From Pseudomonadota bacterium (GTDB lineage: Bacteria > Bdellovibrionota_B > Oligoflexia > Oligoflexales > CAIYRB01): DNA of 54,606 bases. Under the pieces are notes generated by a model. It had not been told where the DNA came from, ran no database searches, and saw only the letters and a list, made by a program, of their open reading frames with translations. Below, in pieces: positions 1-54,606 of this stretch (positions are counted from its first letter, which is position 1; each line of letters opens with the position of its first letter). The stretch spans positions 1 through 54,606 of the forward strand of contig JAPLFX010000201.1 of assembly GCA_026390445.1 (NCBI GenBank). The letters are read 5' to 3'. A program made the position numbers and the translations under genes.

Positions 1-1
1 G

Positions 2-256
2 CAGTTTCGCGCCGGTAAGAGCCAGTTGGCGGCGTTGACGGCCCAGGTGCGGTTGATCGACCGTGAGCATGAATTGGTGCAACGGCGTTACCGCGCCGGC
101 AAAGCCTCGGCGCTTGAGGTGTCGGCGGCGGAGGCCGACCTCCTGACCCAGCGCCTCGCCGTGGCGACCACGCTCAATACTTTAGCTCTGCGCGTGATCG
201 ACGTGGCGCAGGCGCGAGCCGAGCCCACACCGACATTGGAAGGGATTTTCAATTGA
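2..256 (+). CDS. TolC-family outer membrane efflux protein, C-terminal end (partial)
   Basis: The gene enters from the left edge and only its last 84 codons are present. The visible part is a long helical stretch with charged heptads (RRYRAGKASALEVSAAEADL) followed by a second helix. This is the typical C-terminal repeat of TolC/OprM-like channel proteins, in which a YxxGxxS/A-like turn precedes the last helical hairpin. Such proteins form the trimeric channel that carries efflux substrates across the outer membrane. The stop codon TGA (254-256) overlaps the TTG start of the adaptor gene, and the RND permease follows, so the three genes form a complete tripartite efflux operon. The assignment rests on this short segment plus context; the substrate cannot be told. 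Confidence 0.7.
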   Translation, partial: QFRAGKSQLAALTAQVRLIDREHELVQRRYRAGKASALEVSAAEADLLTQRLAVATTLNTLALRVIDVAQARAEPTPTLEGIFN

Positions 257-1143
257 ATCATCTACGGCGTGGACTGGCTGTTGTGAGTGTATGGGCCCTA
301 GCGCTAGCGGCGTGTCAAAAGCAGGGTAAGGGCACCGGGGCATTGGCTGAGGCCAGCGCTCCAAGCAAAGCCGCCGTCGCGGTCAAGATCGCCGAGCTCA
401 AGGTCACGGTCACACCGCGGCTGGTTTTGGTCGATGCACCGATGTCGGGACAGCATCAGGCGGACGTATATTCCAAGGTGATCGGCCGCATCACCTACAT
501 CGGGCCAAAGGAGGGGGCGGCGGTGAAGGCCGGCGAGTTGCTGTTTCGCGTCGACCGCAGCGATCCAGGCGAGAGCTTCCTCAACATGCCGACGCCGAGT
601 CCGATCAGTGGCTGGGTCGGGATGTGGCGAACGACGACGGTCGGTGAGCAGGTGACGCCGGCTGAACCAGTGGTCACGATCGTCGACGATCGGATCATCC
701 GCGCCGTCGCCTATTTGCCCGCCGAGGACTGGACCGAGGTGAATTCGAACACCCGAGTCACCGCCAACTTGGGGGGGCAAGAGCGCGCCGCCAAAGTCGT
801 GTCGATCGCGCGCTCCGCCGATCTAAGCTCGGGCCGCGGCAGCGTCACCGTCGAGATCCCCAATCCGGCACGCGATTGGCGCGTTGGTATGTACACTCGC
901 CTGCGTTTTGAAGTTCAGCCCAAGGAGCGCCTCTTGCTGAGTTCGGCCGCATTGATCATTACCGATCAGGGCGCCTTTGTTTATATCACCGATGGCGACA
1001 CAGCTCGGCGTGCGACGGTGCAATACCGGGTCATTGACCCCGACACTGTCGAGATCACCGCCGGCTTGCCCCACGTCGGCAAGGTCGTGGTCGCCGGCGC
1101 CAACCTGCTGAGCGACAAGAGTCGGGTCCGCATCATTGAGTGA
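253..1143 (+). CDS. RND efflux periplasmic adaptor subunit (HlyD/MFP family), lipoprotein
   Basis: Membrane-fusion protein that would link the inner-membrane RND pump to the TolC-like channel. The 296-residue product starts at a TTG that overlaps the upstream TGA. It carries a lipoprotein signal with lipobox LAAC (Cys21), so it is probably anchored in the inner membrane and periplasmic. Residues about 60-130 contain a biotinyl-lipoyl-like half motif (VYSKVIGRITYIGPKEGAAV, then GELLFRVD), and the C-terminal half has the beta-barrel and membrane-proximal domain pattern of the family. It is short for the family (usually 350-400) because the helical hairpin is nearly absent. It sits directly upstream of the permease with a 24-bp gap. 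Family assignment is firm; substrate is unknown. Confidence 0.85.
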   Translation: MNHLRRGLAVVSVWALALAACQKQGKGTGALAEASAPSKAAVAVKIAELKVTVTPRLVLVDAPMSGQHQADVYSKVIGRITYIGPKEGAAVKAGELLFRVDRSDPGESFLNMPTPSPISGWVGMWRTTTVGEQVTPAEPVVTIVDDRIIRAVAYLPAEDWTEVNSNTRVTANLGGQERAAKVVSIARSADLSSGRGSVTVEIPNPARDWRVGMYTRLRFEVQPKERLLLSSAALIITDQGAFVYITDGDTARRATVQYRVIDPDTVEITAGLPHVGKVVVAGANLLSDKSRVRIIE

Positions 1144-1167
1144 CTCACTCCGTAAGAGGGCCCGCGC

Positions 1168-4100
1168 ATGAATCTGATCAAGCTGTCCATCGATCGACCC
1201 AAGTTCATCACCATGTTGACGGCGTTTTTCTTGGTGGTCGGCCTGCTCGCACTGAAGAACCTGGCCGTCGACCTCTATCCCAACGTATCCTATCCGGTCT
1301 TGGTCGTCGTGTCGCACCTTGAGGGCGCAGCACCCGAGGAGATCGAGCAGCTCATCACCAGAAAGGTCGAGGATGCACTGAGCACCGTCGCCGGCATCAA
1401 ACTCCTGCGCAGTGTCAGCCGCGAGGGCATTTCGGTCGTCATTATGGAGTTTGATCCAAGTATCGATGTCCGCTTTCAGGAAATCCAGGTGCGCGGCAAG
1501 ATCGCCAACCTACGCGCGAGCCTGCCAGATACCATGAAGGAGCCGGAGATCTTTCGTCAAGATCCCGACGATACGCCGATCATCGAAGTGGCGGTGACGG
1601 GAGATCGCACCGCAGCCGAGATGACGAAGTTGGCCAACGATGTCATCCTGCCACGCTTGCGCCAGATTTCCGGAGTTGGTCAGGTCGATCTAGGGGGCGA
1701 TCGGCAGGCGGAGATTCACGTCGAGTTAAAGCCGACCGCGCTCGATCAATGGCATCTCAATCCCACCGATATCGTCCAGGCCATTCGCGCCAACAACCGC
1801 AATGACCCGGTCGGTCAGGTATGGGGCAAGGACCGCATCTGGCTGGTCCGCTCGACCGCGCGGGCCAAGAACGCGGCCGATATCGCCCAGATTCCCGTGG
1901 CTAAAACGCCGCAGGGCCAGCCCCTCTACCTGCGCGACGTGGCGGAAGTCACCTCAGGCTTTCAAGACATCACCCGGGTGAGTCGCTTCGGTGACAAATC
2001 CGGCTTCAGGCCCGCGGTCATCCTCAATGTCCTAAAACAGTCCGGCGAAAACACCGTCAAGGTCTCCGACCGCGTGCAAAAAGTCCTGCTCAGTCTGCAA
2101 CAAGGACTGCCAGCCGATGTTCATATGACCATAACCAGAGACAATGCCGACCTCGTCCGCGAGAACGTCGCCGATGTGTACGAAAGTCTCATCCTCGGCT
2201 CGCTGTTGACGATTGCCGTGGTACTGCTGTTTTTGCGCAGCATTCGCTCGACGATCACGACGGGCATTGCCTTGCCCAGCAGTGTCATCACCACCTTCGC
2301 CGTCATGTTCGCCGCCGGATTCACGATCAACGTCATGAGCCTACTGGCCTTGTCGCTGGCCATCGGGCTATTGGTGGACGACGCCATCGTCGTGCGCGAA
2401 AACATCTATCGCCATCTCGCCCGAGGGACGCCGAAGGAAGCCGCCGAAAAAGGTGCCAAAGAGGTGCAGCTGGCGGTCGTCGCGACGACCCTGACGATCG
2501 TCGCGGTATTTTTACCGGTCGGCTTTATGGGTGGTGTGTCGGGGCAGTTCTTCAAGCAGTTTGCCCTCACCGTCGTGTTCGCCGTGTTGGTCTCTCTCTA
2601 CGACGCCATGACGATGGCGCCGATGCTGTCGGCATACTTTGCCAACATCCCGCTGCCGTCGACCGAATGGGCGCCCTTTGGTGCCGTCGGCCGCTGGATC
2701 GACCGCCGCTTGCTCGCCTTTGAGCACTGGTTTGACCGCATCGCGGCGAGTTACGGGCGCCTTCTCACTTGGTTGGTGCGTCGTCCTTTGCTGCCCTTGT
2801 TGATCGCTACCGCCGCCGTGGTGGTCGCCGGCTGGGGCTTTGTCGTCGTCAAAAAGAGCTTTATTCCGACGCAGTTTGGTACCGTCTTCGGGGTGAGCCT
2901 GCAAGGCCCACTGGCGATTCCCGTCGACCGGGTGCTTGCCGTGTCCGACCAGGCTGAGCAGCGCATCAAGCAGGTCGCTGCCCTGAGCGGCTGGACGGTC
3001 AACGCCGGTCGCAACTCAACCGGCTACGCCGCGATCGACATGACCTTGCGCGTCGACCCCAAAGCCGCAACCAACCAAAAGACCCTTGGTGCCGTGCGTA
3101 CCGAGGTGCGCGCCTTGCTCAAGGAGTTCCCTGGTTATACGGTACGCATCAGCGAGCCCTCGGATCCTCTTGCCGGCAGCACCGGACGATTCCAGCCTCT
3201 GGCGGTCGTCGTCACGGGTGATTCGATTGACAAGCTAAACAACTTGGCGCGCGACGTGCGGACGGTGATGACGCAAGTGCCAGGCGTGGCCGATGTCGGC
3301 CAGGTTCAGGACGAAGGCTTGCCGGAAATTCAAATTCGCACCGACCCGTCGCGGGCCGGTCAGCTCGGCGTCACCACCTCGCAGATCAGCGATGCCCTGG
3401 CGACCTGGGTGCAAGGCGATGCCACCAACAGCATCATGGTCGGCGACGACGAAGTAAACATCCGCGTGCGCCTCAAAGACGGGCGTTTCGCCTCCGCCGA
3501 TGCTCTGTTGGCGCGCAGTCTCTACCCCAAAGGTGCATCTAGTAAATCCGCGCAGGGTGTGGCTCTGAGTGCGGTGAGCAAGGTCCAAGCCGGCTCCGGT
3601 GCCGCCGTGATCAATCGCGAGAATCGCCAGCGAACGGTGCGCATCGGCGCCAATCTCGCGCCTGGCGCTGCCCTCGGCGATGTCGTCACCCTGCTGCAGG
3701 CTAAGCTTGACGAGATGCCACTACCGCAAAACTACGCCATGCGCATCTCCGGTCAAAACGAGCAGATGGATGAACTCTATACCAACGTCCTCTGGGCCAT
3801 CGGCATCGGCATCCTCTTCGTCTATATGATTCTCGTGAGTCTGTTCGAATCGTTTACGCAGCCCATCAGCGTCATGGCAGCTATTCCGCTTGCAGCAACG
3901 GGTGCTGTGCTGGCGCTGCTGGCCTTTCAGATCCCGCTCGATCTTTATGGCGGCGTGGCGATGATTTTGCTTGCGGGCATCGTTGCCAAGAACAGCATTC
4001 TGCTGGTCGACTTTGCCGTGCAACGCGTGCGCGAGGGCGAGACGCCGCGCCAGGCGATCCTCGAGGCGGCCCCCCTGCGCTTGCGACCGATCATCATGAC

Positions 4101-4320
4101 CTCGGTGGCGATGATCGCCGGTATGGTGCCGGTGGCCGCTGCCTTGGGCGCCGGAGGCGAGGCGAGGCGCAGCCTCGGCATCGCCACCATTGGCGGGGTC
4201 ATCAGTTCGACCTTTTTGACGCTACTGGTGGTGCCAAGCTTATATTTAGCGATTGAGGAGGCCATGGCCTGGGTCAGGAAGCGGCGCCACCTTCGGGCTG
4301 CCCCCCGGACAGAGGCCTGA
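1168..4320 (+). CDS. RND-family efflux transporter permease (AcrB/HAE type)
   Basis: Inner-membrane proton-driven pump of 1050 residues, the usual size for AcrB-like proteins. It begins with the conserved MNLIKLSIDRPKFITML helix and has two periplasmic porter domains, each followed by a block of membrane helices. In TM4 the proton-relay pair is present (LLVDDAIVVREN, Asp404-Asp405), and in TM10 the matching Lys941 lies in GIVAKNSILLVDFA. These residues mark the hydrophobe/amphiphile group rather than the heavy-metal CzcA group. The ATG at 1168 follows a purine-rich site (aagaggg). It forms an operon with the adaptor and TolC-like genes upstream. Likely drug, bile, lipid or metabolite export; the sequence does not show the substrate. 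Confidence 0.93.
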   Translation: MNLIKLSIDRPKFITMLTAFFLVVGLLALKNLAVDLYPNVSYPVLVVVSHLEGAAPEEIEQLITRKVEDALSTVAGIKLLRSVSREGISVVIMEFDPSIDVRFQEIQVRGKIANLRASLPDTMKEPEIFRQDPDDTPIIEVAVTGDRTAAEMTKLANDVILPRLRQISGVGQVDLGGDRQAEIHVELKPTALDQWHLNPTDIVQAIRANNRNDPVGQVWGKDRIWLVRSTARAKNAADIAQIPVAKTPQGQPLYLRDVAEVTSGFQDITRVSRFGDKSGFRPAVILNVLKQSGENTVKVSDRVQKVLLSLQQGLPADVHMTITRDNADLVRENVADVYESLILGSLLTIAVVLLFLRSIRSTITTGIALPSSVITTFAVMFAAGFTINVMSLLALSLAIGLLVDDAIVVRENIYRHLARGTPKEAAEKGAKEVQLAVVATTLTIVAVFLPVGFMGGVSGQFFKQFALTVVFAVLVSLYDAMTMAPMLSAYFANIPLPSTEWAPFGAVGRWIDRRLLAFEHWFDRIAASYGRLLTWLVRRPLLPLLIATAAVVVAGWGFVVVKKSFIPTQFGTVFGVSLQGPLAIPVDRVLAVSDQAEQRIKQVAALSGWTVNAGRNSTGYAAIDMTLRVDPKAATNQKTLGAVRTEVRALLKEFPGYTVRISEPSDPLAGSTGRFQPLAVVVTGDSIDKLNNLARDVRTVMTQVPGVADVGQVQDEGLPEIQIRTDPSRAGQLGVTTSQISDALATWVQGDATNSIMVGDDEVNIRVRLKDGRFASADALLARSLYPKGASSKSAQGVALSAVSKVQAGSGAAVINRENRQRTVRIGANLAPGAALGDVVTLLQAKLDEMPLPQNYAMRISGQNEQMDELYTNVLWAIGIGILFVYMILVSLFESFTQPISVMAAIPLAATGAVLALLAFQIPLDLYGGVAMILLAGIVAKNSILLVDFAVQRVREGETPRQAILEAAPLRLRPIIMTSVAMIAGMVPVAAALGAGGEARRSLGIATIGGVISSTFLTLLVVPSLYLAIEEAMAWVRKRRHLRAAPRTEA

Positions 4321-4470
4321 AGCTTCCCCAGACGGTTTCTTTATGATAAGTTAAATTATAGCAAAATCAGCAAGATAGATTTTTCTGTGAAAATAGTGTG
4401 CTCGGCCTCTAAAGTTTTTTTAGAGCTTACCGATAGGCAAGATGCTAACCCTTCATTCAAGGAGAGCACC

Positions 4471-4734
4471 ATGATGCAGACCGGTAAGAAGCCCACTGGA
4501 GACCGCCGCAAAGAGCACAACTCGGACTTAGTCCGGCGCATGCGCAGTGGTGAGCCGCTCAATGCGATCGACAGCAAGGCTAGCTGGTACCCTCCGCGTC
4601 CGATCATTAAGAAGGACCAGGTCGAGATGGCTCGCCTTTATCCAGAGACCAGTGTCCCCCCGGCGCGCGACCCCGCCCCGGCCACTGACGCCGTCGTGCG
4701 CGGTAAGTTCCTTAAAATCGCCAGTAAAAACTAA
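4471..4734 (+). CDS. Small hypothetical protein (87 aa)
   Basis: Not recognised. A strong ribosome site AAGGAG (4459-4464) lies 6 bases before the ATG-ATG pair at 4471, which fixes the start; an in-frame extension upstream has no such site. The product is hydrophilic, rich in Arg, Lys and Pro, with no signal peptide or membrane segment. A region with the motifs RRMRSGEPLN and WYPPRP suggests a short basic, partly disordered protein. The upstream 150 bases are AT-rich and probably carry its promoter. Its last 23 bases overlap the 3' end of the convergent gene at 4712-5707. The good ribosome site and codon pattern argue that it is real. Confidence 0.6.
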   Translation: MMQTGKKPTGDRRKEHNSDLVRRMRSGEPLNAIDSKASWYPPRPIIKKDQVEMARLYPETSVPPARDPAPATDAVVRGKFLKIASKN

Positions 4735-5707
4735 TATCTGAGGCAGGCGTCCAACCGGACTGGTTGATCACTTCACCATCCAGGTCGGTGCCTCCCACGA
4801 CGTAGTACTGGGGGCCAAAACCAATACGCATCTGGAAGTTCGTCCAGATCCATTGGTGGCTCACCGTGAGGCGAAAAAAGTTGCTTTTGAGGGCCTCGAT
4901 GCGGGTTTCCTCGATATCGCATGTGACCAGCACTTTATTGCCGCTGCTGCGGCTGAACTCGCCGGTGAGTTGAAAGCGCTCTTGGGCCAGGCCGGCGATC
5001 GACTGGACCTGGATGGTCTTTTGCGCCAGGGCACTGCGCTGGCTGGTGGAATGCGCCTGGTTGGTACTGGTGTCATGCCCTGACGCCCCGGCTGGGGCGT
5101 TGGTTGCAGGATCACGGTGGTCGTAGTCCGATCCCGGATGCTTGGCCTGCCAAAGCTGCCGCTGGCCCTCGTTTGAAAGCACGGCGTGGACCTTGCCCAG
5201 GCCTTTGGCAAAAAACGTGTGCAGCTTTAGCCGCGGCGACAGCGTCCGCGTCCAGCTCACCGATGGCCTGACAATGCGCGCGTCCAGGGCGCGAAACTGC
5301 TCCTTCAAGTCTCCCCACAGCGCCGTGTTGCGGCTCAGGTAGGCGCCGCGCAGGCCAAGTGCGACGCGGTGCGCCCCATGGTCCCAGACATCGACCTTCA
5401 AGCCGAGGGTCGGCGCCCCCAGGACGGTGGCGATGGCGTCCGTGCCGATCATGACGCGACCTGTCAGCCCGAATTGGGCATCGGCACCGATTTTGAACTC
5501 GCCCGCAGCCAGGGTGTCGGCAGTAAAGTCTTCGATCAAGGTGTAACGCCCTGGAGCTGCCTCTGCTGGAGCGGGTAGGGGAGGCGGTGGCTCCGCCGCC
5601 GCAGCTGCGGCTTCTGGCGGTGCCTCGCTTTGGGCATAAGCACTGCTCAGCGGCAGAACACAGCTCGCCACGAGGAGCAGCTTTGGCGGTAGGGTGGCTT
5701 GGCGCAT
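4712..5707 (-). CDS. Exported hypothetical protein, probable outer-membrane beta-barrel
   Basis: The 331-residue product begins with a clear Sec signal peptide (MRQATLPPKLLLVASC, cleavage probably after SAYA) followed by a Pro/Ala/Glu-rich linker. The rest shows alternating hydrophobic and polar residues typical of membrane beta-strands, many aromatic residues near strand ends, and a terminal Phe (ISFYWRF). That is the usual C-terminal signature for BamA-assembled outer-membrane proteins. No specific family was recognised. The gene runs convergent to the 87-aa gene, overlapping it by 23 bp, and divergent from hisS, with 78 bp between the two starts. Function unknown. Confidence 0.6.
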   Translation of the reverse strand: MRQATLPPKLLLVASCVLPLSSAYAQSEAPPEAAAAAAEPPPPLPAPAEAAPGRYTLIEDFTADTLAAGEFKIGADAQFGLTGRVMIGTDAIATVLGAPTLGLKVDVWDHGAHRVALGLRGAYLSRNTALWGDLKEQFRALDARIVRPSVSWTRTLSPRLKLHTFFAKGLGKVHAVLSNEGQRQLWQAKHPGSDYDHRDPATNAPAGASGHDTSTNQAHSTSQRSALAQKTIQVQSIAGLAQERFQLTGEFSRSSGNKVLVTCDIEETRIEALKSNFFRLTVSHQWIWTNFQMRIGFGPQYYVVGGTDLDGEVINQSGWTPASDISFYWRF

Positions 5708-5785
5708 GGACTCAGCCCTGCTCCCTATAGTAAGAACGATTGGTTGTTAAAAGGGTAGCGTAAGGACATCTGGGGAGCAAGGTCG

Positions 5786-7126
5786 ATGCAGAAGAAACAA
5801 CGAACCCAACCCGCCCGTTTAAAGGGGTTTCGCGATTATCTGCCGGAGGCCATGGCGGCGCGCGTGGCGATGATCGACGTGATCCGGCGCGAGGCGACCC
5901 TGGCGGGGTTTCAAGTCATCGGCACCCCAGCTCTCGAATACGCGGTGACCTTGCTCGGGCAAGGCGGCGACGAGACCGATAAACAAGTCTACCGCTTCAA
6001 AGATCATGGCGACCGCGAGGTGGCCTTACGCTTTGATCTGACCGTACCCTTTGCGCGCTTTGTTGCCGAGCATCAAAATGACCTCGCCTTCCCCTTTAAA
6101 AAGCTCCAGATCGGTGATGTCTGGCGCGGCGAAAACACCCAAAAAGGGCGCTACCGCGAGTTTTGTCAGTGCGACCTCGACATCATCGGTGTCGACGGCG
6201 CTGCCGCGGATGTCGAGATCCTGACCGTCTTTCAACGCATTCTCAGCGCCCTTGACGTCGGTGGTTTTACGCAGGCCGTAGGCAACCGCTTCATCCTGTC
6301 GGCGCTGATTCGTCACCTCCTACGCATCGAAGCAGGCGCTGGCGAGGCCTCAGCTTTGATCGCCTTGGATAAGCTGGCTAAGATCGGTGCCGAGCAGGTC
6401 CTGAGCTTACTCCACGCCATCCCCGGTGCTGACGCTGGCGGCTCTGCGGCCTTGCTCCGCTTACTCACCAGCCACGATAGCGCCGGTCACACCGATCTCG
6501 GTCTGATCGCGGCGGAGCTCAAAGGCGACGTCGCGAGCCTCAAGGAGATCGATCGCCTACGCTTTGTGGTCGCCACCGCTGCCGCCGCCGCCGACGCTGG
6601 CCCGGAAGGATTGCGCATCGATCTGACGGTGGCGCGAGGTCTTGGCTACTATACCGGCATCGTCTTCGAAACGACCTTAACGCAAAAGCCCGGCTTTGGC
6701 TCGATCAGCTCCGGTGGCCGCTACAACGACTTGGCCGGCCGCTTCACCAGCCGCGATTTGCCCGGCGTCGGCGGTTCGATCGGCCTCGATCGCTTGCTGT
6801 CCGCTCTCGAAGAGATGGAACGCCTGAAGTCGCATCAGGTCAAACCGGTCTTTGTCGCCGTCGCGACCGAGGATGCCCTGGGTTATGCCTTTGAACTCGT
6901 CGGTGCGCTGCGCGCGGCCGGGATTGCGACCGACATCGGGATGGTGGCCAAGCTGGGCAATCAGTTCAAGCATGCCGACCGGCTGGGTTCACCATTGGTC
7001 GTGACCGTTGGTGGCAGCGAGATGCAGCAGCGGACCTTTGCCCTAAAGACGATGCAAGACGGGACCGAACGCCGGGATTTGCCGGCGTCCGGTGTGGTTG
7101 AATTGGTTCGTACTAGTCTTACTTAA
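5786..7126 (+). CDS. hisS: Histidyl-tRNA synthetase (HisS)
   Basis: Class II aminoacyl-tRNA synthetase that charges tRNA-His in the cytoplasm. The 446-residue length fits bacterial HisS. Visible are the N-terminal GFRDYLPE segment; motif 1 and 2 blocks (RFDLTVPFARFV, then GDVWRGENTQKGRYREF near residues 110-130); the HisS-specific RGLGYYTGIVFE histidine-binding loop; SGGRYNDL; and motif 3 GVGGSIGLDRL. The C-terminal anticodon-binding domain follows (about 350-446). The ATG at 5786 is preceded by GGGGAGCAAGG. It is divergent from the outer-membrane-like gene. It is not in an operon with hutU, which lies more than 500 bp downstream with an opposite-strand gene between. Confidence 0.96.
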   Translation: MQKKQRTQPARLKGFRDYLPEAMAARVAMIDVIRREATLAGFQVIGTPALEYAVTLLGQGGDETDKQVYRFKDHGDREVALRFDLTVPFARFVAEHQNDLAFPFKKLQIGDVWRGENTQKGRYREFCQCDLDIIGVDGAAADVEILTVFQRILSALDVGGFTQAVGNRFILSALIRHLLRIEAGAGEASALIALDKLAKIGAEQVLSLLHAIPGADAGGSAALLRLLTSHDSAGHTDLGLIAAELKGDVASLKEIDRLRFVVATAAAAADAGPEGLRIDLTVARGLGYYTGIVFETTLTQKPGFGSISSGGRYNDLAGRFTSRDLPGVGGSIGLDRLLSALEEMERLKSHQVKPVFVAVATEDALGYAFELVGALRAAGIATDIGMVAKLGNQFKHADRLGSPLVVTVGGSEMQQRTFALKTMQDGTERRDLPASGVVELVRTSLT

Positions 7127-7184
7127 TTAGTTTTCTCTAGTGTAGGCACTGGTTCACTTCATACGTCGACCTCGTGGTGAATCG

Positions 7185-7406
7185 TCAATAGGACTCTAAA
7201 GCATTGTTGCCCATCACGTGTTGGCCATGCTTCAGGATCTTATCGTTGCTGCTACTGGGGGTGTAAATCCCGAAGCCGCCATTGTCCTGATGCTGCCGTT
7301 TTTTATGGGCCAATTTTGCCTTATGTCCAGCGTGGGAAGTAGCGCAGGCGCCTAGAAGCAGCAGCCCTAACAGCAACCAGCCAGTCTTTTGTTTACCTCC
7401 ATGCAT
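7185..7406 (-). CDS. Small lipoprotein (73 aa)
   Basis: Starting at the ATG ending at 7406, the product has a textbook lipoprotein signal: basic start (MHGGKQKTG), Leu-rich core, lipobox LGAC with Cys21. An upstream in-frame ATG at 7475 would bury this signal behind 23 polar residues and has no ribosome site, so the shorter start is chosen; an AGGA lies about 12 bases before it. The mature part of about 52 residues is rich in Lys, His and Gln, with no recognised domain. It lies convergent to hisS and divergent from hutU. Function unknown. Confidence 0.6.
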   Translation of the reverse strand: MHGGKQKTGWLLLGLLLLGACATSHAGHKAKLAHKKRQHQDNGGFGIYTPSSSNDKILKHGQHVMGNNALESY

Positions 7407-7647
7407 TTGGCCGATCCTTTCTTGCTCGTGCCACGACTGTTTTGCGTCGCTGCTTGCACCACTCAAAAGGGCCATCGGTCACTGCGCGCAAAACTTTAAG
7501 GAATAATCAATAGGCCGCAAAATAAGCGTAGTCTTCGCGGGTTAAATTACCCATGGGCGACGCTTTGCGCGCCTGGCATACTATTCCCCTAGACGCGCCA
7601 CCTGATTTCCCGCAGCCCTTGTCCTGCTCAATGGAAGGTTGTTGTTC

Positions 7648-9315
7648 ATGACTGATCGCATCATCCGTGCCCCACGCGGCACGACCTTAAACTGCCGCGG
7701 CTGGGTCCAAGAAGCAGCCTTGCGGATGCTGATGAACAATTTAGATCCCGAAGTCGCCGAGGACCCGGCCCATCTCATCGTCTACGGTGGGACCGGCAAG
7801 GCAGCACGCAACTGGCAATGCTTCGACCAGATCGTCGCCAGCCTGAAGACCTTGGGCAACGACGAAACCCTGATGGTGCAGTCCGGTAAACCGGTCGCCG
7901 TGTTTCGCACCCACGTTGACGCACCCCGCGTCTTGATCGCCAACTCCAACCTGGTCGGCAAATGGGCCACCTGGGAGCACTTTCACGAGCTAGAGAAAAA
8001 GGGTCTGATGATGTACGGCCAGATGACGGCCGGATCGTGGATCTACATCGGCACGCAGGGCATCCTGCAAGGCACCTACGAGACCTTCGCTGCCTGCGGC
8101 GAAAAATACTTCGGCGGCGATCTTAAGGGGCGCTTTGTTTATTCCGGTGGTCTCGGCGGGATGGGTGGAGCGCAGCCGCTTGCCGCGACGATCGCCGGTG
8201 CGGTCTATCTCGGCGTCGACGTCGATCCGCAGCGCGTCCAAAGGCGTCTGGACAAGCGCTACCTCGACGAGCTGGCCCCGGATCTGGACGCGGCCTTGGC
8301 GCTCATCAAGCGCTACCAAGCCAGCGGTACGGCGCGCAGCATCGGCTTGGTGGGCAATGCCGCCGACGTGCTCGAACACCTGATCTCTCGCGGCGTGATC
8401 CCCGACGTCGTCACCGATCAAACCTCGGCCCATGACGAACTAAACGGCTACGTTCCTAGCGGCCTGAGTTTGACCGCTGCCGCCGAGCTACGCCAGCGCG
8501 ATCCGGATGCCTACCGTGCTCGTGCCTACGCCACCATGGCGCGTCATGTGCAGGCGATGCTCGATTGCCAAAAGCGCGGCGCCAAGGTCTTTGACTATGG
8601 CAACAACCTACGCGCTCAGGCGCAAAAAGCCAGCGGTCCAGGCGTGCACTTGCCTGATGGCACCTTTCCTGGCTTTGTGCCGGAGTATATTCGTCCGTTG
8701 TTTTGCCTGGGTGCTGGTCCCTTTCGCTGGGCCGCCTTATCCGGCGATCCCGAGGACATCCGGGTCATCGACGATGCCTTGCTTGCAGCCTTTCCCGCCG
8801 ACCAAAAGCTCCACCGCTGGCTCAAAACCGCGCGCGAACGCGTCGCCTTTCAGGGCCTGCCTTGTCGCATCTGCTGGTTTGGCTACGGCGATCGCGAAAA
8901 GGCCGGCGTCTTGATCAACGACTTGGTGCGCAGCGGACGCGTCAAAGCGCCGATCGTCATCGGCCGTGATCACCTAGACTGCGGCTCCGTCGCTTCGCCC
9001 AATCGCGAGACCGAAGCCATGCTCGACGGCTCGGACGCCGTCGCTGATTGGCCGATCCTGAACGCCTTGGTCAATGCGGTGAATGGGGCGAGCTGGGTGA
9101 GCTATCATCACGGCGGCGGTGTCGGCATCGGCTATTCCTTGCATGCGGGCATGGTGATTGTGGCCGATGGGACGAAGGAGGCGGAGGTGCGGTTGCGCCG
9201 GGTGCTGACGTCAGACCCCGGGATGGGGGTGGTGCGGCATGCAGATGCCGGCTATCCCGAGGCGACCCAGGTGGCGAAGGAACGTGGGGTGAAGATACCG
9301 GGGGTGACCTGCTGA
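7648..9315 (+). CDS. hutU: Urocanate hydratase (HutU)
   Basis: Converts trans-urocanate to imidazolone propionate, the second step of histidine breakdown, using tightly bound NAD+. The 555-residue length matches the family (about 556). Conserved blocks include [67 protein letters not shown] and [15 protein letters not shown]. In the last block Cys409 corresponds to the active-site Cys410 of the Pseudomonas enzyme. The ATG at 7648 has GGAAGG nine bases upstream; a TTG at 7639 is less likely. hutH, hutI and hutG are absent from the window, so the other pathway steps must be encoded elsewhere. Confidence 0.96.
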
Positions 9316-9325
9316 GGGCGATGGC

Positions 9326-10591
9326 CTAACCAATCCGCTCCTGCCCCCCCATATACGGCCGCAGCACCTTCGGAATGTTCACCCGTCCGTGCTCATCCTG
9401 GTGGCATTCAAGCAGTGGAATCAAGATGCGCGGTGAGGCCACTGCGGTATTGTTTAGCGTATGGCAAACCCGGTTTTGGCCGCTCTTGTCTTTATAGCGA
9501 AGCTGCAAGCGCCGCGCCTGGAACTCGTAAAAGGTCGAGCAGCTGTGGGTCTCGCCGTAGGCTTTACGCGACGGCATCCACGTCTCGATGTCGTGTTTAC
9601 GCACCTGGCCTTGGCCGAGGTCGCCGGTGCAGACGTAGACGACGCGGTAGGGGAGCTCCAAGGCTTGAAGCAGCGCCTCGGCGTTGCCGAGTAGCTCATC
9701 GTGGAGGGCCGCAGAGGTTTCGATATCGGCGGGACCGATGACGACCTGCTCGATCTTTTGGAACTGGTGGACGCGGTAAAGCCCCGACGTGTCCTTGCCG
9801 TAGGTGCCGGCCTCGCGGCGAAAGCAGGAGCTTAGCGCCATGATGCGGACCGGTAGGTCGGACTCAGGGAGGATCTCGCCGCTGTGGTAGCTAGCCAGCG
9901 GGACCTCAGAGGTGCCGACCAGCACCATTTGGTCGCGCTCGACCAAGTAGGCTTGGTCGCGGCCGGTCGGGAAGTAGCCGGTACCGGTCATCGCCTCTTC
10001 ATTGACCATCACCGGCACGGACATCGGCGTAAACTTGCGGCCGATCAAAAAGTCATAGGCAAAGCGCAGGACCGCCTGCTCCAGGCGGGCACCGTCCCCC
10101 TTGAGAACGTAGGAGCGGCTGCCGGCCAGCTTGACGCCGCGGGCGATGTCGATGATGCCGAGGCTTTCTCCGAGGGTGACGTGGTCTTTCGGTGCGAAGG
10201 CAAATGCGGGTGGCGTGCCGACGCGGCGCAGCTCGACGTTTTCCGAATCGTCCTTGCCGACGGGCACGTCCGCCCGGGCTGGCTGGGGGACAAGGAGCAT
10301 AAGCTGGTCAAAGGCGGCCTTTTGGGTCTTGAGCTGCTCGTCAAGGCCCTCCATCTCGGCTTTGATAGCGCCAACCCGCGCCTTCAAGGCTTCGCGCTCC
10401 GCCGGCTGGCTCTTGCCGATCGTCTTGGACAGGCTGTTGCGCTCGGCCTGGAGCGTCTCCCACTGGGTCTGTAGTGGGCGGATGCTGGAGTCCAGCGCTA
10501 GGAGCCGGTCGAGGTCGATGGGATTGCGCTTATCCGCTGCGCCGCGGCGCACGAGGTCGATGTGCTCGCGTATGAATTTGATGTCCAGCAT
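9326..10591 (-). CDS. serS: Seryl-tRNA synthetase (SerS)
   Basis: Class II synthetase that charges tRNA-Ser and tRNA-Sec. The 421-residue product has the standard layout: an N-terminal antiparallel coiled-coil arm (about residues 30-105) for the long variable arm of the tRNA, then the catalytic core. Seen in the core are TGTGYFPTG, GTSEVPLASYH, the motif 2 region CFRREAGTYGKDTSGLYRVH followed by QFQKIEQV, and motif 3 around NNTAVASPRILIPLLE. It is convergent with hutU with only 10 bp between the stops, and divergent from the CPBP protease gene. Confidence 0.96.
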   Translation of the reverse strand: MLDIKFIREHIDLVRRGAADKRNPIDLDRLLALDSSIRPLQTQWETLQAERNSLSKTIGKSQPAEREALKARVGAIKAEMEGLDEQLKTQKAAFDQLMLLVPQPARADVPVGKDDSENVELRRVGTPPAFAFAPKDHVTLGESLGIIDIARGVKLAGSRSYVLKGDGARLEQAVLRFAYDFLIGRKFTPMSVPVMVNEEAMTGTGYFPTGRDQAYLVERDQMVLVGTSEVPLASYHSGEILPESDLPVRIMALSSCFRREAGTYGKDTSGLYRVHQFQKIEQVVIGPADIETSAALHDELLGNAEALLQALELPYRVVYVCTGDLGQGQVRKHDIETWMPSRKAYGETHSCSTFYEFQARRLQLRYKDKSGQNRVCHTLNNTAVASPRILIPLLECHQDEHGRVNIPKVLRPYMGGQERIG

Positions 10592-10743
10592 CCGTTCTTT
10601 GGTCCCTAAAAAGAGTTGGCGCGACCTATCGGTAGCTTCAGGTGGCTCAGGGTGAGCATCATCTGATATTCTTGGCGAAGCGCAAACCTGTTTCTGCTGT
10701 GTACCTGTCCATGTCCGAGCCGGTCTTCCTGCGGGGGTTCTTA

Positions 10744-11979
10744 ATGGCGATGCTGCGTCGGGGTGCGATGATCTTGTGGGGCTCTGGACTGGTGCTCAGT
10801 TGGCTGACCCCGGGGGCAAGAGTCCTGGCGGCACCCCCGGTAGCGGCTGCCGACGCCGGTGGCGCCGGTGCCAAGGCTGCCCCTGCGCCGCCGGCGTCGG
10901 CACCAGCGAACAAGGTGGCACCAGCCCATCCAGCGAAGCCAGCGAATGCAGCGCAGCCGGCTCGTCCAGCCACCAAAACACCGCAGCATGGAGGTGGTAA
11001 GGGCAAGACCGACGGTGACGCCTACGTGCCGCCACGAGGCCAGGAACGCTCCTGGTTTTTGCCTGCCTACAACCACAACGACAAGCGCAGCGATATCGGC
11101 GTGCCGCTCGTCAGCTTTCTGCTGCCGGGCTTCGGCCAGTGGCTGAACGAAGACTACACCAGCGGAGCGGTCTATTCGGGGGCGGCGATCGCCGGTTACG
11201 CCTACGCCATCAACGTCACGAGTAGCGACCACTTGGCCCATCAGCACGAGGTGATGCGGCAGCGGGCCAGGGATCACGATGTCAATGAGCAGAATGCCCT
11301 GGCGCAAAAGGACATCGCCGAGCGCAAAGCCACCTTGGGTACCCTTGTCGCCCAGGGTGCAGGTGGCTTGAGCCTGTATCATAGCTTTCGCACCTCGGTG
11401 GCGACGCGCCGTCCCGCCGGTGAATACACCTTCCTGGTCATCGACGAGACGCCGATGGACTTGCTCGCGGCGCCCCTGCATTTTGCCTACTTGGCCAGGC
11501 CGACGACCTACATCCCCTTGGCCATCGGCGCGGCGATCGCCGCCTATCAGATCAACCGCAAGCCGGACAAGGACACCGTGCGCTCGCGCTTCAGCAGCGC
11601 CGACGCCCTGTTTATGTCGAGCTTTTCCTACAATGCCGGTACGCACGAGGAGGCCGTGTTTCGCGGTTGGCTGATGCCCGTGGCGCGGGAGTACGGCGCC
11701 AACGACACCTGGTCCAACGTCATCCAGTCGGTCCTCTTTGCCGCCGCCCACCTTGGCTCGAACTCCACCCCGATACCGCAGCTGCTGCTCGGTTATGACC
11801 TCGGTTACGTCGCGCAAAAAAACCACTGGGCGCTGGCCGAAGGGGTCTTCATCCATGCTTGGTGGGATGTGATCGCCTTCTATGCGCAGTATCAGTTTGA
11901 CTGGAAGTATGCGAAGCAGGCGCGCATTGATGCGCCCAAGCCGGTGCTGTGGGCGCCGCCTTTGGAGTGGCATTTCTAG
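10744..11979 (+). CDS. CPBP-family intramembrane protease with Ala/Pro-rich periplasmic leader
   Basis: Putative CAAX-prenyl-protease/bacteriocin-processing (CPBP, ABI) family membrane metalloprotease-like enzyme. All three family motifs are present in the C-terminal half: EExxxR at Glu302-Glu303...Arg307 (HEEAVFRG), FxxxH ending near His337 (FAAAH), and HAWWD near 371-375. From the ATG at 10744 the protein is 411 residues, with a hydrophobic N-terminus (residues 1-30), an Ala/Pro/Lys-rich low-complexity stretch (about 38-85) and then several membrane segments. In-frame starts at 10711 and 10642 would put a polar extension before the signal; GCGGGGG upstream of 10744 favours the later start. 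Substrate unknown. It stands alone, divergent from serS. Confidence 0.75.
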   Translation: MAMLRRGAMILWGSGLVLSWLTPGARVLAAPPVAAADAGGAGAKAAPAPPASAPANKVAPAHPAKPANAAQPARPATKTPQHGGGKGKTDGDAYVPPRGQERSWFLPAYNHNDKRSDIGVPLVSFLLPGFGQWLNEDYTSGAVYSGAAIAGYAYAINVTSSDHLAHQHEVMRQRARDHDVNEQNALAQKDIAERKATLGTLVAQGAGGLSLYHSFRTSVATRRPAGEYTFLVIDETPMDLLAAPLHFAYLARPTTYIPLAIGAAIAAYQINRKPDKDTVRSRFSSADALFMSSFSYNAGTHEEAVFRGWLMPVAREYGANDTWSNVIQSVLFAAAHLGSNSTPIPQLLLGYDLGYVAQKNHWALAEGVFIHAWWDVIAFYAQYQFDWKYAKQARIDAPKPVLWAPPLEWHF

Positions 11980-12164
11980 TTGTTCGGCGTCTAAAGAGCC
12001 ATCCGATTTGGAGGTTCGACGTCAGGCCCAATCCTCTGTGGTGAATGCACCGCTTCGCGTGGATCCGGCTTCGAAACCGTCCCTGCGCAGTATCGGAGGC
12101 TCACGCCTGAGCGTTGATATACACATCCGCTGATGTGAAATCAGCCAGCTTGACGCGCAGTGCT

Positions 12165-12192
12165 GTTGCATAATATCATGACAATATGCAAC
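12165..12192. promoter_or_regulatory. 28-bp imperfect palindrome upstream of the DUF4143 ATPase gene
   Basis: Half-sites GTTGCATA (12165-12172) and TATGCAAC (12185-12192) flank a spacer centred on TCATGA; 24 of 28 positions are symmetric. A related half-site, GTTGTATA, recurs at 12215, at the start codon of the gene. Between them, TTGCGG (12197-12202) and TATAAT (12219-12224) with a 16-bp spacer form a possible sigma-70 promoter, though its -10 would overlap the proposed start. The arrangement looks like an operator for a repressor; the DNA-binding protein is not identified here. Confidence 0.4.
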
Positions 12193-12215
12193 ACCCTTGC
12201 GGGGGAAAATAGTCG

Positions 12216-13349
12216 TTGTATAATCGGGTGCTTAAAATCGACGAGCTGCTCCAGCTGAAGAGTTTTTTTCTCTTTGGTCCCCGCGCTACGGGCAAAAGCA
12301 CGTTGATTCAAGCGCAGCTGCCCAAAGCCCAGGTCTTTGATCTTCTCGATCGGTCGACGTTTCGACGCTTACTTTCGGATCCATCCCTGATTGGACAGTC
12401 CGTAGGTGAAGGTCCGATTGTCATCGACGAGATCCAAAAAATCCCAACGCTCCTCGACGAGGTGCATCGCCAAATTGAAAAGCACCAGCGCACATTTCTG
12501 CTTACCGGTAGCAGCGCCAGAAAGCTTAGACGTGGCGCCGCGAACCTTCTCGGCGGTCGAGCGTGGACTGCGGAGCTGATGCCTCTTTCTTACACCGAAC
12601 TTGACGATTTTGAGTTGAACCGTTACCTGACGCGAGGAGGCTTACCCGTAGCCTACCAGAGCGGACACTGGTTTGAGGAGTTGGATGCCTATATCGGCAA
12701 TTATCTGCAAGACGAGATTCTAGCTGAATCGTTGACGCGAAATATCGAGGCGTTTTCTGAATTTCTGACTATAGCGGCGAGATCAAACGGCCAAGAGGTC
12801 AACCTCCAAAGCTTTGCTTCGGACTGCGGAGTCAGTCAAAACACGATTAAGAATTATTTTCAAATTTTGACCGATACGCTGATTGGCTTTTCGTTGCCAG
12901 CGTACACAAAAACGACTCTTCGCAAAGCCATCACTAGAGAAAAATACTATCTTTTTGACGTCGGCGTGCGCAACAGACTCTGTGATATTGCGGCTGTCTC
13001 GCCCAAAACGGATTCCTTTGGTGGGGCATTCGAGCACTTCATTGTGATGGAGCTGCGGGCCTACAACTCGTATTTTCGCCGCAAACTAAAACTTCAGTAT
13101 TGGCGGTCAACCTCGCAATTTGAGGTTGATGTCGTCATTGACAAGAAAATGGCGATCGAGATTAAGGGTGCCGGTCGGATTATGGATAAGCATTTAAAGG
13201 GCCTGCGAGCCCTCAAAGAAGAGGGTAAATTCGCCTCCTATTGGGTGGTGTCTTGTGATCCGGAGGTCCGCGAGACGGACGATGGCATCAAAATATATCC
13301 GTGGTCGCAATTTTTGACCGAACTGTGGTCGGAAGCCTTGCCTATTTAG
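12216..13349 (+). CDS. AAA+/DUF4143-type ATP-binding protein
   Basis: The 377-residue product belongs to the widespread ATPase group with an N-terminal AAA domain and a C-terminal DUF4143 domain. Walker A is GPRATGKST (21-29), Walker B is IVIDEIQKIP (Asp71-Glu72), and the sensor region is LLTGSSARKLRR. The C-terminal part carries EVDVVIDKKMAIEIKG, a D...ExK arrangement like PD-(D/E)XK nucleases. The cellular role of this family is not established; copies are scattered and often gained by transfer. The start is a TTG at 12216 that gives the usual MYNR-type N-terminus. A GTG at 12228 is possible if the TATAAT at 12219 is a true -10. The gene is visibly less G+C-rich than its neighbours, consistent with acquisition. 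Confidence 0.85.
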   Translation: MYNRVLKIDELLQLKSFFLFGPRATGKSTLIQAQLPKAQVFDLLDRSTFRRLLSDPSLIGQSVGEGPIVIDEIQKIPTLLDEVHRQIEKHQRTFLLTGSSARKLRRGAANLLGGRAWTAELMPLSYTELDDFELNRYLTRGGLPVAYQSGHWFEELDAYIGNYLQDEILAESLTRNIEAFSEFLTIAARSNGQEVNLQSFASDCGVSQNTIKNYFQILTDTLIGFSLPAYTKTTLRKAITREKYYLFDVGVRNRLCDIAAVSPKTDSFGGAFEHFIVMELRAYNSYFRRKLKLQYWRSTSQFEVDVVIDKKMAIEIKGAGRIMDKHLKGLRALKEEGKFASYWVVSCDPEVRETDDGIKIYPWSQFLTELWSEALPI

Positions 13350-13811
13350 TCGCCTTGGTATGCATCGTCCCTCGCGCTCTAGAGCAGCTCCTGCATAATC
13401 GTCGGCATTCCGCGGCGATCACTCAACTCTGTGGTGCTAGTTTTCATCCGGCGCTTTTATAGAGGCACCAGTTTTACTAGTTGGATGAGGATCTTTCATA
13501 ACCGCATCCATAAACTCCAAGATCCAAGAGTTGCTGAGGTTTATATAGACTGAGGTTAGAGCGTGATCGGGCGAGATATCTTTATTTGATTCATTGTCAA
13601 TGTCCCAAGTCGTGCTGTGAGCGACTCCGATGACTTCATTTGCCGCATGTAGCCGCATGTATAAGTGGTCCGCCGGAGTCTTCCGCCTAGTATCAGTTTC
13701 CCGCCACTTATGCTAAACACCTACCCAGCTTTTTGCCCCCGGCCCTCGCCATGGGCACTGCCGCCTAAGCGGTCCGCAAAGCCCTCGTCAACCCATTGAT
13801 ATCGTGACACT
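13350..13811. other. Intergenic stretch between the DUF4143 ATPase and the dihydrouridine synthase
   Basis: This 462-base stretch holds no recognised gene apart from a doubtful minus-strand reading frame (13437-13658). I see no tRNA, clear terminator or repeat in it. Its middle part has lower G+C content than the flanks, as does the ATPase gene before it, so it may be part of the same acquired segment. Confidence 0.4.
13437..13658 (-). CDS. Doubtful small hypothetical protein (73 aa)
   Basis: An open frame of 73 codons in an otherwise empty stretch, so it is not a shadow of another gene. The product is hydrophilic with a short hydrophobic patch (SVYINLSNSWILEFM) and no signal peptide. No Shine-Dalgarno sequence precedes the ATG. 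It could be a small accessory protein carried with the DUF4143 ATPase, the remnant of a longer gene, or chance. No family recognised. Confidence 0.2.
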   Translation of the reverse strand: MRLHAANEVIGVAHSTTWDIDNESNKDISPDHALTSVYINLSNSWILEFMDAVMKDPHPTSKTGASIKAPDEN

Positions 13812-14927
13812 ATGCAACCACACACGCACCCATGGGCTCGCCTTGGCCTAGGCGAGCGACCGATCTTCCTCGCCCCATTGGCCGGGGTTTCCGACCACCC
13901 CTTCCGCCGCCTGTGCGCCCTTCAAGGCGCGACCTTGACCTACGTCGAGATGCTTTCGGCGACCGCCCTGCTCTTTGAGAGCCCCCGCACCTACGGCATG
14001 ATGGACCGCCACCCGAGTGAGCCGATTCTCGGCGTCCAGCTAACCGGTAAGTCGTCCGACGAAACGGCCCGGGCCGTCGCCATCCTCGATGCCTTGAGCT
14101 TCGAGACCATCGATCTAAATATGGGTTGTCCCGTCGCCAAAGTCGTCAAAAGCGGCTGCGGCAGCGCCATCCTGCGCGACCCAAAGCGCGTCTATGAAAC
14201 CGTCAAGCTGGCGACCGAGGCGACCGGTAAACCACTTTCGGTTAAGATTCGCCTTGGCTGGGACCGCCATTCCTACTCCTATCTCGAGGTCGCCGATGCC
14301 GCAGCACAGGCCGGAGCCGCATGGTTGACTATCCATGGCCGGCTGCGCTGTGATGACTATTCGGTGCCGGTGGACCTTGAACGCATCGCTGAGATCAAGC
14401 GCAAGCTAACGATTCCGGTTGTTGGAAATGGCAATATCTTTAGCCGCGCCGACGCCGTCTACATGCAAGAACGCACCGGCGTCGATGCCGTCATGGTGAG
14501 TCGAGGCGCACTCGGTAATCCCTGGATCTTTCGTGACATCGCCGGCGGCGACCCGAACGTGACCATCGACGAGTGGCGTGATGCCGTGTTGGCCCACCTC
14601 AAGTGGCAGGCCGAAGCCTACGGCTTAACGTCTGGGTTTGCCGCCGTCTGCATGCGCAAACATCTGCTGTGGTACGTCAAAGGCTGGCCCGGTGCGAAAA
14701 AACTTCGTGAGCAGTTATCGCACATTGAGTCGCTCGAAGACGCCGGCGCCTTGATCGACGCCTTTGCCGCCGGAATTACCGCTTCGGGTGATACCCTGCG
14801 CCTGCCGGTGACCCACGAGCAGCAAGAGGGGCGGTTTGTCTGGGATCCAAAGTACGAGATGGACCGCAAATTGGACCGCGGTGTCGGCGATGAGCTCATG
14901 AGCCCATCGGAAAGTGCTTCCATATAA
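13812..14927 (+). CDS. tRNA-dihydrouridine synthase (Dus family)
   Basis: FMN-dependent enzyme that reduces uridine to dihydrouridine in tRNA using NADPH. The 371-residue protein has the TIM-barrel pattern: FMN-binding start (IFLAPLAGVSDHPFRRLC), GVQLTGKSSD, the catalytic loop with the active-site Cys in DLNMGCPVAKVVKSGCGSAI, KIRLGWD, the IHGR segment, and the phosphate-binding VVGNGNIFSRADA and VMVSRGALGNPWIF. The C-terminal helical domain is complete. The pattern is closest to DusB-type enzymes, but the exact subfamily and target uridine are not certain. A 179-base AT-rich gap follows. Confidence 0.92.
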   Translation: MQPHTHPWARLGLGERPIFLAPLAGVSDHPFRRLCALQGATLTYVEMLSATALLFESPRTYGMMDRHPSEPILGVQLTGKSSDETARAVAILDALSFETIDLNMGCPVAKVVKSGCGSAILRDPKRVYETVKLATEATGKPLSVKIRLGWDRHSYSYLEVADAAAQAGAAWLTIHGRLRCDDYSVPVDLERIAEIKRKLTIPVVGNGNIFSRADAVYMQERTGVDAVMVSRGALGNPWIFRDIAGGDPNVTIDEWRDAVLAHLKWQAEAYGLTSGFAAVCMRKHLLWYVKGWPGAKKLREQLSHIESLEDAGALIDAFAAGITASGDTLRLPVTHEQQEGRFVWDPKYEMDRKLDRGVGDELMSPSESASI

Positions 14928-15106
14928 CAATAAATTATATTATAAATTGGTACGAAGGTCTAAGGATTTCGCCTCCATTGTAATGGTATGTCAAATTGAC
15001 GCGCAACTGTTAATGATGTTGATCTAAAGTTACATGATTTAGCCGTCTTAGCTTCAGACCTAGCTCAAAATTTTAAATATCCCACCATTCCGAGGACCAA
15101 GACGCC

Positions 15107-16297
15107 ATGACCAAGCCCAGCCGCCCTTGTGTACTTTTTGCGCTCATGGCGCATCTAACCATAACCACTAATGTCTTTGCCGCATCCCAGGTCGTCGTCG
15201 TTGAAGACGGCGGGGTACAACGCGATAACGAAGCGGCCGAGGCCGAGCAAGGTGGACCGACGGCCGCTGGCCCCGTGGGTGAGCGGCCTGATGACAAAGA
15301 CGAGCGCACCGGGCTGCTTTGGATCTTTCCCGAGGCTTATGCCAACTTCGAGATGCGGCATGTGACCCTGCGCCAGATGAGCCGCGACCGCGGCCTCGTG
15401 CATGTCACCGGTGGACCGATCTTGCTCGATAACAAACACGAGCTGGTTGACAGCCCGCACTGGGAGCTGCGGCCGACGATCGGTAGCACCTTCTTGAACG
15501 GCAAGCTCGATTCCGCCTTCACCTTCGTCTTTGTCAATGACGTCGGTTCGAGTGACCTGGTCAAACACGACGTCGTCAACTATACCCAGTGGAACGTCAT
15601 CGACGGTAAATTCAATGCCAATAGCCCTTACCTGTTTGGCCCTTCGGCGTTCACCGATTTGATGACCGGTGACAACGGTGGCGCCAGCTTCGCGTATTCG
15701 GATATCGGCTTCTTTGGCGAGGCCAACTACCAATTCCCCATTCCCACCGGCTCCTTCACCGTCCGTGGTTACCTAAACCCAACCATGGAAGTCTACAGCC
15801 CAGAGCAGAGCAAGAAGAACCGCTCCACCCTCGTACGCGGCAACGACCCAGGGCAACGGCGTGGAGTCTCGAGCAGTCCACTCGTGGATACCGATTTGCC
15901 CGAAGATGCGCCCATGGCGGCTCGGCAAAAGCACCCGCTGTACTTGGCCTTCTACGGCATCGGCGGCACCTATAAACCAACTAGCCTTGAGCACCTCTCG
16001 TTAGCCTTAAGCTTTGATATCATCGAGACCTGGAAGCCGGTCTACAAAGAGACCGTCGTCCCAGGCCAGTCCGAAACCTCGGTCAAGCTGGAAAGCCACG
16101 AGCGCGATGCCGTCAGCTTTGCTCGCTTCACCGCCACCTATGAAGTCAGTAAGCGCGTCACCGTCGTGAATCAGCTGCGGCATTATACCGCCGGTATTTG
16201 GGAGCGCGGGATCAGTGCCGACAACCCAGAGCGCACCACTCAGGTCGGAGCGGTGTCTTGGGAAAATCGCCTTTGCATGATCGTCACTCTGTTTTAA
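15107..16297 (+). CDS. Exported hypothetical protein, probable outer-membrane barrel
   Basis: The 396-residue product begins with a signal peptide (MTKPSRPCVLFALMAH, cleavage near VFAA) and a charged linker. It continues with about ten segments of alternating hydrophobic and polar residues rich in Tyr, Phe and Trp (for example YANFEMRHVTLRQM and DSAFTFVFVNDV). It ends in ENRLCMIVTLF, with the terminal Phe common to outer-membrane barrels. No known family was recognised. GAGGA lies about ten bases before the ATG. Its TAA overlaps the TAA of the convergent addA gene in a shared TTAA (16294-16297). Confidence 0.6.
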   Translation: MTKPSRPCVLFALMAHLTITTNVFAASQVVVVEDGGVQRDNEAAEAEQGGPTAAGPVGERPDDKDERTGLLWIFPEAYANFEMRHVTLRQMSRDRGLVHVTGGPILLDNKHELVDSPHWELRPTIGSTFLNGKLDSAFTFVFVNDVGSSDLVKHDVVNYTQWNVIDGKFNANSPYLFGPSAFTDLMTGDNGGASFAYSDIGFFGEANYQFPIPTGSFTVRGYLNPTMEVYSPEQSKKNRSTLVRGNDPGQRRGVSSSPLVDTDLPEDAPMAARQKHPLYLAFYGIGGTYKPTSLEHLSLALSFDIIETWKPVYKETVVPGQSETSVKLESHERDAVSFARFTATYEVSKRVTVVNQLRHYTAGIWERGISADNPERTTQVGAVSWENRLCMIVTLF

Positions 16298-19200
16298 CGA
16301 GACGTGACGGTGTCGCCGGTGCTGATGAGACGCACCAGGCGCCTGAGCGAGGTAAAGTATACAGCGGCGGTCACGGTCGTGCCCGGATATAGGGCGCGCA
16401 CCGCCCGCGTATAGTCCGCCAGCTGATCCTGGTAGCCGCGTTGCCGACTGAAGATGGTCAGGGCCGCATCGGGGATCTGGGTTGCTGGTAGGGCGAAGCG
16501 AGTCGTCTTGTAGTCGACGATCAACAAATTGCCGGCGTTGTCCTCAAGCAGCAAGTCGAGGGTGCCGACGATCATTTGATCGCCGTCTAGGTGGACCAAG
16601 GGCAATTCTGTTTCGATGCCGCGCGCTGCTTCGCGCAAGGCATTCAACGCCGGGTCATCACGCAGCTCGGCCCATTCCGCAAACACCTGCGCCTGCAACT
16701 CCGGCGGTGGGTGGAGTGGCGCCAGCTGCGCCTGCCACGCCGCATCGGGCGAAAAGGCCTTGCCCGACATAAACGCCTCCAAGCCAAGGTGGAGGAAGGT
16801 CCCTACGGCTGCTGCCAGGCTCGTACCGAGGCTTTGATCAAGGGCAAGGACCGGGCGCCCGGTCCCTAACGTCCCACCGTGGCGTGAGGGGCTGGCGATG
16901 ACGATCTCGCGGGGTAGGCCGCTGGTCGGGTGCCAAGTCAGCGCGGGGATGGGTGTTGCAGCAGCGCTGACGGCTTCGCCGCTGAGACCCGAGTCAGGGA
17001 CCGACGAGACCCCGCTTAAGCTGACACCACCGAGCGTGTAGTGGACGAGTCCGGGCATGGCCGACACCGCCTCGGCGAGCTGATGATACATCTGCGTCGT
17101 CGCCAGTCCTTGCCTGCCGCCAACCTGGTGGCCGCTCACTACGAGGTACTGGCGCGAGCGGGTGAGCGCAACGTAGAGGAGGCGTTGGCACTCGCTGGTC
17201 ACAGCCGCCGCGCTGGCTGCCAATAGACCTTCAAAGTCGCGGTCGCTTGGCGGATGCGCCGCCTTTTTGCCGATGTAGTAAAGTCCGGCGCGGCCGCTGT
17301 CCGAGCTTCCTTGCGTCCAATAGAGATCCTGTTTACCCCAAGGCCTAGCCGTATCAACGAGAAACACACAGGGAAACTCCAGTCCCTTGGCCTTGTGGAT
17401 CGTCATCAAGGTCACGGCATCGGCAGGGGCGGCGGCGTTGCCCAACTCGTCGTCGCCGGCGAGCAAGCCGAGGCGTTCAATCAGCGGCGCCAGGCTGGTG
17501 AGGCCGTCTCCTTCCAAGCGAATGACCAGTTCGACCAAGCGCAGCAGGTTGCGGCGGACCAGCGTGGCCTCAGCCTCGGCACCTTCAGGTGCCACGCGGG
17601 CAAACGCGGCAAAGGCGTCGAATCGGTCCAAGGCTTCAAGTAGCAAGGCATGCGGCAACAGCTGGTCCGTGGCTGTCAGCAAGGACTGCAGGGTCTTGCC
17701 GAGCTGTGGCTGCACCTGCTCGATGAGTTCGAGGATCTTGCCGGTGCGCTCCGCCTCGCGCTGCGTGGCTGCGAGCACTTGCAGTAGCTCGGTGTCAGCC
17801 ACGCCGCCAAGCGGGCTGCGCAGCACCGTCGCCAGGGCGACCGTGTCACCGGGCAGGGCGAGAAAACGCAGCAATGCACAGGCATCGGTGATTTCCGGAC
17901 GGGAGAAGAAGCCGCGCTCCTCCTCGCGTTGGCAGGCGATCCCTTCGCGGCGCAGCGCTGCGGCAAACAGCGCTGCTTTCGTCGTGGAGCGATAGAGGAT
18001 GCAGCAGTCCTGGGCGCGCAACGGCCGAAACCCCCGTGCCTCCTTGTCATAAACAGGAAAGTTTTGATCACCGCGGACCATCGCGGCGATCAGCTGCGCG
18101 ACCTCGGTGGCTTCGCGTTCGGCCCCGGCCCCAGTCGCAGGATCTTCGTCGTCGTCTTGACCTTCAGCGCTTGGCGCTTCGTCAAAGTCCTCCCGGCTTG
18201 GCGTGTCGGCGTCAACGTTCACGGCTGCAATCAGCGGTGCAATCAAGACGCGCCCGACATCCGGCACAAAGGCGGCGCCACCATGGCTTGCAGTCTGATG
18301 CCGCGGGAATTGCGCCCCCAGACCTTGGTGAAACACCTGGTTGACATAATCCAAGACGACCTGCGCCGTGCGGTAGCTATCGTTCAGTGGCGCCAATGCC
18401 AAGCGCTCAGCCAAACTGCTTTGGGCTTCGCCAAGCACCGCCGCATCAGCCTCGCGAAAGCCGTAGATCGATTGCTTCGCGTCGCCGACGATAAACACCG
18501 TCGGACTTAGGCCGCTGGCCTCGTCGCTGCCTTCGCCCGCCAGCATCTGGGTGATCAGCTCGTGAAAGACGCCCCATTGTAGGCGGCTGGTATCCTGGAA
18601 CTCATCGAGCATGACGTGGTGGACGGTGCGCGACAGCAGAAAGCGTACCCCGGCGCTGCCGGCGCCGTGCAGAAGGCGGTAGCTGCCCTTGACCAGGTCG
18701 CGAAACTCGACCTCACCGGCCTGGAACTTCAGCTGGTCGCGCAGTAAGCGGTAGATGCCATAAAGCTGATAGTGGCTCTGCCCCTCCTGGCTCAGCTGGT
18801 GTAGGCGTTCGGCGCTGACGTGGGCTTGGACGCAGGCCTCGATATGGCTGATCTCCTGCGTCAGCTGCTCGCGCTTTTTGCCCCGAATATAGGTCCCACT
18901 GATGGTGAATTCCTGTTTGGTCAACAGGCCGGTAGCCAGCAGCGAGGCAAAGTCGCGTGCCGCCAGCGCCGCCGTCACCGCCGCGGCGCGACCACGGTCG
19001 GCTAACACCGCTGCAACCGCTGCAAAGGCCGTGGCGATCTGGCCGACGACTTCGCCTTCGTCTTGCAGGTGATGGCGATGCGGTAGAAAGGCGACGCCGT
19101 CGTCAGCCTGCATCTCGCGGTACCACAGGTAGGTATCTTGGCGATCGAGTCCGATCAGGCGCTGTTCGAGGTCTGACAGACCATCTCGAACCAAACTCCG

Positions 19201-19794
19201 CAGCATAGGCGCAAAGCGTTCGTCGCCTTGTTTGGCGGCGCGTGACAGGATTTCGCAGGTGCCGCGCCAGGCCCGGCGGTGGAGACCACGAGCATCCATG
19301 GGACTGATCAGTTGAAACGGCGAGGGTAGGGGTGCTCCCGCCGGATCCGCTAATGCCGCGCTGGATTCGAGTGGAAATTTGCTGACCCATTCAAGAAATA
19401 AGCTGTCGATCGTCGAGATCTTCAGCAGCTGCGACGATGCCAACACCTTACGCGCTACCTCGGTGGCAGCTACCGGCGGCTTGTGCGTGCCGCTGCCCTG
19501 GGCCGCGTAGAACCGTCCGAGCTGTTTCGTAAAGGACTCTTGTTTACGCGAGTCAGCGGCCAGGCAGGCAGCCTCTTCGAGGATCCTCGCGCGCATCTCG
19601 CCGGCGGCTTTTTTGGTAAAGGTCACCGTCAGGATCGAACTCGGGGCGGCGCCGGCGCCGACCAAGTAGAGAAAGCGTTGGCTCAGCTGGTAGGTTTTAC
19701 CGCTGCCGGCGGAGGCGGCCACGAGGTAGCTGGCGTAGGGGTTTTGCGGTTGTGCGGTACCGAAATCGTGCTTGGCGTCGGTCGGTTGAGTCAT
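16294..19794 (-). CDS. addA: AddA/RecB-like helicase-nuclease subunit
   Basis: UvrD-type superfamily 1 helicase with a C-terminal nuclease, part of the double-strand-break resection complex that feeds RecA. From the ATG ending at 19794 it has 1166 residues. Motif I is AASAGSGKTY (26-35), motif Ia is TVTFTKKAAGEM, motif II is DEFQDTS (397-403), motif III is GDAKQSIYGFR (437-447), motif V is TIHKAKGLEFPCVF and motif VI is LLYVALTRSRQYL. The nuclease has GTLDLLLED and IVDYKT (Asp1094, Lys1096). The open frame extends upstream, but this ATG overlaps the addB stop as ATGA and gives the normal N-terminus. With addB as direct partner and no recC/recD, AddA is the better name. Confidence 0.88.
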   Translation of the reverse strand: MTQPTDAKHDFGTAQPQNPYASYLVAASAGSGKTYQLSQRFLYLVGAGAAPSSILTVTFTKKAAGEMRARILEEAACLAADSRKQESFTKQLGRFYAAQGSGTHKPPVAATEVARKVLASSQLLKISTIDSLFLEWVSKFPLESSAALADPAGAPLPSPFQLISPMDARGLHRRAWRGTCEILSRAAKQGDERFAPMLRSLVRDGLSDLEQRLIGLDRQDTYLWYREMQADDGVAFLPHRHHLQDEGEVVGQIATAFAAVAAVLADRGRAAAVTAALAARDFASLLATGLLTKQEFTISGTYIRGKKREQLTQEISHIEACVQAHVSAERLHQLSQEGQSHYQLYGIYRLLRDQLKFQAGEVEFRDLVKGSYRLLHGAGSAGVRFLLSRTVHHVMLDEFQDTSRLQWGVFHELITQMLAGEGSDEASGLSPTVFIVGDAKQSIYGFREADAAVLGEAQSSLAERLALAPLNDSYRTAQVVLDYVNQVFHQGLGAQFPRHQTASHGGAAFVPDVGRVLIAPLIAAVNVDADTPSREDFDEAPSAEGQDDDEDPATGAGAEREATEVAQLIAAMVRGDQNFPVYDKEARGFRPLRAQDCCILYRSTTKAALFAAALRREGIACQREEERGFFSRPEITDACALLRFLALPGDTVALATVLRSPLGGVADTELLQVLAATQREAERTGKILELIEQVQPQLGKTLQSLLTATDQLLPHALLLEALDRFDAFAAFARVAPEGAEAEATLVRRNLLRLVELVIRLEGDGLTSLAPLIERLGLLAGDDELGNAAAPADAVTLMTIHKAKGLEFPCVFLVDTARPWGKQDLYWTQGSSDSGRAGLYYIGKKAAHPPSDRDFEGLLAASAAAVTSECQRLLYVALTRSRQYLVVSGHQVGGRQGLATTQMYHQLAEAVSAMPGLVHYTLGGVSLSGVSSVPDSGLSGEAVSAAATPIPALTWHPTSGLPREIVIASPSRHGGTLGTGRPVLALDQSLGTSLAAAVGTFLHLGLEAFMSGKAFSPDAAWQAQLAPLHPPPELQAQVFAEWAELRDDPALNALREAARGIETELPLVHLDGDQMIVGTLDLLLEDNAGNLLIVDYKTTRFALPATQIPDAALTIFSRQRGYQDQLADYTRAVRALYPGTTVTAAVYFTSLRRLVRLISTGDTVTSR

Positions 19795-22700
19795 GAGTTG
19801 GCTCCTCGCAAGGACCGGGCCATACGCGGAGCAAACTCCGGGTCGTCCTTGCGGCACACCCCAGCGTAGTGACACATCTGGCAGTCGCGCGGTTCCGGGG
19901 TAAAGCTGCCCAGCGGCGCGAGCAGGGCAGTATGGCGTGAGGTCCAGTGGTTCATCAGGCTTTGCGTCGCGTCTTCCAGGGTCGTTTTGTCGCGGCCACC
20001 AACCAGCTTGAGCCGGCGGGCCTGCTCTTGGGCTTCGCTTCCGGCGATGCTGTTTAGCCACTGCCCGCCAAGGATACTCCAATAACCCACCACTGAATGC
20101 GCCAAGCGGCGCTCCGGGTGCATCTGCTCCAGGGCCTTGGCGTAGAGTAGCAGCTGCGGTACGAGCCCTTCTTTCACCGCACTGCGGCGCGGCACAAAGC
20201 GGCGTTTGTAGTCGGTGATGAGCTGCAGGCCCGCCAACTGATCGACGCTGTCGATGGTCCCAGTGAGCACGACCGAGCGGTCACCCACCTGCAGGCGGAC
20301 CGCAGTACCATCTGCATGGACGAGCCGCTGCTCGCGCTCGCCAGAGCTGCCCCCTGTGACCTCGGCGGCCCCGTAGATGCCAGCGATGTGCGTCGCAAAA
20401 TCCGGCCACGCGCGCTGTCGCACCTGCAGCTCCAAGGGGGAATCGGCGGCGGCGGCTGGCAGTAGGCGGTCGGTCAGGGTGTTTAGGCGCGCGAGGGCTT
20501 GACCCGCCCAGGTGTCCTTCGGCCCGGTGAAGGTGAGCGGCGCATCGAGGTGCTGCTCTTTGTGGCGACCTGTGAAGAAGACCTCGAGCACGACGTGCAG
20601 CCAATTTCCTTCGTGGCGGGCATCGTCTTCTTGCGGCAGTTCAACCGGGTGCACACCTAGGCGGTGCAGCAAAAAGCGGTAGGGACAAGCCAGCAGATAG
20701 GCCAGGGAGCTGGCCGACTGGTGGCTGAGAAAGCGCTCTGTCTGCTCGTTTGATACGACACCCTGGTTGCCCAGGCGGTGTCCTGCTGGTGCGGTCTGGC
20801 CGCGATCATGGCGCTGGGGCGCGAGCAGCAAAGTCCATTCGGTATCGGCGTTGACCGCATATTCGCGCGTCTGACCAAGGGCGATGGCCGCCTCGATAAA
20901 GCGTGAGCGTACGACTGCGTCGCCGCCGCGGTTGGCTGGGTAGAGCAACACCATCGCCGGGAGTCTGGCGCACAGGAGATGGAAGGTGGTGTCCTCGATG
21001 GCCTCGAGCAGCTGCCATCCAGGCAAACCGATTTTTGTTTTAAGATAATTGTCGACCAAGTAGTCGCGCGGCAGGGCCCGCGGAAAGTCACCTTCACTAG
21101 CGCCGAGGACGAAGGCCACGTCAAACGGCACGTAGCGGGCCTCGGCAACGCTGAGGATCTGGATACCGCGCAGCGGATGGCCGACGCTGCGCACCGGTGC
21201 AAGTAGCAGTTTGTCGCGCAAAATCTGCAGGAACTCGCGACGCGTCAGCGCTGTGCGCAGGCGCAGAGACAAGGCACCTAGGGCCTGGCAGAACTCACCC
21301 AAGGTTTCGGCGGCCGATGTCATCAGGCCGCGACCGACGCCGCCTGGATCGTCCAGCTTGGTCTGGCTCTGCTCCGCATCGTCGACGCTAAGGAAGTCCT
21401 GCACCAAAACACTGAGCACGCCGACCCAATCGGCGAGCTCGCGGCCGTGGGGGAGGGGGCGTTCGGCCCAGCAACCCAAAGCCGTGACGACAGCACTCAG
21501 ATAGGCGCGCACCTCGGCGCTGAGGTGCTTGGCCCGGATTAACTCCTGCAGACTCTCAGATCCGTCGCCCTTGCATAACTCACGACTGAGACGGCTGCTC
21601 CATTCCACGGCTCCGGCCGTCCCAGCAATCTCGGCATTGGCTTGTTCTGGCATGAGGCGCCACCAGCGCAGCGTCAATGGGTGGGTGAGCAGTGCCAAGG
21701 TTCGCGCCACGGTCTGGTCGCCGAGCAGCAGCTGGATCACGCTGCTCAGCCAGGTGCCGGGTAAGGTCTCGGCAAGCGGGGTGGCGAGGGCGACGTTGGC
21801 GGCAAGCTGGGCTCCCTTGAGCATCGCCCGCAGTGGTTTACCATAAGTGACATCATTGGTGACGAGGATGGCGATGCCCGAGGGTGCCACTCCGCCGGCC
21901 AAGGCTTGTTGGCTCAAGGTCAACGCATGCGCCACCTCGGCCAGCACGGTGTCGGCGCGGCGCACCTGCAGGGGCTGCGGCGTCGCCCGCACCACCGTTG
22001 GCTGGCGCAGCGTACCGGGAGCATCGATCATGGTCAGCAGCCACTCAAGCGGGCTCTTGCCGGTGTGCAGTTCGGGTACGGTGCTCAGCCATAAGCACGT
22101 ATCTTCGCGCCGTGCCAGCGCATGCAGCAGAGCCTGGTGGCAGCCCTGCGCACTGCTCAGGCCGACGACATAGAGTTGGCGCCACGGCACCGGCTGCTGG
22201 CTGGCAAGGTAACTGGCTAGGCTGTTGCTCAGGCGGGCGAGTCTGCGTTCGCTGGTTTCCGCGCCATGCTCGTCTTGGACGGACTGGGCAAAGCGAGTGG
22301 CCAGATGGCGCAGTTCGTCGAGGCGCTGGCTCAGCGTGTCCAGGCTCCCTTCGCTCAAGTAAATATTGTGCGCGACGACCTCGGCCAAGCGATCGAAGGC
22401 CTCGAGGTTCATGCCCCAGTCGGCAAATTCGCTGAGTAGCTGCTTCACCTCATGCTCGTGTCCATAGCGCAGGTGCTGGTAGGCGCCTTCCTTGAGCAAG
22501 CTGGCGAGCAGCAGCTCTTGTTCCAAATCGCCCATGGACCGCAGCGGCTGTGGACCAGAGGCGAGGTCGACAGCCTGGCGCTCGATAAAGTCATCCAGGG
22601 TGTAGCAGCGTGGCGGGATAAACGCCGGGCGCTCTTGGGCTAGCATAGCCACCAACCAGGTCGCCAGGCGCTTCGTGGGAAGGACGATGTGGCAACCTCT

Positions 22701-22808
22701 AAGCTGCTCTGGCGACAGGCCTTTTAGCTCTGCATACAGCTCCGAGATCAAGCAGCTGGGGCTGGGCCAGAGCGACAGGCCGTGGGGAGGCGGATGCTGG
22801 TGGTTCAT
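19791..22808 (-). CDS. addB: AddB-like nuclease subunit with iron-sulfur cysteines
   Basis: Partner of AddA, 1005 residues. The N-terminal part resembles an inactive helicase fold and has no intact Walker A. The C-terminal nuclease carries LTGTIDSVDQ (Asp853), then LITDYKRRF (Asp866, Lys868), the GxxD...DxK pattern of RecB-type nucleases. Four cysteines (Cys708 in CPYRFLL, then Cys976, Cys979, Cys985 in CQMCHYAGVC) match the 4Fe-4S staple of AddB proteins. The stop is coupled to the addA start (ATGA), which implies equal expression. Overall sequence is diverged, so naming rests on the nuclease, the cysteines and the pairing. Confidence 0.85.
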   Translation of the reverse strand: MNHQHPPPHGLSLWPSPSCLISELYAELKGLSPEQLRGCHIVLPTKRLATWLVAMLAQERPAFIPPRCYTLDDFIERQAVDLASGPQPLRSMGDLEQELLLASLLKEGAYQHLRYGHEHEVKQLLSEFADWGMNLEAFDRLAEVVAHNIYLSEGSLDTLSQRLDELRHLATRFAQSVQDEHGAETSERRLARLSNSLASYLASQQPVPWRQLYVVGLSSAQGCHQALLHALARREDTCLWLSTVPELHTGKSPLEWLLTMIDAPGTLRQPTVVRATPQPLQVRRADTVLAEVAHALTLSQQALAGGVAPSGIAILVTNDVTYGKPLRAMLKGAQLAANVALATPLAETLPGTWLSSVIQLLLGDQTVARTLALLTHPLTLRWWRLMPEQANAEIAGTAGAVEWSSRLSRELCKGDGSESLQELIRAKHLSAEVRAYLSAVVTALGCWAERPLPHGRELADWVGVLSVLVQDFLSVDDAEQSQTKLDDPGGVGRGLMTSAAETLGEFCQALGALSLRLRTALTRREFLQILRDKLLLAPVRSVGHPLRGIQILSVAEARYVPFDVAFVLGASEGDFPRALPRDYLVDNYLKTKIGLPGWQLLEAIEDTTFHLLCARLPAMVLLYPANRGGDAVVRSRFIEAAIALGQTREYAVNADTEWTLLLAPQRHDRGQTAPAGHRLGNQGVVSNEQTERFLSHQSASSLAYLLACPYRFLLHRLGVHPVELPQEDDARHEGNWLHVVLEVFFTGRHKEQHLDAPLTFTGPKDTWAGQALARLNTLTDRLLPAAAADSPLELQVRQRAWPDFATHIAGIYGAAEVTGGSSGEREQRLVHADGTAVRLQVGDRSVVLTGTIDSVDQLAGLQLITDYKRRFVPRRSAVKEGLVPQLLLYAKALEQMHPERRLAHSVVGYWSILGGQWLNSIAGSEAQEQARRLKLVGGRDKTTLEDATQSLMNHWTSRHTALLAPLGSFTPEPRDCQMCHYAGVCRKDDPEFAPRMARSLRGANS

Positions 22809-22975
22809 CGCTAAGGTCTCATTGCTCGCGGAATTCAGGGAATACTGGGAATAACCAGTGCCACCGTCGGTCTGCCATGTTTGCTGGTCTCCGCCGATAG
22901 AACAAGATATATATTGGATTCAGACCAGATCAGGTTCCGTGGCCCGTGCGGTATAGCAACAGAGGAAGGCCGGTT

Positions 22976-23827
22976 ATGACCCGTAGTCAATCGGTGGTCA
23001 GATATATAGTCGGCACTTACAAGAGCCCGACGTCGCTGTTCGCACCGCTTTGGCGAGTGGTGCCGCTCAATGCGACGACCGAGCAAGTGCTGGGCCTCGA
23101 GCTCGCCGAGCAGCGGGCTTATCTGGAAAACCTCTGGCAGTTTAATCACCATCCCAAGCAGGCGCGTTCGGCTGGTCAAGACGATCTTTATGGCCACAGC
23201 AAGGGCATCGGTTTCTTGCGGCGTTTCAATCAATTACCGTGCACAGTGGAAAGCCGCAGGGCAAGAGCTGATCTGCTGAGAGACGTGAATCCGGCGACCT
23301 GTCGTATCCTCATCCTGGGCGATGACGATCTGCTGGCCGTGGAGCTGGCGCAGCGCGGCTTCCGTCATGTCACGGTCGCTGACTGCGACCAGCGCTTACT
23401 CGAACGGATCCGCGTCGAAACAAAAGACCTAGCGACGCCGCCGCAGATCATCGCTGCGGACTTCCACGCTGGGTTCGTCTGGGATGGTCAGGCCGATGTG
23501 ATCTTTCTCGATCCGCCTTACAGCATCTCTGGCGCCGAGGCTTTTTTGCAGCTAGCGATCGCTCAAGCCGCACCCAAGTCGCGCATTTATTTGATGATCA
23601 ATCCCTTTGTGGTCGGCCGGCCGTTTTCGCAGGTCATCACCCGGGCGGTGCATGCTGGGTATCACCTCGCTAAGCAGCGTCCGTCGTTCAATGGTTATCC
23701 GATCGGCTGGTTTGAATCGACCATCTTGCGTTTGGCATGGCGCTATTTTCTCGGCGTACAGAACGCACCAAAGGCACCGGAGCAGCTGTATTTCTGCTCC
23801 GACTGCTTTGAGTTCCAGCGCGGCTGA
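22976..23827 (+). CDS. DUF43/BpsA-like putative aminopropyltransferase or methyltransferase
   Basis: The 283-residue protein has a Rossmann-type core with ILILGDDDLLAVELAQRGF (GDDD at 115-118), VTVADCDQRLLERI and DVIFLDPPYSISG (DPPY at 179-182). In archaeal and Thermus branched-polyamine synthases (BpsA, DUF43/COG1568) the GDDD and DPP motifs hold the aminopropyl donor and the polyamine. The match is by pattern only, and a DNA or RNA methyltransferase using DPPY is an alternative. The ATG at 22976 has GAGGAAGG six bases upstream and is preferred over a GTG at 22946. The C-terminus has a CxxC (FCSDC). It is convergent, with no gap, with the pseudo-receiver gene and divergent from addB. Confidence 0.6.
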   Translation: MTRSQSVVRYIVGTYKSPTSLFAPLWRVVPLNATTEQVLGLELAEQRAYLENLWQFNHHPKQARSAGQDDLYGHSKGIGFLRRFNQLPCTVESRRARADLLRDVNPATCRILILGDDDLLAVELAQRGFRHVTVADCDQRLLERIRVETKDLATPPQIIAADFHAGFVWDGQADVIFLDPPYSISGAEAFLQLAIAQAAPKSRIYLMINPFVVGRPFSQVITRAVHAGYHLAKQRPSFNGYPIGWFESTILRLAWRYFLGVQNAPKAPEQLYFCSDCFEFQRG

Positions 23828-25207
23828 TTAGGCCGGTTTTTTGCCGTTGAACAGCGACTCTTCGAGATTGTCGTCGAGCAGGCTGTCTAGGTTGCTGGTA
23901 AAGTCTTCAAGCCCAAAGCTGCCTTCCGATTCCAGAATGGACAACGGCTCTGGTTTATCCAAGCCCTTAGAGCCCTTTTTGCTACCGCCGGTCGGCGTCG
24001 CAGACTCCATGATCTCTTGGCCAAACGGACTGGGTAGCTCGGTTTTGACGTCTTTGATCGCAGCGATCGCTAGACTGGCTTTTTTGAAGTTCGGATCAAG
24101 CCGGGCGCAGGCCTGCAGACTCTCAATGGCGCGAGTCTTTTTGCCCCAGCGGCGATAGCCGAGCCCCATATTGAAATAGAGCCGCGCTTGGAGCTTGGGG
24201 TTCTTGCCCAGTACGCGCAGTGCTGATTCATAGAGGTTCATGCCGGCTGAGTGCCGCTTCTTGCGCATATTCATGACGGCGCAGGTGTTGAAGATCGAGG
24301 CCATTTCAAGGTCCGTGGTCACGTCCTTGAGCACGGCGAGGGCCTCATTGACTTGGTTGTCCATCAACTTGCACTGCGCTTTGCCGACGCGAGCGTCGCG
24401 TCGCTCAGGATCGTTGGCCAAGGCCTGGTCAAAGCTCCCCGCGGCATCTTTGAAGCGGTCCATCTCCAGCAGTGCTTGGCCGATATCGACCAGGCGGTCC
24501 ACGTCGTGCGGGTTGAACAAGTTGGCTTGTTCAAGGGCTTTTAAGCCGTCGTCAAAGCGGCCCAGTTTCATCAGGCAGCGGCCAAGGAGGTGGACTCCGC
24601 GCAGATAGGGAGGGTTCGCTTTGTCCATCCCGGTGAGGATGGTCAGAGCGCTGTCGAGTTCGCCCATTTCCATCATCAGCTCGGCAGCTTCCGTCTTGAG
24701 GCGGAGGTTGTTGGGGTGCTTTGGCAGCAGTTTAACTAAGATCTTGGAGCCCTTCTTGAGATCACCGTCAAGGCGCGCTTTCTGGACCTCGCCAAGTGCC
24801 TTTTTGATCTCGTCGGCCAGGGTCTCGGCGAGCAGCATATTGGACAGCCGACCGCCGAGGTTGCGCTTGGTGATCTCCTCGGTAAAGATCTGCGAGACGG
24901 CGTATTCCGCTGCCGTGGCGATGATTTGGTTGGTCACCTTGTCGGCCACCAGCATGATCGGACGCATCGGCCCTGAGGCGGTCTTGCGATTTTGGCCAAG
25001 AACCAGGGCCACTTCGGCTGGGCCGACCTGCCAATCGATGAGCAGAAGGCCTTTGGGCAGGCGCTTTAGGGCTTCGCTGCAGGCCTGTGCCTCGGTCACC
25101 GTGAGGATGTTGCTGATCCCCTTCATCTTGAGGTGTTCGGTGGCGATTTTGGTCAGCTCGGCCTGACGTGTGAACAAAATGACGTCCACGATGCTGGCTG
25201 CGCTCAT
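23828..25207 (-). CDS. Pseudo-receiver/TPR protein
   Basis: The 459-residue protein begins with a CheY-like fold (residues 1-115) in which the acidic pair is missing (VDVILFTRQ). The central LLLIDWQ keeps one Asp (Asp58), but the later Lys is absent (QIFTEE), so it probably cannot be phosphorylated normally. A run of tetratricopeptide-like helices follows (about 120-385; LLGRCLMKLGRFDDGLKALE and related repeats). An acidic disordered tail ends the protein. The fold suggests a scaffold that binds partners rather than an output regulator. The ATG ending at 25207, after AGAAAGG, is preferred over one 33 bases upstream. It is monocistronic. Confidence 0.7.
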   Translation of the reverse strand: MSAASIVDVILFTRQAELTKIATEHLKMKGISNILTVTEAQACSEALKRLPKGLLLIDWQVGPAEVALVLGQNRKTASGPMRPIMLVADKVTNQIIATAAEYAVSQIFTEEITKRNLGGRLSNMLLAETLADEIKKALGEVQKARLDGDLKKGSKILVKLLPKHPNNLRLKTEAAELMMEMGELDSALTILTGMDKANPPYLRGVHLLGRCLMKLGRFDDGLKALEQANLFNPHDVDRLVDIGQALLEMDRFKDAAGSFDQALANDPERRDARVGKAQCKLMDNQVNEALAVLKDVTTDLEMASIFNTCAVMNMRKKRHSAGMNLYESALRVLGKNPKLQARLYFNMGLGYRRWGKKTRAIESLQACARLDPNFKKASLAIAAIKDVKTELPSPFGQEIMESATPTGGSKKGSKGLDKPEPLSILESEGSFGLEDFTSNLDSLLDDNLEESLFNGKKPA

Positions 25208-25429
25208 GCTTGGGCCTTTCTGCCTGGAACAGACTGGCAAGGACAGCCTTTAGTCTAGCAGAGTTGCAGGTTTTTCCGTAGTGGAGCGAGGGCTGCGGCG
25301 AGACAGCAGCTGAGAGCTTGTTTCATTGTTATGAATGTATGCTTAATTTTATTGTATTATTAAAATAACTATAGTATTAATGGCTCACTCAAGGTTTATC
25401 CATGGTTGCCACAGGGCAAAGGGCGCCGC

Positions 25430-26713
25430 ATGCCTCGCAAAAGACAACTTACGACCCTGCTCGTGCTGGTTTGGCTGGCAGCTGCGGCCTTGGGGTGCGG
25501 CCAAGTTAAGGATCTTATTGGCGGTAAGACCCAGGATAGCCCGGCCGATGCCAATCCTTATCCAGTCGCTCCGGCGGCGCCCCTTGGTCTGAGCGCGACT
25601 CCTGCTGCTAAGGCAGCAGCTCCGCTGATCACGCGCTTGGTCGATGGGACGATCATCCCGGCGCATGTGAAGGCCACCAGCCTGCGGATCGCAGTCGTCG
25701 CCAACGACCCAAGCGCCAGTTTTGATTGCCAAGTTGGCGGCCAGTGGACCTGGGTGCCGTGCAACGCCGGTGCTGGCTACGACTTCGGTCGCCTGGCCCA
25801 CAGCATGAGCTACAGCGTTTCGATCCGCGCTCGGGGAACCGACGGCCGGGTCGATGCGCATCCCTTACTCGTCACCTTTTACAGCGATATGGTCGACGGC
25901 ATCGCCCCGACCATCCCGGGAGCGGTCCAAAGCTTGGCGGGGAGGGTGACCTTGCCGACGTCGGTGGCTGACCTGCCGGTCTTGGTGAAGCCGACCACTC
26001 CCGCAGCAGTGGCGAACCATAGTCGCTTCCTTCAAGTCGGTGCCTACTATGCCATGACCGTCCCCGGCACCGCCTTGGTCTCCGGGTTTGCGACCGATAA
26101 GACCTATAACGGCGTCATTCACACCATGCTGCTGTTGCCAGGTGGTGGCTCGATCATCGCCAACAATGGCATCTGCACGGCCAGCTATCAGCGCCAGGTC
26201 ACTGCGGCCGATGGTTCGCTTTACTGCGACGCAACGCCGTCCAGCGCCGACCAGCTAGCCGCCGGCGCCGCGTCGCTACCGCGCAACTTCATCGAGCTGA
26301 ACCTCGCCCCTGGCGCGGGCCTGCATGAGGCCTTACTGGTCGCAGCGGTCGACGGGACCGGCAGCGAGGCCGATGCAGACCCAGCGGTGGAGCGTCTCAC
26401 CATCACCAGCCGCTGCCAAGGTGCCGTGGCTGCAGGTCGGAGCCCGCTCCCCTTGGTCAACCAATTCTACGCTGGAAGCGCTCAGATGCAGACCCTCGTC
26501 TGGTGCCAAACCACATCCGCTGCGGGTCGCAGCCAGTGGCTGGGCATGGTCAAGGCCGCCTTGACCGCCGATCAGGCCGGACCATCGCTGCGCATCATTT
26601 ATGCCATCGATGCTGGCCAGGCGCTGGTCACCAGCACGCAATTCATCGAGCGCGTGACGCAGACCCTGCGGCTTCAACTGACACCTATTGCACCGCTGAC
26701 GCCTTCGGCGTAA
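25430..26713 (+). CDS. Lipoprotein of unknown function (427 aa)
   Basis: From the ATG at 25430 the protein has a lipoprotein signal (MPRKRQLTTLLVLVWLAAA, lipobox ALGC with Cys23). The mature part starts with a Pro/Ala linker. It then has Ig-like or fibronectin-like beta segments, including FDCQVGGQWTWVPC and YDFGRLAHSMSYSVSIRARG, the pattern of bacterial surface proteins that recognise human-Ig-like folds. The C-terminal half is less clear. No family assigned. The 100 bases upstream (25316-25400) are unusually AT-rich and probably contain the promoter. deoC follows after 9 bp, so the two may be cotranscribed although no shared function is evident. Confidence 0.6.
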   Translation: MPRKRQLTTLLVLVWLAAAALGCGQVKDLIGGKTQDSPADANPYPVAPAAPLGLSATPAAKAAAPLITRLVDGTIIPAHVKATSLRIAVVANDPSASFDCQVGGQWTWVPCNAGAGYDFGRLAHSMSYSVSIRARGTDGRVDAHPLLVTFYSDMVDGIAPTIPGAVQSLAGRVTLPTSVADLPVLVKPTTPAAVANHSRFLQVGAYYAMTVPGTALVSGFATDKTYNGVIHTMLLLPGGGSIIANNGICTASYQRQVTAADGSLYCDATPSSADQLAAGAASLPRNFIELNLAPGAGLHEALLVAAVDGTGSEADADPAVERLTITSRCQGAVAAGRSPLPLVNQFYAGSAQMQTLVWCQTTSAAGRSQWLGMVKAALTADQAGPSLRIIYAIDAGQALVTSTQFIERVTQTLRLQLTPIAPLTPSA

Positions 26714-26722
26714 AAGTTCGAG

Positions 26723-27430
26723 ATGACGACTTTACCGCCCACGACCCTAAGTCCGAGTGCTTTTGCGGCGCTCTTCGATCACACCCTGCTGAAGCCAGAG
26801 GCGACCCCCGCCCAGGTGCAGCAGCTGGCCGAGGAGGCTGTGGAGCACGGCTTTGCCGGGGTCTGCGTCAATCCCTGTTATGTGACTTTAGTCGCTAAGC
26901 GCGTGGCCGGGTCAGCTGTGCTCCCAGTGGCCGTGGTCGGCTTTCCACTGGGCGCCAATCGCACCGATATCAAGATCGACGAAACTCTGCGGGCGATCGG
27001 CGAAGGGGCCCGCGAGGTCGACATGGTCATCAATAGCGGTTACTACCGCAGCGGTGACAAGTCCCCAGTACGTCATGAGATCGCTGCCGTGGTGCGGGCG
27101 GCGCGGGGAGTACCCGTCAAGGTCATCATCGAGACCGCTTATCTTGCTCCGAGCGAGATTCAAGAGCTGAGCCTATGGTCCGCCGAAGCTGGCGCCGCCT
27201 TCGTCAAGACCAGCACTGGGTTTAGCCCACGGGGGGCGACGACCGAGGACCTCGTGTTGATGCGCAGCGCCCTCGTCAATCACCCCAAGGTGCAGCTCAA
27301 AGCATCGGGTGGCATCCGCACTCTGGAGTCTGTTCTTGCCATGGTACACGCTGGAGCTGACCGGATCGGATCGAGCTCGTCGGTGGCGATCCTTGCGGCC
27401 TTTGCCCAGGCCGCTGCTGGCAAGGTCTAG
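26723..27430 (+). CDS. deoC: Deoxyribose-phosphate aldolase (DeoC)
   Basis: Class I aldolase that splits 2-deoxyribose-5-phosphate into glyceraldehyde-3-phosphate and acetaldehyde in deoxynucleoside breakdown. The 235-residue TIM barrel has DHTLLKPEAT at the start, FPLGANRTDIK, EVDMVIN (catalytic Asp), the Schiff-base Lys162 in FVKTSTGF, and Lys193 in KASGGIR. A phosphate-binding GADRIGSSSS ends the barrel. All key residues are intact. It follows the lipoprotein gene by 9 bp. Confidence 0.95.
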   Translation: MTTLPPTTLSPSAFAALFDHTLLKPEATPAQVQQLAEEAVEHGFAGVCVNPCYVTLVAKRVAGSAVLPVAVVGFPLGANRTDIKIDETLRAIGEGAREVDMVINSGYYRSGDKSPVRHEIAAVVRAARGVPVKVIIETAYLAPSEIQELSLWSAEAGAAFVKTSTGFSPRGATTEDLVLMRSALVNHPKVQLKASGGIRTLESVLAMVHAGADRIGSSSSVAILAAFAQAAAGKV

Positions 27431-27555
27431 GGTCCCGCTTGGTCTAGGTAGGGTTTGCCCGGCAAGTCGGTGCGATTGCGGGCCTGGTCTCGCCTGATAT
27501 CATTGAATGGGACCCCCATCTTTTACGCCCGCCCGGATTAAAAAAAGCTAGCCAC

Positions 27556-30500
27556 ATGCTGAGCCTGCGCGACCAAGTCTTTTCCGCCAAGGAGGAGTAC
27601 ACAGTGTTATCTGTGCTCCCGTGCGGTCAGGCTATGGTCAAGGCCTTTGCGCGTTCGTCCGGTGGCGACAAAGTTCGTATCACCGTCCTTGCGACTGCGG
27701 CCATGAACGACCGCCAGGTCGAACAGATGCGCGCTTTGATCGCGTCGCGCTCAGCGCTACCGTTAGCGCGTTGGCCGCAGCTGCGCGAAAGCAACGTACA
27801 GGGTGGTCATCTCTACCTGATTGAGACTTTACCCGAAGGTGCCCTGCTAGCCGAGTGCAGCAAGGATGGCAGGACGCTCGATGCGCGCACGCTGATGACC
27901 TTTATGCTGGCGCTCACCAAGGTCTTGGAAGAGGCGCACCAGCAGGGTCTGAGCCACAAACAAATTTGGCCAGGGGCGCTTTACCTGATCAACCAAGATT
28001 GGCGGCGGCCGATGCTCCTTGATCTCGGCGAGTCGGAGCTGCTGCCACCGGTGGACTCTGACCAGATGGATCCATTGCGCTACGCGCCGCCAGAACGGTT
28101 TGGCCATGTTAGCGGCGGCAACGGTCCGGCTGCTGATTTGTATGCGCTCGGCATGGTCTTGTACGAGCTAGCGACCAAGTCCTTGCCAGTGCGCGGGACG
28201 ACCCTTGCGGACATCGCCCGCAGTGTTTACACCTCCGTTCCAGATCCCTTGCATGCCCTGGTGCCCGGCATGCCGACCATGCTCAGCGACATCGTGGTGC
28301 GGCTCATGCGTAAATCCCCCGGTGATCGCTACCAATCTGCCCGCGGCCTTGCGGCCGATGTCGACCAATGCCTGAGTCTGCTTGATAAGCCTCACCTTAG
28401 CCAAAGCTTTGCCCTTGGTCGGCACGATCATAAACGGGAATTGAATTATAAAATTCCCTTGGTGGGACGCCACCGCGAGTTCACCTCCCTGAGCCGCGGC
28501 CTAGAAAGCGCCGCGCGTGGTCATGGGACCTTGCAACTGATTGCCGCGCCATCCGGCATGGGCAAGACGCGGCTGGCCCGCGAGATCCTCAGCGCTGCGG
28601 CGCAGGCTGATTTCACCACCTTCACGGTCAAGTTCTCGTCCTTCGAGGTGAATGTACCGCTGTGCGCCATCAATCGGTTGATTCGCGACCACGCCGCCAT
28701 GGTCCGCCAGTTGCCAACCGAGATCCGTCTGGCGTGGCAAAACCGGCTGCTTGTCGGCTTAGGCAGTCGTGGCCAATTGCTCAGCAAGCGGCTCGACTTT
28801 TGTCAGGATATCTTCCCGGTATTCCCGCCGCATGCAGTTCTCGCCCGCGAAGAAGAAGAGCGAATCTTTTTCCAGACCTTCGCGCAGTATATCGGCCTGC
28901 TGGATACGCGGGGGCGCGGCACCTACATCTTTATCGACGATTGGCAGTGGTGTGACGCCCTGTCGGTGACCTTGCTCAAGCAAGTCGCCATCCTTGCCCA
29001 GACCCAGCCGCTTGGGCTGGTTCATCTGATTGGTGCCTACCGCAGCGAGGAGGTGAATCCGCAACATCCACTGAGCCTCCAAGTCCTGCCGCAAATCCGC
29101 AGTGCCGAGCAACTAACGCTGAATGCACTGGACGCGCATGGCTGCAGCGACCTCGTCGAAGCACTGCTCGACGAGCGCAGCCCTTTTGTCGATGAGCTGA
29201 AGGGCTTTGTCCATGCGGTCAGCGGTGGCGTGCCGTTTTTCGTCTATCAAGTGCTCGAAACCATGCTGCATCACGGCATCATCGCTCTGGGCGCCAATGG
29301 TGCGTGGAGCTTTGACACCCAGCGGGCGCAGGCGCAGATTTCCGCTAGTGATATGCGTCAATTGATCAATCAACGCTTGAAGCAACTCAGCGACATTGAG
29401 CTTACCTTGATCAAAGTCGCTTCGATCGCCGGGGCGTCGATCGCGAACGACGCCTTGTACCAAATCTATAATGGTCACCTGCGCTATAAAAATCCTGACT
29501 TTGCATTGGACCTAAGCACCGACGAAATCATTAAAAACGGCCTCGACCAACTGCGGCATAAACACCTGATTACGAAGCGTCAGGATCAACTGGTGTTTGC
29601 CCACGACCGCATAGTCAGGGGGGCCTTCGACCTCTTGAGTGCTGACGAGCGCAAGGAACTGCACTACGACTACGGAGTTTACCTCAGCGATAAGCTGTTA
29701 AAGGCACAGGGACTGGCCAATTCCCGCGATATCTTCGAGGCGGCTTATCATGTCATGGCTGGCCATCCAGAGCGCAGCTCACAGCTTGCGATCATCGTGC
29801 TGACGCGGGCCGGGGAGAGGGCCGTTCGCCTCTTTGCCTACCGTAAAGCCAAGGAGTACTTGGAACTCGCCGTTAAATTATCACCCGCAGTGCCACCCAA
29901 AGACACCGAGGTGGTAGAGGGCCAATCTGGCTGGCACCATCTGATGGAGCTATACGGTGATGCCCTGTCGGTAGCCGATGATCCGAGGATGGCGATCAAT
30001 ACCTATACGATGCTGCTTGAATGGACGCGCGAATCCTATCACCGCGCGACCATTTACGGCAAGATCGCTCGCAACCATCTCTTTCTCTTTCGCTACGATT
30101 TGTCGGTTGAGGCCGGTAATAAGGGTCTTGGTGAACTGCGCGCCAAATATGTCACCTCGGACCTAAAGTCACTGCTGATGATCGCGCTTGGTGCGCCACG
30201 CTTTGTCGCAACGCTGCTTTGGTTTTGGCTGTTTGGTAAGCAGACGCGAGAGGTATCAGGCAAGGCCGAGCAGGCCGCGCTTGATCTGCTGATGAATATC
30301 CTCGTCCCCGGATACTTTATGAAGCCGCTTGGGGCCATCGCCAATTTTATGGCTCCGACCTGTAGGCTGGTCTTTTACAAGGACTGTCGGTTTCGGGCGT
30401 TGATGTTTGGCTACTGGGGAATCGCCACCGCCTCTCTCGGGCTAGAAAAGATCAGTCGTCGCTGCTTTGACCGGACTCAGGACTATCTCGACCGAGAGCC

Positions 30501-33459
30501 AAATCCCGTCGATCAAGCATTTATCTATATGACGCGTGGTTATCTGCTGGAATTACCGCTCGGCAACGTCGCCTTGGCGCGCGACTATGTGCACCGCTCG
30601 CTGCGCATCACGCAGGACATTGGTGAATCGTTCTGGCAGGTGCTAGCGCACCAGGCGGTGATCGATACGGACTTCTTCGGCTTTGGGGATGGTGCCGGTG
30701 TCGCCGCGGCCGAGCATATGGTCGATGTCCACCGAACAGCGTCGTTCGAACCGACGGTGATGGCGAGTACGCTCAGGATCTGGCAGGGCCTCGGGCGTAT
30801 GTCCGAGTTCCACCACTGGCGGCAACTCGTCGATGCGGCGCACCAAAGGTTTCAGGCAAGTGGCTTTGAAACCATCGACGCGATCTACGCCGCGACTCAC
30901 CCGGGCGAAATCCTGCTGCGTGGGGGTAACGCCGAGCAGGCTTTGCCGCGCTTGTCCAGCGGCTTAAGGATGAGACTAAAGCACGCCCATCGCGTCGTTT
31001 ACTGTTGTTACTGTCCGATCCTATTGGCCCAGGCTCTGACCCGGTGCGGTCGTCACATCCGCGCCTTGGTGCCGCTTTTCGTCGCTTGGTTTGACGTCGC
31101 TTTGGGGGTGCGCCTCTTTCTGCCGCAGACCCTCTTCGCTTCTGGTGAGGTGGTGCAGGCGTTTGGCTTTAGGCGCTCGGCGGAGCGTCTCATGCGCCGA
31201 TCTATCCGCTACGCGATGGGTCGCGGTTGGCATGGGCCTGCCAACGATCTGCGGGTGCAGTTTGCGCGCTTTTTGCTGCCTTTTGATCCTGAGGCCGCAT
31301 TGTTTAACCTGTCCATTGCAAAGTTGCATTACCAGTCATTGGGTCAAAGCTTTCATGTCGCCGAGTGTGCCGCCCTCATGGTCAGTGCCGAAGGCGCGTT
31401 TGATGCCCTCTTCCCCGCCGCACAAGGGCGGCTCTTGGCCGCCCTTACGCCTTCTAGTGAACAGGTCCCAGCGTTAAAACGGCGACTTGAGACCAGTGCC
31501 GTCATCGACATGTTTTTGACCCTCAGTGAAGCCTCGACTTTGGAACATGTGGCCACGGTCGCATTGCAGGTCGCAGCGGACTGCACTGGTGCTGATCACG
31601 GCGTCCTCTTTCTGCCTGAAGCCGGAGGCTGGCGCGCCGTTGCATCGCGAGGTTTGCCGCCCAACGCGTCTTTGGCAACGGAGCGCCTTGGCGAGACGAT
31701 CGATACCGAATTCCTAGACAGCATTCGCCCCAACCTGGATGGACCTTGCATCAGACCGCTCCAGGGGCCGGCCCTCGATGCCGGGGCGGTGATGGTCGTG
31801 CCGATGCTTTACGAGCGCACCTGTTACGGCCTAGCCTATCTCGGCCACAGGCAGATCCGTGAGCTATTCGAGCAGCAATCGCTCGAGGTGTTGTCTTCAT
31901 TGACGACGCAAATCGCTATCACCCTGTGCAATTTCCAGCTTTTGGCGAAGGTCCAGGGCCTCAATGCCGAGTTGGAGCAAAGTCTGAGCGATGTCGAAGC
32001 CGAGGTGTCGAGGCGAACCAGTGACATCCGCTCGATGTTTCAGGCGATCGAACTAGGAGTCTTGGTGGTACGTGCCGACTTCTCTATCCACGACGAGTTT
32101 TCAGCTCATCTTGCGGTCATCCTCGAAACGGAGGCCATCGCTGGACGAAGTATCATCGACGTGCTGTTTGCCAACACCCTGGCGACGGACGAGCAACGCT
32201 CGCTGACAAGCTCAGCTCTTGCCTCTTGTCTTGGCGAGGAGGCTTGGATCTTTGACCTAAATAAGTCCTGGTTACCCCTGGAGATCATCCGCATGTCGCC
32301 AGTGGGTGGCCAGAAGATTCTCGAACTACAATGGAATCCAGTGATCGCCCCGAACGGCAGCATCGACCGGATCCTCCTCGTTCTGCGCGATGTCACCCAC
32401 GTGCGCGAACTGACTGCACTGGCCGATCAGGGGCGGCGCAATTTAACCATGATTGGTGAGCTTCTCGGCAGTGACGCCGACTTATGCGGTCGCTACCTTG
32501 ATGCTGCTGCCACCGATCTGAAAGCCATCGTCACTTTGTTCCAGGGGACAGGCTCGGACTCGTCGTCGACGACGACCCTTAAATTGATGTTTATCAAACT
32601 GCACACGATCAAAGGACTCGCCCGTACCCTTTGCCTATCCTTTCTTTCCGCCGCAGCCCATCAGGCCGAGAACGGGTTTGCGGCGCAGCGGCAAGTTGCG
32701 GCAAGTTGGGAGTCAAGCGGGCTGCGCCGGGACCTTGCCGAAGTCGAAGCGGTCCTTGCCAGCTATCAGCACCTGAACACGCACGTGCTCAAACGCGACG
32801 TAAACGCGGCGGACCAACCAGCAGCGACGCCGCTGCGGCCGTTTGCCGGCGAATCTGCGCAGCATATCTTCAGCCAATGGTTTGCGCGTATCGATGATCT
32901 AGCCCGAGAGCTGGGCAAGCCAGCGCCGCAGGTGAAGATTGAGGTGGACGAGGGCCTGTGTCTGCCGCCGACCTCCGTGAATGTCCTGACTAAAGCCATG
33001 GTACACATCATTCGTAACGCCATGGACCATGGAATCGAGTCGCCATTGGAGCGTCAGCGCAGCGGCAAGAATCCGGCCGGAAGCCTCTACTTACAGGCGC
33101 GTCAGGCCGGCGCCAGTCTAGTGCTGCGCTTTGCCGATGACGGGTCGGGTCTGGATCTGGTTCGCTTGCGCCAGCAAGCAGTGTTAACCGGATTATTGCC
33201 GGCCGAAGCTCAACTTTCCCCGCAACGCCTCGCAGAACTAATCTTTGCGCCGGGACTGTCGACGGCCCCTGGCTTGTCGCAGATCTCGGGTCGCGGTGTT
33301 GGTATGGATGCAGTAAGGACGATCTTAGAGCACCATGGCGGCGAGGTGCAGGTGATCATAACGAGCACCAACGCGGATCGCGCACTATTCGTCTTCGAAA
33401 TTAAGATCCCACTGCCTGCAGCCCAGCTATCTCCAGTGGTGGGCCGCAAGACGGCTTAA
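27556..33459 (+). CDS. Giant hybrid: pseudokinase, AAA ATPase, helical repeats, GAF, PAS-like, Hpt and CheA-type ATPase
   Basis: A single 1967-residue signalling protein. Residues 1-280 have a Ser/Thr-kinase fold (YAPPE at 176-180, DLYALGMVLYELAT at 194-207). The catalytic Asp loop is replaced by LSHKQIWPGALYL, DFG reads LDLGE, and no VAIK lysine is seen, so this is probably a pseudokinase. Residues 300-640 are an ATPase with Walker A APSGMGKTRL (331-340) and Walker B YIFIDDWQW (457-465). TPR-like helices fill about 690-1300, a GAF domain about 1310-1475, and a PAS-like region about 1500-1610. His1683 lies in HTIKGLART, a CheA-style Hpt site. The C-terminal ATPase has Asn1821 in IIRNAMDHGIE, FADDGSG and GRGVGMDAV. 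No CheW domain is present. CheY-like and CheX-like genes lie convergent to it. Confidence 0.88.
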   Translation: MLSLRDQVFSAKEEYTVLSVLPCGQAMVKAFARSSGGDKVRITVLATAAMNDRQVEQMRALIASRSALPLARWPQLRESNVQGGHLYLIETLPEGALLAECSKDGRTLDARTLMTFMLALTKVLEEAHQQGLSHKQIWPGALYLINQDWRRPMLLDLGESELLPPVDSDQMDPLRYAPPERFGHVSGGNGPAADLYALGMVLYELATKSLPVRGTTLADIARSVYTSVPDPLHALVPGMPTMLSDIVVRLMRKSPGDRYQSARGLAADVDQCLSLLDKPHLSQSFALGRHDHKRELNYKIPLVGRHREFTSLSRGLESAARGHGTLQLIAAPSGMGKTRLAREILSAAAQADFTTFTVKFSSFEVNVPLCAINRLIRDHAAMVRQLPTEIRLAWQNRLLVGLGSRGQLLSKRLDFCQDIFPVFPPHAVLAREEEERIFFQTFAQYIGLLDTRGRGTYIFIDDWQWCDALSVTLLKQVAILAQTQPLGLVHLIGAYRSEEVNPQHPLSLQVLPQIRSAEQLTLNALDAHGCSDLVEALLDERSPFVDELKGFVHAVSGGVPFFVYQVLETMLHHGIIALGANGAWSFDTQRAQAQISASDMRQLINQRLKQLSDIELTLIKVASIAGASIANDALYQIYNGHLRYKNPDFALDLSTDEIIKNGLDQLRHKHLITKRQDQLVFAHDRIVRGAFDLLSADERKELHYDYGVYLSDKLLKAQGLANSRDIFEAAYHVMAGHPERSSQLAIIVLTRAGERAVRLFAYRKAKEYLELAVKLSPAVPPKDTEVVEGQSGWHHLMELYGDALSVADDPRMAINTYTMLLEWTRESYHRATIYGKIARNHLFLFRYDLSVEAGNKGLGELRAKYVTSDLKSLLMIALGAPRFVATLLWFWLFGKQTREVSGKAEQAALDLLMNILVPGYFMKPLGAIANFMAPTCRLVFYKDCRFRALMFGYWGIATASLGLEKISRRCFDRTQDYLDREPNPVDQAFIYMTRGYLLELPLGNVALARDYVHRSLRITQDIGESFWQVLAHQAVIDTDFFGFGDGAGVAAAEHMVDVHRTASFEPTVMASTLRIWQGLGRMSEFHHWRQLVDAAHQRFQASGFETIDAIYAATHPGEILLRGGNAEQALPRLSSGLRMRLKHAHRVVYCCYCPILLAQALTRCGRHIRALVPLFVAWFDVALGVRLFLPQTLFASGEVVQAFGFRRSAERLMRRSIRYAMGRGWHGPANDLRVQFARFLLPFDPEAALFNLSIAKLHYQSLGQSFHVAECAALMVSAEGAFDALFPAAQGRLLAALTPSSEQVPALKRRLETSAVIDMFLTLSEASTLEHVATVALQVAADCTGADHGVLFLPEAGGWRAVASRGLPPNASLATERLGETIDTEFLDSIRPNLDGPCIRPLQGPALDAGAVMVVPMLYERTCYGLAYLGHRQIRELFEQQSLEVLSSLTTQIAITLCNFQLLAKVQGLNAELEQSLSDVEAEVSRRTSDIRSMFQAIELGVLVVRADFSIHDEFSAHLAVILETEAIAGRSIIDVLFANTLATDEQRSLTSSALASCLGEEAWIFDLNKSWLPLEIIRMSPVGGQKILELQWNPVIAPNGSIDRILLVLRDVTHVRELTALADQGRRNLTMIGELLGSDADLCGRYLDAAATDLKAIVTLFQGTGSDSSSTTTLKLMFIKLHTIKGLARTLCLSFLSAAAHQAENGFAAQRQVAASWESSGLRRDLAEVEAVLASYQHLNTHVLKRDVNAADQPAATPLRPFAGESAQHIFSQWFARIDDLARELGKPAPQVKIEVDEGLCLPPTSVNVLTKAMVHIIRNAMDHGIESPLERQRSGKNPAGSLYLQARQAGASLVLRFADDGSGLDLVRLRQQAVLTGLLPAEAQLSPQRLAELIFAPGLSTAPGLSQISGRGVGMDAVRTILEHHGGEVQVIITSTNADRALFVFEIKIPLPAAQLSPVVGRKTA

Positions 33460-33481
33460 AACGCTATAGGAATGCCGCTCC

Positions 33482-33859
33482 TTAAGTTGAGGCGATCCCG
33501 AGCACTTTCACCGCCGCTGCAAGCACCAGGTCCGGACTGCAGGGCTTGATGATCCAGGCCTTGACCCCGCACTCCTTACCTTGCGCCTTTAGGCCTGGCG
33601 AGGACTCCGTTGTCAGCATAAACGAGGGGGTGGTCCGATGGGTGCTCAATGCACGAATGCGCTGCAGCATCGTCAGGCCATCCATTTCCGGCATGTTGTA
33701 GTCGGATACGATCAAGTCGATGTCGCCATGCGTCTCGGCTTGGACCAGTCCACTCGCTCCGTCGCTGCCGTAAATCACTTGATGACCGGCCTTTTGTAAG
33801 TAGTCACCGAGTTCGGTTCGAGTGATTTCGGTATCATCCACTACGAGGATTTTCGCCAT
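33482..33859 (-). CDS. CheY-like single-domain response regulator
   Basis: A 125-residue receiver with all active-site residues: Asp8-Asp9 in ILVVDD, phospho-acceptor Asp53 in IVSDYNMPEMDG, Thr83-Thr84 in MLTTE and Lys105 in IIKP. There is no output domain, so it should act by protein binding. The ATG ending at 33859 begins the usual MAKILVVDD; an in-frame extension to 33886 is unlikely. It lies 26 bp downstream of the CheX-like gene on the same strand and ends 22 bp from the stop of the CheA-like hybrid. It is the natural phosphoryl acceptor for the hybrid's Hpt domain (inference from context). Confidence 0.88.
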   Translation of the reverse strand: MAKILVVDDTEITRTELGDYLQKAGHQVIYGSDGASGLVQAETHGDIDLIVSDYNMPEMDGLTMLQRIRALSTHRTTPSFMLTTESSPGLKAQGKECGVKAWIIKPCSPDLVLAAAVKVLGIAST

Positions 33860-33885
33860 ATTCTTAACCTTTGTTTGCCTAGGCA

Positions 33886-34500
33886 TTACAGGAATTCAAT
33901 AGAACCGCCATCCGCAACGGCGAAGGCCTCGTTGAAATCGAGCCCATGGACCACTGCCGGGTCAGCAAAGTCGATGGTCGAAGTACAGACAAAGGTGGCG
34001 CCAGTGGCCACCACCGACCACGCGTCGGTAGCGCTGCGGTCCGTCACGCGGTCGTTGAAGAACAACTCATCGAGACCGCTGGTGATCACCGGCAGGCTGA
34101 TGCCGCATTCGATACCGCGGTGCTGCAGCTCACCCTTGATCCCACCTGCGGTCAGGTTGGCATACTCGCGAAAGAAATCTTGAACGCGCTCCTGCTGCCT
34201 GGCGGTGCTGCTGGTCACGACCGATAGTCGCTGCAGCAAGGTCATAACATCGGAACGGTTGAAATGGGCCTTGAAGGTGACCCGCAGGTCGCGGCTTGCG
34301 AGTAGCACGATGGCCTGCATGTACCCGTGGACCAGAGCGTTGCCTAGTGGCAGCGGCCCATCGGCCACGGCCTCCGGCGTCACTTGCAGCATCGTCTGAA
34401 AGCGCCTGCGGGCATAGAAGCGGATGAGCTTCTGCAGAGCCAAGCAGCCGGAATCTACCGTGTGACCTGTTTGGTTAGGAGGCATCAGTTTGTCACTCAT
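33886..34500 (-). CDS. CheX/CheC-like phosphatase-family protein
   Basis: The 204-residue protein has one clear CheC/CheX/FliY signature, E-x-x-N-x-x-x-G, at Glu112, Asn115 and Gly119 in REYANLTAGGIKGEL. A later segment, ISLPVITSGLDE, resembles the CheX strand that follows the motif. These proteins dephosphorylate CheY-P; here the adjacent receiver is the likely substrate. The N-terminal 100 residues and the C-terminal part (ATGATFVCTS) fit a duplicated alpha/beta layout. Sequence is diverged, so activity is inferred. It is transcribed divergently from the SpoIIE-type phosphatase, with 230 bp between. Confidence 0.65.
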   Translation of the reverse strand: MSDKLMPPNQTGHTVDSGCLALQKLIRFYARRRFQTMLQVTPEAVADGPLPLGNALVHGYMQAIVLLASRDLRVTFKAHFNRSDVMTLLQRLSVVTSSTARQQERVQDFFREYANLTAGGIKGELQHRGIECGISLPVITSGLDELFFNDRVTDRSATDAWSVVATGATFVCTSTIDFADPAVVHGLDFNEAFAVADGGSIEFL

Positions 34501-34730
34501 CCTATGATTGTCTTGGCTTTACCACGACTAAGCAACCACCAAGCGAAGATCCTGGACCTAGAATCTGGTCGTCCAGATAAGATTCGAGCAATTCTTTCGC
34601 TGTGTCATGGGCTTAACTCCCACGGTGACTACTACCTGCTGAAGAGGTCGCTAAAACGTCTCATTCCATCCTATCATAGAGGCAGCAAGACACGTGTTGT
34701 CACCATCTTCAGACCTGTAGGACAGTGCAC

Positions 34731-36023
34731 ATGAACGATATTTCGGTGATCAAGATGGAGGAGCTTTTTGGCCACAATCTCCGTGCCACCTACGAGATCA
34801 TCACCGACATGGAGAAGGCACGCGCGGCGTTTGAAATGCTGATTCACGATATGGCTGATGCCTGTTTGCTGCTCGATGCGGATGGCCGGTGTATCTGGGG
34901 TAACCTGGCCGCCGCCGATCTCTTTGACGTCGATCAAGAGATAATCGGCCGCCTGAGCCTCATTGGGATGCTGGCGCCAGCGGCCGCCCGGACCTTTATC
35001 GCGCACCTGGAGGACGCTCAAGCATCAGGAAAACACGCCGCCCCCTTCGACCTGGCCATCCCCGTTCATGGCAAGATGCGTGAGTTGTCCTGGTACCTGC
35101 GTCCATTTCACGGCGTGATCCACCATCCCCGCGGCCTGTGGGTTGCGGTTGGACACGATGTCACGACCCTGCTCGCCGAGCGCGCGGCAAAGATGCGGCT
35201 TGAAGCCGAGATGGACACCGCACGGATCATCCAAGATGCCCTCTTTCCGACCCAAAGTGATGGCGTTGGCTCACTCAAGCATTGCAGCTTTTACGGTGCG
35301 GCCGACCGCTGTAGTGGCGATTGGTGGGGGCGCTTCTCGTTGTCGCCCGACCTCGAGCTCGTCTGTATCGGCGATGTGACGGGTCATGGGGTGGGCTCGG
35401 CACTGGTTACGGCAGTCACCCACGGCTACTTCACCACCCTGGTGCAGATGGCTGGGCGCTTGAGCGCAGCTGAGCTCCGCTCTCCGGGATTTATCCTAAG
35501 TCAACTAAACTCGATCCTTATTGCGACGAATCAATCCATGCAGATGACCATGTTCCTGGCGCTGATCGACCTTAAAACCAAGACCTTGCGGTATGCCAAT
35601 GCTGGTCATAATTTCCCCTACCTGATCCCAGGAAATCCCAAGGATGAACGCATCGCCAAGCAGACCTACCGGACCAATCCCTGGCCATTTATCCCCTTGG
35701 TCCCGGGTGGCAGCACCTTAGGCTATATGGCGGACTCACGATATGAAGACCATCAGTTGCCTCTGCTCCACGCCGATCGCTTGTTGTTTTACACCGATGG
35801 GTTGATCGAAAATGAGGCGGCCTCTGGCAAACCCTGGGGTATCCGGCAACTGCAACGCCGCATAACGTCGGGCGTGCACCTGGCCCTTCAAGATATGCTG
35901 GACGGCATCGTCGAAGGCGCGAAGCAACACTGTGGCGCAGTGCCGTGGGCTGACGATGTCACCCTCGTCGCTCTTGAACTGAACTTTGCAAACGGCTCAA
36001 ACGGGGTCAGTCACTCCCGTTAA
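34731..36023 (+). CDS. PAS-SpoIIE/RsbU-type Ser/Thr protein phosphatase
   Basis: The 430-residue cytoplasmic protein has an N-terminal helical segment, a PAS domain (about 40-145, with CLLLDADGRCIWGN and LWVAVGHDVT), a linker helix (AERAAKMRLEAEMDTARIIQ) and a SpoIIE-type PP2C catalytic domain. Metal-binding Asp residues appear in ADRCSGDWWGR, VCIGDVTGHGVGSALV, FYTDGLIEN and WADDVTLVAL. Such enzymes usually dephosphorylate an anti-sigma-factor antagonist or similar STAS protein. No STAS or anti-sigma gene is in the window. The ATG at 34731 follows TAGGA and is preferred over a GTG at 34725. It belongs to the same signalling block as the CheA-like hybrid. Confidence 0.9.
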   Translation: MNDISVIKMEELFGHNLRATYEIITDMEKARAAFEMLIHDMADACLLLDADGRCIWGNLAAADLFDVDQEIIGRLSLIGMLAPAAARTFIAHLEDAQASGKHAAPFDLAIPVHGKMRELSWYLRPFHGVIHHPRGLWVAVGHDVTTLLAERAAKMRLEAEMDTARIIQDALFPTQSDGVGSLKHCSFYGAADRCSGDWWGRFSLSPDLELVCIGDVTGHGVGSALVTAVTHGYFTTLVQMAGRLSAAELRSPGFILSQLNSILIATNQSMQMTMFLALIDLKTKTLRYANAGHNFPYLIPGNPKDERIAKQTYRTNPWPFIPLVPGGSTLGYMADSRYEDHQLPLLHADRLLFYTDGLIENEAASGKPWGIRQLQRRITSGVHLALQDMLDGIVEGAKQHCGAVPWADDVTLVALELNFANGSNGVSHSR

Positions 36024-36065
36024 GGCGCTGGCCTGCTTTTGGCCTCCCGTAATGCCCCCTAGGTC

Positions 36066-36186
36066 GGCTTTGCTGCAAAAATCCTGCCCTCCAGGCTTCC
36101 CGCTCTCCCCGTTGCGCGGAATAAAGCCGCTGCTCAAAAACTGTGAGAGCGGGAAGGCTGGAGGGCAGGATTTTTGCAAAAGCGCC
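36066..36186 (-). mobile_element. MITE copy 1 (121 bp, palindromic, IS903-like ends)
   Basis: Long inverted repeat starting GGCTTTGCTGCAAAAATCC and ending with the partly degraded complement (right terminal 19 bases match the left at 15 positions). The arms hold the block ATCCTGCCCTCCAGGCTTCC and its complement. The centre contains, on the minus strand, CAGTTTTTGAGCAGCGGCTT, the core shared with the other copies, so the element is inverted relative to copies 2 and 4. Flanking 9-mers (ccctaggtc and cctgagatt) match at only five positions, so target duplication is eroded. It lies 43 bp after the SpoIIE phosphatase stop. The G+C-rich stem flanked by A5 and T5 could terminate transcription in both directions. 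Confidence 0.75.
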
Positions 36187-36292
36187 CCTGAGATTTTGTA
36201 ACCATCTGATATTAAAGCATATCTCTGAGCGACGATCAGCTTCCGCCGGCAAACGCCGATAGCTCTTTGGTAGTATCGGAGGGCCTTTGCCA

Positions 36293-36850
36293 TTGCATAG
36301 CATTCACCACAACCATCTTTGCCTCGTGGCTCTTGCCCTGCTCGGAACGGCCTGTGGATCGACGAGTTTGAGCACGGCGCCCAAGCTGACGATTGGCATG
36401 CTCGGCGTCTTTACCGCTCCGACTACGGCAACTGGCAACAACATGCCCAAATCAGAGACCTTCTCGATGCTCTCGGCGACTGCGACCACGGCCGCCGGCA
36501 AGTCCCTGGCTCTTTACGAAGGCAAGGCGTTGAGTTTTACCGTAGTCAATCGACCGCAGATTATTTTGGAGTACACACTTTCCGAGGTCTCAGGCGAGAC
36601 GATCAGCAGTGTTAGCGTCCTTTTTGACTCGTCGCTGACGGCGACCGGCAAATACAACTCCGCCATGACCACGACATTGACCAATGCCACGGTGACCTAC
36701 GCTGCGCCGCTGGTGGTGACGACGACCAAGGCCTTTCGCCTCAACGTGAACGTCGACTGGGAAAACACCGTCAATCGCGATGATAGTGCCAAGACCGAGT
36801 CGCTTCAGTCACCAACGCTAGAGCTCGTGCTTGGCGACAGCGGCAGCTAA
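36293..36850 (+). CDS. Small lipoprotein of unknown function (185 aa)
   Basis: The product has a lipoprotein signal ending in LLGTAC (Cys21 when started at the TTG at 36293). GGAGGG (36278-36283) lies nine bases before that TTG and three before another TTG at 36287, so the later start is preferred. The mature protein is rich in Thr, Ser and Ala with beta-strand character (FTVVNRPQIILEYTLSEVSG, AFRLNVNVDWEN). It has no recognised domain. It lies downstream of MITE copy 1 and upstream of sppA by 145 bp. Confidence 0.6.
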   Translation: MHSIHHNHLCLVALALLGTACGSTSLSTAPKLTIGMLGVFTAPTTATGNNMPKSETFSMLSATATTAAGKSLALYEGKALSFTVVNRPQIILEYTLSEVSGETISSVSVLFDSSLTATGKYNSAMTTTLTNATVTYAAPLVVTTTKAFRLNVNVDWENTVNRDDSAKTESLQSPTLELVLGDSGS

Positions 36851-36995
36851 AAACAGGACGTTAAACCCGGTGTTTTGACCGCGGGTTGAGGCCTGCACCT
36901 AGCCGGTGTGTGGCACATTCTGCTGTCATATTTGCAGCCCCCCGACTAGAATCGCCGCTCCAAGGCACCGTCGCCTCTTCCGGAGTAAGGCTTCC

Positions 36996-38885
36996 ATGGC
37001 CCAGCAGCAGCGCAATATCGTCGTCCGATTCTTTTTTGGCGTCTTACGGTTTATCCGCAACTATTTTATCACCATCGGTGTCATCACCACGGTGTTTTGG
37101 GTTGGAGGGATCCTGCTTCTTGTGCGGGGGCCGTCCATCGATTTTGAGTCGGTGTCTGGTCATAGTGTCGCTCTGAGTACGCAACACCCATCGCCGCTGC
37201 GCCTCGAGCTTTCTGGAAAGATCGCCGAAAACCAGCCCGGATTTTCTGAAGGCCTCATGGCGCATATCCTTGGTGGGGATAAATCGATCTACCTGCCAGA
37301 ACTGCGCAGTGTCCTGCAGCGCGCTGCCACGGACGGGCGTATCAGCGAGTTGCAAGTGATGCTGATGCCGCTGGCTGGCTCACCCGCCAACTACGCTGAG
37401 CTGCGGCGCATCATCGCCGACTTCCATGAAGTCGGCAATAAGCCGATTCGCTTCTATCTAGCCGCGGCGCAAGACTGGGGTTATTACCTCGCCTCCGTCG
37501 CTACGACCATCACCATGAATCCGGCAGGAGAGATCTCGATCCCCGGACCGGCATTTCAGCTCATTTACTTCGGTGATGCTTTGAAGAAGCTCGGCATCGA
37601 TATCGACGTAGTGCGCGCAGGTAAATACAAATCGGCATTTGAGCCCTTTACCACCAACAAGCCGAGTGAGCCGACCTTGGAGGAGTATAACAGCCTACAA
37701 AAGAGCTTGCTCGACCACATCGTCGCAGTTGTGGCAAACGGTCGCAACAAGCCCGAAGCGACGGTCGCTGGCTGGTATAAACAATCGATTTATACCGCCG
37801 AGGCGGCGATAAGAGCTGGCATCATCGATGGGGTAGGGTACCCGCCGGCGGATCATTCCGGGAACAGCAAGGTTGAGGTAACCAGCGACCCGGTGGCTTT
37901 GGATGACTACGCAGCGGCGACGCACGGCGACAAAAGCAAGAAGGAGTCGGTCAAAGACAAAGGTGGCATCGCCCTGATCGAAGCCGTCGGCGAGATCAGC
38001 CTGAGTGGAGGCAACAATCCGTCGTCAAATGACGGCATTTCCCCAGACGAAATCCACAAGCAAGTGGCTTGGGCCCTCGACAACGATGAAGTCAAAGCCG
38101 TGGTTCTGCGCATCTCTAGTCCCGGTGGGTCTGCGACGGCCTCGGATATGATCTGGAACGACATCAAATCACTCGCGGATAAAAAGCCTTTGGTGGTCTC
38201 GATGGGTGCCTACGCCGCTTCCGGTGGCTACTACATTGCCGCACCGGCCCGTAAGATCATCGCTGAACCCACCACCATTACCGGTTCCATCGGTGTCATC
38301 GGCATGCTCCCGAGCGCCAAGGCCTTCGAAGAGAAGTGGGGCGTCAGCTTCTACACGGTCACCTCATCGGACCGGCACGACATGCTCAACATGGGCTCGC
38401 GGGCGTCGGCCGAAGACAAGGCGCTTCTGGAAAAGACCATCGACGAGGTCTACAAAGTCTTCCTGCAGCGTGTCTCCGACGGACGCCACATCCCTCTCGA
38501 TAAAGTCGCCGCCTTGGCTCAGGGCCGCGTATACACCGGCCTTCAAGCTAAAGGACTCGGCTTGGTCGATGAGATTGGCGGGCTGCACACAGCGTTAACC
38601 GAGGCCAAACGCATGGCCGGCTTTGATGTCACCAAGCTATATCCAGTCTTGCACTACGAGGGCGATGGCCTCAGCCTGCGTCAATGCCTGAAGCACCCGT
38701 CGCCGGCGAAGCTGGCCAAGTGCCTCGGCGGCGTCCATGCCACGGCGGCTCTACCACTGCTGTCTGGGTTGCAGAGCGCAAACTCGCTGCAGCTCGAAGG
38801 CCGTATCCAGGAATGGATCGCGGGGACGCGTCGGGAGCGCGCCTTGTTGCTATGGCCGGGATATTTGAGCGTGCAATGGCAATAG
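36996..38885 (+). CDS. sppA: Signal peptide peptidase SppA, long (67-kDa) type
   Basis: Membrane-anchored Ser/Lys peptidase that clears signal-peptide remnants on the periplasmic side. From the ATG at 36996 (GGAGTAAGG upstream) the protein has 629 residues, the usual size of the duplicated E. coli-type enzyme. A transmembrane anchor occupies about 25-50. The N-terminal repeat supplies the general-base Lys in AGKYKSAFEPF (Lys212, or Lys210). The C-terminal repeat supplies the nucleophile Ser409 in MGAYAASGGYYIAAP, with AEPTTITGSIGVIG and GRVYTGLQAKGLGLVDEIGG after it. All catalytic residues are present. It is monocistronic. Confidence 0.93.
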   Translation: MAQQQRNIVVRFFFGVLRFIRNYFITIGVITTVFWVGGILLLVRGPSIDFESVSGHSVALSTQHPSPLRLELSGKIAENQPGFSEGLMAHILGGDKSIYLPELRSVLQRAATDGRISELQVMLMPLAGSPANYAELRRIIADFHEVGNKPIRFYLAAAQDWGYYLASVATTITMNPAGEISIPGPAFQLIYFGDALKKLGIDIDVVRAGKYKSAFEPFTTNKPSEPTLEEYNSLQKSLLDHIVAVVANGRNKPEATVAGWYKQSIYTAEAAIRAGIIDGVGYPPADHSGNSKVEVTSDPVALDDYAAATHGDKSKKESVKDKGGIALIEAVGEISLSGGNNPSSNDGISPDEIHKQVAWALDNDEVKAVVLRISSPGGSATASDMIWNDIKSLADKKPLVVSMGAYAASGGYYIAAPARKIIAEPTTITGSIGVIGMLPSAKAFEEKWGVSFYTVTSSDRHDMLNMGSRASAEDKALLEKTIDEVYKVFLQRVSDGRHIPLDKVAALAQGRVYTGLQAKGLGLVDEIGGLHTALTEAKRMAGFDVTKLYPVLHYEGDGLSLRQCLKHPSPAKLAKCLGGVHATAALPLLSGLQSANSLQLEGRIQEWIAGTRRERALLLWPGYLSVQWQ

Positions 38886-38915
38886 CCATTGCGGCAGGTG
38901 TGTCTTGCACGTGCC

Positions 38916-39662
38916 CTAGACGTCGCCCTTTTTGGCTTTTGGTGGCGGGCTCTTAAAGATCGTATCGAGATCTAGGCCCGTCAGCTTCTTAATACCCGAG
39001 AGCAACCAAAACAGCGCGCCCATCGTCACCAGCATGCAGGGGATCACCACGCTCGGGTAGCTGACCGCCGTCATCCGTCCCAGCTCCTGATTGAATTCCG
39101 GCGTGCCGGCTGGGCTCTTGACGATGTAAGTCGCCAGCGTGAAGTTCAACACCGCGCTGAGTAGGAACGATGCTGCGAGCAGCCAGGTCACCCGGACAAG
39201 CAAGACATTGAAGGCGTCGGTGTTACTGCGAGCGGCCAACTCCTCGTCGACCTTGGCAACGTCGATGATGCGGTCGTTGTACAGCATGGTGCGGACCAGG
39301 GGTGACTTGGTGCGCAGCGAAAACAGCACCGCCACACCCATCATCGTTGGAATCACCGCTTCCTTGACCGCGTACCAGGAGCCGTCGAGGTGAAACACCC
39401 CGAAGCTTCCGGTTGCAAAGATGCTGACAAAGCCGAGCAGCGAAATCGGATTGGCTTTGCGGCGCATGGCAAAATCATACAAGCCAAAGCCGAGCGGAAA
39501 GGCTAGGGCGACCGCCAAGGCCCCCATCGGTCCAAGATAGTTCGGCTTACTAAAGCGGTAGAGGATGATGGCCGGAATAGCGATATTGAACAAAATCACG
39601 GCCAGCGGGTTTTCGGTCGATGCCGGTTTTTGGCTAGTGGACGGCGCGTTGTTGTCGCTCAC
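38916..39662 (-). CDS. VC0807-like integral membrane protein
   Basis: A 248-residue protein with about six membrane helices. The start FNIAIPAIILYRFSKP, then ALAVALAFPLGFGLYDFAMR and ISLLGFVSIFATGSFG, matches the VC0807/YciB-like family pattern of uncharacterised inner-membrane proteins. The N-terminal 15 residues and the C-terminal tail (PPPKAKKGDV) are polar and cytosolic. The function of this family is not established. It is convergent with sppA with 30 bp between the stops. Confidence 0.7.
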   Translation of the reverse strand: MSDNNAPSTSQKPASTENPLAVILFNIAIPAIILYRFSKPNYLGPMGALAVALAFPLGFGLYDFAMRRKANPISLLGFVSIFATGSFGVFHLDGSWYAVKEAVIPTMMGVAVLFSLRTKSPLVRTMLYNDRIIDVAKVDEELAARSNTDAFNVLLVRVTWLLAASFLLSAVLNFTLATYIVKSPAGTPEFNQELGRMTAVSYPSVVIPCMLVTMGALFWLLSGIKKLTGLDLDTIFKSPPPKAKKGDV

Positions 39663-39802
39663 GAGGGAATCCTATCGATCGGTAGAGGTGGAAAGAGAGG
39701 GCGTTGGGCTCACTGCTGTCGATGCGGGATTGACGAAGGGCCTCGGTAGGGGGTACACATGGTCGTCGTTTTACCCAAAGTTCGAGTCAGGAGGATACCT
39801 CG

Positions 39803-39991
39803 GTGGCCATCAAGAAAGCCAGTGATTATACAATCGAGACCCGCCGTAATGGTCGCTTTTCCGTGCACAAACGCGGTGGTGGGCTGATCAATGGCGAAGA
39901 GAAAACCAAGATCCTGCAGGCCGCCGGCAAGGTTAAAGTACTCAAGGCGAAGGCAAAACCAGCGCCTGAAGCCGACGCTCCAGCCACTTAA
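39803..39991 (+). CDS. Small basic hypothetical protein (62 aa)
   Basis: A strong AGGAGG (39789-39794) lies eight bases before the GTG at 39803, which supports the gene and its start. The product is Lys/Arg-rich with an N-terminal segment ASDYTIETRRNGRFSVHKRG that would form a beta-hairpin, then a Lys/Ala/Pro tail. No family recognised. It precedes topB by 140 bp. Confidence 0.6.
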   Translation: MAIKKASDYTIETRRNGRFSVHKRGGGLINGEEKTKILQAAGKVKVLKAKAKPAPEADAPAT

Positions 39992-40131
39992 GTCCAGCCA
40001 CAGTCCAGTCAAAGACCGTAGGTAGGGTCGACCCGCTTTAGGTCGGCGACCGACATGACTGGCGTCCGTGGCCCATCAGGCTTGGGAAGGTTATGATACT
40101 CCTGGTTTAACCACGGGAGAGGACAGGACCT

Positions 40132-42909
40132 ATGCCTAAGGCGCTGATCATCACGGAAAAACCAAGCGTCGCCCGAGATATCGTGGCGGCGCTTGGTGGT
40201 TTTACGGCCAAGCAGGGCAACGCCTACTGGGAAAGTGATGACTTTCTCTGTACCTATGCCGTTGGCCATATCTTCACCCTGTTTGAGCCCGAGGATATCG
40301 ACAGCGCCTTCAAGCAGTGGAAGCTTTCGACCCTACCGATCCTGCCCAAAGTCTTTCAGCTTAAGCCCATCCCCGGCCATGAAACGCGCATCAGCGTGCT
40401 GCAAAAGCTGATCGAGCGCGCTGATATCAACGTCCTGATCAACGCCTGTGATGCCGCCCGTGAGGGCGAGCTGATCTTTCGCGAGATCGTCGGCTACCTC
40501 AACAGCCGCAAATGGGTCCGCCGCCTCTGGTTGCAGTCGATGACGCCGGAGGCCATACGCCATGGCTTCCAGGTCCTTCGCGACGGTACCGACCTCGAGG
40601 GCCTCGGCGCTGCAGCGGAATGTCGCGCCCGGTCCGATTGGTTGATCGGCATGAATGCGACCCGTGCTTTTAGCGAGCGTCTGCGCAATCGCGGCGAGCG
40701 GACACCGTGGTCGGTCGGTCGCGTTCAGACTCCGACTTTGGCCTTGCTGGTCGAGCGGGAGCTGCAGATCCTCGGGCACCGACCGCGACCCTTCTTCCGA
40801 ATCATCGCTAAGTTTAAGGCTGCGACCCACACCTACGAAGGCACGTGGTTTGATCCTAAGTTTAAGGCCAATGAGCTGCACCCCGAGCGCAAAGACGACC
40901 GCATCTTTGACCGTGCGCAGGCCGAGGCCTTGGTGCATTCGCTGCCCGGCGCTGCAGCTATCGCTAAGGAATCGCGTGAGGAGAGCCTGCGTCACGCGCC
41001 CTATCTGTTTAACCTCACCGGCCTGCAGAAGTACATGGCGCAGCGCTACAAATGGTCGGCCAAGCGCACCTTGGAGGCCGCACAGCGCTGCTATGAGACG
41101 CATAAAGTTCTGACCTATCCGCGAACCAGCTCGAGCTGCCTGCCGGAGGACTACCGGACCGAGGTGGAGCGGCTGATCGAGGGCTACCGGGGACACGCCG
41201 ACTACGGTGCGGCAGCGGATTATCTGCATCAACACGGTCGCAAGAATGACAAGCGGACCTTTAACAACGCTGGCGTCTCGGACCACTTCGCGATCATCCC
41301 CACCGGCAAGCAGCGTGCCTTGTCTGGGGACGATGGCCGGGTCTACGACGCCGTGGTGCGCCGTTTTCTTGCCACCTTCCACCCGGCCGCGGTCTACGAC
41401 AAGGTCAAACGGCTGACGGTCGTCTCGGGCCAGAGCTACCGTACTGGGCCGATCGAGACCTTGGTCCAACCTGGTTGGCTGGCGGTCTACGATCGAACCG
41501 CCGAGGAGTCACCGTCGCAAGCGCTACCCCCCCTTCGTCCGGGCCATAAACACGCGGTCGACGTGCCCGTCCAAGCCGTCGATGCTCTGATCAAGGACGA
41601 GACCACCAAGCCGCCGCCGCGCATCAATGAGGCCGGCCTCCTCGGCTTGATGGAGCACGCTGGCCGGCAGATCGAGGACAGCGAGCTGCAGGCTGCGCTG
41701 ACCAGCGCCGAGGGTCTGGGCACGGCGGCGACCCGGGCCGACATCATCCAGAATTTGAAGATCAAAGAGTATGTGGATGGTGCGCTGCGTCCGACCTTTA
41801 AGGGCATTCACCTGATTCGCACGCTCGACCGCCTGAAGGTCTCACGGCTGACCTCACCGGAGCTGACGGCCAAGCTGGAACTCGAACTCGCCGAGGTCGA
41901 GTCTGGCAAGCGCGTGGCCGCTCAATACATGGTGGAGATCAACCGCTACACGACCGAGGTCGTTGAGGCAGCGCGCCGTCTCGACTGGCGCCATATCTAT
42001 CCAAACACGGAGCCGCTTGGGCCGTGTCCGATCTGCCGCACCGGCCGAAGGTCGACGCAGGAGCAGCCACCGCAGGTTTATGAGCGCACGTTATTCTATG
42101 CTTGTGAGTCGGTGACTGGGCCAGACACCGGCTGTGACTTCAAGGTCTGGAAGGATGTGGCGCATCGCTACATGACCCGCAGCAATGTCGAGCAGCTACT
42201 CGACGACGGCAAAACCCACCTGCTCGATGGCTTTAGGACCAAGTCCGGGCGCGACTTTAAGGCCATGGTCGAGCTTCAAGCGGGCAAGCTACGGCTGATC
42301 GACGACGAAGGTCACAGCGACTTCGTGACGCCCATGGATACCGCGGCAAGAGCCTTCCCAGACGGTCGTCCGCAGGACGCCGGGTCGAGGCCTCGCCAGG
42401 CGCCGTATCGGGCTAAGGGCGCAGGCAAGGATCAGGCCGGACCCTCTGCTCCGGCTGCGTCCGCCAGCGACCGGCCTAGCCTGGGGCCTTGCCCGATGCA
42501 TGGCCCGGACTGCCAAGTGCTCGTAACCAGAGGTGCTTTTGTCTGTGCGACCCGCCTCAAGGCGTTTGCAGCGGGGGAGGCCCAGCCGCAGGGGGTGATG
42601 ATTCCGCGCATGTTATGCAAGCGGGAGCTGACTCCAGCCGAGGTCTCTGGCATGCTGGCGACGGGCGCCACGGCCGAGTTGAAGGGTTTTATCTCCAAAT
42701 CCGATAAACCCTTCGCAGCGATCTTGGTGCTCAACAAACAGGGAGGCTTTTCGTTCGAATTCGCTGACCGTCTCGCTGCAGCCGGCCATGGGCAGTCTCG
42801 GGACGACGCTAAGAACGGACAGAAAGGTCGGCAGCACAAGTCTCCGCGTCGTCGCGCGACGACCCGTCGTGCGGAAGGTCGCCATAAGTCCGATCAGGTG
42901 GAGTTTTAA
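40132..42909 (+). CDS. topB: DNA topoisomerase III (TopB)
   Basis: Type IA topoisomerase that cuts and passes single DNA strands and resolves recombination or replication intermediates. The 925-residue protein starts with the Toprim domain (MPKALIITEKPSVARDI; acidic ACDAAREGELIFR). The active-site Tyr329 lies in VLTYPRTSSSCLPEDY, and TPWSVGRVQTPTLALLV is the conserved type IA segment. After the core (to about 630) come a degraded zinc-finger region starting CPICRTGR, a disordered linker, and a C-terminal domain (about 780-890, LCKRELTPAEVSGML and LVLNKQGGFSFEF) common in TopB proteins. The ATG follows an AGGACAGGA tract. The next gene starts immediately after its stop. Confidence 0.93.
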   Translation: MPKALIITEKPSVARDIVAALGGFTAKQGNAYWESDDFLCTYAVGHIFTLFEPEDIDSAFKQWKLSTLPILPKVFQLKPIPGHETRISVLQKLIERADINVLINACDAAREGELIFREIVGYLNSRKWVRRLWLQSMTPEAIRHGFQVLRDGTDLEGLGAAAECRARSDWLIGMNATRAFSERLRNRGERTPWSVGRVQTPTLALLVERELQILGHRPRPFFRIIAKFKAATHTYEGTWFDPKFKANELHPERKDDRIFDRAQAEALVHSLPGAAAIAKESREESLRHAPYLFNLTGLQKYMAQRYKWSAKRTLEAAQRCYETHKVLTYPRTSSSCLPEDYRTEVERLIEGYRGHADYGAAADYLHQHGRKNDKRTFNNAGVSDHFAIIPTGKQRALSGDDGRVYDAVVRRFLATFHPAAVYDKVKRLTVVSGQSYRTGPIETLVQPGWLAVYDRTAEESPSQALPPLRPGHKHAVDVPVQAVDALIKDETTKPPPRINEAGLLGLMEHAGRQIEDSELQAALTSAEGLGTAATRADIIQNLKIKEYVDGALRPTFKGIHLIRTLDRLKVSRLTSPELTAKLELELAEVESGKRVAAQYMVEINRYTTEVVEAARRLDWRHIYPNTEPLGPCPICRTGRRSTQEQPPQVYERTLFYACESVTGPDTGCDFKVWKDVAHRYMTRSNVEQLLDDGKTHLLDGFRTKSGRDFKAMVELQAGKLRLIDDEGHSDFVTPMDTAARAFPDGRPQDAGSRPRQAPYRAKGAGKDQAGPSAPAASASDRPSLGPCPMHGPDCQVLVTRGAFVCATRLKAFAAGEAQPQGVMIPRMLCKRELTPAEVSGMLATGATAELKGFISKSDKPFAAILVLNKQGGFSFEFADRLAAAGHGQSRDDAKNGQKGRQHKSPRRRATTRRAEGRHKSDQVEF

Positions 42910-43401
42910 ATGATCAATCAATTCCCAGGCAATCTCGAGCCCAATACTCCTGTCAGTCCAAAGCGGATGATCCTCTCCGCCGCTGGCGTCATTGCCATCC
43001 TATTGGTGCCGTTTATTGCGGTCACCGTACTCTGGCATGATCGCTGTCCGTCCTCTGTGGTGCAAACGGTGGCCTCGCCAGGTGGAACCTTTGTCGCCGA
43101 GCAGATCATCAAGGACTGCGGCAAAACCATGCCCAAGGCCGCTGAGGTGCACCTTTTTCAACTGAAGGACGGCCAACGGGGCAGCGAGAAGACGGTGCTA
43201 GTGCTTCCAACGAGCGACAAACTACTTCCAACGAGCGACAAACTAACCATCGCCTGGAATGCCGAAGACAATGTCGCTATCACCTTACCCGACCATCAAA
43301 GTCAGGTGGTCAGCTTTAAGCGTGAGTGGAAGGGCGTCCATATTGCCCTAATCGGCGACATTATCAGCTCAGTGCCCAAGGAAGTGACCGATAGTATGTA
43401 G
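42910..43401 (+). CDS. Membrane-anchored hypothetical protein (163 aa)
   Basis: The ATG abuts the topB stop, so translation is likely coupled. One membrane helix (about residues 20-42, LSAAGVIAILLVPFIAVTVL) places the rest outside the cytosol. The segment ASPGGTFVAEQIIKDCGKT resembles small DUF5412-like proteins with an SPDG...DCG pattern, a weak match. Residues about 99-112 are a duplicated LPTSDKL heptapeptide created by a 21-bp tandem repeat in the DNA. Function unknown. Confidence 0.55.
   Translation: MINQFPGNLEPNTPVSPKRMILSAAGVIAILLVPFIAVTVLWHDRCPSSVVQTVASPGGTFVAEQIIKDCGKTMPKAAEVHLFQLKDGQRGSEKTVLVLPTSDKLLPTSDKLTIAWNAEDNVAITLPDHQSQVVSFKREWKGVHIALIGDIISSVPKEVTDSM
43204..43245 (+). repeat. 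21-bp perfect tandem duplication inside a coding gene
   Basis: The unit cttccaacgagcgacaaact plus a final a occurs twice in a row without mismatch, adding LPTSDKL a second time in frame. It looks like a recent slippage or unequal-crossover event. Confidence 0.95.
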
Positions 43402-43477
43402 CTTAGTTACGTACCTATGAATAAGCTCGACTCAGCTTTCGTATCAACGATTCCCGTGCCGGGAGGCAGCGCTCGTC

Positions 43478-43831
43478 ATGCATCAAAACTTGGCTGCACT
43501 CATGCAACGGGATCCGCAACTCGACTTTCTCGTCCATCTGCTTGAGCTGGCTAAGCGTTACGTCGACCCTGAGCGGGTCATACTATTCGGGTCTCGCGCT
43601 CGCGGTGACGCCAAAAGAGTTTCGGATGTTGATGTGGCTTTCGCCTTTAACATCGATAAGGCGGCCCATTGGGGCAGCTTTTGTGCAGAAGCAGACGACC
43701 AAATGCCAACACTCCTATCGATGGATTTAGTCAATCTAGCGGAAGCAGATCCCCCATTGCTAACCTCTATTCAAAGAGAAGGCGTCCTCATCTATGAACG
43801 CGCGCATCACTCATCAGCTGAGCAATCTTAA
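43478..43831 (+). CDS. MNT-type minimal nucleotidyltransferase (putative antitoxin)
   Basis: A 117-residue protein with the nucleotidyltransferase signature ILFGSRARGDAKRVSDVDVA: Gly38-Ser39, then metal-binding Asp50 and Asp52, with a third Asp near 83. In HEPN-MNT systems such proteins neutralise the HEPN partner, in studied cases by adding AMP to the toxin's HxY tyrosine. The gene overlaps the HEPN gene by 38 bp, the standard toxin-antitoxin layout with MNT first. GGGAGG lies about 12 bases before the ATG. Confidence 0.85.
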   Translation: MHQNLAALMQRDPQLDFLVHLLELAKRYVDPERVILFGSRARGDAKRVSDVDVAFAFNIDKAAHWGSFCAEADDQMPTLLSMDLVNLAEADPPLLTSIQREGVLIYERAHHSSAEQS

Positions 43832-44186
43832 AGCAGCCTATGCTAAGCTTGGCGCATTTGCTCAGACCGCCAATCAGACCGAGGTCGTCAGAGCTGGAGT
43901 CATTCAAGCCTTTGAGTTCACCTTTGAACTGTTCTGGAAGGTATACCAGTCGTTAGCAGTCGATCAGGGCCTGCCCGCGGCCTCGCCCAAGGCGGCGCTG
44001 AAGGCGGCGTTTAAAATGGGATTAGTCGACGACGAGGCGGTTTGGCTGGACATGCTTACGGATCGCAATTTGACGGTCCACACGTACAAAGAGGCTCTGG
44101 CCAAGGAGATCCATGGACGGATCGTCGATAGATATATAGCAGCTATGGCGGTCGCTATTGCAGTCGTTGAGACTCAGGCTCCATAA
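43794..44186 (+). CDS. HEPN-domain protein (HI0074 type), putative RNase toxin
   Basis: A 130-residue all-helical protein with the HEPN active-site motif Rx4-6H: Arg91 and His96 in DRNLTVHTY, and the Tyr98 that MNT partners can modify. The sequence (IQAFEFTFELFWKVYQ) is typical of HI0074-type nucleotidyltransferase substrate-binding proteins. It overlaps the MNT gene, so both are cotranslated. A MITE copy starts 17 bp after its stop. Whether it degrades RNA in this host is not shown by sequence. Confidence 0.85.
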   Translation: MNARITHQLSNLKAAYAKLGAFAQTANQTEVVRAGVIQAFEFTFELFWKVYQSLAVDQGLPAASPKAALKAAFKMGLVDDEAVWLDMLTDRNLTVHTYKEALAKEIHGRIVDRYIAAMAVAIAVVETQAP

Positions 44187-44202
44187 TTCTTTAAAATTAA
44201 AT

Positions 44203-44323
44203 GGCTTTGTTGCATAAATCCTGCTCTCCTGCCTTCCCGCCCTAACAGTTTTTGGGCAGCGGCTTTATTCCCTGCAACTGGGAGGGCGGGAAGGCAGGAG
44301 AGCAGGATTTATGCAACAAAGCC
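44203..44323 (+). mobile_element. MITE copy 2 (121 bp, perfect arms)
   Basis: The best-preserved copy. The left end GGCTTTGTTGCATAAATC and the block CTGCTCTCCTGCCTTCCC are repeated as an exact complement at the right, giving arms of about 41 bp around a short core with GTTTTTGGGCAGCGGCTTTA. Flanking 9-mers aaattaaat (44194-44202) and aaaataaat (44324-44332) match at eight of nine positions; because the area is AT-rich this alone is weak, but copies 3 and 4 show the same length. From memory, IS903 ends are GGCTTTGTTGAATAAATC, one base different, with 9-bp duplications. No reading frame for a transposase fits inside. Confidence 0.88.
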
Positions 44324-44437
44324 AAAATAAATAATTAACCGCATAATATCTATGACAAATAATTATACTATAAATATTTATATTAATTTGATAAATATCA
44401 TATTATCTATTTGAGAATTTATGGACTTTTAAAGTCC
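44324..44437. other. AT-rich island with a small palindrome
   Basis: Over 80 percent A+T by eye, in sharp contrast to the flanking genes. It ends with a near-perfect hairpin GGACTTT-T-AAAGTCC (44423-44437) about 74 bases before the S41 peptidase start. It may hold promoters for that gene or be a preferred insertion target; no gene is seen. Confidence 0.4.
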
Positions 44438-44510
44438 AGCTTAATCCCCGTACATGCTTCCTCGGTCCTGCAAGCTCGCAGGCATCCCCAACACAGCAAA
44501 GGCTATCACC

Positions 44511-46094
44511 ATGCGCCTACATGTCGTGTCAGTGCTCGCCGCCCTCAGCTTAACAGCTTGTGGCCGCAGCACTCGTGAACTCGAATCCTCACATGTGATG
44601 AGCTTCGCGGAGTTCACCGCCGGTGCAGCAGACTCAGCCACCGACCAAACCTGTGATGCAACTTGTCAGTCCTACCGCAAGGAGTTTGCTTACATCGTCT
44701 ATGTCGGTAAACAGATTTACTGCTATTGGGATGAAAAGAAAGCAGCCACGGGGACCGACTTTGACGCCCTTGCCGCGAGATTAACCGCACGCATCACGAC
44801 AGGGACCAGCCTGAATAGCTACTTTGCCCTCATTAGAGAATGGGCGAGTTCGTTTCACGATGGCCACGTGAATCTGATCTCTGGCGAAGATCTTTCGAGC
44901 ATAGAACTCTATTCAGCACCGGTTCGCTTTGAGCTTCTGGCTCCGGGCACCGATCATGAGTCCTTGGTCATCGCTTCGGTCACTGACGCGACCGGCCCGA
45001 AGGTCGGGCAGGTCGTGCAACGTATCGACGGAATGCCCGTCGACGCAGTGCTCTCTGTGGGAGAAACGATGGTCAGCGGCAGCACTGCCCAGATGCGCCG
45101 CAGAAACGCAGCGCGCCGGTTGTCCGATGCCGTTGGCCCAGGCACCTTCTCCCTGCCGCTGGTGATCTCGGTGCAACAGGATCAAGCAGTCGCCGAATTC
45201 CGTGTGCCGCGACTCATCAAGCTGTCGCTGCCGCCAGACACTGGAGCGCCACCCCGTCCGGAGCCGACTGGCAGCGACACCATCAAGGCCATGATTCTTC
45301 CGGGCAATATCGGCTATCTCAAAATCGATGGATTTCTCGGCAGCAAAGACGCCTTCTTGTTTGACGAGGCGATGGATCGAATGGCCCATACGATCGGATT
45401 GATCGTCGATGTCAGGGCCAATGGTGGCGGCGACCAAAGTGGTGACCGCATCTTGGCTAGACTGAGTGCCGCGCCGCTCGACCGTTACCGCGTCAGCGAG
45501 CGTCAGGCAGACTTTATCTTGGCGCACCGCCCCAATGTCTTCACGTCCCCAGCCTACCTTCCAGGCCAGGCGTTTTCTGCATGGCATGAAAATCATGTGC
45601 TCCAAGATCCGCGGACACCGCACTATGATCACCCAGTGGTCGTGCTGACATCGTCGGACTGTTTTAGTGCTTGTGACACCTTCGTCGCAGCGCTGAAGGC
45701 CAACAAGCTGGCGACGGTGATCGGCGAACCTACGGGTGGCGGCACCGGTACGCCCTTGGTCTTTGAGCTGCCGGTGTCGACTGGCTTTCGTTTTCGCTAC
45801 TCGGTCGTCAAAGGCCGTACCATCCACGACGAGCCCATCGAAGGTGTGGGGACGACGCCTGACTTGATCGTTGAATCCAAGCCTAGCGATGTGGCCGATC
45901 ATATCGATGCGCAGGTGGTTGCCGCCACGGCATATCTCTTAAAGCAGGGTCAGCCCGCCGCCGGACTTGACGCCAGCGTCCTTGCAGCATCGATTCAGTC
46001 CATCAGCACGCCATACAGCACGGACCTTAATATGAGTCCGACCTTGGCGCATGAGCGGTGGCTAAATCAAATAGCGGCGTACGACGAGCGCTAA
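44511..46094 (+). CDS. S41-family (tail-specific type) peptidase, lipoprotein
   Basis: A 527-residue serine peptidase. The ATG at 44511 gives a lipoprotein signal with LTAC (Cys17); an upstream start at 44454 would bury it. After a helical N-terminal domain there is a PDZ-like region (about 160-230, GQVVQRIDGMPVDAVL) and the S41 core: GYLKIDGFLG, GLIVDVRANGGGDQSGD, VVLTSSDCFSACDTF with likely nucleophile Ser386, and VIGEPTGGGTGTP. The expected Lys of the Ser/Lys dyad is not obvious, so it may be closer to tricorn-like or interphotoreceptor-type S41 members. Probable cell-envelope protease. Stops 7 bp from the convergent gene. Confidence 0.85.
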   Translation: MRLHVVSVLAALSLTACGRSTRELESSHVMSFAEFTAGAADSATDQTCDATCQSYRKEFAYIVYVGKQIYCYWDEKKAATGTDFDALAARLTARITTGTSLNSYFALIREWASSFHDGHVNLISGEDLSSIELYSAPVRFELLAPGTDHESLVIASVTDATGPKVGQVVQRIDGMPVDAVLSVGETMVSGSTAQMRRRNAARRLSDAVGPGTFSLPLVISVQQDQAVAEFRVPRLIKLSLPPDTGAPPRPEPTGSDTIKAMILPGNIGYLKIDGFLGSKDAFLFDEAMDRMAHTIGLIVDVRANGGGDQSGDRILARLSAAPLDRYRVSERQADFILAHRPNVFTSPAYLPGQAFSAWHENHVLQDPRTPHYDHPVVVLTSSDCFSACDTFVAALKANKLATVIGEPTGGGTGTPLVFELPVSTGFRFRYSVVKGRTIHDEPIEGVGTTPDLIVESKPSDVADHIDAQVVAATAYLLKQGQPAAGLDASVLAASIQSISTPYSTDLNMSPTLAHERWLNQIAAYDER

Positions 46095-46101
46095 GGGCCG
46101 A

Positions 46102-46854
46102 TTAGAAAGGCGAGTAAGCGATTTTGATAAGATCGAAGCTATTCGTCGTCGCAGCCACCGAGATGTTGGTAAGAATGCCTATCGGTCGAATACTCAAGCT
46201 GCCTTGATAATAAGTGTAGGCGGAGCCGATGGCGCCGCCGCCTTTGAAGCGGTAGTAGACGAGCTCTAAGCCCAAATGTCGGCCATTGCCTCGACCGAAT
46301 GCGACATAGACGTGCTCGCCGTTGATGCGGGAGTCGAGCCAGTTCAAACTCCCGCCAAACCCGACCGAAGCGAATAAATCCGGGAAGTGTGCCGGCGTGA
46401 TGCCAAAGCGAAGAATCGCTGATCCGGTAAAACCAATGATATTGACGCTTGCCGACACGAGCGGCTGTTTAGGGGTGTTGGCATCAAGATGCTTTTTTTC
46501 GAGTTGATAGAATGCACCGCCAAAGCCCAAGTCGTAATAAAACAAGCCAGTCGGCTTCACCACCTTTTGGATGCCGAGACGAAAAGGGGTTCTGCTCTGG
46601 ACGGACAGGACGGCACTACAAGCTTCCGTACCGGTCGAACGCACCGGATTGCAGCGTTCGCCGCCCGCGGATAGCGGAGCATTATAGCTGACGGTGGCTG
46701 ACGTGTTTGCCGAGGTCAGAGACGATGTGATCTGATAGTTGTCTAAGATTGAATACGCTGCAGCGGTCTGTGCCTGAGCACCCATCAAGGCCATCGCAAC
46801 GCAAAGAAAGAGCCAACCTCTGCATACCGCAGATAGGCGACGGCCATGAATCAA
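46102..46854 (-). CDS. Exported hypothetical protein, probable outer-membrane protein
   Basis: The 250-residue product starts at a TTG (complement of 46852-46854) preceded by CGGAG. It has a signal peptide (RGWLFLCVAMALMGAQAQ, cleavage near TAAA). The mature part has repeating beta-strand patterns, many Gly and aromatic residues (GLFYYDLGFGGAFYQLE, LGLELVYYRFKGG), and ends in FDLIKIAYSPF. These features suit a small outer-membrane barrel. No family recognised. MITE copy 3 sits 83 bp upstream of its start. Confidence 0.6.
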   Translation of the reverse strand: MIHGRRLSAVCRGWLFLCVAMALMGAQAQTAAAYSILDNYQITSSLTSANTSATVSYNAPLSAGGERCNPVRSTGTEACSAVLSVQSRTPFRLGIQKVVKPTGLFYYDLGFGGAFYQLEKKHLDANTPKQPLVSASVNIIGFTGSAILRFGITPAHFPDLFASVGFGGSLNWLDSRINGEHVYVAFGRGNGRHLGLELVYYRFKGGGAIGSAYTYYQGSLSIRPIGILTNISVAATTNSFDLIKIAYSPF

Positions 46855-46936
46855 TAGATTGCTCCGCAGGACTTAAAGAAAGTGGCGCGTATTTTTATAA
46901 ATACGATAAAATGTTAATATACTGTAGCACCTTTGT

Positions 46937-47055
46937 GGCATTGTTGCAAAAATCCTGCCCTCCAGCTTCCCGCCCTCCCAGTTTTTGGAATAAAGCCGCC
47001 TGTCCAAAAACAGGGAGGGCGGGAAGCTGGAGGGCAGGATTTTTGCAACAATGCC
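46937..47055 (-). mobile_element. MITE copy 3 (119 bp) with 9-bp target duplication
   Basis: Ends GGCATTGTTGCAAAAATCC and its exact complement. The arms include CTGCCCTCCAGCTTCCCGCC and complement. The minus-strand centre reads GGCGGCTTTATTCC, the family core, so the copy is inverted relative to copies 2 and 4. Flanking 9-mers cacctttgt (46928-46936) and cacctttat (47056-47064) match at eight of nine positions in mixed-composition sequence, good evidence of transposition. The copy lies between two divergent genes and forms a bidirectional terminator-like hairpin with A5 before and T5 after the stem. Confidence 0.88.
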
Positions 47056-47245
47056 CACCTTTATCAGAGTGGCCGCAAGTCCCTCTGACGCCTCGACTTG
47101 GTGGCATGCGTCGCACCTATCTGGTAGTCTCGGCCGACTCTAACAAGTCCTTCGGCGGCCTCCGCACGGCCCCAAGGCCCTCAAACCCGCTCAATGATCT
47201 AGGTGGATGTCACCGTTAGCGGCGTACACAGCGAAAGGTTTGGCA

Positions 47246-48295
47246 ATGCAAGGCTCACGAAACACCTTAGAACAGGTTCGCAGCTACTATGGTGAGGTTT
47301 TGCGCAAATCTGCCGACCTGAAGACGTCCGCATGTTGTGTTGCGGAACGACTGCCTCCGAACATCGCTGCGATCGTCGCCGAGATTCATCCGGAGGTTCT
47401 TGAACGCTTCTATGGTTGCGGAGTCATTGCACCAGCGGAGCTCACCGGACGCACCGTACTTGACCTCGGTTGTGGCACCGGCCGGGACGTCTTTGTGCTG
47501 TCAAAACTCGTCGGGCCAACTGGCCGAGTGATTGGCGTTGATATGACACAGTCACAACTCGATGTCGGTCGCCGTCATCTTGACTTCCATGCCAAGGCCT
47601 TTGGCCATCGGACGTCAAACGTCACCCTCCTTCATGGCTTTATCGAGGACCTTGAGTCCTTGGGCATTGCCTCTGGCAGCATCGACGTCGTCGTGTCGAA
47701 TTGCGTGATCAACCTCTCGCCGGCCAAGGAGCGCGTTTTTGCCGAAATATTCCGGGTCTTGCGGCCCGGCGGCGAACTCCACTTTTCGGATGTATTTGCC
47801 GACCGTCGGCTGCCGCAATCCTTTGCCGAAGATCCGATCTTGCTCGGGGAATGCTTAGGCGGCGCCATGTATGTCGAGGATTTCCGCCGGCTGACGACCA
47901 AGCTAGGCTGCCCAGACGTGCGCGTCCTATCGCGCGCTCCCATCAGCATCACCGATCAGAAGATCGCGGCACAGGTGGGTCTGGCGCAATTTACGTCGCT
48001 GACCTTGCGAGCCTTCAAAGTGGATCTTGAAGACCGCTGCGAAGACTTCGGCCAAGTAGCAAGCTATCTCGGAACGATTCCGGATCACCCTCACTCCTAC
48101 CGTCTCGACGATCATCATCTCTTCGAGGCGCATCGCCCTTTCACCGTGTGCGGCAATACCGCGTCCATGCTATCTGCCTCGCGTTTAGCGCCGCATTTTC
48201 ATGTCACCGGCGACTTATCCCGGCACTTTGGGTTATTTCCTTGTGGTCCAGAGGCTGGTGCTCAGGACTCACAAAATTCCGGCGCATGCTGCTAA
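47246..48295 (+). CDS. arsM: Arsenite S-adenosylmethionine methyltransferase (ArsM)
   Basis: Methylates trivalent arsenic with SAM, the entry step to arsenosugars. The 349-residue protein starts YYGEVLRKSADLKTSACC, the family hallmark; the SAM site is VLDLGCGTGRDVFVLS (72-87), then GVDMT and VVVSNCVINLS. Cysteines at 30, 58, 153 and 203 reproduce the 28- and 50-residue spacings within the two pairs of algal ArsM (Cys44/72 and Cys174/224). The C-terminus ends in a Cys pair (GACC). The ATG at 47246 has AAAGG upstream; an in-frame start at 47207 is less likely. First gene of a four-gene arsenosugar operon, 65 bp before arsS. Confidence 0.9.
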   Translation: MQGSRNTLEQVRSYYGEVLRKSADLKTSACCVAERLPPNIAAIVAEIHPEVLERFYGCGVIAPAELTGRTVLDLGCGTGRDVFVLSKLVGPTGRVIGVDMTQSQLDVGRRHLDFHAKAFGHRTSNVTLLHGFIEDLESLGIASGSIDVVVSNCVINLSPAKERVFAEIFRVLRPGGELHFSDVFADRRLPQSFAEDPILLGECLGGAMYVEDFRRLTTKLGCPDVRVLSRAPISITDQKIAAQVGLAQFTSLTLRAFKVDLEDRCEDFGQVASYLGTIPDHPHSYRLDDHHLFEAHRPFTVCGNTASMLSASRLAPHFHVTGDLSRHFGLFPCGPEAGAQDSQNSGACC

Positions 48296-48360
48296 TAGGC
48301 TTAGACCATGTTTTTGCACTGTCGAATGATATGCGTTTAGCAACGAGCGATAGGTGAGCC

Positions 48361-49380
48361 GTGGACCTTTCTATCGATGACTCCAAGCCGATCGTTGCCG
48401 ATCGGTTCAATTTTGACCAAAAGCTCGCCGAGCAGGGCCTGCTCCTAGCACCCCTTTCTCTAGAGACCTTGCAGCTCAATATCACCCGCTTATGTAATCA
48501 GGCATGCGAGCACTGCCACGTCGATGCTTCGCCGCGACGTCGCGAAATGATGAGTAAAGCCGTCGTCGACCGCTGCTTGGGCATCCTTGAGGATCATCCA
48601 GGCATTATGACGTTAGATATCACCGGCGGTGCCCCTGAGCTGCACCCAGATTTTCGCGAGATGGTCATCCGTGCGCGTCAGCTTGGTCGACACGTCATCG
48701 TCCGTCACAATCTAACGGTCACACTCGATCCTCATCCCTTGACGAAAGAGAGCCTGAGGTATTTGCCAGAGTTTTTCGCTGAGCAGGGGGTTGAGGTCGT
48801 CTCGTCGCTGCCATGCTACCAGGAGCTTCGTACCGACCAACAGCGCGGCGACGGTGTCTTTCAAAAGAGTATCCAAAGCCTGCAACTTCTCAACGAGCTC
48901 GGCTTTGGCCGCGACGGCTCGTCGCTCGTACTCAACCTCGTCTACAACCCGGTCGGTGCCTTCTTGCCACCTGCGCAGGACCTGCTCGAACTCGACTACA
49001 AGCGCGAGCTTCGCGACCGCTTTGGTATCGAGTTTACCAAGCTGTTTGCCCTAACCAACATGCCCATCCATCGCTTCAAGGCCCAACTGCGCCGCCTAAA
49101 GTCCTACGAAGACTATATGGAAACGCTCGTGTCGACCTTCAACGACAAGGCGGCGACTGGCGTGATGTGCCGATCGATGATCAGCGTCGCCGCCGGTGGC
49201 GGCTTGTATGATTGTGATTTCAACCAAATGCTCGGTATGGCGATCGGCGGTGACGAAGCGCCGTTAACGGTGTTTGATTTCGACGCGCAGACGTTGCTGT
49301 CACGGCGCATTCGCTTTGCGAGTCACTGCTTTGGCTGCACTGCCGGAATGGGCGCTAGCTGCAGAGGAAAGATTTCGTGA
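48361..49380 (+). CDS. arsS: Arsenosugar biosynthesis radical SAM protein ArsS
   Basis: Radical SAM enzyme that, with ArsM, forms 5'-deoxy-5'-dimethylarsinoyl-adenosine, the arsenosugar precursor. The 339-residue protein has the cluster motif CNQACEHC (Cys45, Cys49, Cys52) followed by HVDASPRR. It also has GGAPELHPDF and the C-terminal HCFGCTAGMGASC (Cys323, Cys326, Cys334) typical of the ArsS family and probably binding a second cluster or substrate. All motif positions are Cys codons, so this is not a selenoprotein version. The GTG start at 48361 follows AGGTGAG. It sits between arsM and the first glycosyltransferase. Confidence 0.92.
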   Translation: MDLSIDDSKPIVADRFNFDQKLAEQGLLLAPLSLETLQLNITRLCNQACEHCHVDASPRRREMMSKAVVDRCLGILEDHPGIMTLDITGGAPELHPDFREMVIRARQLGRHVIVRHNLTVTLDPHPLTKESLRYLPEFFAEQGVEVVSSLPCYQELRTDQQRGDGVFQKSIQSLQLLNELGFGRDGSSLVLNLVYNPVGAFLPPAQDLLELDYKRELRDRFGIEFTKLFALTNMPIHRFKAQLRRLKSYEDYMETLVSTFNDKAATGVMCRSMISVAAGGGLYDCDFNQMLGMAIGGDEAPLTVFDFDAQTLLSRRIRFASHCFGCTAGMGASCRGKIS

Positions 49381-49424
49381 CCTTTGGCTCTGTCGCGCCT
49401 TGCCGCGGCAAAAAGGAGTGAGCC

Positions 49425-50123
49425 TTGGCGCTCTCGGTGATGATTCCCATTGCAACGGGCGACAAAGCTTGGCCAGATCTCCTTGCCGATCTATCGGTAT
49501 TGACGCCCCAGGATGAAATCATCTTCGTGTCGACGGAGGCAATCAGCGACCAAGTCCAAAACTCGCCGGCATACGCGGCCCTACCGTGCTCCTGCCAGTT
49601 TGAGGTGTCTGCGCCAGGACGAGCCAAGCAGCTCAATGCGGGCGCTAGGCGGGCCAGCCATGACAACCTTTGGTTCTTGCATTGTGACTCGCGCGTACCC
49701 GAGTCGTCGATCGAGGCCCTCTTGATCGCGCTGCATGATGCGCCGGAGGCCCTGCATTTCTTTGACCTAAAGTTCCAAAATGATGGTCCGTTTATGGTGC
49801 ATATCAATGGAGTGGGTGTTTGGATGCGCTCGCGGATGCTTCGGCTGCCGTTCGGCGACCAGGGATTTTGCACCTCGCGCGCGACCTTTGACGCCCTCGG
49901 CGGGTTCGATGAGTCGACTCCTTACGGCGAGGATCACCTCTTGGTTTGGCGAGCCCACCAAGCTGGCATCAGAGTGCGTGCCGTCGGCGCTCGACTTTAT
50001 ACGAGTGCGAGAAAATATCGCACGTATGGGTGGCGACACACGACCGCGCGCCATCTACGGTTAACGGCTAAGCAAGCGTTGCCGGAATTTGTGCGCCTAC
50101 TCCGCGAGAGAATTTTTATATGA
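49425..50123 (+). CDS. TIGR04283-type arsenosugar glycosyltransferase
   Basis: A 232-residue GT2-fold glycosyltransferase with family marks: LSVMIPIATGD start, APGRAKQLNAGARRA donor loop, FLHCDSRVP in place of the metal-binding LHADT, LPFGDQGFCTSR, and FDESTPYGEDHLLVWRA. Members of this family are found with arsenosugar genes and are thought to modify the arsenic-containing nucleoside or sugar; the acceptor is not proven. It starts at a TTG with AAGGAG eight bases upstream. Its stop overlaps the next start (ATGA at 50120-50123). Confidence 0.88.
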   Translation: MALSVMIPIATGDKAWPDLLADLSVLTPQDEIIFVSTEAISDQVQNSPAYAALPCSCQFEVSAPGRAKQLNAGARRASHDNLWFLHCDSRVPESSIEALLIALHDAPEALHFFDLKFQNDGPFMVHINGVGVWMRSRMLRLPFGDQGFCTSRATFDALGGFDESTPYGEDHLLVWRAHQAGIRVRAVGARLYTSARKYRTYGWRHTTARHLRLTAKQALPEFVRLLRERIFI

Positions 50124-50809
50124 ATCCTTCGGGCGCCTTAGTCATCTTTGTCAAGACGCCAGGATTATCGCCCGTCAAGTCTCGCCTTGCGCAGGAGGTC
50201 GGCCAGAAGCTGTCGCGTGAATTCTATGAACGAAGCGTACGCGCCACCGCGGCGGTCGCACGAGAAGCGCAAAGTCGCTATCCGGGCTTAGCGGTCTACT
50301 GGGCCATTGCCGAAGTCGAGGGACTCGCTGCTCCCATGTGGGCGGGTTTCCCCAAGCTCTATCAGGGTGAGGGGAGTTTGGGGCATCGACTATCGCATGT
50401 TTACCAACATATCTTGCGACGCCATGACTTTGCCTGCTTTATGGGGGCCGACTCGCCACACCTCGAAGTCAGCAAGCTGATCCACGGTATCCGTGAAACG
50501 GGGCGATGGTTGCGCAAGAAATTCGTGATGGGTGAGGCCGATGACGGTGGTTTCTATTTTTTCGGTGGCAGCATTCCAGTCCCCGAGACTGATTGGACCT
50601 CGGTCCCATATAGCGTGTCGCAAACCGCGCAAGAGCTGACGGGTCGCCTCGAACTTATCGCCCCTGTTTGCAGGATCGAACGCAGTTTTGACATCGACTT
50701 ATTGGATGATCTGAAACATTACCTGGATCAGCAGTTGCTCGGATTAGAGCTTCTGCCTGAGCAGTGGGATCTTATTCAATGGTCACAAGTGGTGTGCAAG
50801 GACCGGTAA
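50120..50809 (+). CDS. TIGR04282-type (DUF2064) arsenosugar glycosyltransferase
   Basis: A 229-residue nucleotidyl/glycosyltransferase-A fold protein. Visible marks are VIFVKTPGLSPVKSRLA near the start, LGHRLSHVY, the FMGADSPHL metal/substrate motif, and MGEADDGGFYFFGG. This family commonly occurs next to TIGR04283 proteins in arsenosugar clusters. Translation is coupled to the upstream gene by ATGA. It closes the operon; a 286-base gap with no recognised feature follows. Confidence 0.88.
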   Translation: MNPSGALVIFVKTPGLSPVKSRLAQEVGQKLSREFYERSVRATAAVAREAQSRYPGLAVYWAIAEVEGLAAPMWAGFPKLYQGEGSLGHRLSHVYQHILRRHDFACFMGADSPHLEVSKLIHGIRETGRWLRKKFVMGEADDGGFYFFGGSIPVPETDWTSVPYSVSQTAQELTGRLELIAPVCRIERSFDIDLLDDLKHYLDQQLLGLELLPEQWDLIQWSQVVCKDR

Positions 50810-51095
50810 CTGATCCACCAGTGATACCCTGGGCAGGTCGCCTTCATGAGTGCTCAGATTCATCGTTTGAGCTGACGTCGTCATTAAGAAAAGGCCGAAA
50901 CGACCCTACCATACGCACTCTGCCATGAACCGAACGGTCTCGGCTTAGAGCACACATGTCAGGCTATCGATAGCGGAGCGCACGATATTTGGCAGACCAT
51001 TAGATTGGTAGGATCCTCGGACCTGACAGACCTCATATTCGAGGAACGTTTCGATTTCGTGATAAACTTAAAGATCACGGGCCGCGGAGGACATG

Positions 51096-51686
51096 ATGAA
51101 GATCGGCGTATTGGACTTAAAGCCCACCCAATTTGTCGTAGGGCGTCGAGAAATCGAGGTCAAAGTCGATAAGTTTGCCGGTCTAGATGGAAAGAAGCTG
51201 GACGCGTACCTGGACGATCATGTAGTCCCGTGTGTCGTCGGGCCGCGTAAGCAATTCTTTATGATCGATCACCATCATTTCGTTGCAGCCGCCTATGATC
51301 ACGGTCATAAAGAGGTCAAGATCAGCATCTTGGAGGATCAGTCCAAGCTGGAATTTGACGCCTTCTGGCGCTACATGGATAGCAAAAAGTGGCTCTATCT
51401 GTACGACCAATTTGGTGGCGGTCCGCATCCTGCCCCGATGTTACCCGTGGATGTCAGAGGCTTAGCTGATGACATATATCGTAGTTTGGCCTGGGAATTA
51501 AGGGATGCCGGCATCATCCCCAAGATCCAGGAGCCTTTTGCGGAATTCAAATGGGCAAAGTTCCTGCGCACTCACATCACCATCGATCTGCATCAGGAAA
51601 AGTACAGCGATGCGGTCAAGCGCTGTAAAGAGCTTGTCTCTGCCTCGCTGGATCCTGATGTTCTGAAGGCCCAGAAACGCAGTTAG
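51096..51686 (+). CDS. ParB-like nuclease-family protein (ParBc_2 type)
   Basis: A 196-residue protein resembling the ParBc_2 family (putative ParB-like nuclease). The start VLDLKPTQFVVGRREIEVKV is characteristic of the family, and MIDHHHFVAAAY keeps the His-rich loop. The mid part (YMDSKKWLYLYDQFG, FRRL-like segments) fits the rest of the domain. The ATG at 51096 is chosen over 51093 because GGAGG (51086-51090) is too close to the first. No parA or helix-turn-helix is present, so a role in chromosome segregation is unlikely. The 293 bases between this gene and the next hold nothing recognised. Confidence 0.75.
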   Translation: MKIGVLDLKPTQFVVGRREIEVKVDKFAGLDGKKLDAYLDDHVVPCVVGPRKQFFMIDHHHFVAAAYDHGHKEVKISILEDQSKLEFDAFWRYMDSKKWLYLYDQFGGGPHPAPMLPVDVRGLADDIYRSLAWELRDAGIIPKIQEPFAEFKWAKFLRTHITIDLHQEKYSDAVKRCKELVSASLDPDVLKAQKRS

Positions 51687-51979
51687 CACGCCAAGGCTGC
51701 CTGATTCCGTCATCGAGCCATGGAAGGCGGGTCGACCCGAGATCACTTGCGAGAGGTCGGCAAAAGGTAGCCAAGCCTCGCGAGCTTAAGTGTTTAAGAT
51801 CTTTAAGAACATCAATGGATCTTAACAAAAAAGTCACCAGCTGCTAGCCCGCCAGCGATGGCAAATTCGTCGCGATCTTCAGCGCCCCTGCCTCATGAAA
51901 TAGTAAAAACTACCGATACCACCATATGGCATCTCGCTAGCAGTCCTCTGGTCGTGGGCGTCAAGTAACCCTGAAGCAC

Positions 51980-52753
51980 ATGAGCGGAGATGCCGTGAAC
52001 TTTAGCATAAACTACTTAGCTAACCTGGTGGTCGAACACTTTCCGGTCGTTTTTGACGCCTACAACAAGGTCGAGAGCGCGTTTCTTCGCCATAAACAAG
52101 TTCGCGATATTTTCACTAGCTATTATAAATACAATAAATGGTTGGATCCAGACACTCGCTCCGGTGCCGGCTCAAACCTGCAGCAGACCGCGGTGATTCG
52201 TGCCGCCCTGCCCGCCCTTTTGCGTCAATACAACATCCGTACGCTGGTGGATCTGCCCTGCGGCGACTTCTATTGGATGCGGATGCTCGATCTCGACCTA
52301 GATCTATATATCGGCCTCGATATCGTCGAAAGTTTGGTGCAGCATAATCAGGAGCATTTTGCGAGGCAAGGCCGTGAGTTTCGCGTGTTCAATGCGATCG
52401 AAGAGGTCGTCCCTGCTTGTGATCTGGTATTTTCTCGCGATATGCTCGTACACTTCTCCAATGAGCACATCTTAGCAACGCTGCAACAGATCGCCAAATC
52501 GCACGCAACCTACTTTTTAACCACACATTTTAATGCTCCAGAGATGGTGAACAAGGACGTTGCAACGGGCTGCTGGCGGCCGATTAACCTCGAAAGGGCG
52601 CCGTTTAACCTACCGGCGCCGTTGTTACTGATTAATGAAAAGTGTCCGGAAAAGGCACCCTTTGCCAATGCCAAAACGGTGGCCCTATGGACCGTCGAAT
52701 CGCTGCGCATCGCCCTTGGTATGCCGACGATCGACCTAAAGGTGGCCGTATAG
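51980..52753 (+). CDS. SAM-dependent methyltransferase (class I)
   Basis: A 257-residue protein with a class I methyltransferase core: TLVDLPCGDFYWMRMLD (motif I), YIGLDIVESLV (acidic motif II), CDLVFSRDMLVHFSNE (motif IV/post). An N-terminal helical segment includes NKWLDPDTRSGAGSNLQQT, a sequence typical of a widespread, uncharacterised methyltransferase group often found in surface-glycan regions. Substrate unknown. A GTG at 51995, preceded by CGGAG, is an alternative start. It may or may not be part of the arsenosugar cluster; it lies more than 1 kb from it. Confidence 0.75.
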   Translation: MSGDAVNFSINYLANLVVEHFPVVFDAYNKVESAFLRHKQVRDIFTSYYKYNKWLDPDTRSGAGSNLQQTAVIRAALPALLRQYNIRTLVDLPCGDFYWMRMLDLDLDLYIGLDIVESLVQHNQEHFARQGREFRVFNAIEEVVPACDLVFSRDMLVHFSNEHILATLQQIAKSHATYFLTTHFNAPEMVNKDVATGCWRPINLERAPFNLPAPLLLINEKCPEKAPFANAKTVALWTVESLRIALGMPTIDLKVAV

Positions 52754-52866
52754 CGTCAGGATCGTCGCCGGGGACACCACTTTGGGGTGACAATAAAACG
52801 TCGACTCGCTTATAATTTTGTGTCCGCGATACTTGACGCGCCTCGTCGTGTAAGTTGGTAGGAGGC

Positions 52867-52979
52867 GGCTTTGTTGCATAAATCCTGCCCTCCCGCCTTC
52901 CCGGCCTCCCAGTTTTTGGGCAGCGGCTTTATGCCGCTTAGCCTGGAGAGTGGGACGGCGGGATTTATGCAACAAAGCC
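52867..52979 (+). mobile_element. MITE copy 4 (113 bp) with 9-bp target duplication
   Basis: Outer 18 bases GGCTTTGTTGCATAAATC and complement are identical to copy 2; internal arms have diverged and the right arm has lost about eight bases. The core AGTTTTTGGGCAGCGGCTTT is in the same orientation as copy 2. Flanking 9-mers gtaggaggc (52858-52866) and gtaggaggt (52980-52988) match at eight of nine positions. It lies between the methyltransferase stop and the response-regulator start. Confidence 0.88.
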
Positions 52980-52988
52980 GTAGGAGGT
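52980..52988 (+). promoter_or_regulatory. Ribosome-binding site made by, or kept as, a MITE target duplicate
   Basis: The right-hand duplicate gtaggaggt contains AGGAGG eight bases before the TTG start of the response regulator at 52996. The left-hand duplicate (52858-52866) contains the same core beyond the element. The insertion therefore hit the Shine-Dalgarno sequence, leaving one copy on each side and separating the gene from its original upstream DNA and promoter. Confidence 0.65.
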
Positions 52989-52995
52989 CTCTAAG

Positions 52996-53379
52996 TTGCG
53001 AAAGACTTCGATCTTAGTACTGGACGACTGCGAAGACCTGCTAGAGTTGACGGTTTGCTTTATCGAAAAGCTTTGCGGGTGCACAGTGGTAACCGCCAGA
53101 AGTTTGGCCGATGTGCAGCGCCAGCTCGAGACGGTCCTAACGTGCGAATTGGCCATCCTAGACATCAACCTCGACGAGGGCCAGCCGAACGGTATCGATG
53201 TGTATAACTGGATGCGAGCCAACGGGTTTCAGGCACGCATTGTTTTTCTTACCGGCCACGCCAGGACCTATCCCTTAGTGACCGAGGCTGAGCGCTTGGG
53301 CGACGTGAAAATATTCAGCAAGCCTTTGCCAGCCTCCACCTTGATAAAGATCGTCCAAAATGAACCTGTCGAACCCTGA
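52996..53379 (+). CDS. Single-domain response regulator
   Basis: A 127-residue receiver domain: Asp10-Asp11 (ILVLDDCED), phospho-acceptor Asp56 (AILDINLDEGQPNG), Thr86 in FLTGHAR and Lys109 in FSKPL. No output domain. The TTG start is supported by AGGAGG eight bases upstream, just outside MITE copy 4. It overlaps the next gene by 20 bp, so the two are cotranslated. It probably receives a phosphoryl group from a kinase encoded elsewhere, since its partner lacks an ATPase domain. Confidence 0.88.
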   Translation: MRKTSILVLDDCEDLLELTVCFIEKLCGCTVVTARSLADVQRQLETVLTCELAILDINLDEGQPNGIDVYNWMRANGFQARIVFLTGHARTYPLVTEAERLGDVKIFSKPLPASTLIKIVQNEPVEP

Positions 53380-54229
53380 ACCCGCCAATCTCGGCGGTAT
53401 GGCATGGGAGACCACACGCTACTATGCCGTGACCTACCTCGTCGGTCTGCTGATAGCCATTGTCGGATGGAAGGTTTTGGGCGGGCTGCAAGTCTGGGAA
53501 TGGTATATTTGTGCCGCGATTTGTTTAGCGGTTGTGGCGCTTTCATGGGTCGTCAAGTCGATGCCCCCAAGGTTCTGGGCCTGGCTTTTCGTCGGCATGT
53601 CAAGCGCCATCCTGATCGCTTGCATCTATAATTCCTACCTCATGGCGCAAGTGGGTGGGCGGTTCTTAGCTCCTCTCATCGGCTTTAAATTGATGGCCAT
53701 TGCCATGGCGGTGGCGCCGCCCCGGCCCACATGGACCGGCTATACCGTCATCGGTCTTTGCGGCTTGCTCCCAGTCCTGTTTCTCGTGTTCCTTCCCGCT
53801 GCGCTTCGACCAGGGGTTTCGGTTCTAGAACCTTGGCATACCCTCCTATATACGGTCATTGCGGCTTTCTTGTTAAGGCATAGACTGAAGGCTATTGAGC
53901 TGGAAAAGTCCTTGGCCACGGTTCAGGCGCAAAAGCACGCCATGAACGAATTGGCGCAGATCATGCTGGCTCTTCGTGATCTGACCAATACACCGCTTCA
54001 GGCGATTGATTTAACCGCTGCTCTGCTCGAGAAGGGGCATCTAAGTAGCGAGGCTGCAGCGGCTCACCTGCAAGCGGCTCTTGCCAAGCTAAGAGACCTT
54101 TCGCACACCTTGGAATCCTATGAGGGACAAATCGATTGGCAGGTTGCGACACCCTCGTTTAGGGCCAAGCGTTTATTGGGCGACAAGGCACGACGTAACA
54201 GGCTGTCTACATACAGCAAAAGGGACTGA
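53360..54229 (+). CDS. Membrane protein with HisKA-like helices but no kinase ATPase
   Basis: A 289-residue protein with about six membrane helices in residues 20-172 (for example YAVTYLVGLLIAIVGW and AWLFVGMSSAILIACIYN). A cytosolic helix (AIELEKSLATVQAQKHAMN) and a segment LALRDLTNTPLQAIDLTAAL follow. That segment aligns with the H-box of histidine kinases (HELRTPLxAI), but the phospho-accepting His is not present and there is no ATP-binding domain. It could be a degenerate sensor that docks the response regulator encoded just upstream, with which it overlaps by 20 bp. No other family recognised. Confidence 0.6.
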   Translation: MNLSNPEPANLGGMAWETTRYYAVTYLVGLLIAIVGWKVLGGLQVWEWYICAAICLAVVALSWVVKSMPPRFWAWLFVGMSSAILIACIYNSYLMAQVGGRFLAPLIGFKLMAIAMAVAPPRPTWTGYTVIGLCGLLPVLFLVFLPAALRPGVSVLEPWHTLLYTVIAAFLLRHRLKAIELEKSLATVQAQKHAMNELAQIMLALRDLTNTPLQAIDLTAALLEKGHLSSEAAAAHLQAALAKLRDLSHTLESYEGQIDWQVATPSFRAKRLLGDKARRNRLSTYSKRD

Positions 54230-54276
54230 GGGCCAAGTCGTAGTGCCGAGCGTTTGCCGATGGCTTGGGGAGTGAC

Positions 54277-54606
54277 ATGCTCATCATCATTTTACCCGCC
54301 GTGTTTCTTGCCGGCGCCCTCGATGCCATCGCCGGGGGTGGGGGATTGATATCGTTGCCGGCCTACCTTGCGGCCGGCGTACCGCCCCATCTGGCGTTGG
54401 GCACCAACAAGTTCTCCGCCTGTTTTGGTACAGCCCTGGCCACGGCCCGCTACATCAAACACCGTATGGTCGACTTGCCGGTCGCGCTGAGTTGTGCCGG
54501 CTGCGCGATATTGGGCTCGGCCGCCGGTGCCCGCGCGGTGCTCCTGATCAATCCGTCGTATTTGCACTACGTGCTGTTGGTGGCGATACCAGTCGTAGCA
54601 TGGGTG
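54277..54606 (+). CDS. TSUP/TauE-SafE family membrane transporter (N-terminal part)
   Basis: Only the first 110 codons are inside the window. The start MLIIILPAVFLAGALDAIAG, then GGGLISLPAYLAAGVPPHLA and LGTNKFSACFGT, is typical of sulfite/organosulfonate exporter-like (TSUP) proteins, which usually have 8-9 membrane helices and about 250 residues. GGGGAG lies five bases before the ATG at 54277. Substrate unknown. Confidence 0.85.
   Translation, partial: MLIIILPAVFLAGALDAIAGGGGLISLPAYLAAGVPPHLALGTNKFSACFGTALATARYIKHRMVDLPVALSCAGCAILGSAAGARAVLLINPSYLHYVLLVAIPVVAWV

Follow-up and report, generated by a model that had tools for sequence, protein, structure and literature searches.

The window (the whole 54,606-nucleotide stretch of DNA that we analysed) encodes a hybrid protein in which a Pkinase fold is followed by an AAA_16 ATPase, a TPR-like region, a GAF domain, a PAS-like region, an Hpt domain carrying His1683 and a CheA-type P4 ATPase. 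Beyond it lie genes for a CheY-like response regulator, a CheX-like phosphatase and a PAS-SpoIIE phosphatase (Table 1). A Pfam domain search bears out the order of kinase, ATPase, GAF, Hpt and CheA-like end that a sequence-only reading of this DNA had proposed. The AAA_16 domain has a Walker A motif (AAPSGMGKTRL, aa 330) and a Walker B region (IDDWQWCD, aa 460), and HATPase_c is matched at aa 1814-1950. CheW, HisKA and H-kinase_dim have no Pfam match in the hybrid, and the protein stops 12 residues past P4, in keeping with the proposed CheA-like end that lacks CheW and has an Hpt domain where a HisKA might have stood. Pfam finds no TPR in aa 491-1325, which we take to be TPR-like helical repeats; aa 1458-1640 would be PAS-like, judging from position, a weak NCBIfam match and a low-confidence model. 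The C-terminal AlphaFold model was built from a three-row alignment (pLDDT 64.5) and has low confidence except over Hpt and P4.

Table 1. Features of the hybrid gene and its neighbours (positions in the window).
Feature	Position	Strand	Evidence or remark
Whole hybrid protein, 1967 aa	27556..33459	+	One uninterrupted ORF, ATG start
Pseudokinase fold, aa 15-275	27598..28380	+	Pfam Pkinase 37.2 bits (aa 77-260, passes cut-off); AF2; Foldseek
Thr43 replacing beta-3 (VAIK) Lys; local VRIT	27682..27684	+	Alignment of 89 chassis kinases
Gln136 replacing HRD catalytic Asp; HKQIWPGA	27961..27963	+	Alignment of 89 chassis kinases
DLG, Asp156-Leu-Gly158; DFG metal-binding Asp kept	28021..28029	+	Alignment of 89 chassis kinases
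AAA_16 ATPase, aa 301-486	28456..29013	+	Pfam 67.7 bits
Helical region, probably TPR-like, aa 491-1325	29026..31530	+	30-40% conserved among relatives
GAF, aa 1329-1457	31540..31926	+	Pfam 29.2 bits
Signalling helix and putative PAS-like region, aa 1458-1640	31927..32475	+	30-50% conserved among relatives
Hpt domain, aa 1643-1731	32482..32748	+	Pfam 26.3 bits; helical bundle in C-terminal model
His1683, predicted phosphorylation site, first residue of HTIKG	32602..32604	+	Motif position
CheA-type P4 ATPase, aa 1771-1955	32866..33420	+	PDB phmmer CheA P4, 98 bits; Foldseek
Single-domain CheY-like response regulator	33482..33886	-	Pfam Response_reg 70.8 bits; convergent with hybrid, gap 22 bp
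Putative CheX-like phosphatase, ExxN motif (EYAN)	33886..34500	-	Pfam CheX 23.3 bits, under cut-off 27
PAS-SpoIIE (PP2C-type) phosphatase, divergent from CheX-like gene	34725..36023	+	Pfam SpoIIE 121.5 bits

The architecture of the hybrid is shared by two paralogues in its own genome (L025 and L026) and by proteins of two other genera (L016 and L017). L025 (G000:C265, 2-7039) and L026 (G000:C236) are probably tandem paralogues of the hybrid. A partial gene at the edge of C265 (L009) overlaps L026 at 96.6% nucleotide identity; the two are probably strain variants of a gene broken in assembly.

The catalytic residues of the kinase fold were read from an alignment of 89 kinases belonging to proteins with the same kinase-ATPase-TPR-GAF chassis. 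The beta-3 Lys and the HRD Asp are replaced, as had been claimed; the DFG motif, claimed to be lost as well, is DLG and retains Asp156. The own-genome paralogues likewise have Gln at the HRD Asp (HGQLDP) and, with DVG, keep the metal-binding Asp. A pseudokinase is defined here as a kinase fold that lacks one or more of the beta-3 Lys, the HRD Asp and the DFG Asp; two of the three are gone, the triad is not intact and the pseudokinase call holds. The same alignment has Ala141 in place of the catalytic-loop Asn; the glycine loop is gone and the SPEQTGRMNR activation-segment signature, present throughout the wider chassis, is missing, while an APE-like PPE is kept. AlphaFold2 predicts a complete two-lobed kinase fold (mean pLDDT 86.6; N-lobe strands, alphaC and a full C-lobe), whose best Foldseek matches are PknB, PknA and Stk1.

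At the other end of the protein, the CheA P1 and P4 catalytic motifs are all intact. HTIKG starts at His1683 inside the Pfam Hpt domain, as the sequence-only reading had it, and Lys +3, His +19 and Glu +22 from this residue are conserved in all five aligned proteins (the hybrid, L016, L017, L025 and L026); this is presumably the spacing of the CheA P1 site, after E. coli CheA. The nucleotide motifs of P4 (HIIRNAMDHGIE, DDGSG and GRGVGM) are all present, and the suggested P4-like ATPase matches CheA P4 structures both by sequence and by predicted fold (Foldseek TM ~0.8 across the domain). The spacer between Hpt and P4 is about 35 residues long. Many shorter proteins in the host genome and its order also end in PAS-like-Hpt-P4 without CheW (L029, L152-L156); several of them have CheX/CheY neighbours, but their input is a membrane or short sensor and not a pseudokinase-ATPase-GAF chassis. 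In a tree of P4 domains the hybrid falls with the tail-less, CheW-less Hpt-P4 kinases, across a 99/97 branch from the CheW-bearing CheA clade, and 17 CheA-like proteins with long C-terminal tails form one group (92/83).

Using the middle of the hybrid as query against 84,980 species genomes, we found 80 loci, only two of which gave near-full-length matches at low E: Pseudobacteriovorax sp. DT_89 (L017) and Oligoflexus sp. LF-bin-353 (L016). The others share the kinase-ATPase-TPR-GAF chassis and carry other C-terminal outputs. The earlier statement that such hybrids normally end in HisKA proved too narrow: outputs among the 89 chassis proteins, as assigned from motifs and a reading of the C-terminus rather than by curated scan, also include GGDEF, EAL, nucleotide cyclase, SpoIIE, sigma-54 activator and LytTR. 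Proteins with the Hpt-P4 output are not alone in having lost the kinase site, which is also missing in some with other outputs. Among L039-L113, HisKA chassis proteins of Pseudomonas and Paraburkholderia show a separate loss (DFG to GFG, HKD kept), as do gammaproteobacterial GGDEF chassis proteins (Lys to Glu, HKA/HKS, GFG). The genome of the hybrid itself encodes further chassis proteins (L019, L020, L021, L022, L024), three with SpoIIE, one with HisKA and one with an unclassified C-terminus (L024). The nearest chassis relatives outside the Hpt-P4 proteins are L018, L114 and L118, in which the SpoIIE phosphatase is fused straight onto the chassis and not reached through a phosphorelay; the kinase motifs of L114 and L118 are intact.

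Placed by domain order, the front of the hybrid appears to be of a known kind, close to CP1/COG3899-like pseudokinases and HstK-like hybrids. CP1 is a family of bacterial STKs that come joined to a COG3899 ATPase, often with FhlA/GAF or PAS domains, and about 40% of its members are pseudokinases (PMC12599244). As there, a kinase-fold N-terminus is joined directly to a large ATPase and a GAF domain (Pkinase 77-260 directly precedes AAA_16 301-486), with variable catalytic decay; however, the review mentions neither an Hpt-P4 output nor a CheY/CheX/SpoIIE setting (PMC12599244). The HstK or cbSTKIII proteins are cytosolic dual kinases of cyanobacteria that likewise unite an STK, a GAF domain and a histidine kinase on one protein through domain shuffling (PMC2176072). 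The N-terminal STK and GAF domains recur in the hybrid, but HstK-type proteins end in HisKA and HATPase, whereas the hybrid ends in Hpt and CheA P4 and its kinase site is dead.

At least eight chassis-Hpt-P4 proteins exist, all from the host's order, in at least two chassis lineages and some with intact kinases; eight is a lower bound, as candidates in large genomes were scored in part, and other phyla may hold independent fusions. Three members (L149-L151) come from the relatives G030 and G022. The kinase motifs are intact in L150 and L151, whereas the L149 sequence runs off its contig before reaching them. In the chassis tree these three lie far from the clade of the hybrid, so that Hpt-P4 was either acquired by the chassis repeatedly or exchanged; a single origin of this output is not supported by the chassis tree or by an AU test on P4 (p 0.017, with long branches). 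Within the hybrid's clade, L016 branches first, and the degenerate L017, L018, hybrid, L025 and L026 follow (SH-aLRT 96). Because L016 keeps VAIK, HGDLKPSN and DFG, the ancestral kinase was probably active, and since all degenerate members branch after it, a single loss of kinase activity would suffice. At E <= 1e-100 the hybrid is found in none of five same-genus genomes; a different family of the order does have hybrid-type proteins, and a similar distribution holds for the CheX and SpoIIE genes. Horizontal transfer or repeated loss is the likely cause of this patchy spread.

The neighbouring CheY, CheX-like and SpoIIE genes, which the sequence-only reading had passed over, are the best clue to the function of the hybrid. 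The CheX-like protein also matches CheC/CheX structures weakly (E 0.017). We sought its homologues in 43 genomes of the order and read 18 loci: a single-domain CheY is close by at 14, a CheW-less P4 kinase lies within a few kb at 11 and a SpoIIE gene adjoins CheX at four. With the SpoIIE neighbour as query, the same four loci, in other genera of the order, are the best orthologues. In the host genome, CheX and then CheY lie downstream of L029 (HAMP-PAS-Hpt-P4), and in the same-genus genome G002 the gene order is kinase, CheY, CheY, kinase, CheX. From this co-occurrence we conclude that the CheX/CheY cassette goes with CheW-less Hpt-P4 kinases, and the hybrid appears to fill the kinase place in its host genome. 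Cassettes of CheX, CheY and a CheW-less Hpt-P4 kinase, sometimes with SpoIIE, are spread across the order (L178, L179, L181, L182, L184, L187-L191, L193, L195), and they have the look of a family of receptor-free phosphorelays that stand on their own. The chassis-SpoIIE fusions (L018, L114, L118) would point to the same output as the neighbourhood of the hybrid.

The reading that we favour, with moderate confidence, is that the hybrid acts in the cytosol as a sensor kinase for CheY and, with CheX resetting the signal, controls a PP2C-type phosphatase, the pseudokinase being regulatory and non-catalytic. On this view it is a soluble histidine kinase with its own sensor, made by fusing a CP1/HstK-type chassis to a CheA-type output that lacks CheW (PAS-like, Hpt, P4). 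When the ATPase/TPR/GAF part senses a ligand or partner, the helix ahead of the PAS-like region would change; P4 would then place phosphate on His1683, from where it would pass to the CheY encoded next door. The CheX-like protein would strip the phosphate from CheY~P, which in turn would control the neighbouring PAS-SpoIIE phosphatase. The analysis establishes the architecture, the motifs, the predicted fold, selection on the pseudokinase and the conserved cassette; we infer the signal, autophosphorylation, transfer to the adjacent CheY, CheX activity and CheY-to-SpoIIE control, the last of these from gene association. The intact P1 and P4 motifs, the position of P4 in its tree, the recurring cassette, the L029 locus, the chassis-SpoIIE fusions and the dN/dS of the pseudokinase speak for this reading; the CheY/CheX pair, convergent with the hybrid and outside its operon, and the CheX match under the Pfam cut-off speak against it. 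More tentatively, the whole may be an array-free chemotaxis-type phosphorelay (Hpt-P4, CheY, CheX) with a soluble pseudokinase-ATPase-GAF driver in cis and a Ser/Thr phosphatase output, in which the dead fold allosterically gates the histidine kinase.

That the hybrid is the CheA of a chemosensory array is hardly credible. Its Hpt (P1), with the H-K-H-E site, and its P4, with all nucleotide motifs, are both CheA-like, but it has neither P3 (no H-kinase_dim match) nor P5 (CheW) and its sensor is fused in cis. The surveyed CheAs all carry P1, P3, P4 and P5 (PMC10782961), and the same genome has separate long-tailed CheAs (L027, L028, L030, L031). The missing P3 and P5 rule out CheA membership. 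The histidine kinase could also work with another response regulator as its partner, the CheY-CheX-SpoIIE genes serving a different kinase and lying here by chance. In favour of this are the convergent gene arrangement, three loci where CheY-CheX-SpoIIE has no kinase beside it (L178, L179, L182) and the lack of CheY or CheX beside L025, L026, L016 and L017. Against it, a CheW-less Hpt-P4 kinase adjoins 11 of the 18 CheX-like homologues, which makes nearness expected and not accidental, and we regard a different partner as unlikely, though an alternative to be taken seriously.

As to the kinase fold, it might be a functionless, decaying remnant, with just the ATPase, GAF and Hpt-P4 parts counting; the loss of Lys, HRD Asp, loop Asn, glycine loop and SPEQTGRMNR signature fits such decay. 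However, the full fold is predicted with high confidence and persists in the hybrid, in L025 and L026 and even in L017, a distant relative; Asp156 and the APE-like PPE remain, and purifying selection on the fold matches that on the other domains (dN/dS 0.15 between L025 and L026, against 0.10-0.18 elsewhere; a rough estimate, as dS is ~1.1). Decay without selection is supported neither by dN/dS nor by the predicted fold, and a mere remnant seems doubtful to us. Even less probable is that the fold still moves something from ATP, as an atypical kinase or by an AMPylase-like activity, using Asp156 and a displaced lysine. SelO and SidJ are pseudokinases with other chemistries, and the retained D-x-G is shared with them (PMC12599244), but the beta-3 Lys, HRD Asp and metal-binding Asn are all lost, and Gln in place of the HRD Asp is common to the paralogues. 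The best reading is that the fold no longer phosphorylates Ser/Thr and is presumably a selected non-catalytic domain for binding, dimerization or regulation.

Both halves of the hybrid, COG3899-linked pseudokinases and CheA-type Hpt-P4, are already known. In the open-access literature searched we found neither the joining of this chassis to Hpt-P4 with a conserved CheX/CheY/SpoIIE setting nor anything specific on CheW-less CheA-like kinases with CheX/SpoIIE. What is new is the genomic setting, in which the hybrid adjoins a CheY, CheX-like and PAS-SpoIIE cassette conserved elsewhere in the order. The hybrid ties the large and nearly uncharacterised group of COG3899-linked pseudokinases to a definite output that can be assayed, namely phosphorylation of His1683 followed by phosphotransfer to CheY. 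Since the same output is found with intact (L016, L150, L151) and dead kinases (hybrid, L025, L026), the role of the fold without catalysis becomes testable, and the conserved cassette of CheW-less kinase, CheX, CheY and SpoIIE is a candidate signalling system by itself.

Elsewhere in the window, a palindromic, MITE- or REP-like element of ~115 bp that contains no gene, with 40-bp arms that are 93% complementary and flank a 25-bp spacer, has copies at 36067-36183, 44210-44323, 46937-47056 and 52866-52980, and recurs at ~40 places in the genome with 74-94% identity. Two big overlapping ORFs (1262 and 1005 aa) at 16294-22808 on the minus strand may encode a helicase/nuclease pair (AddAB/RecB-like).
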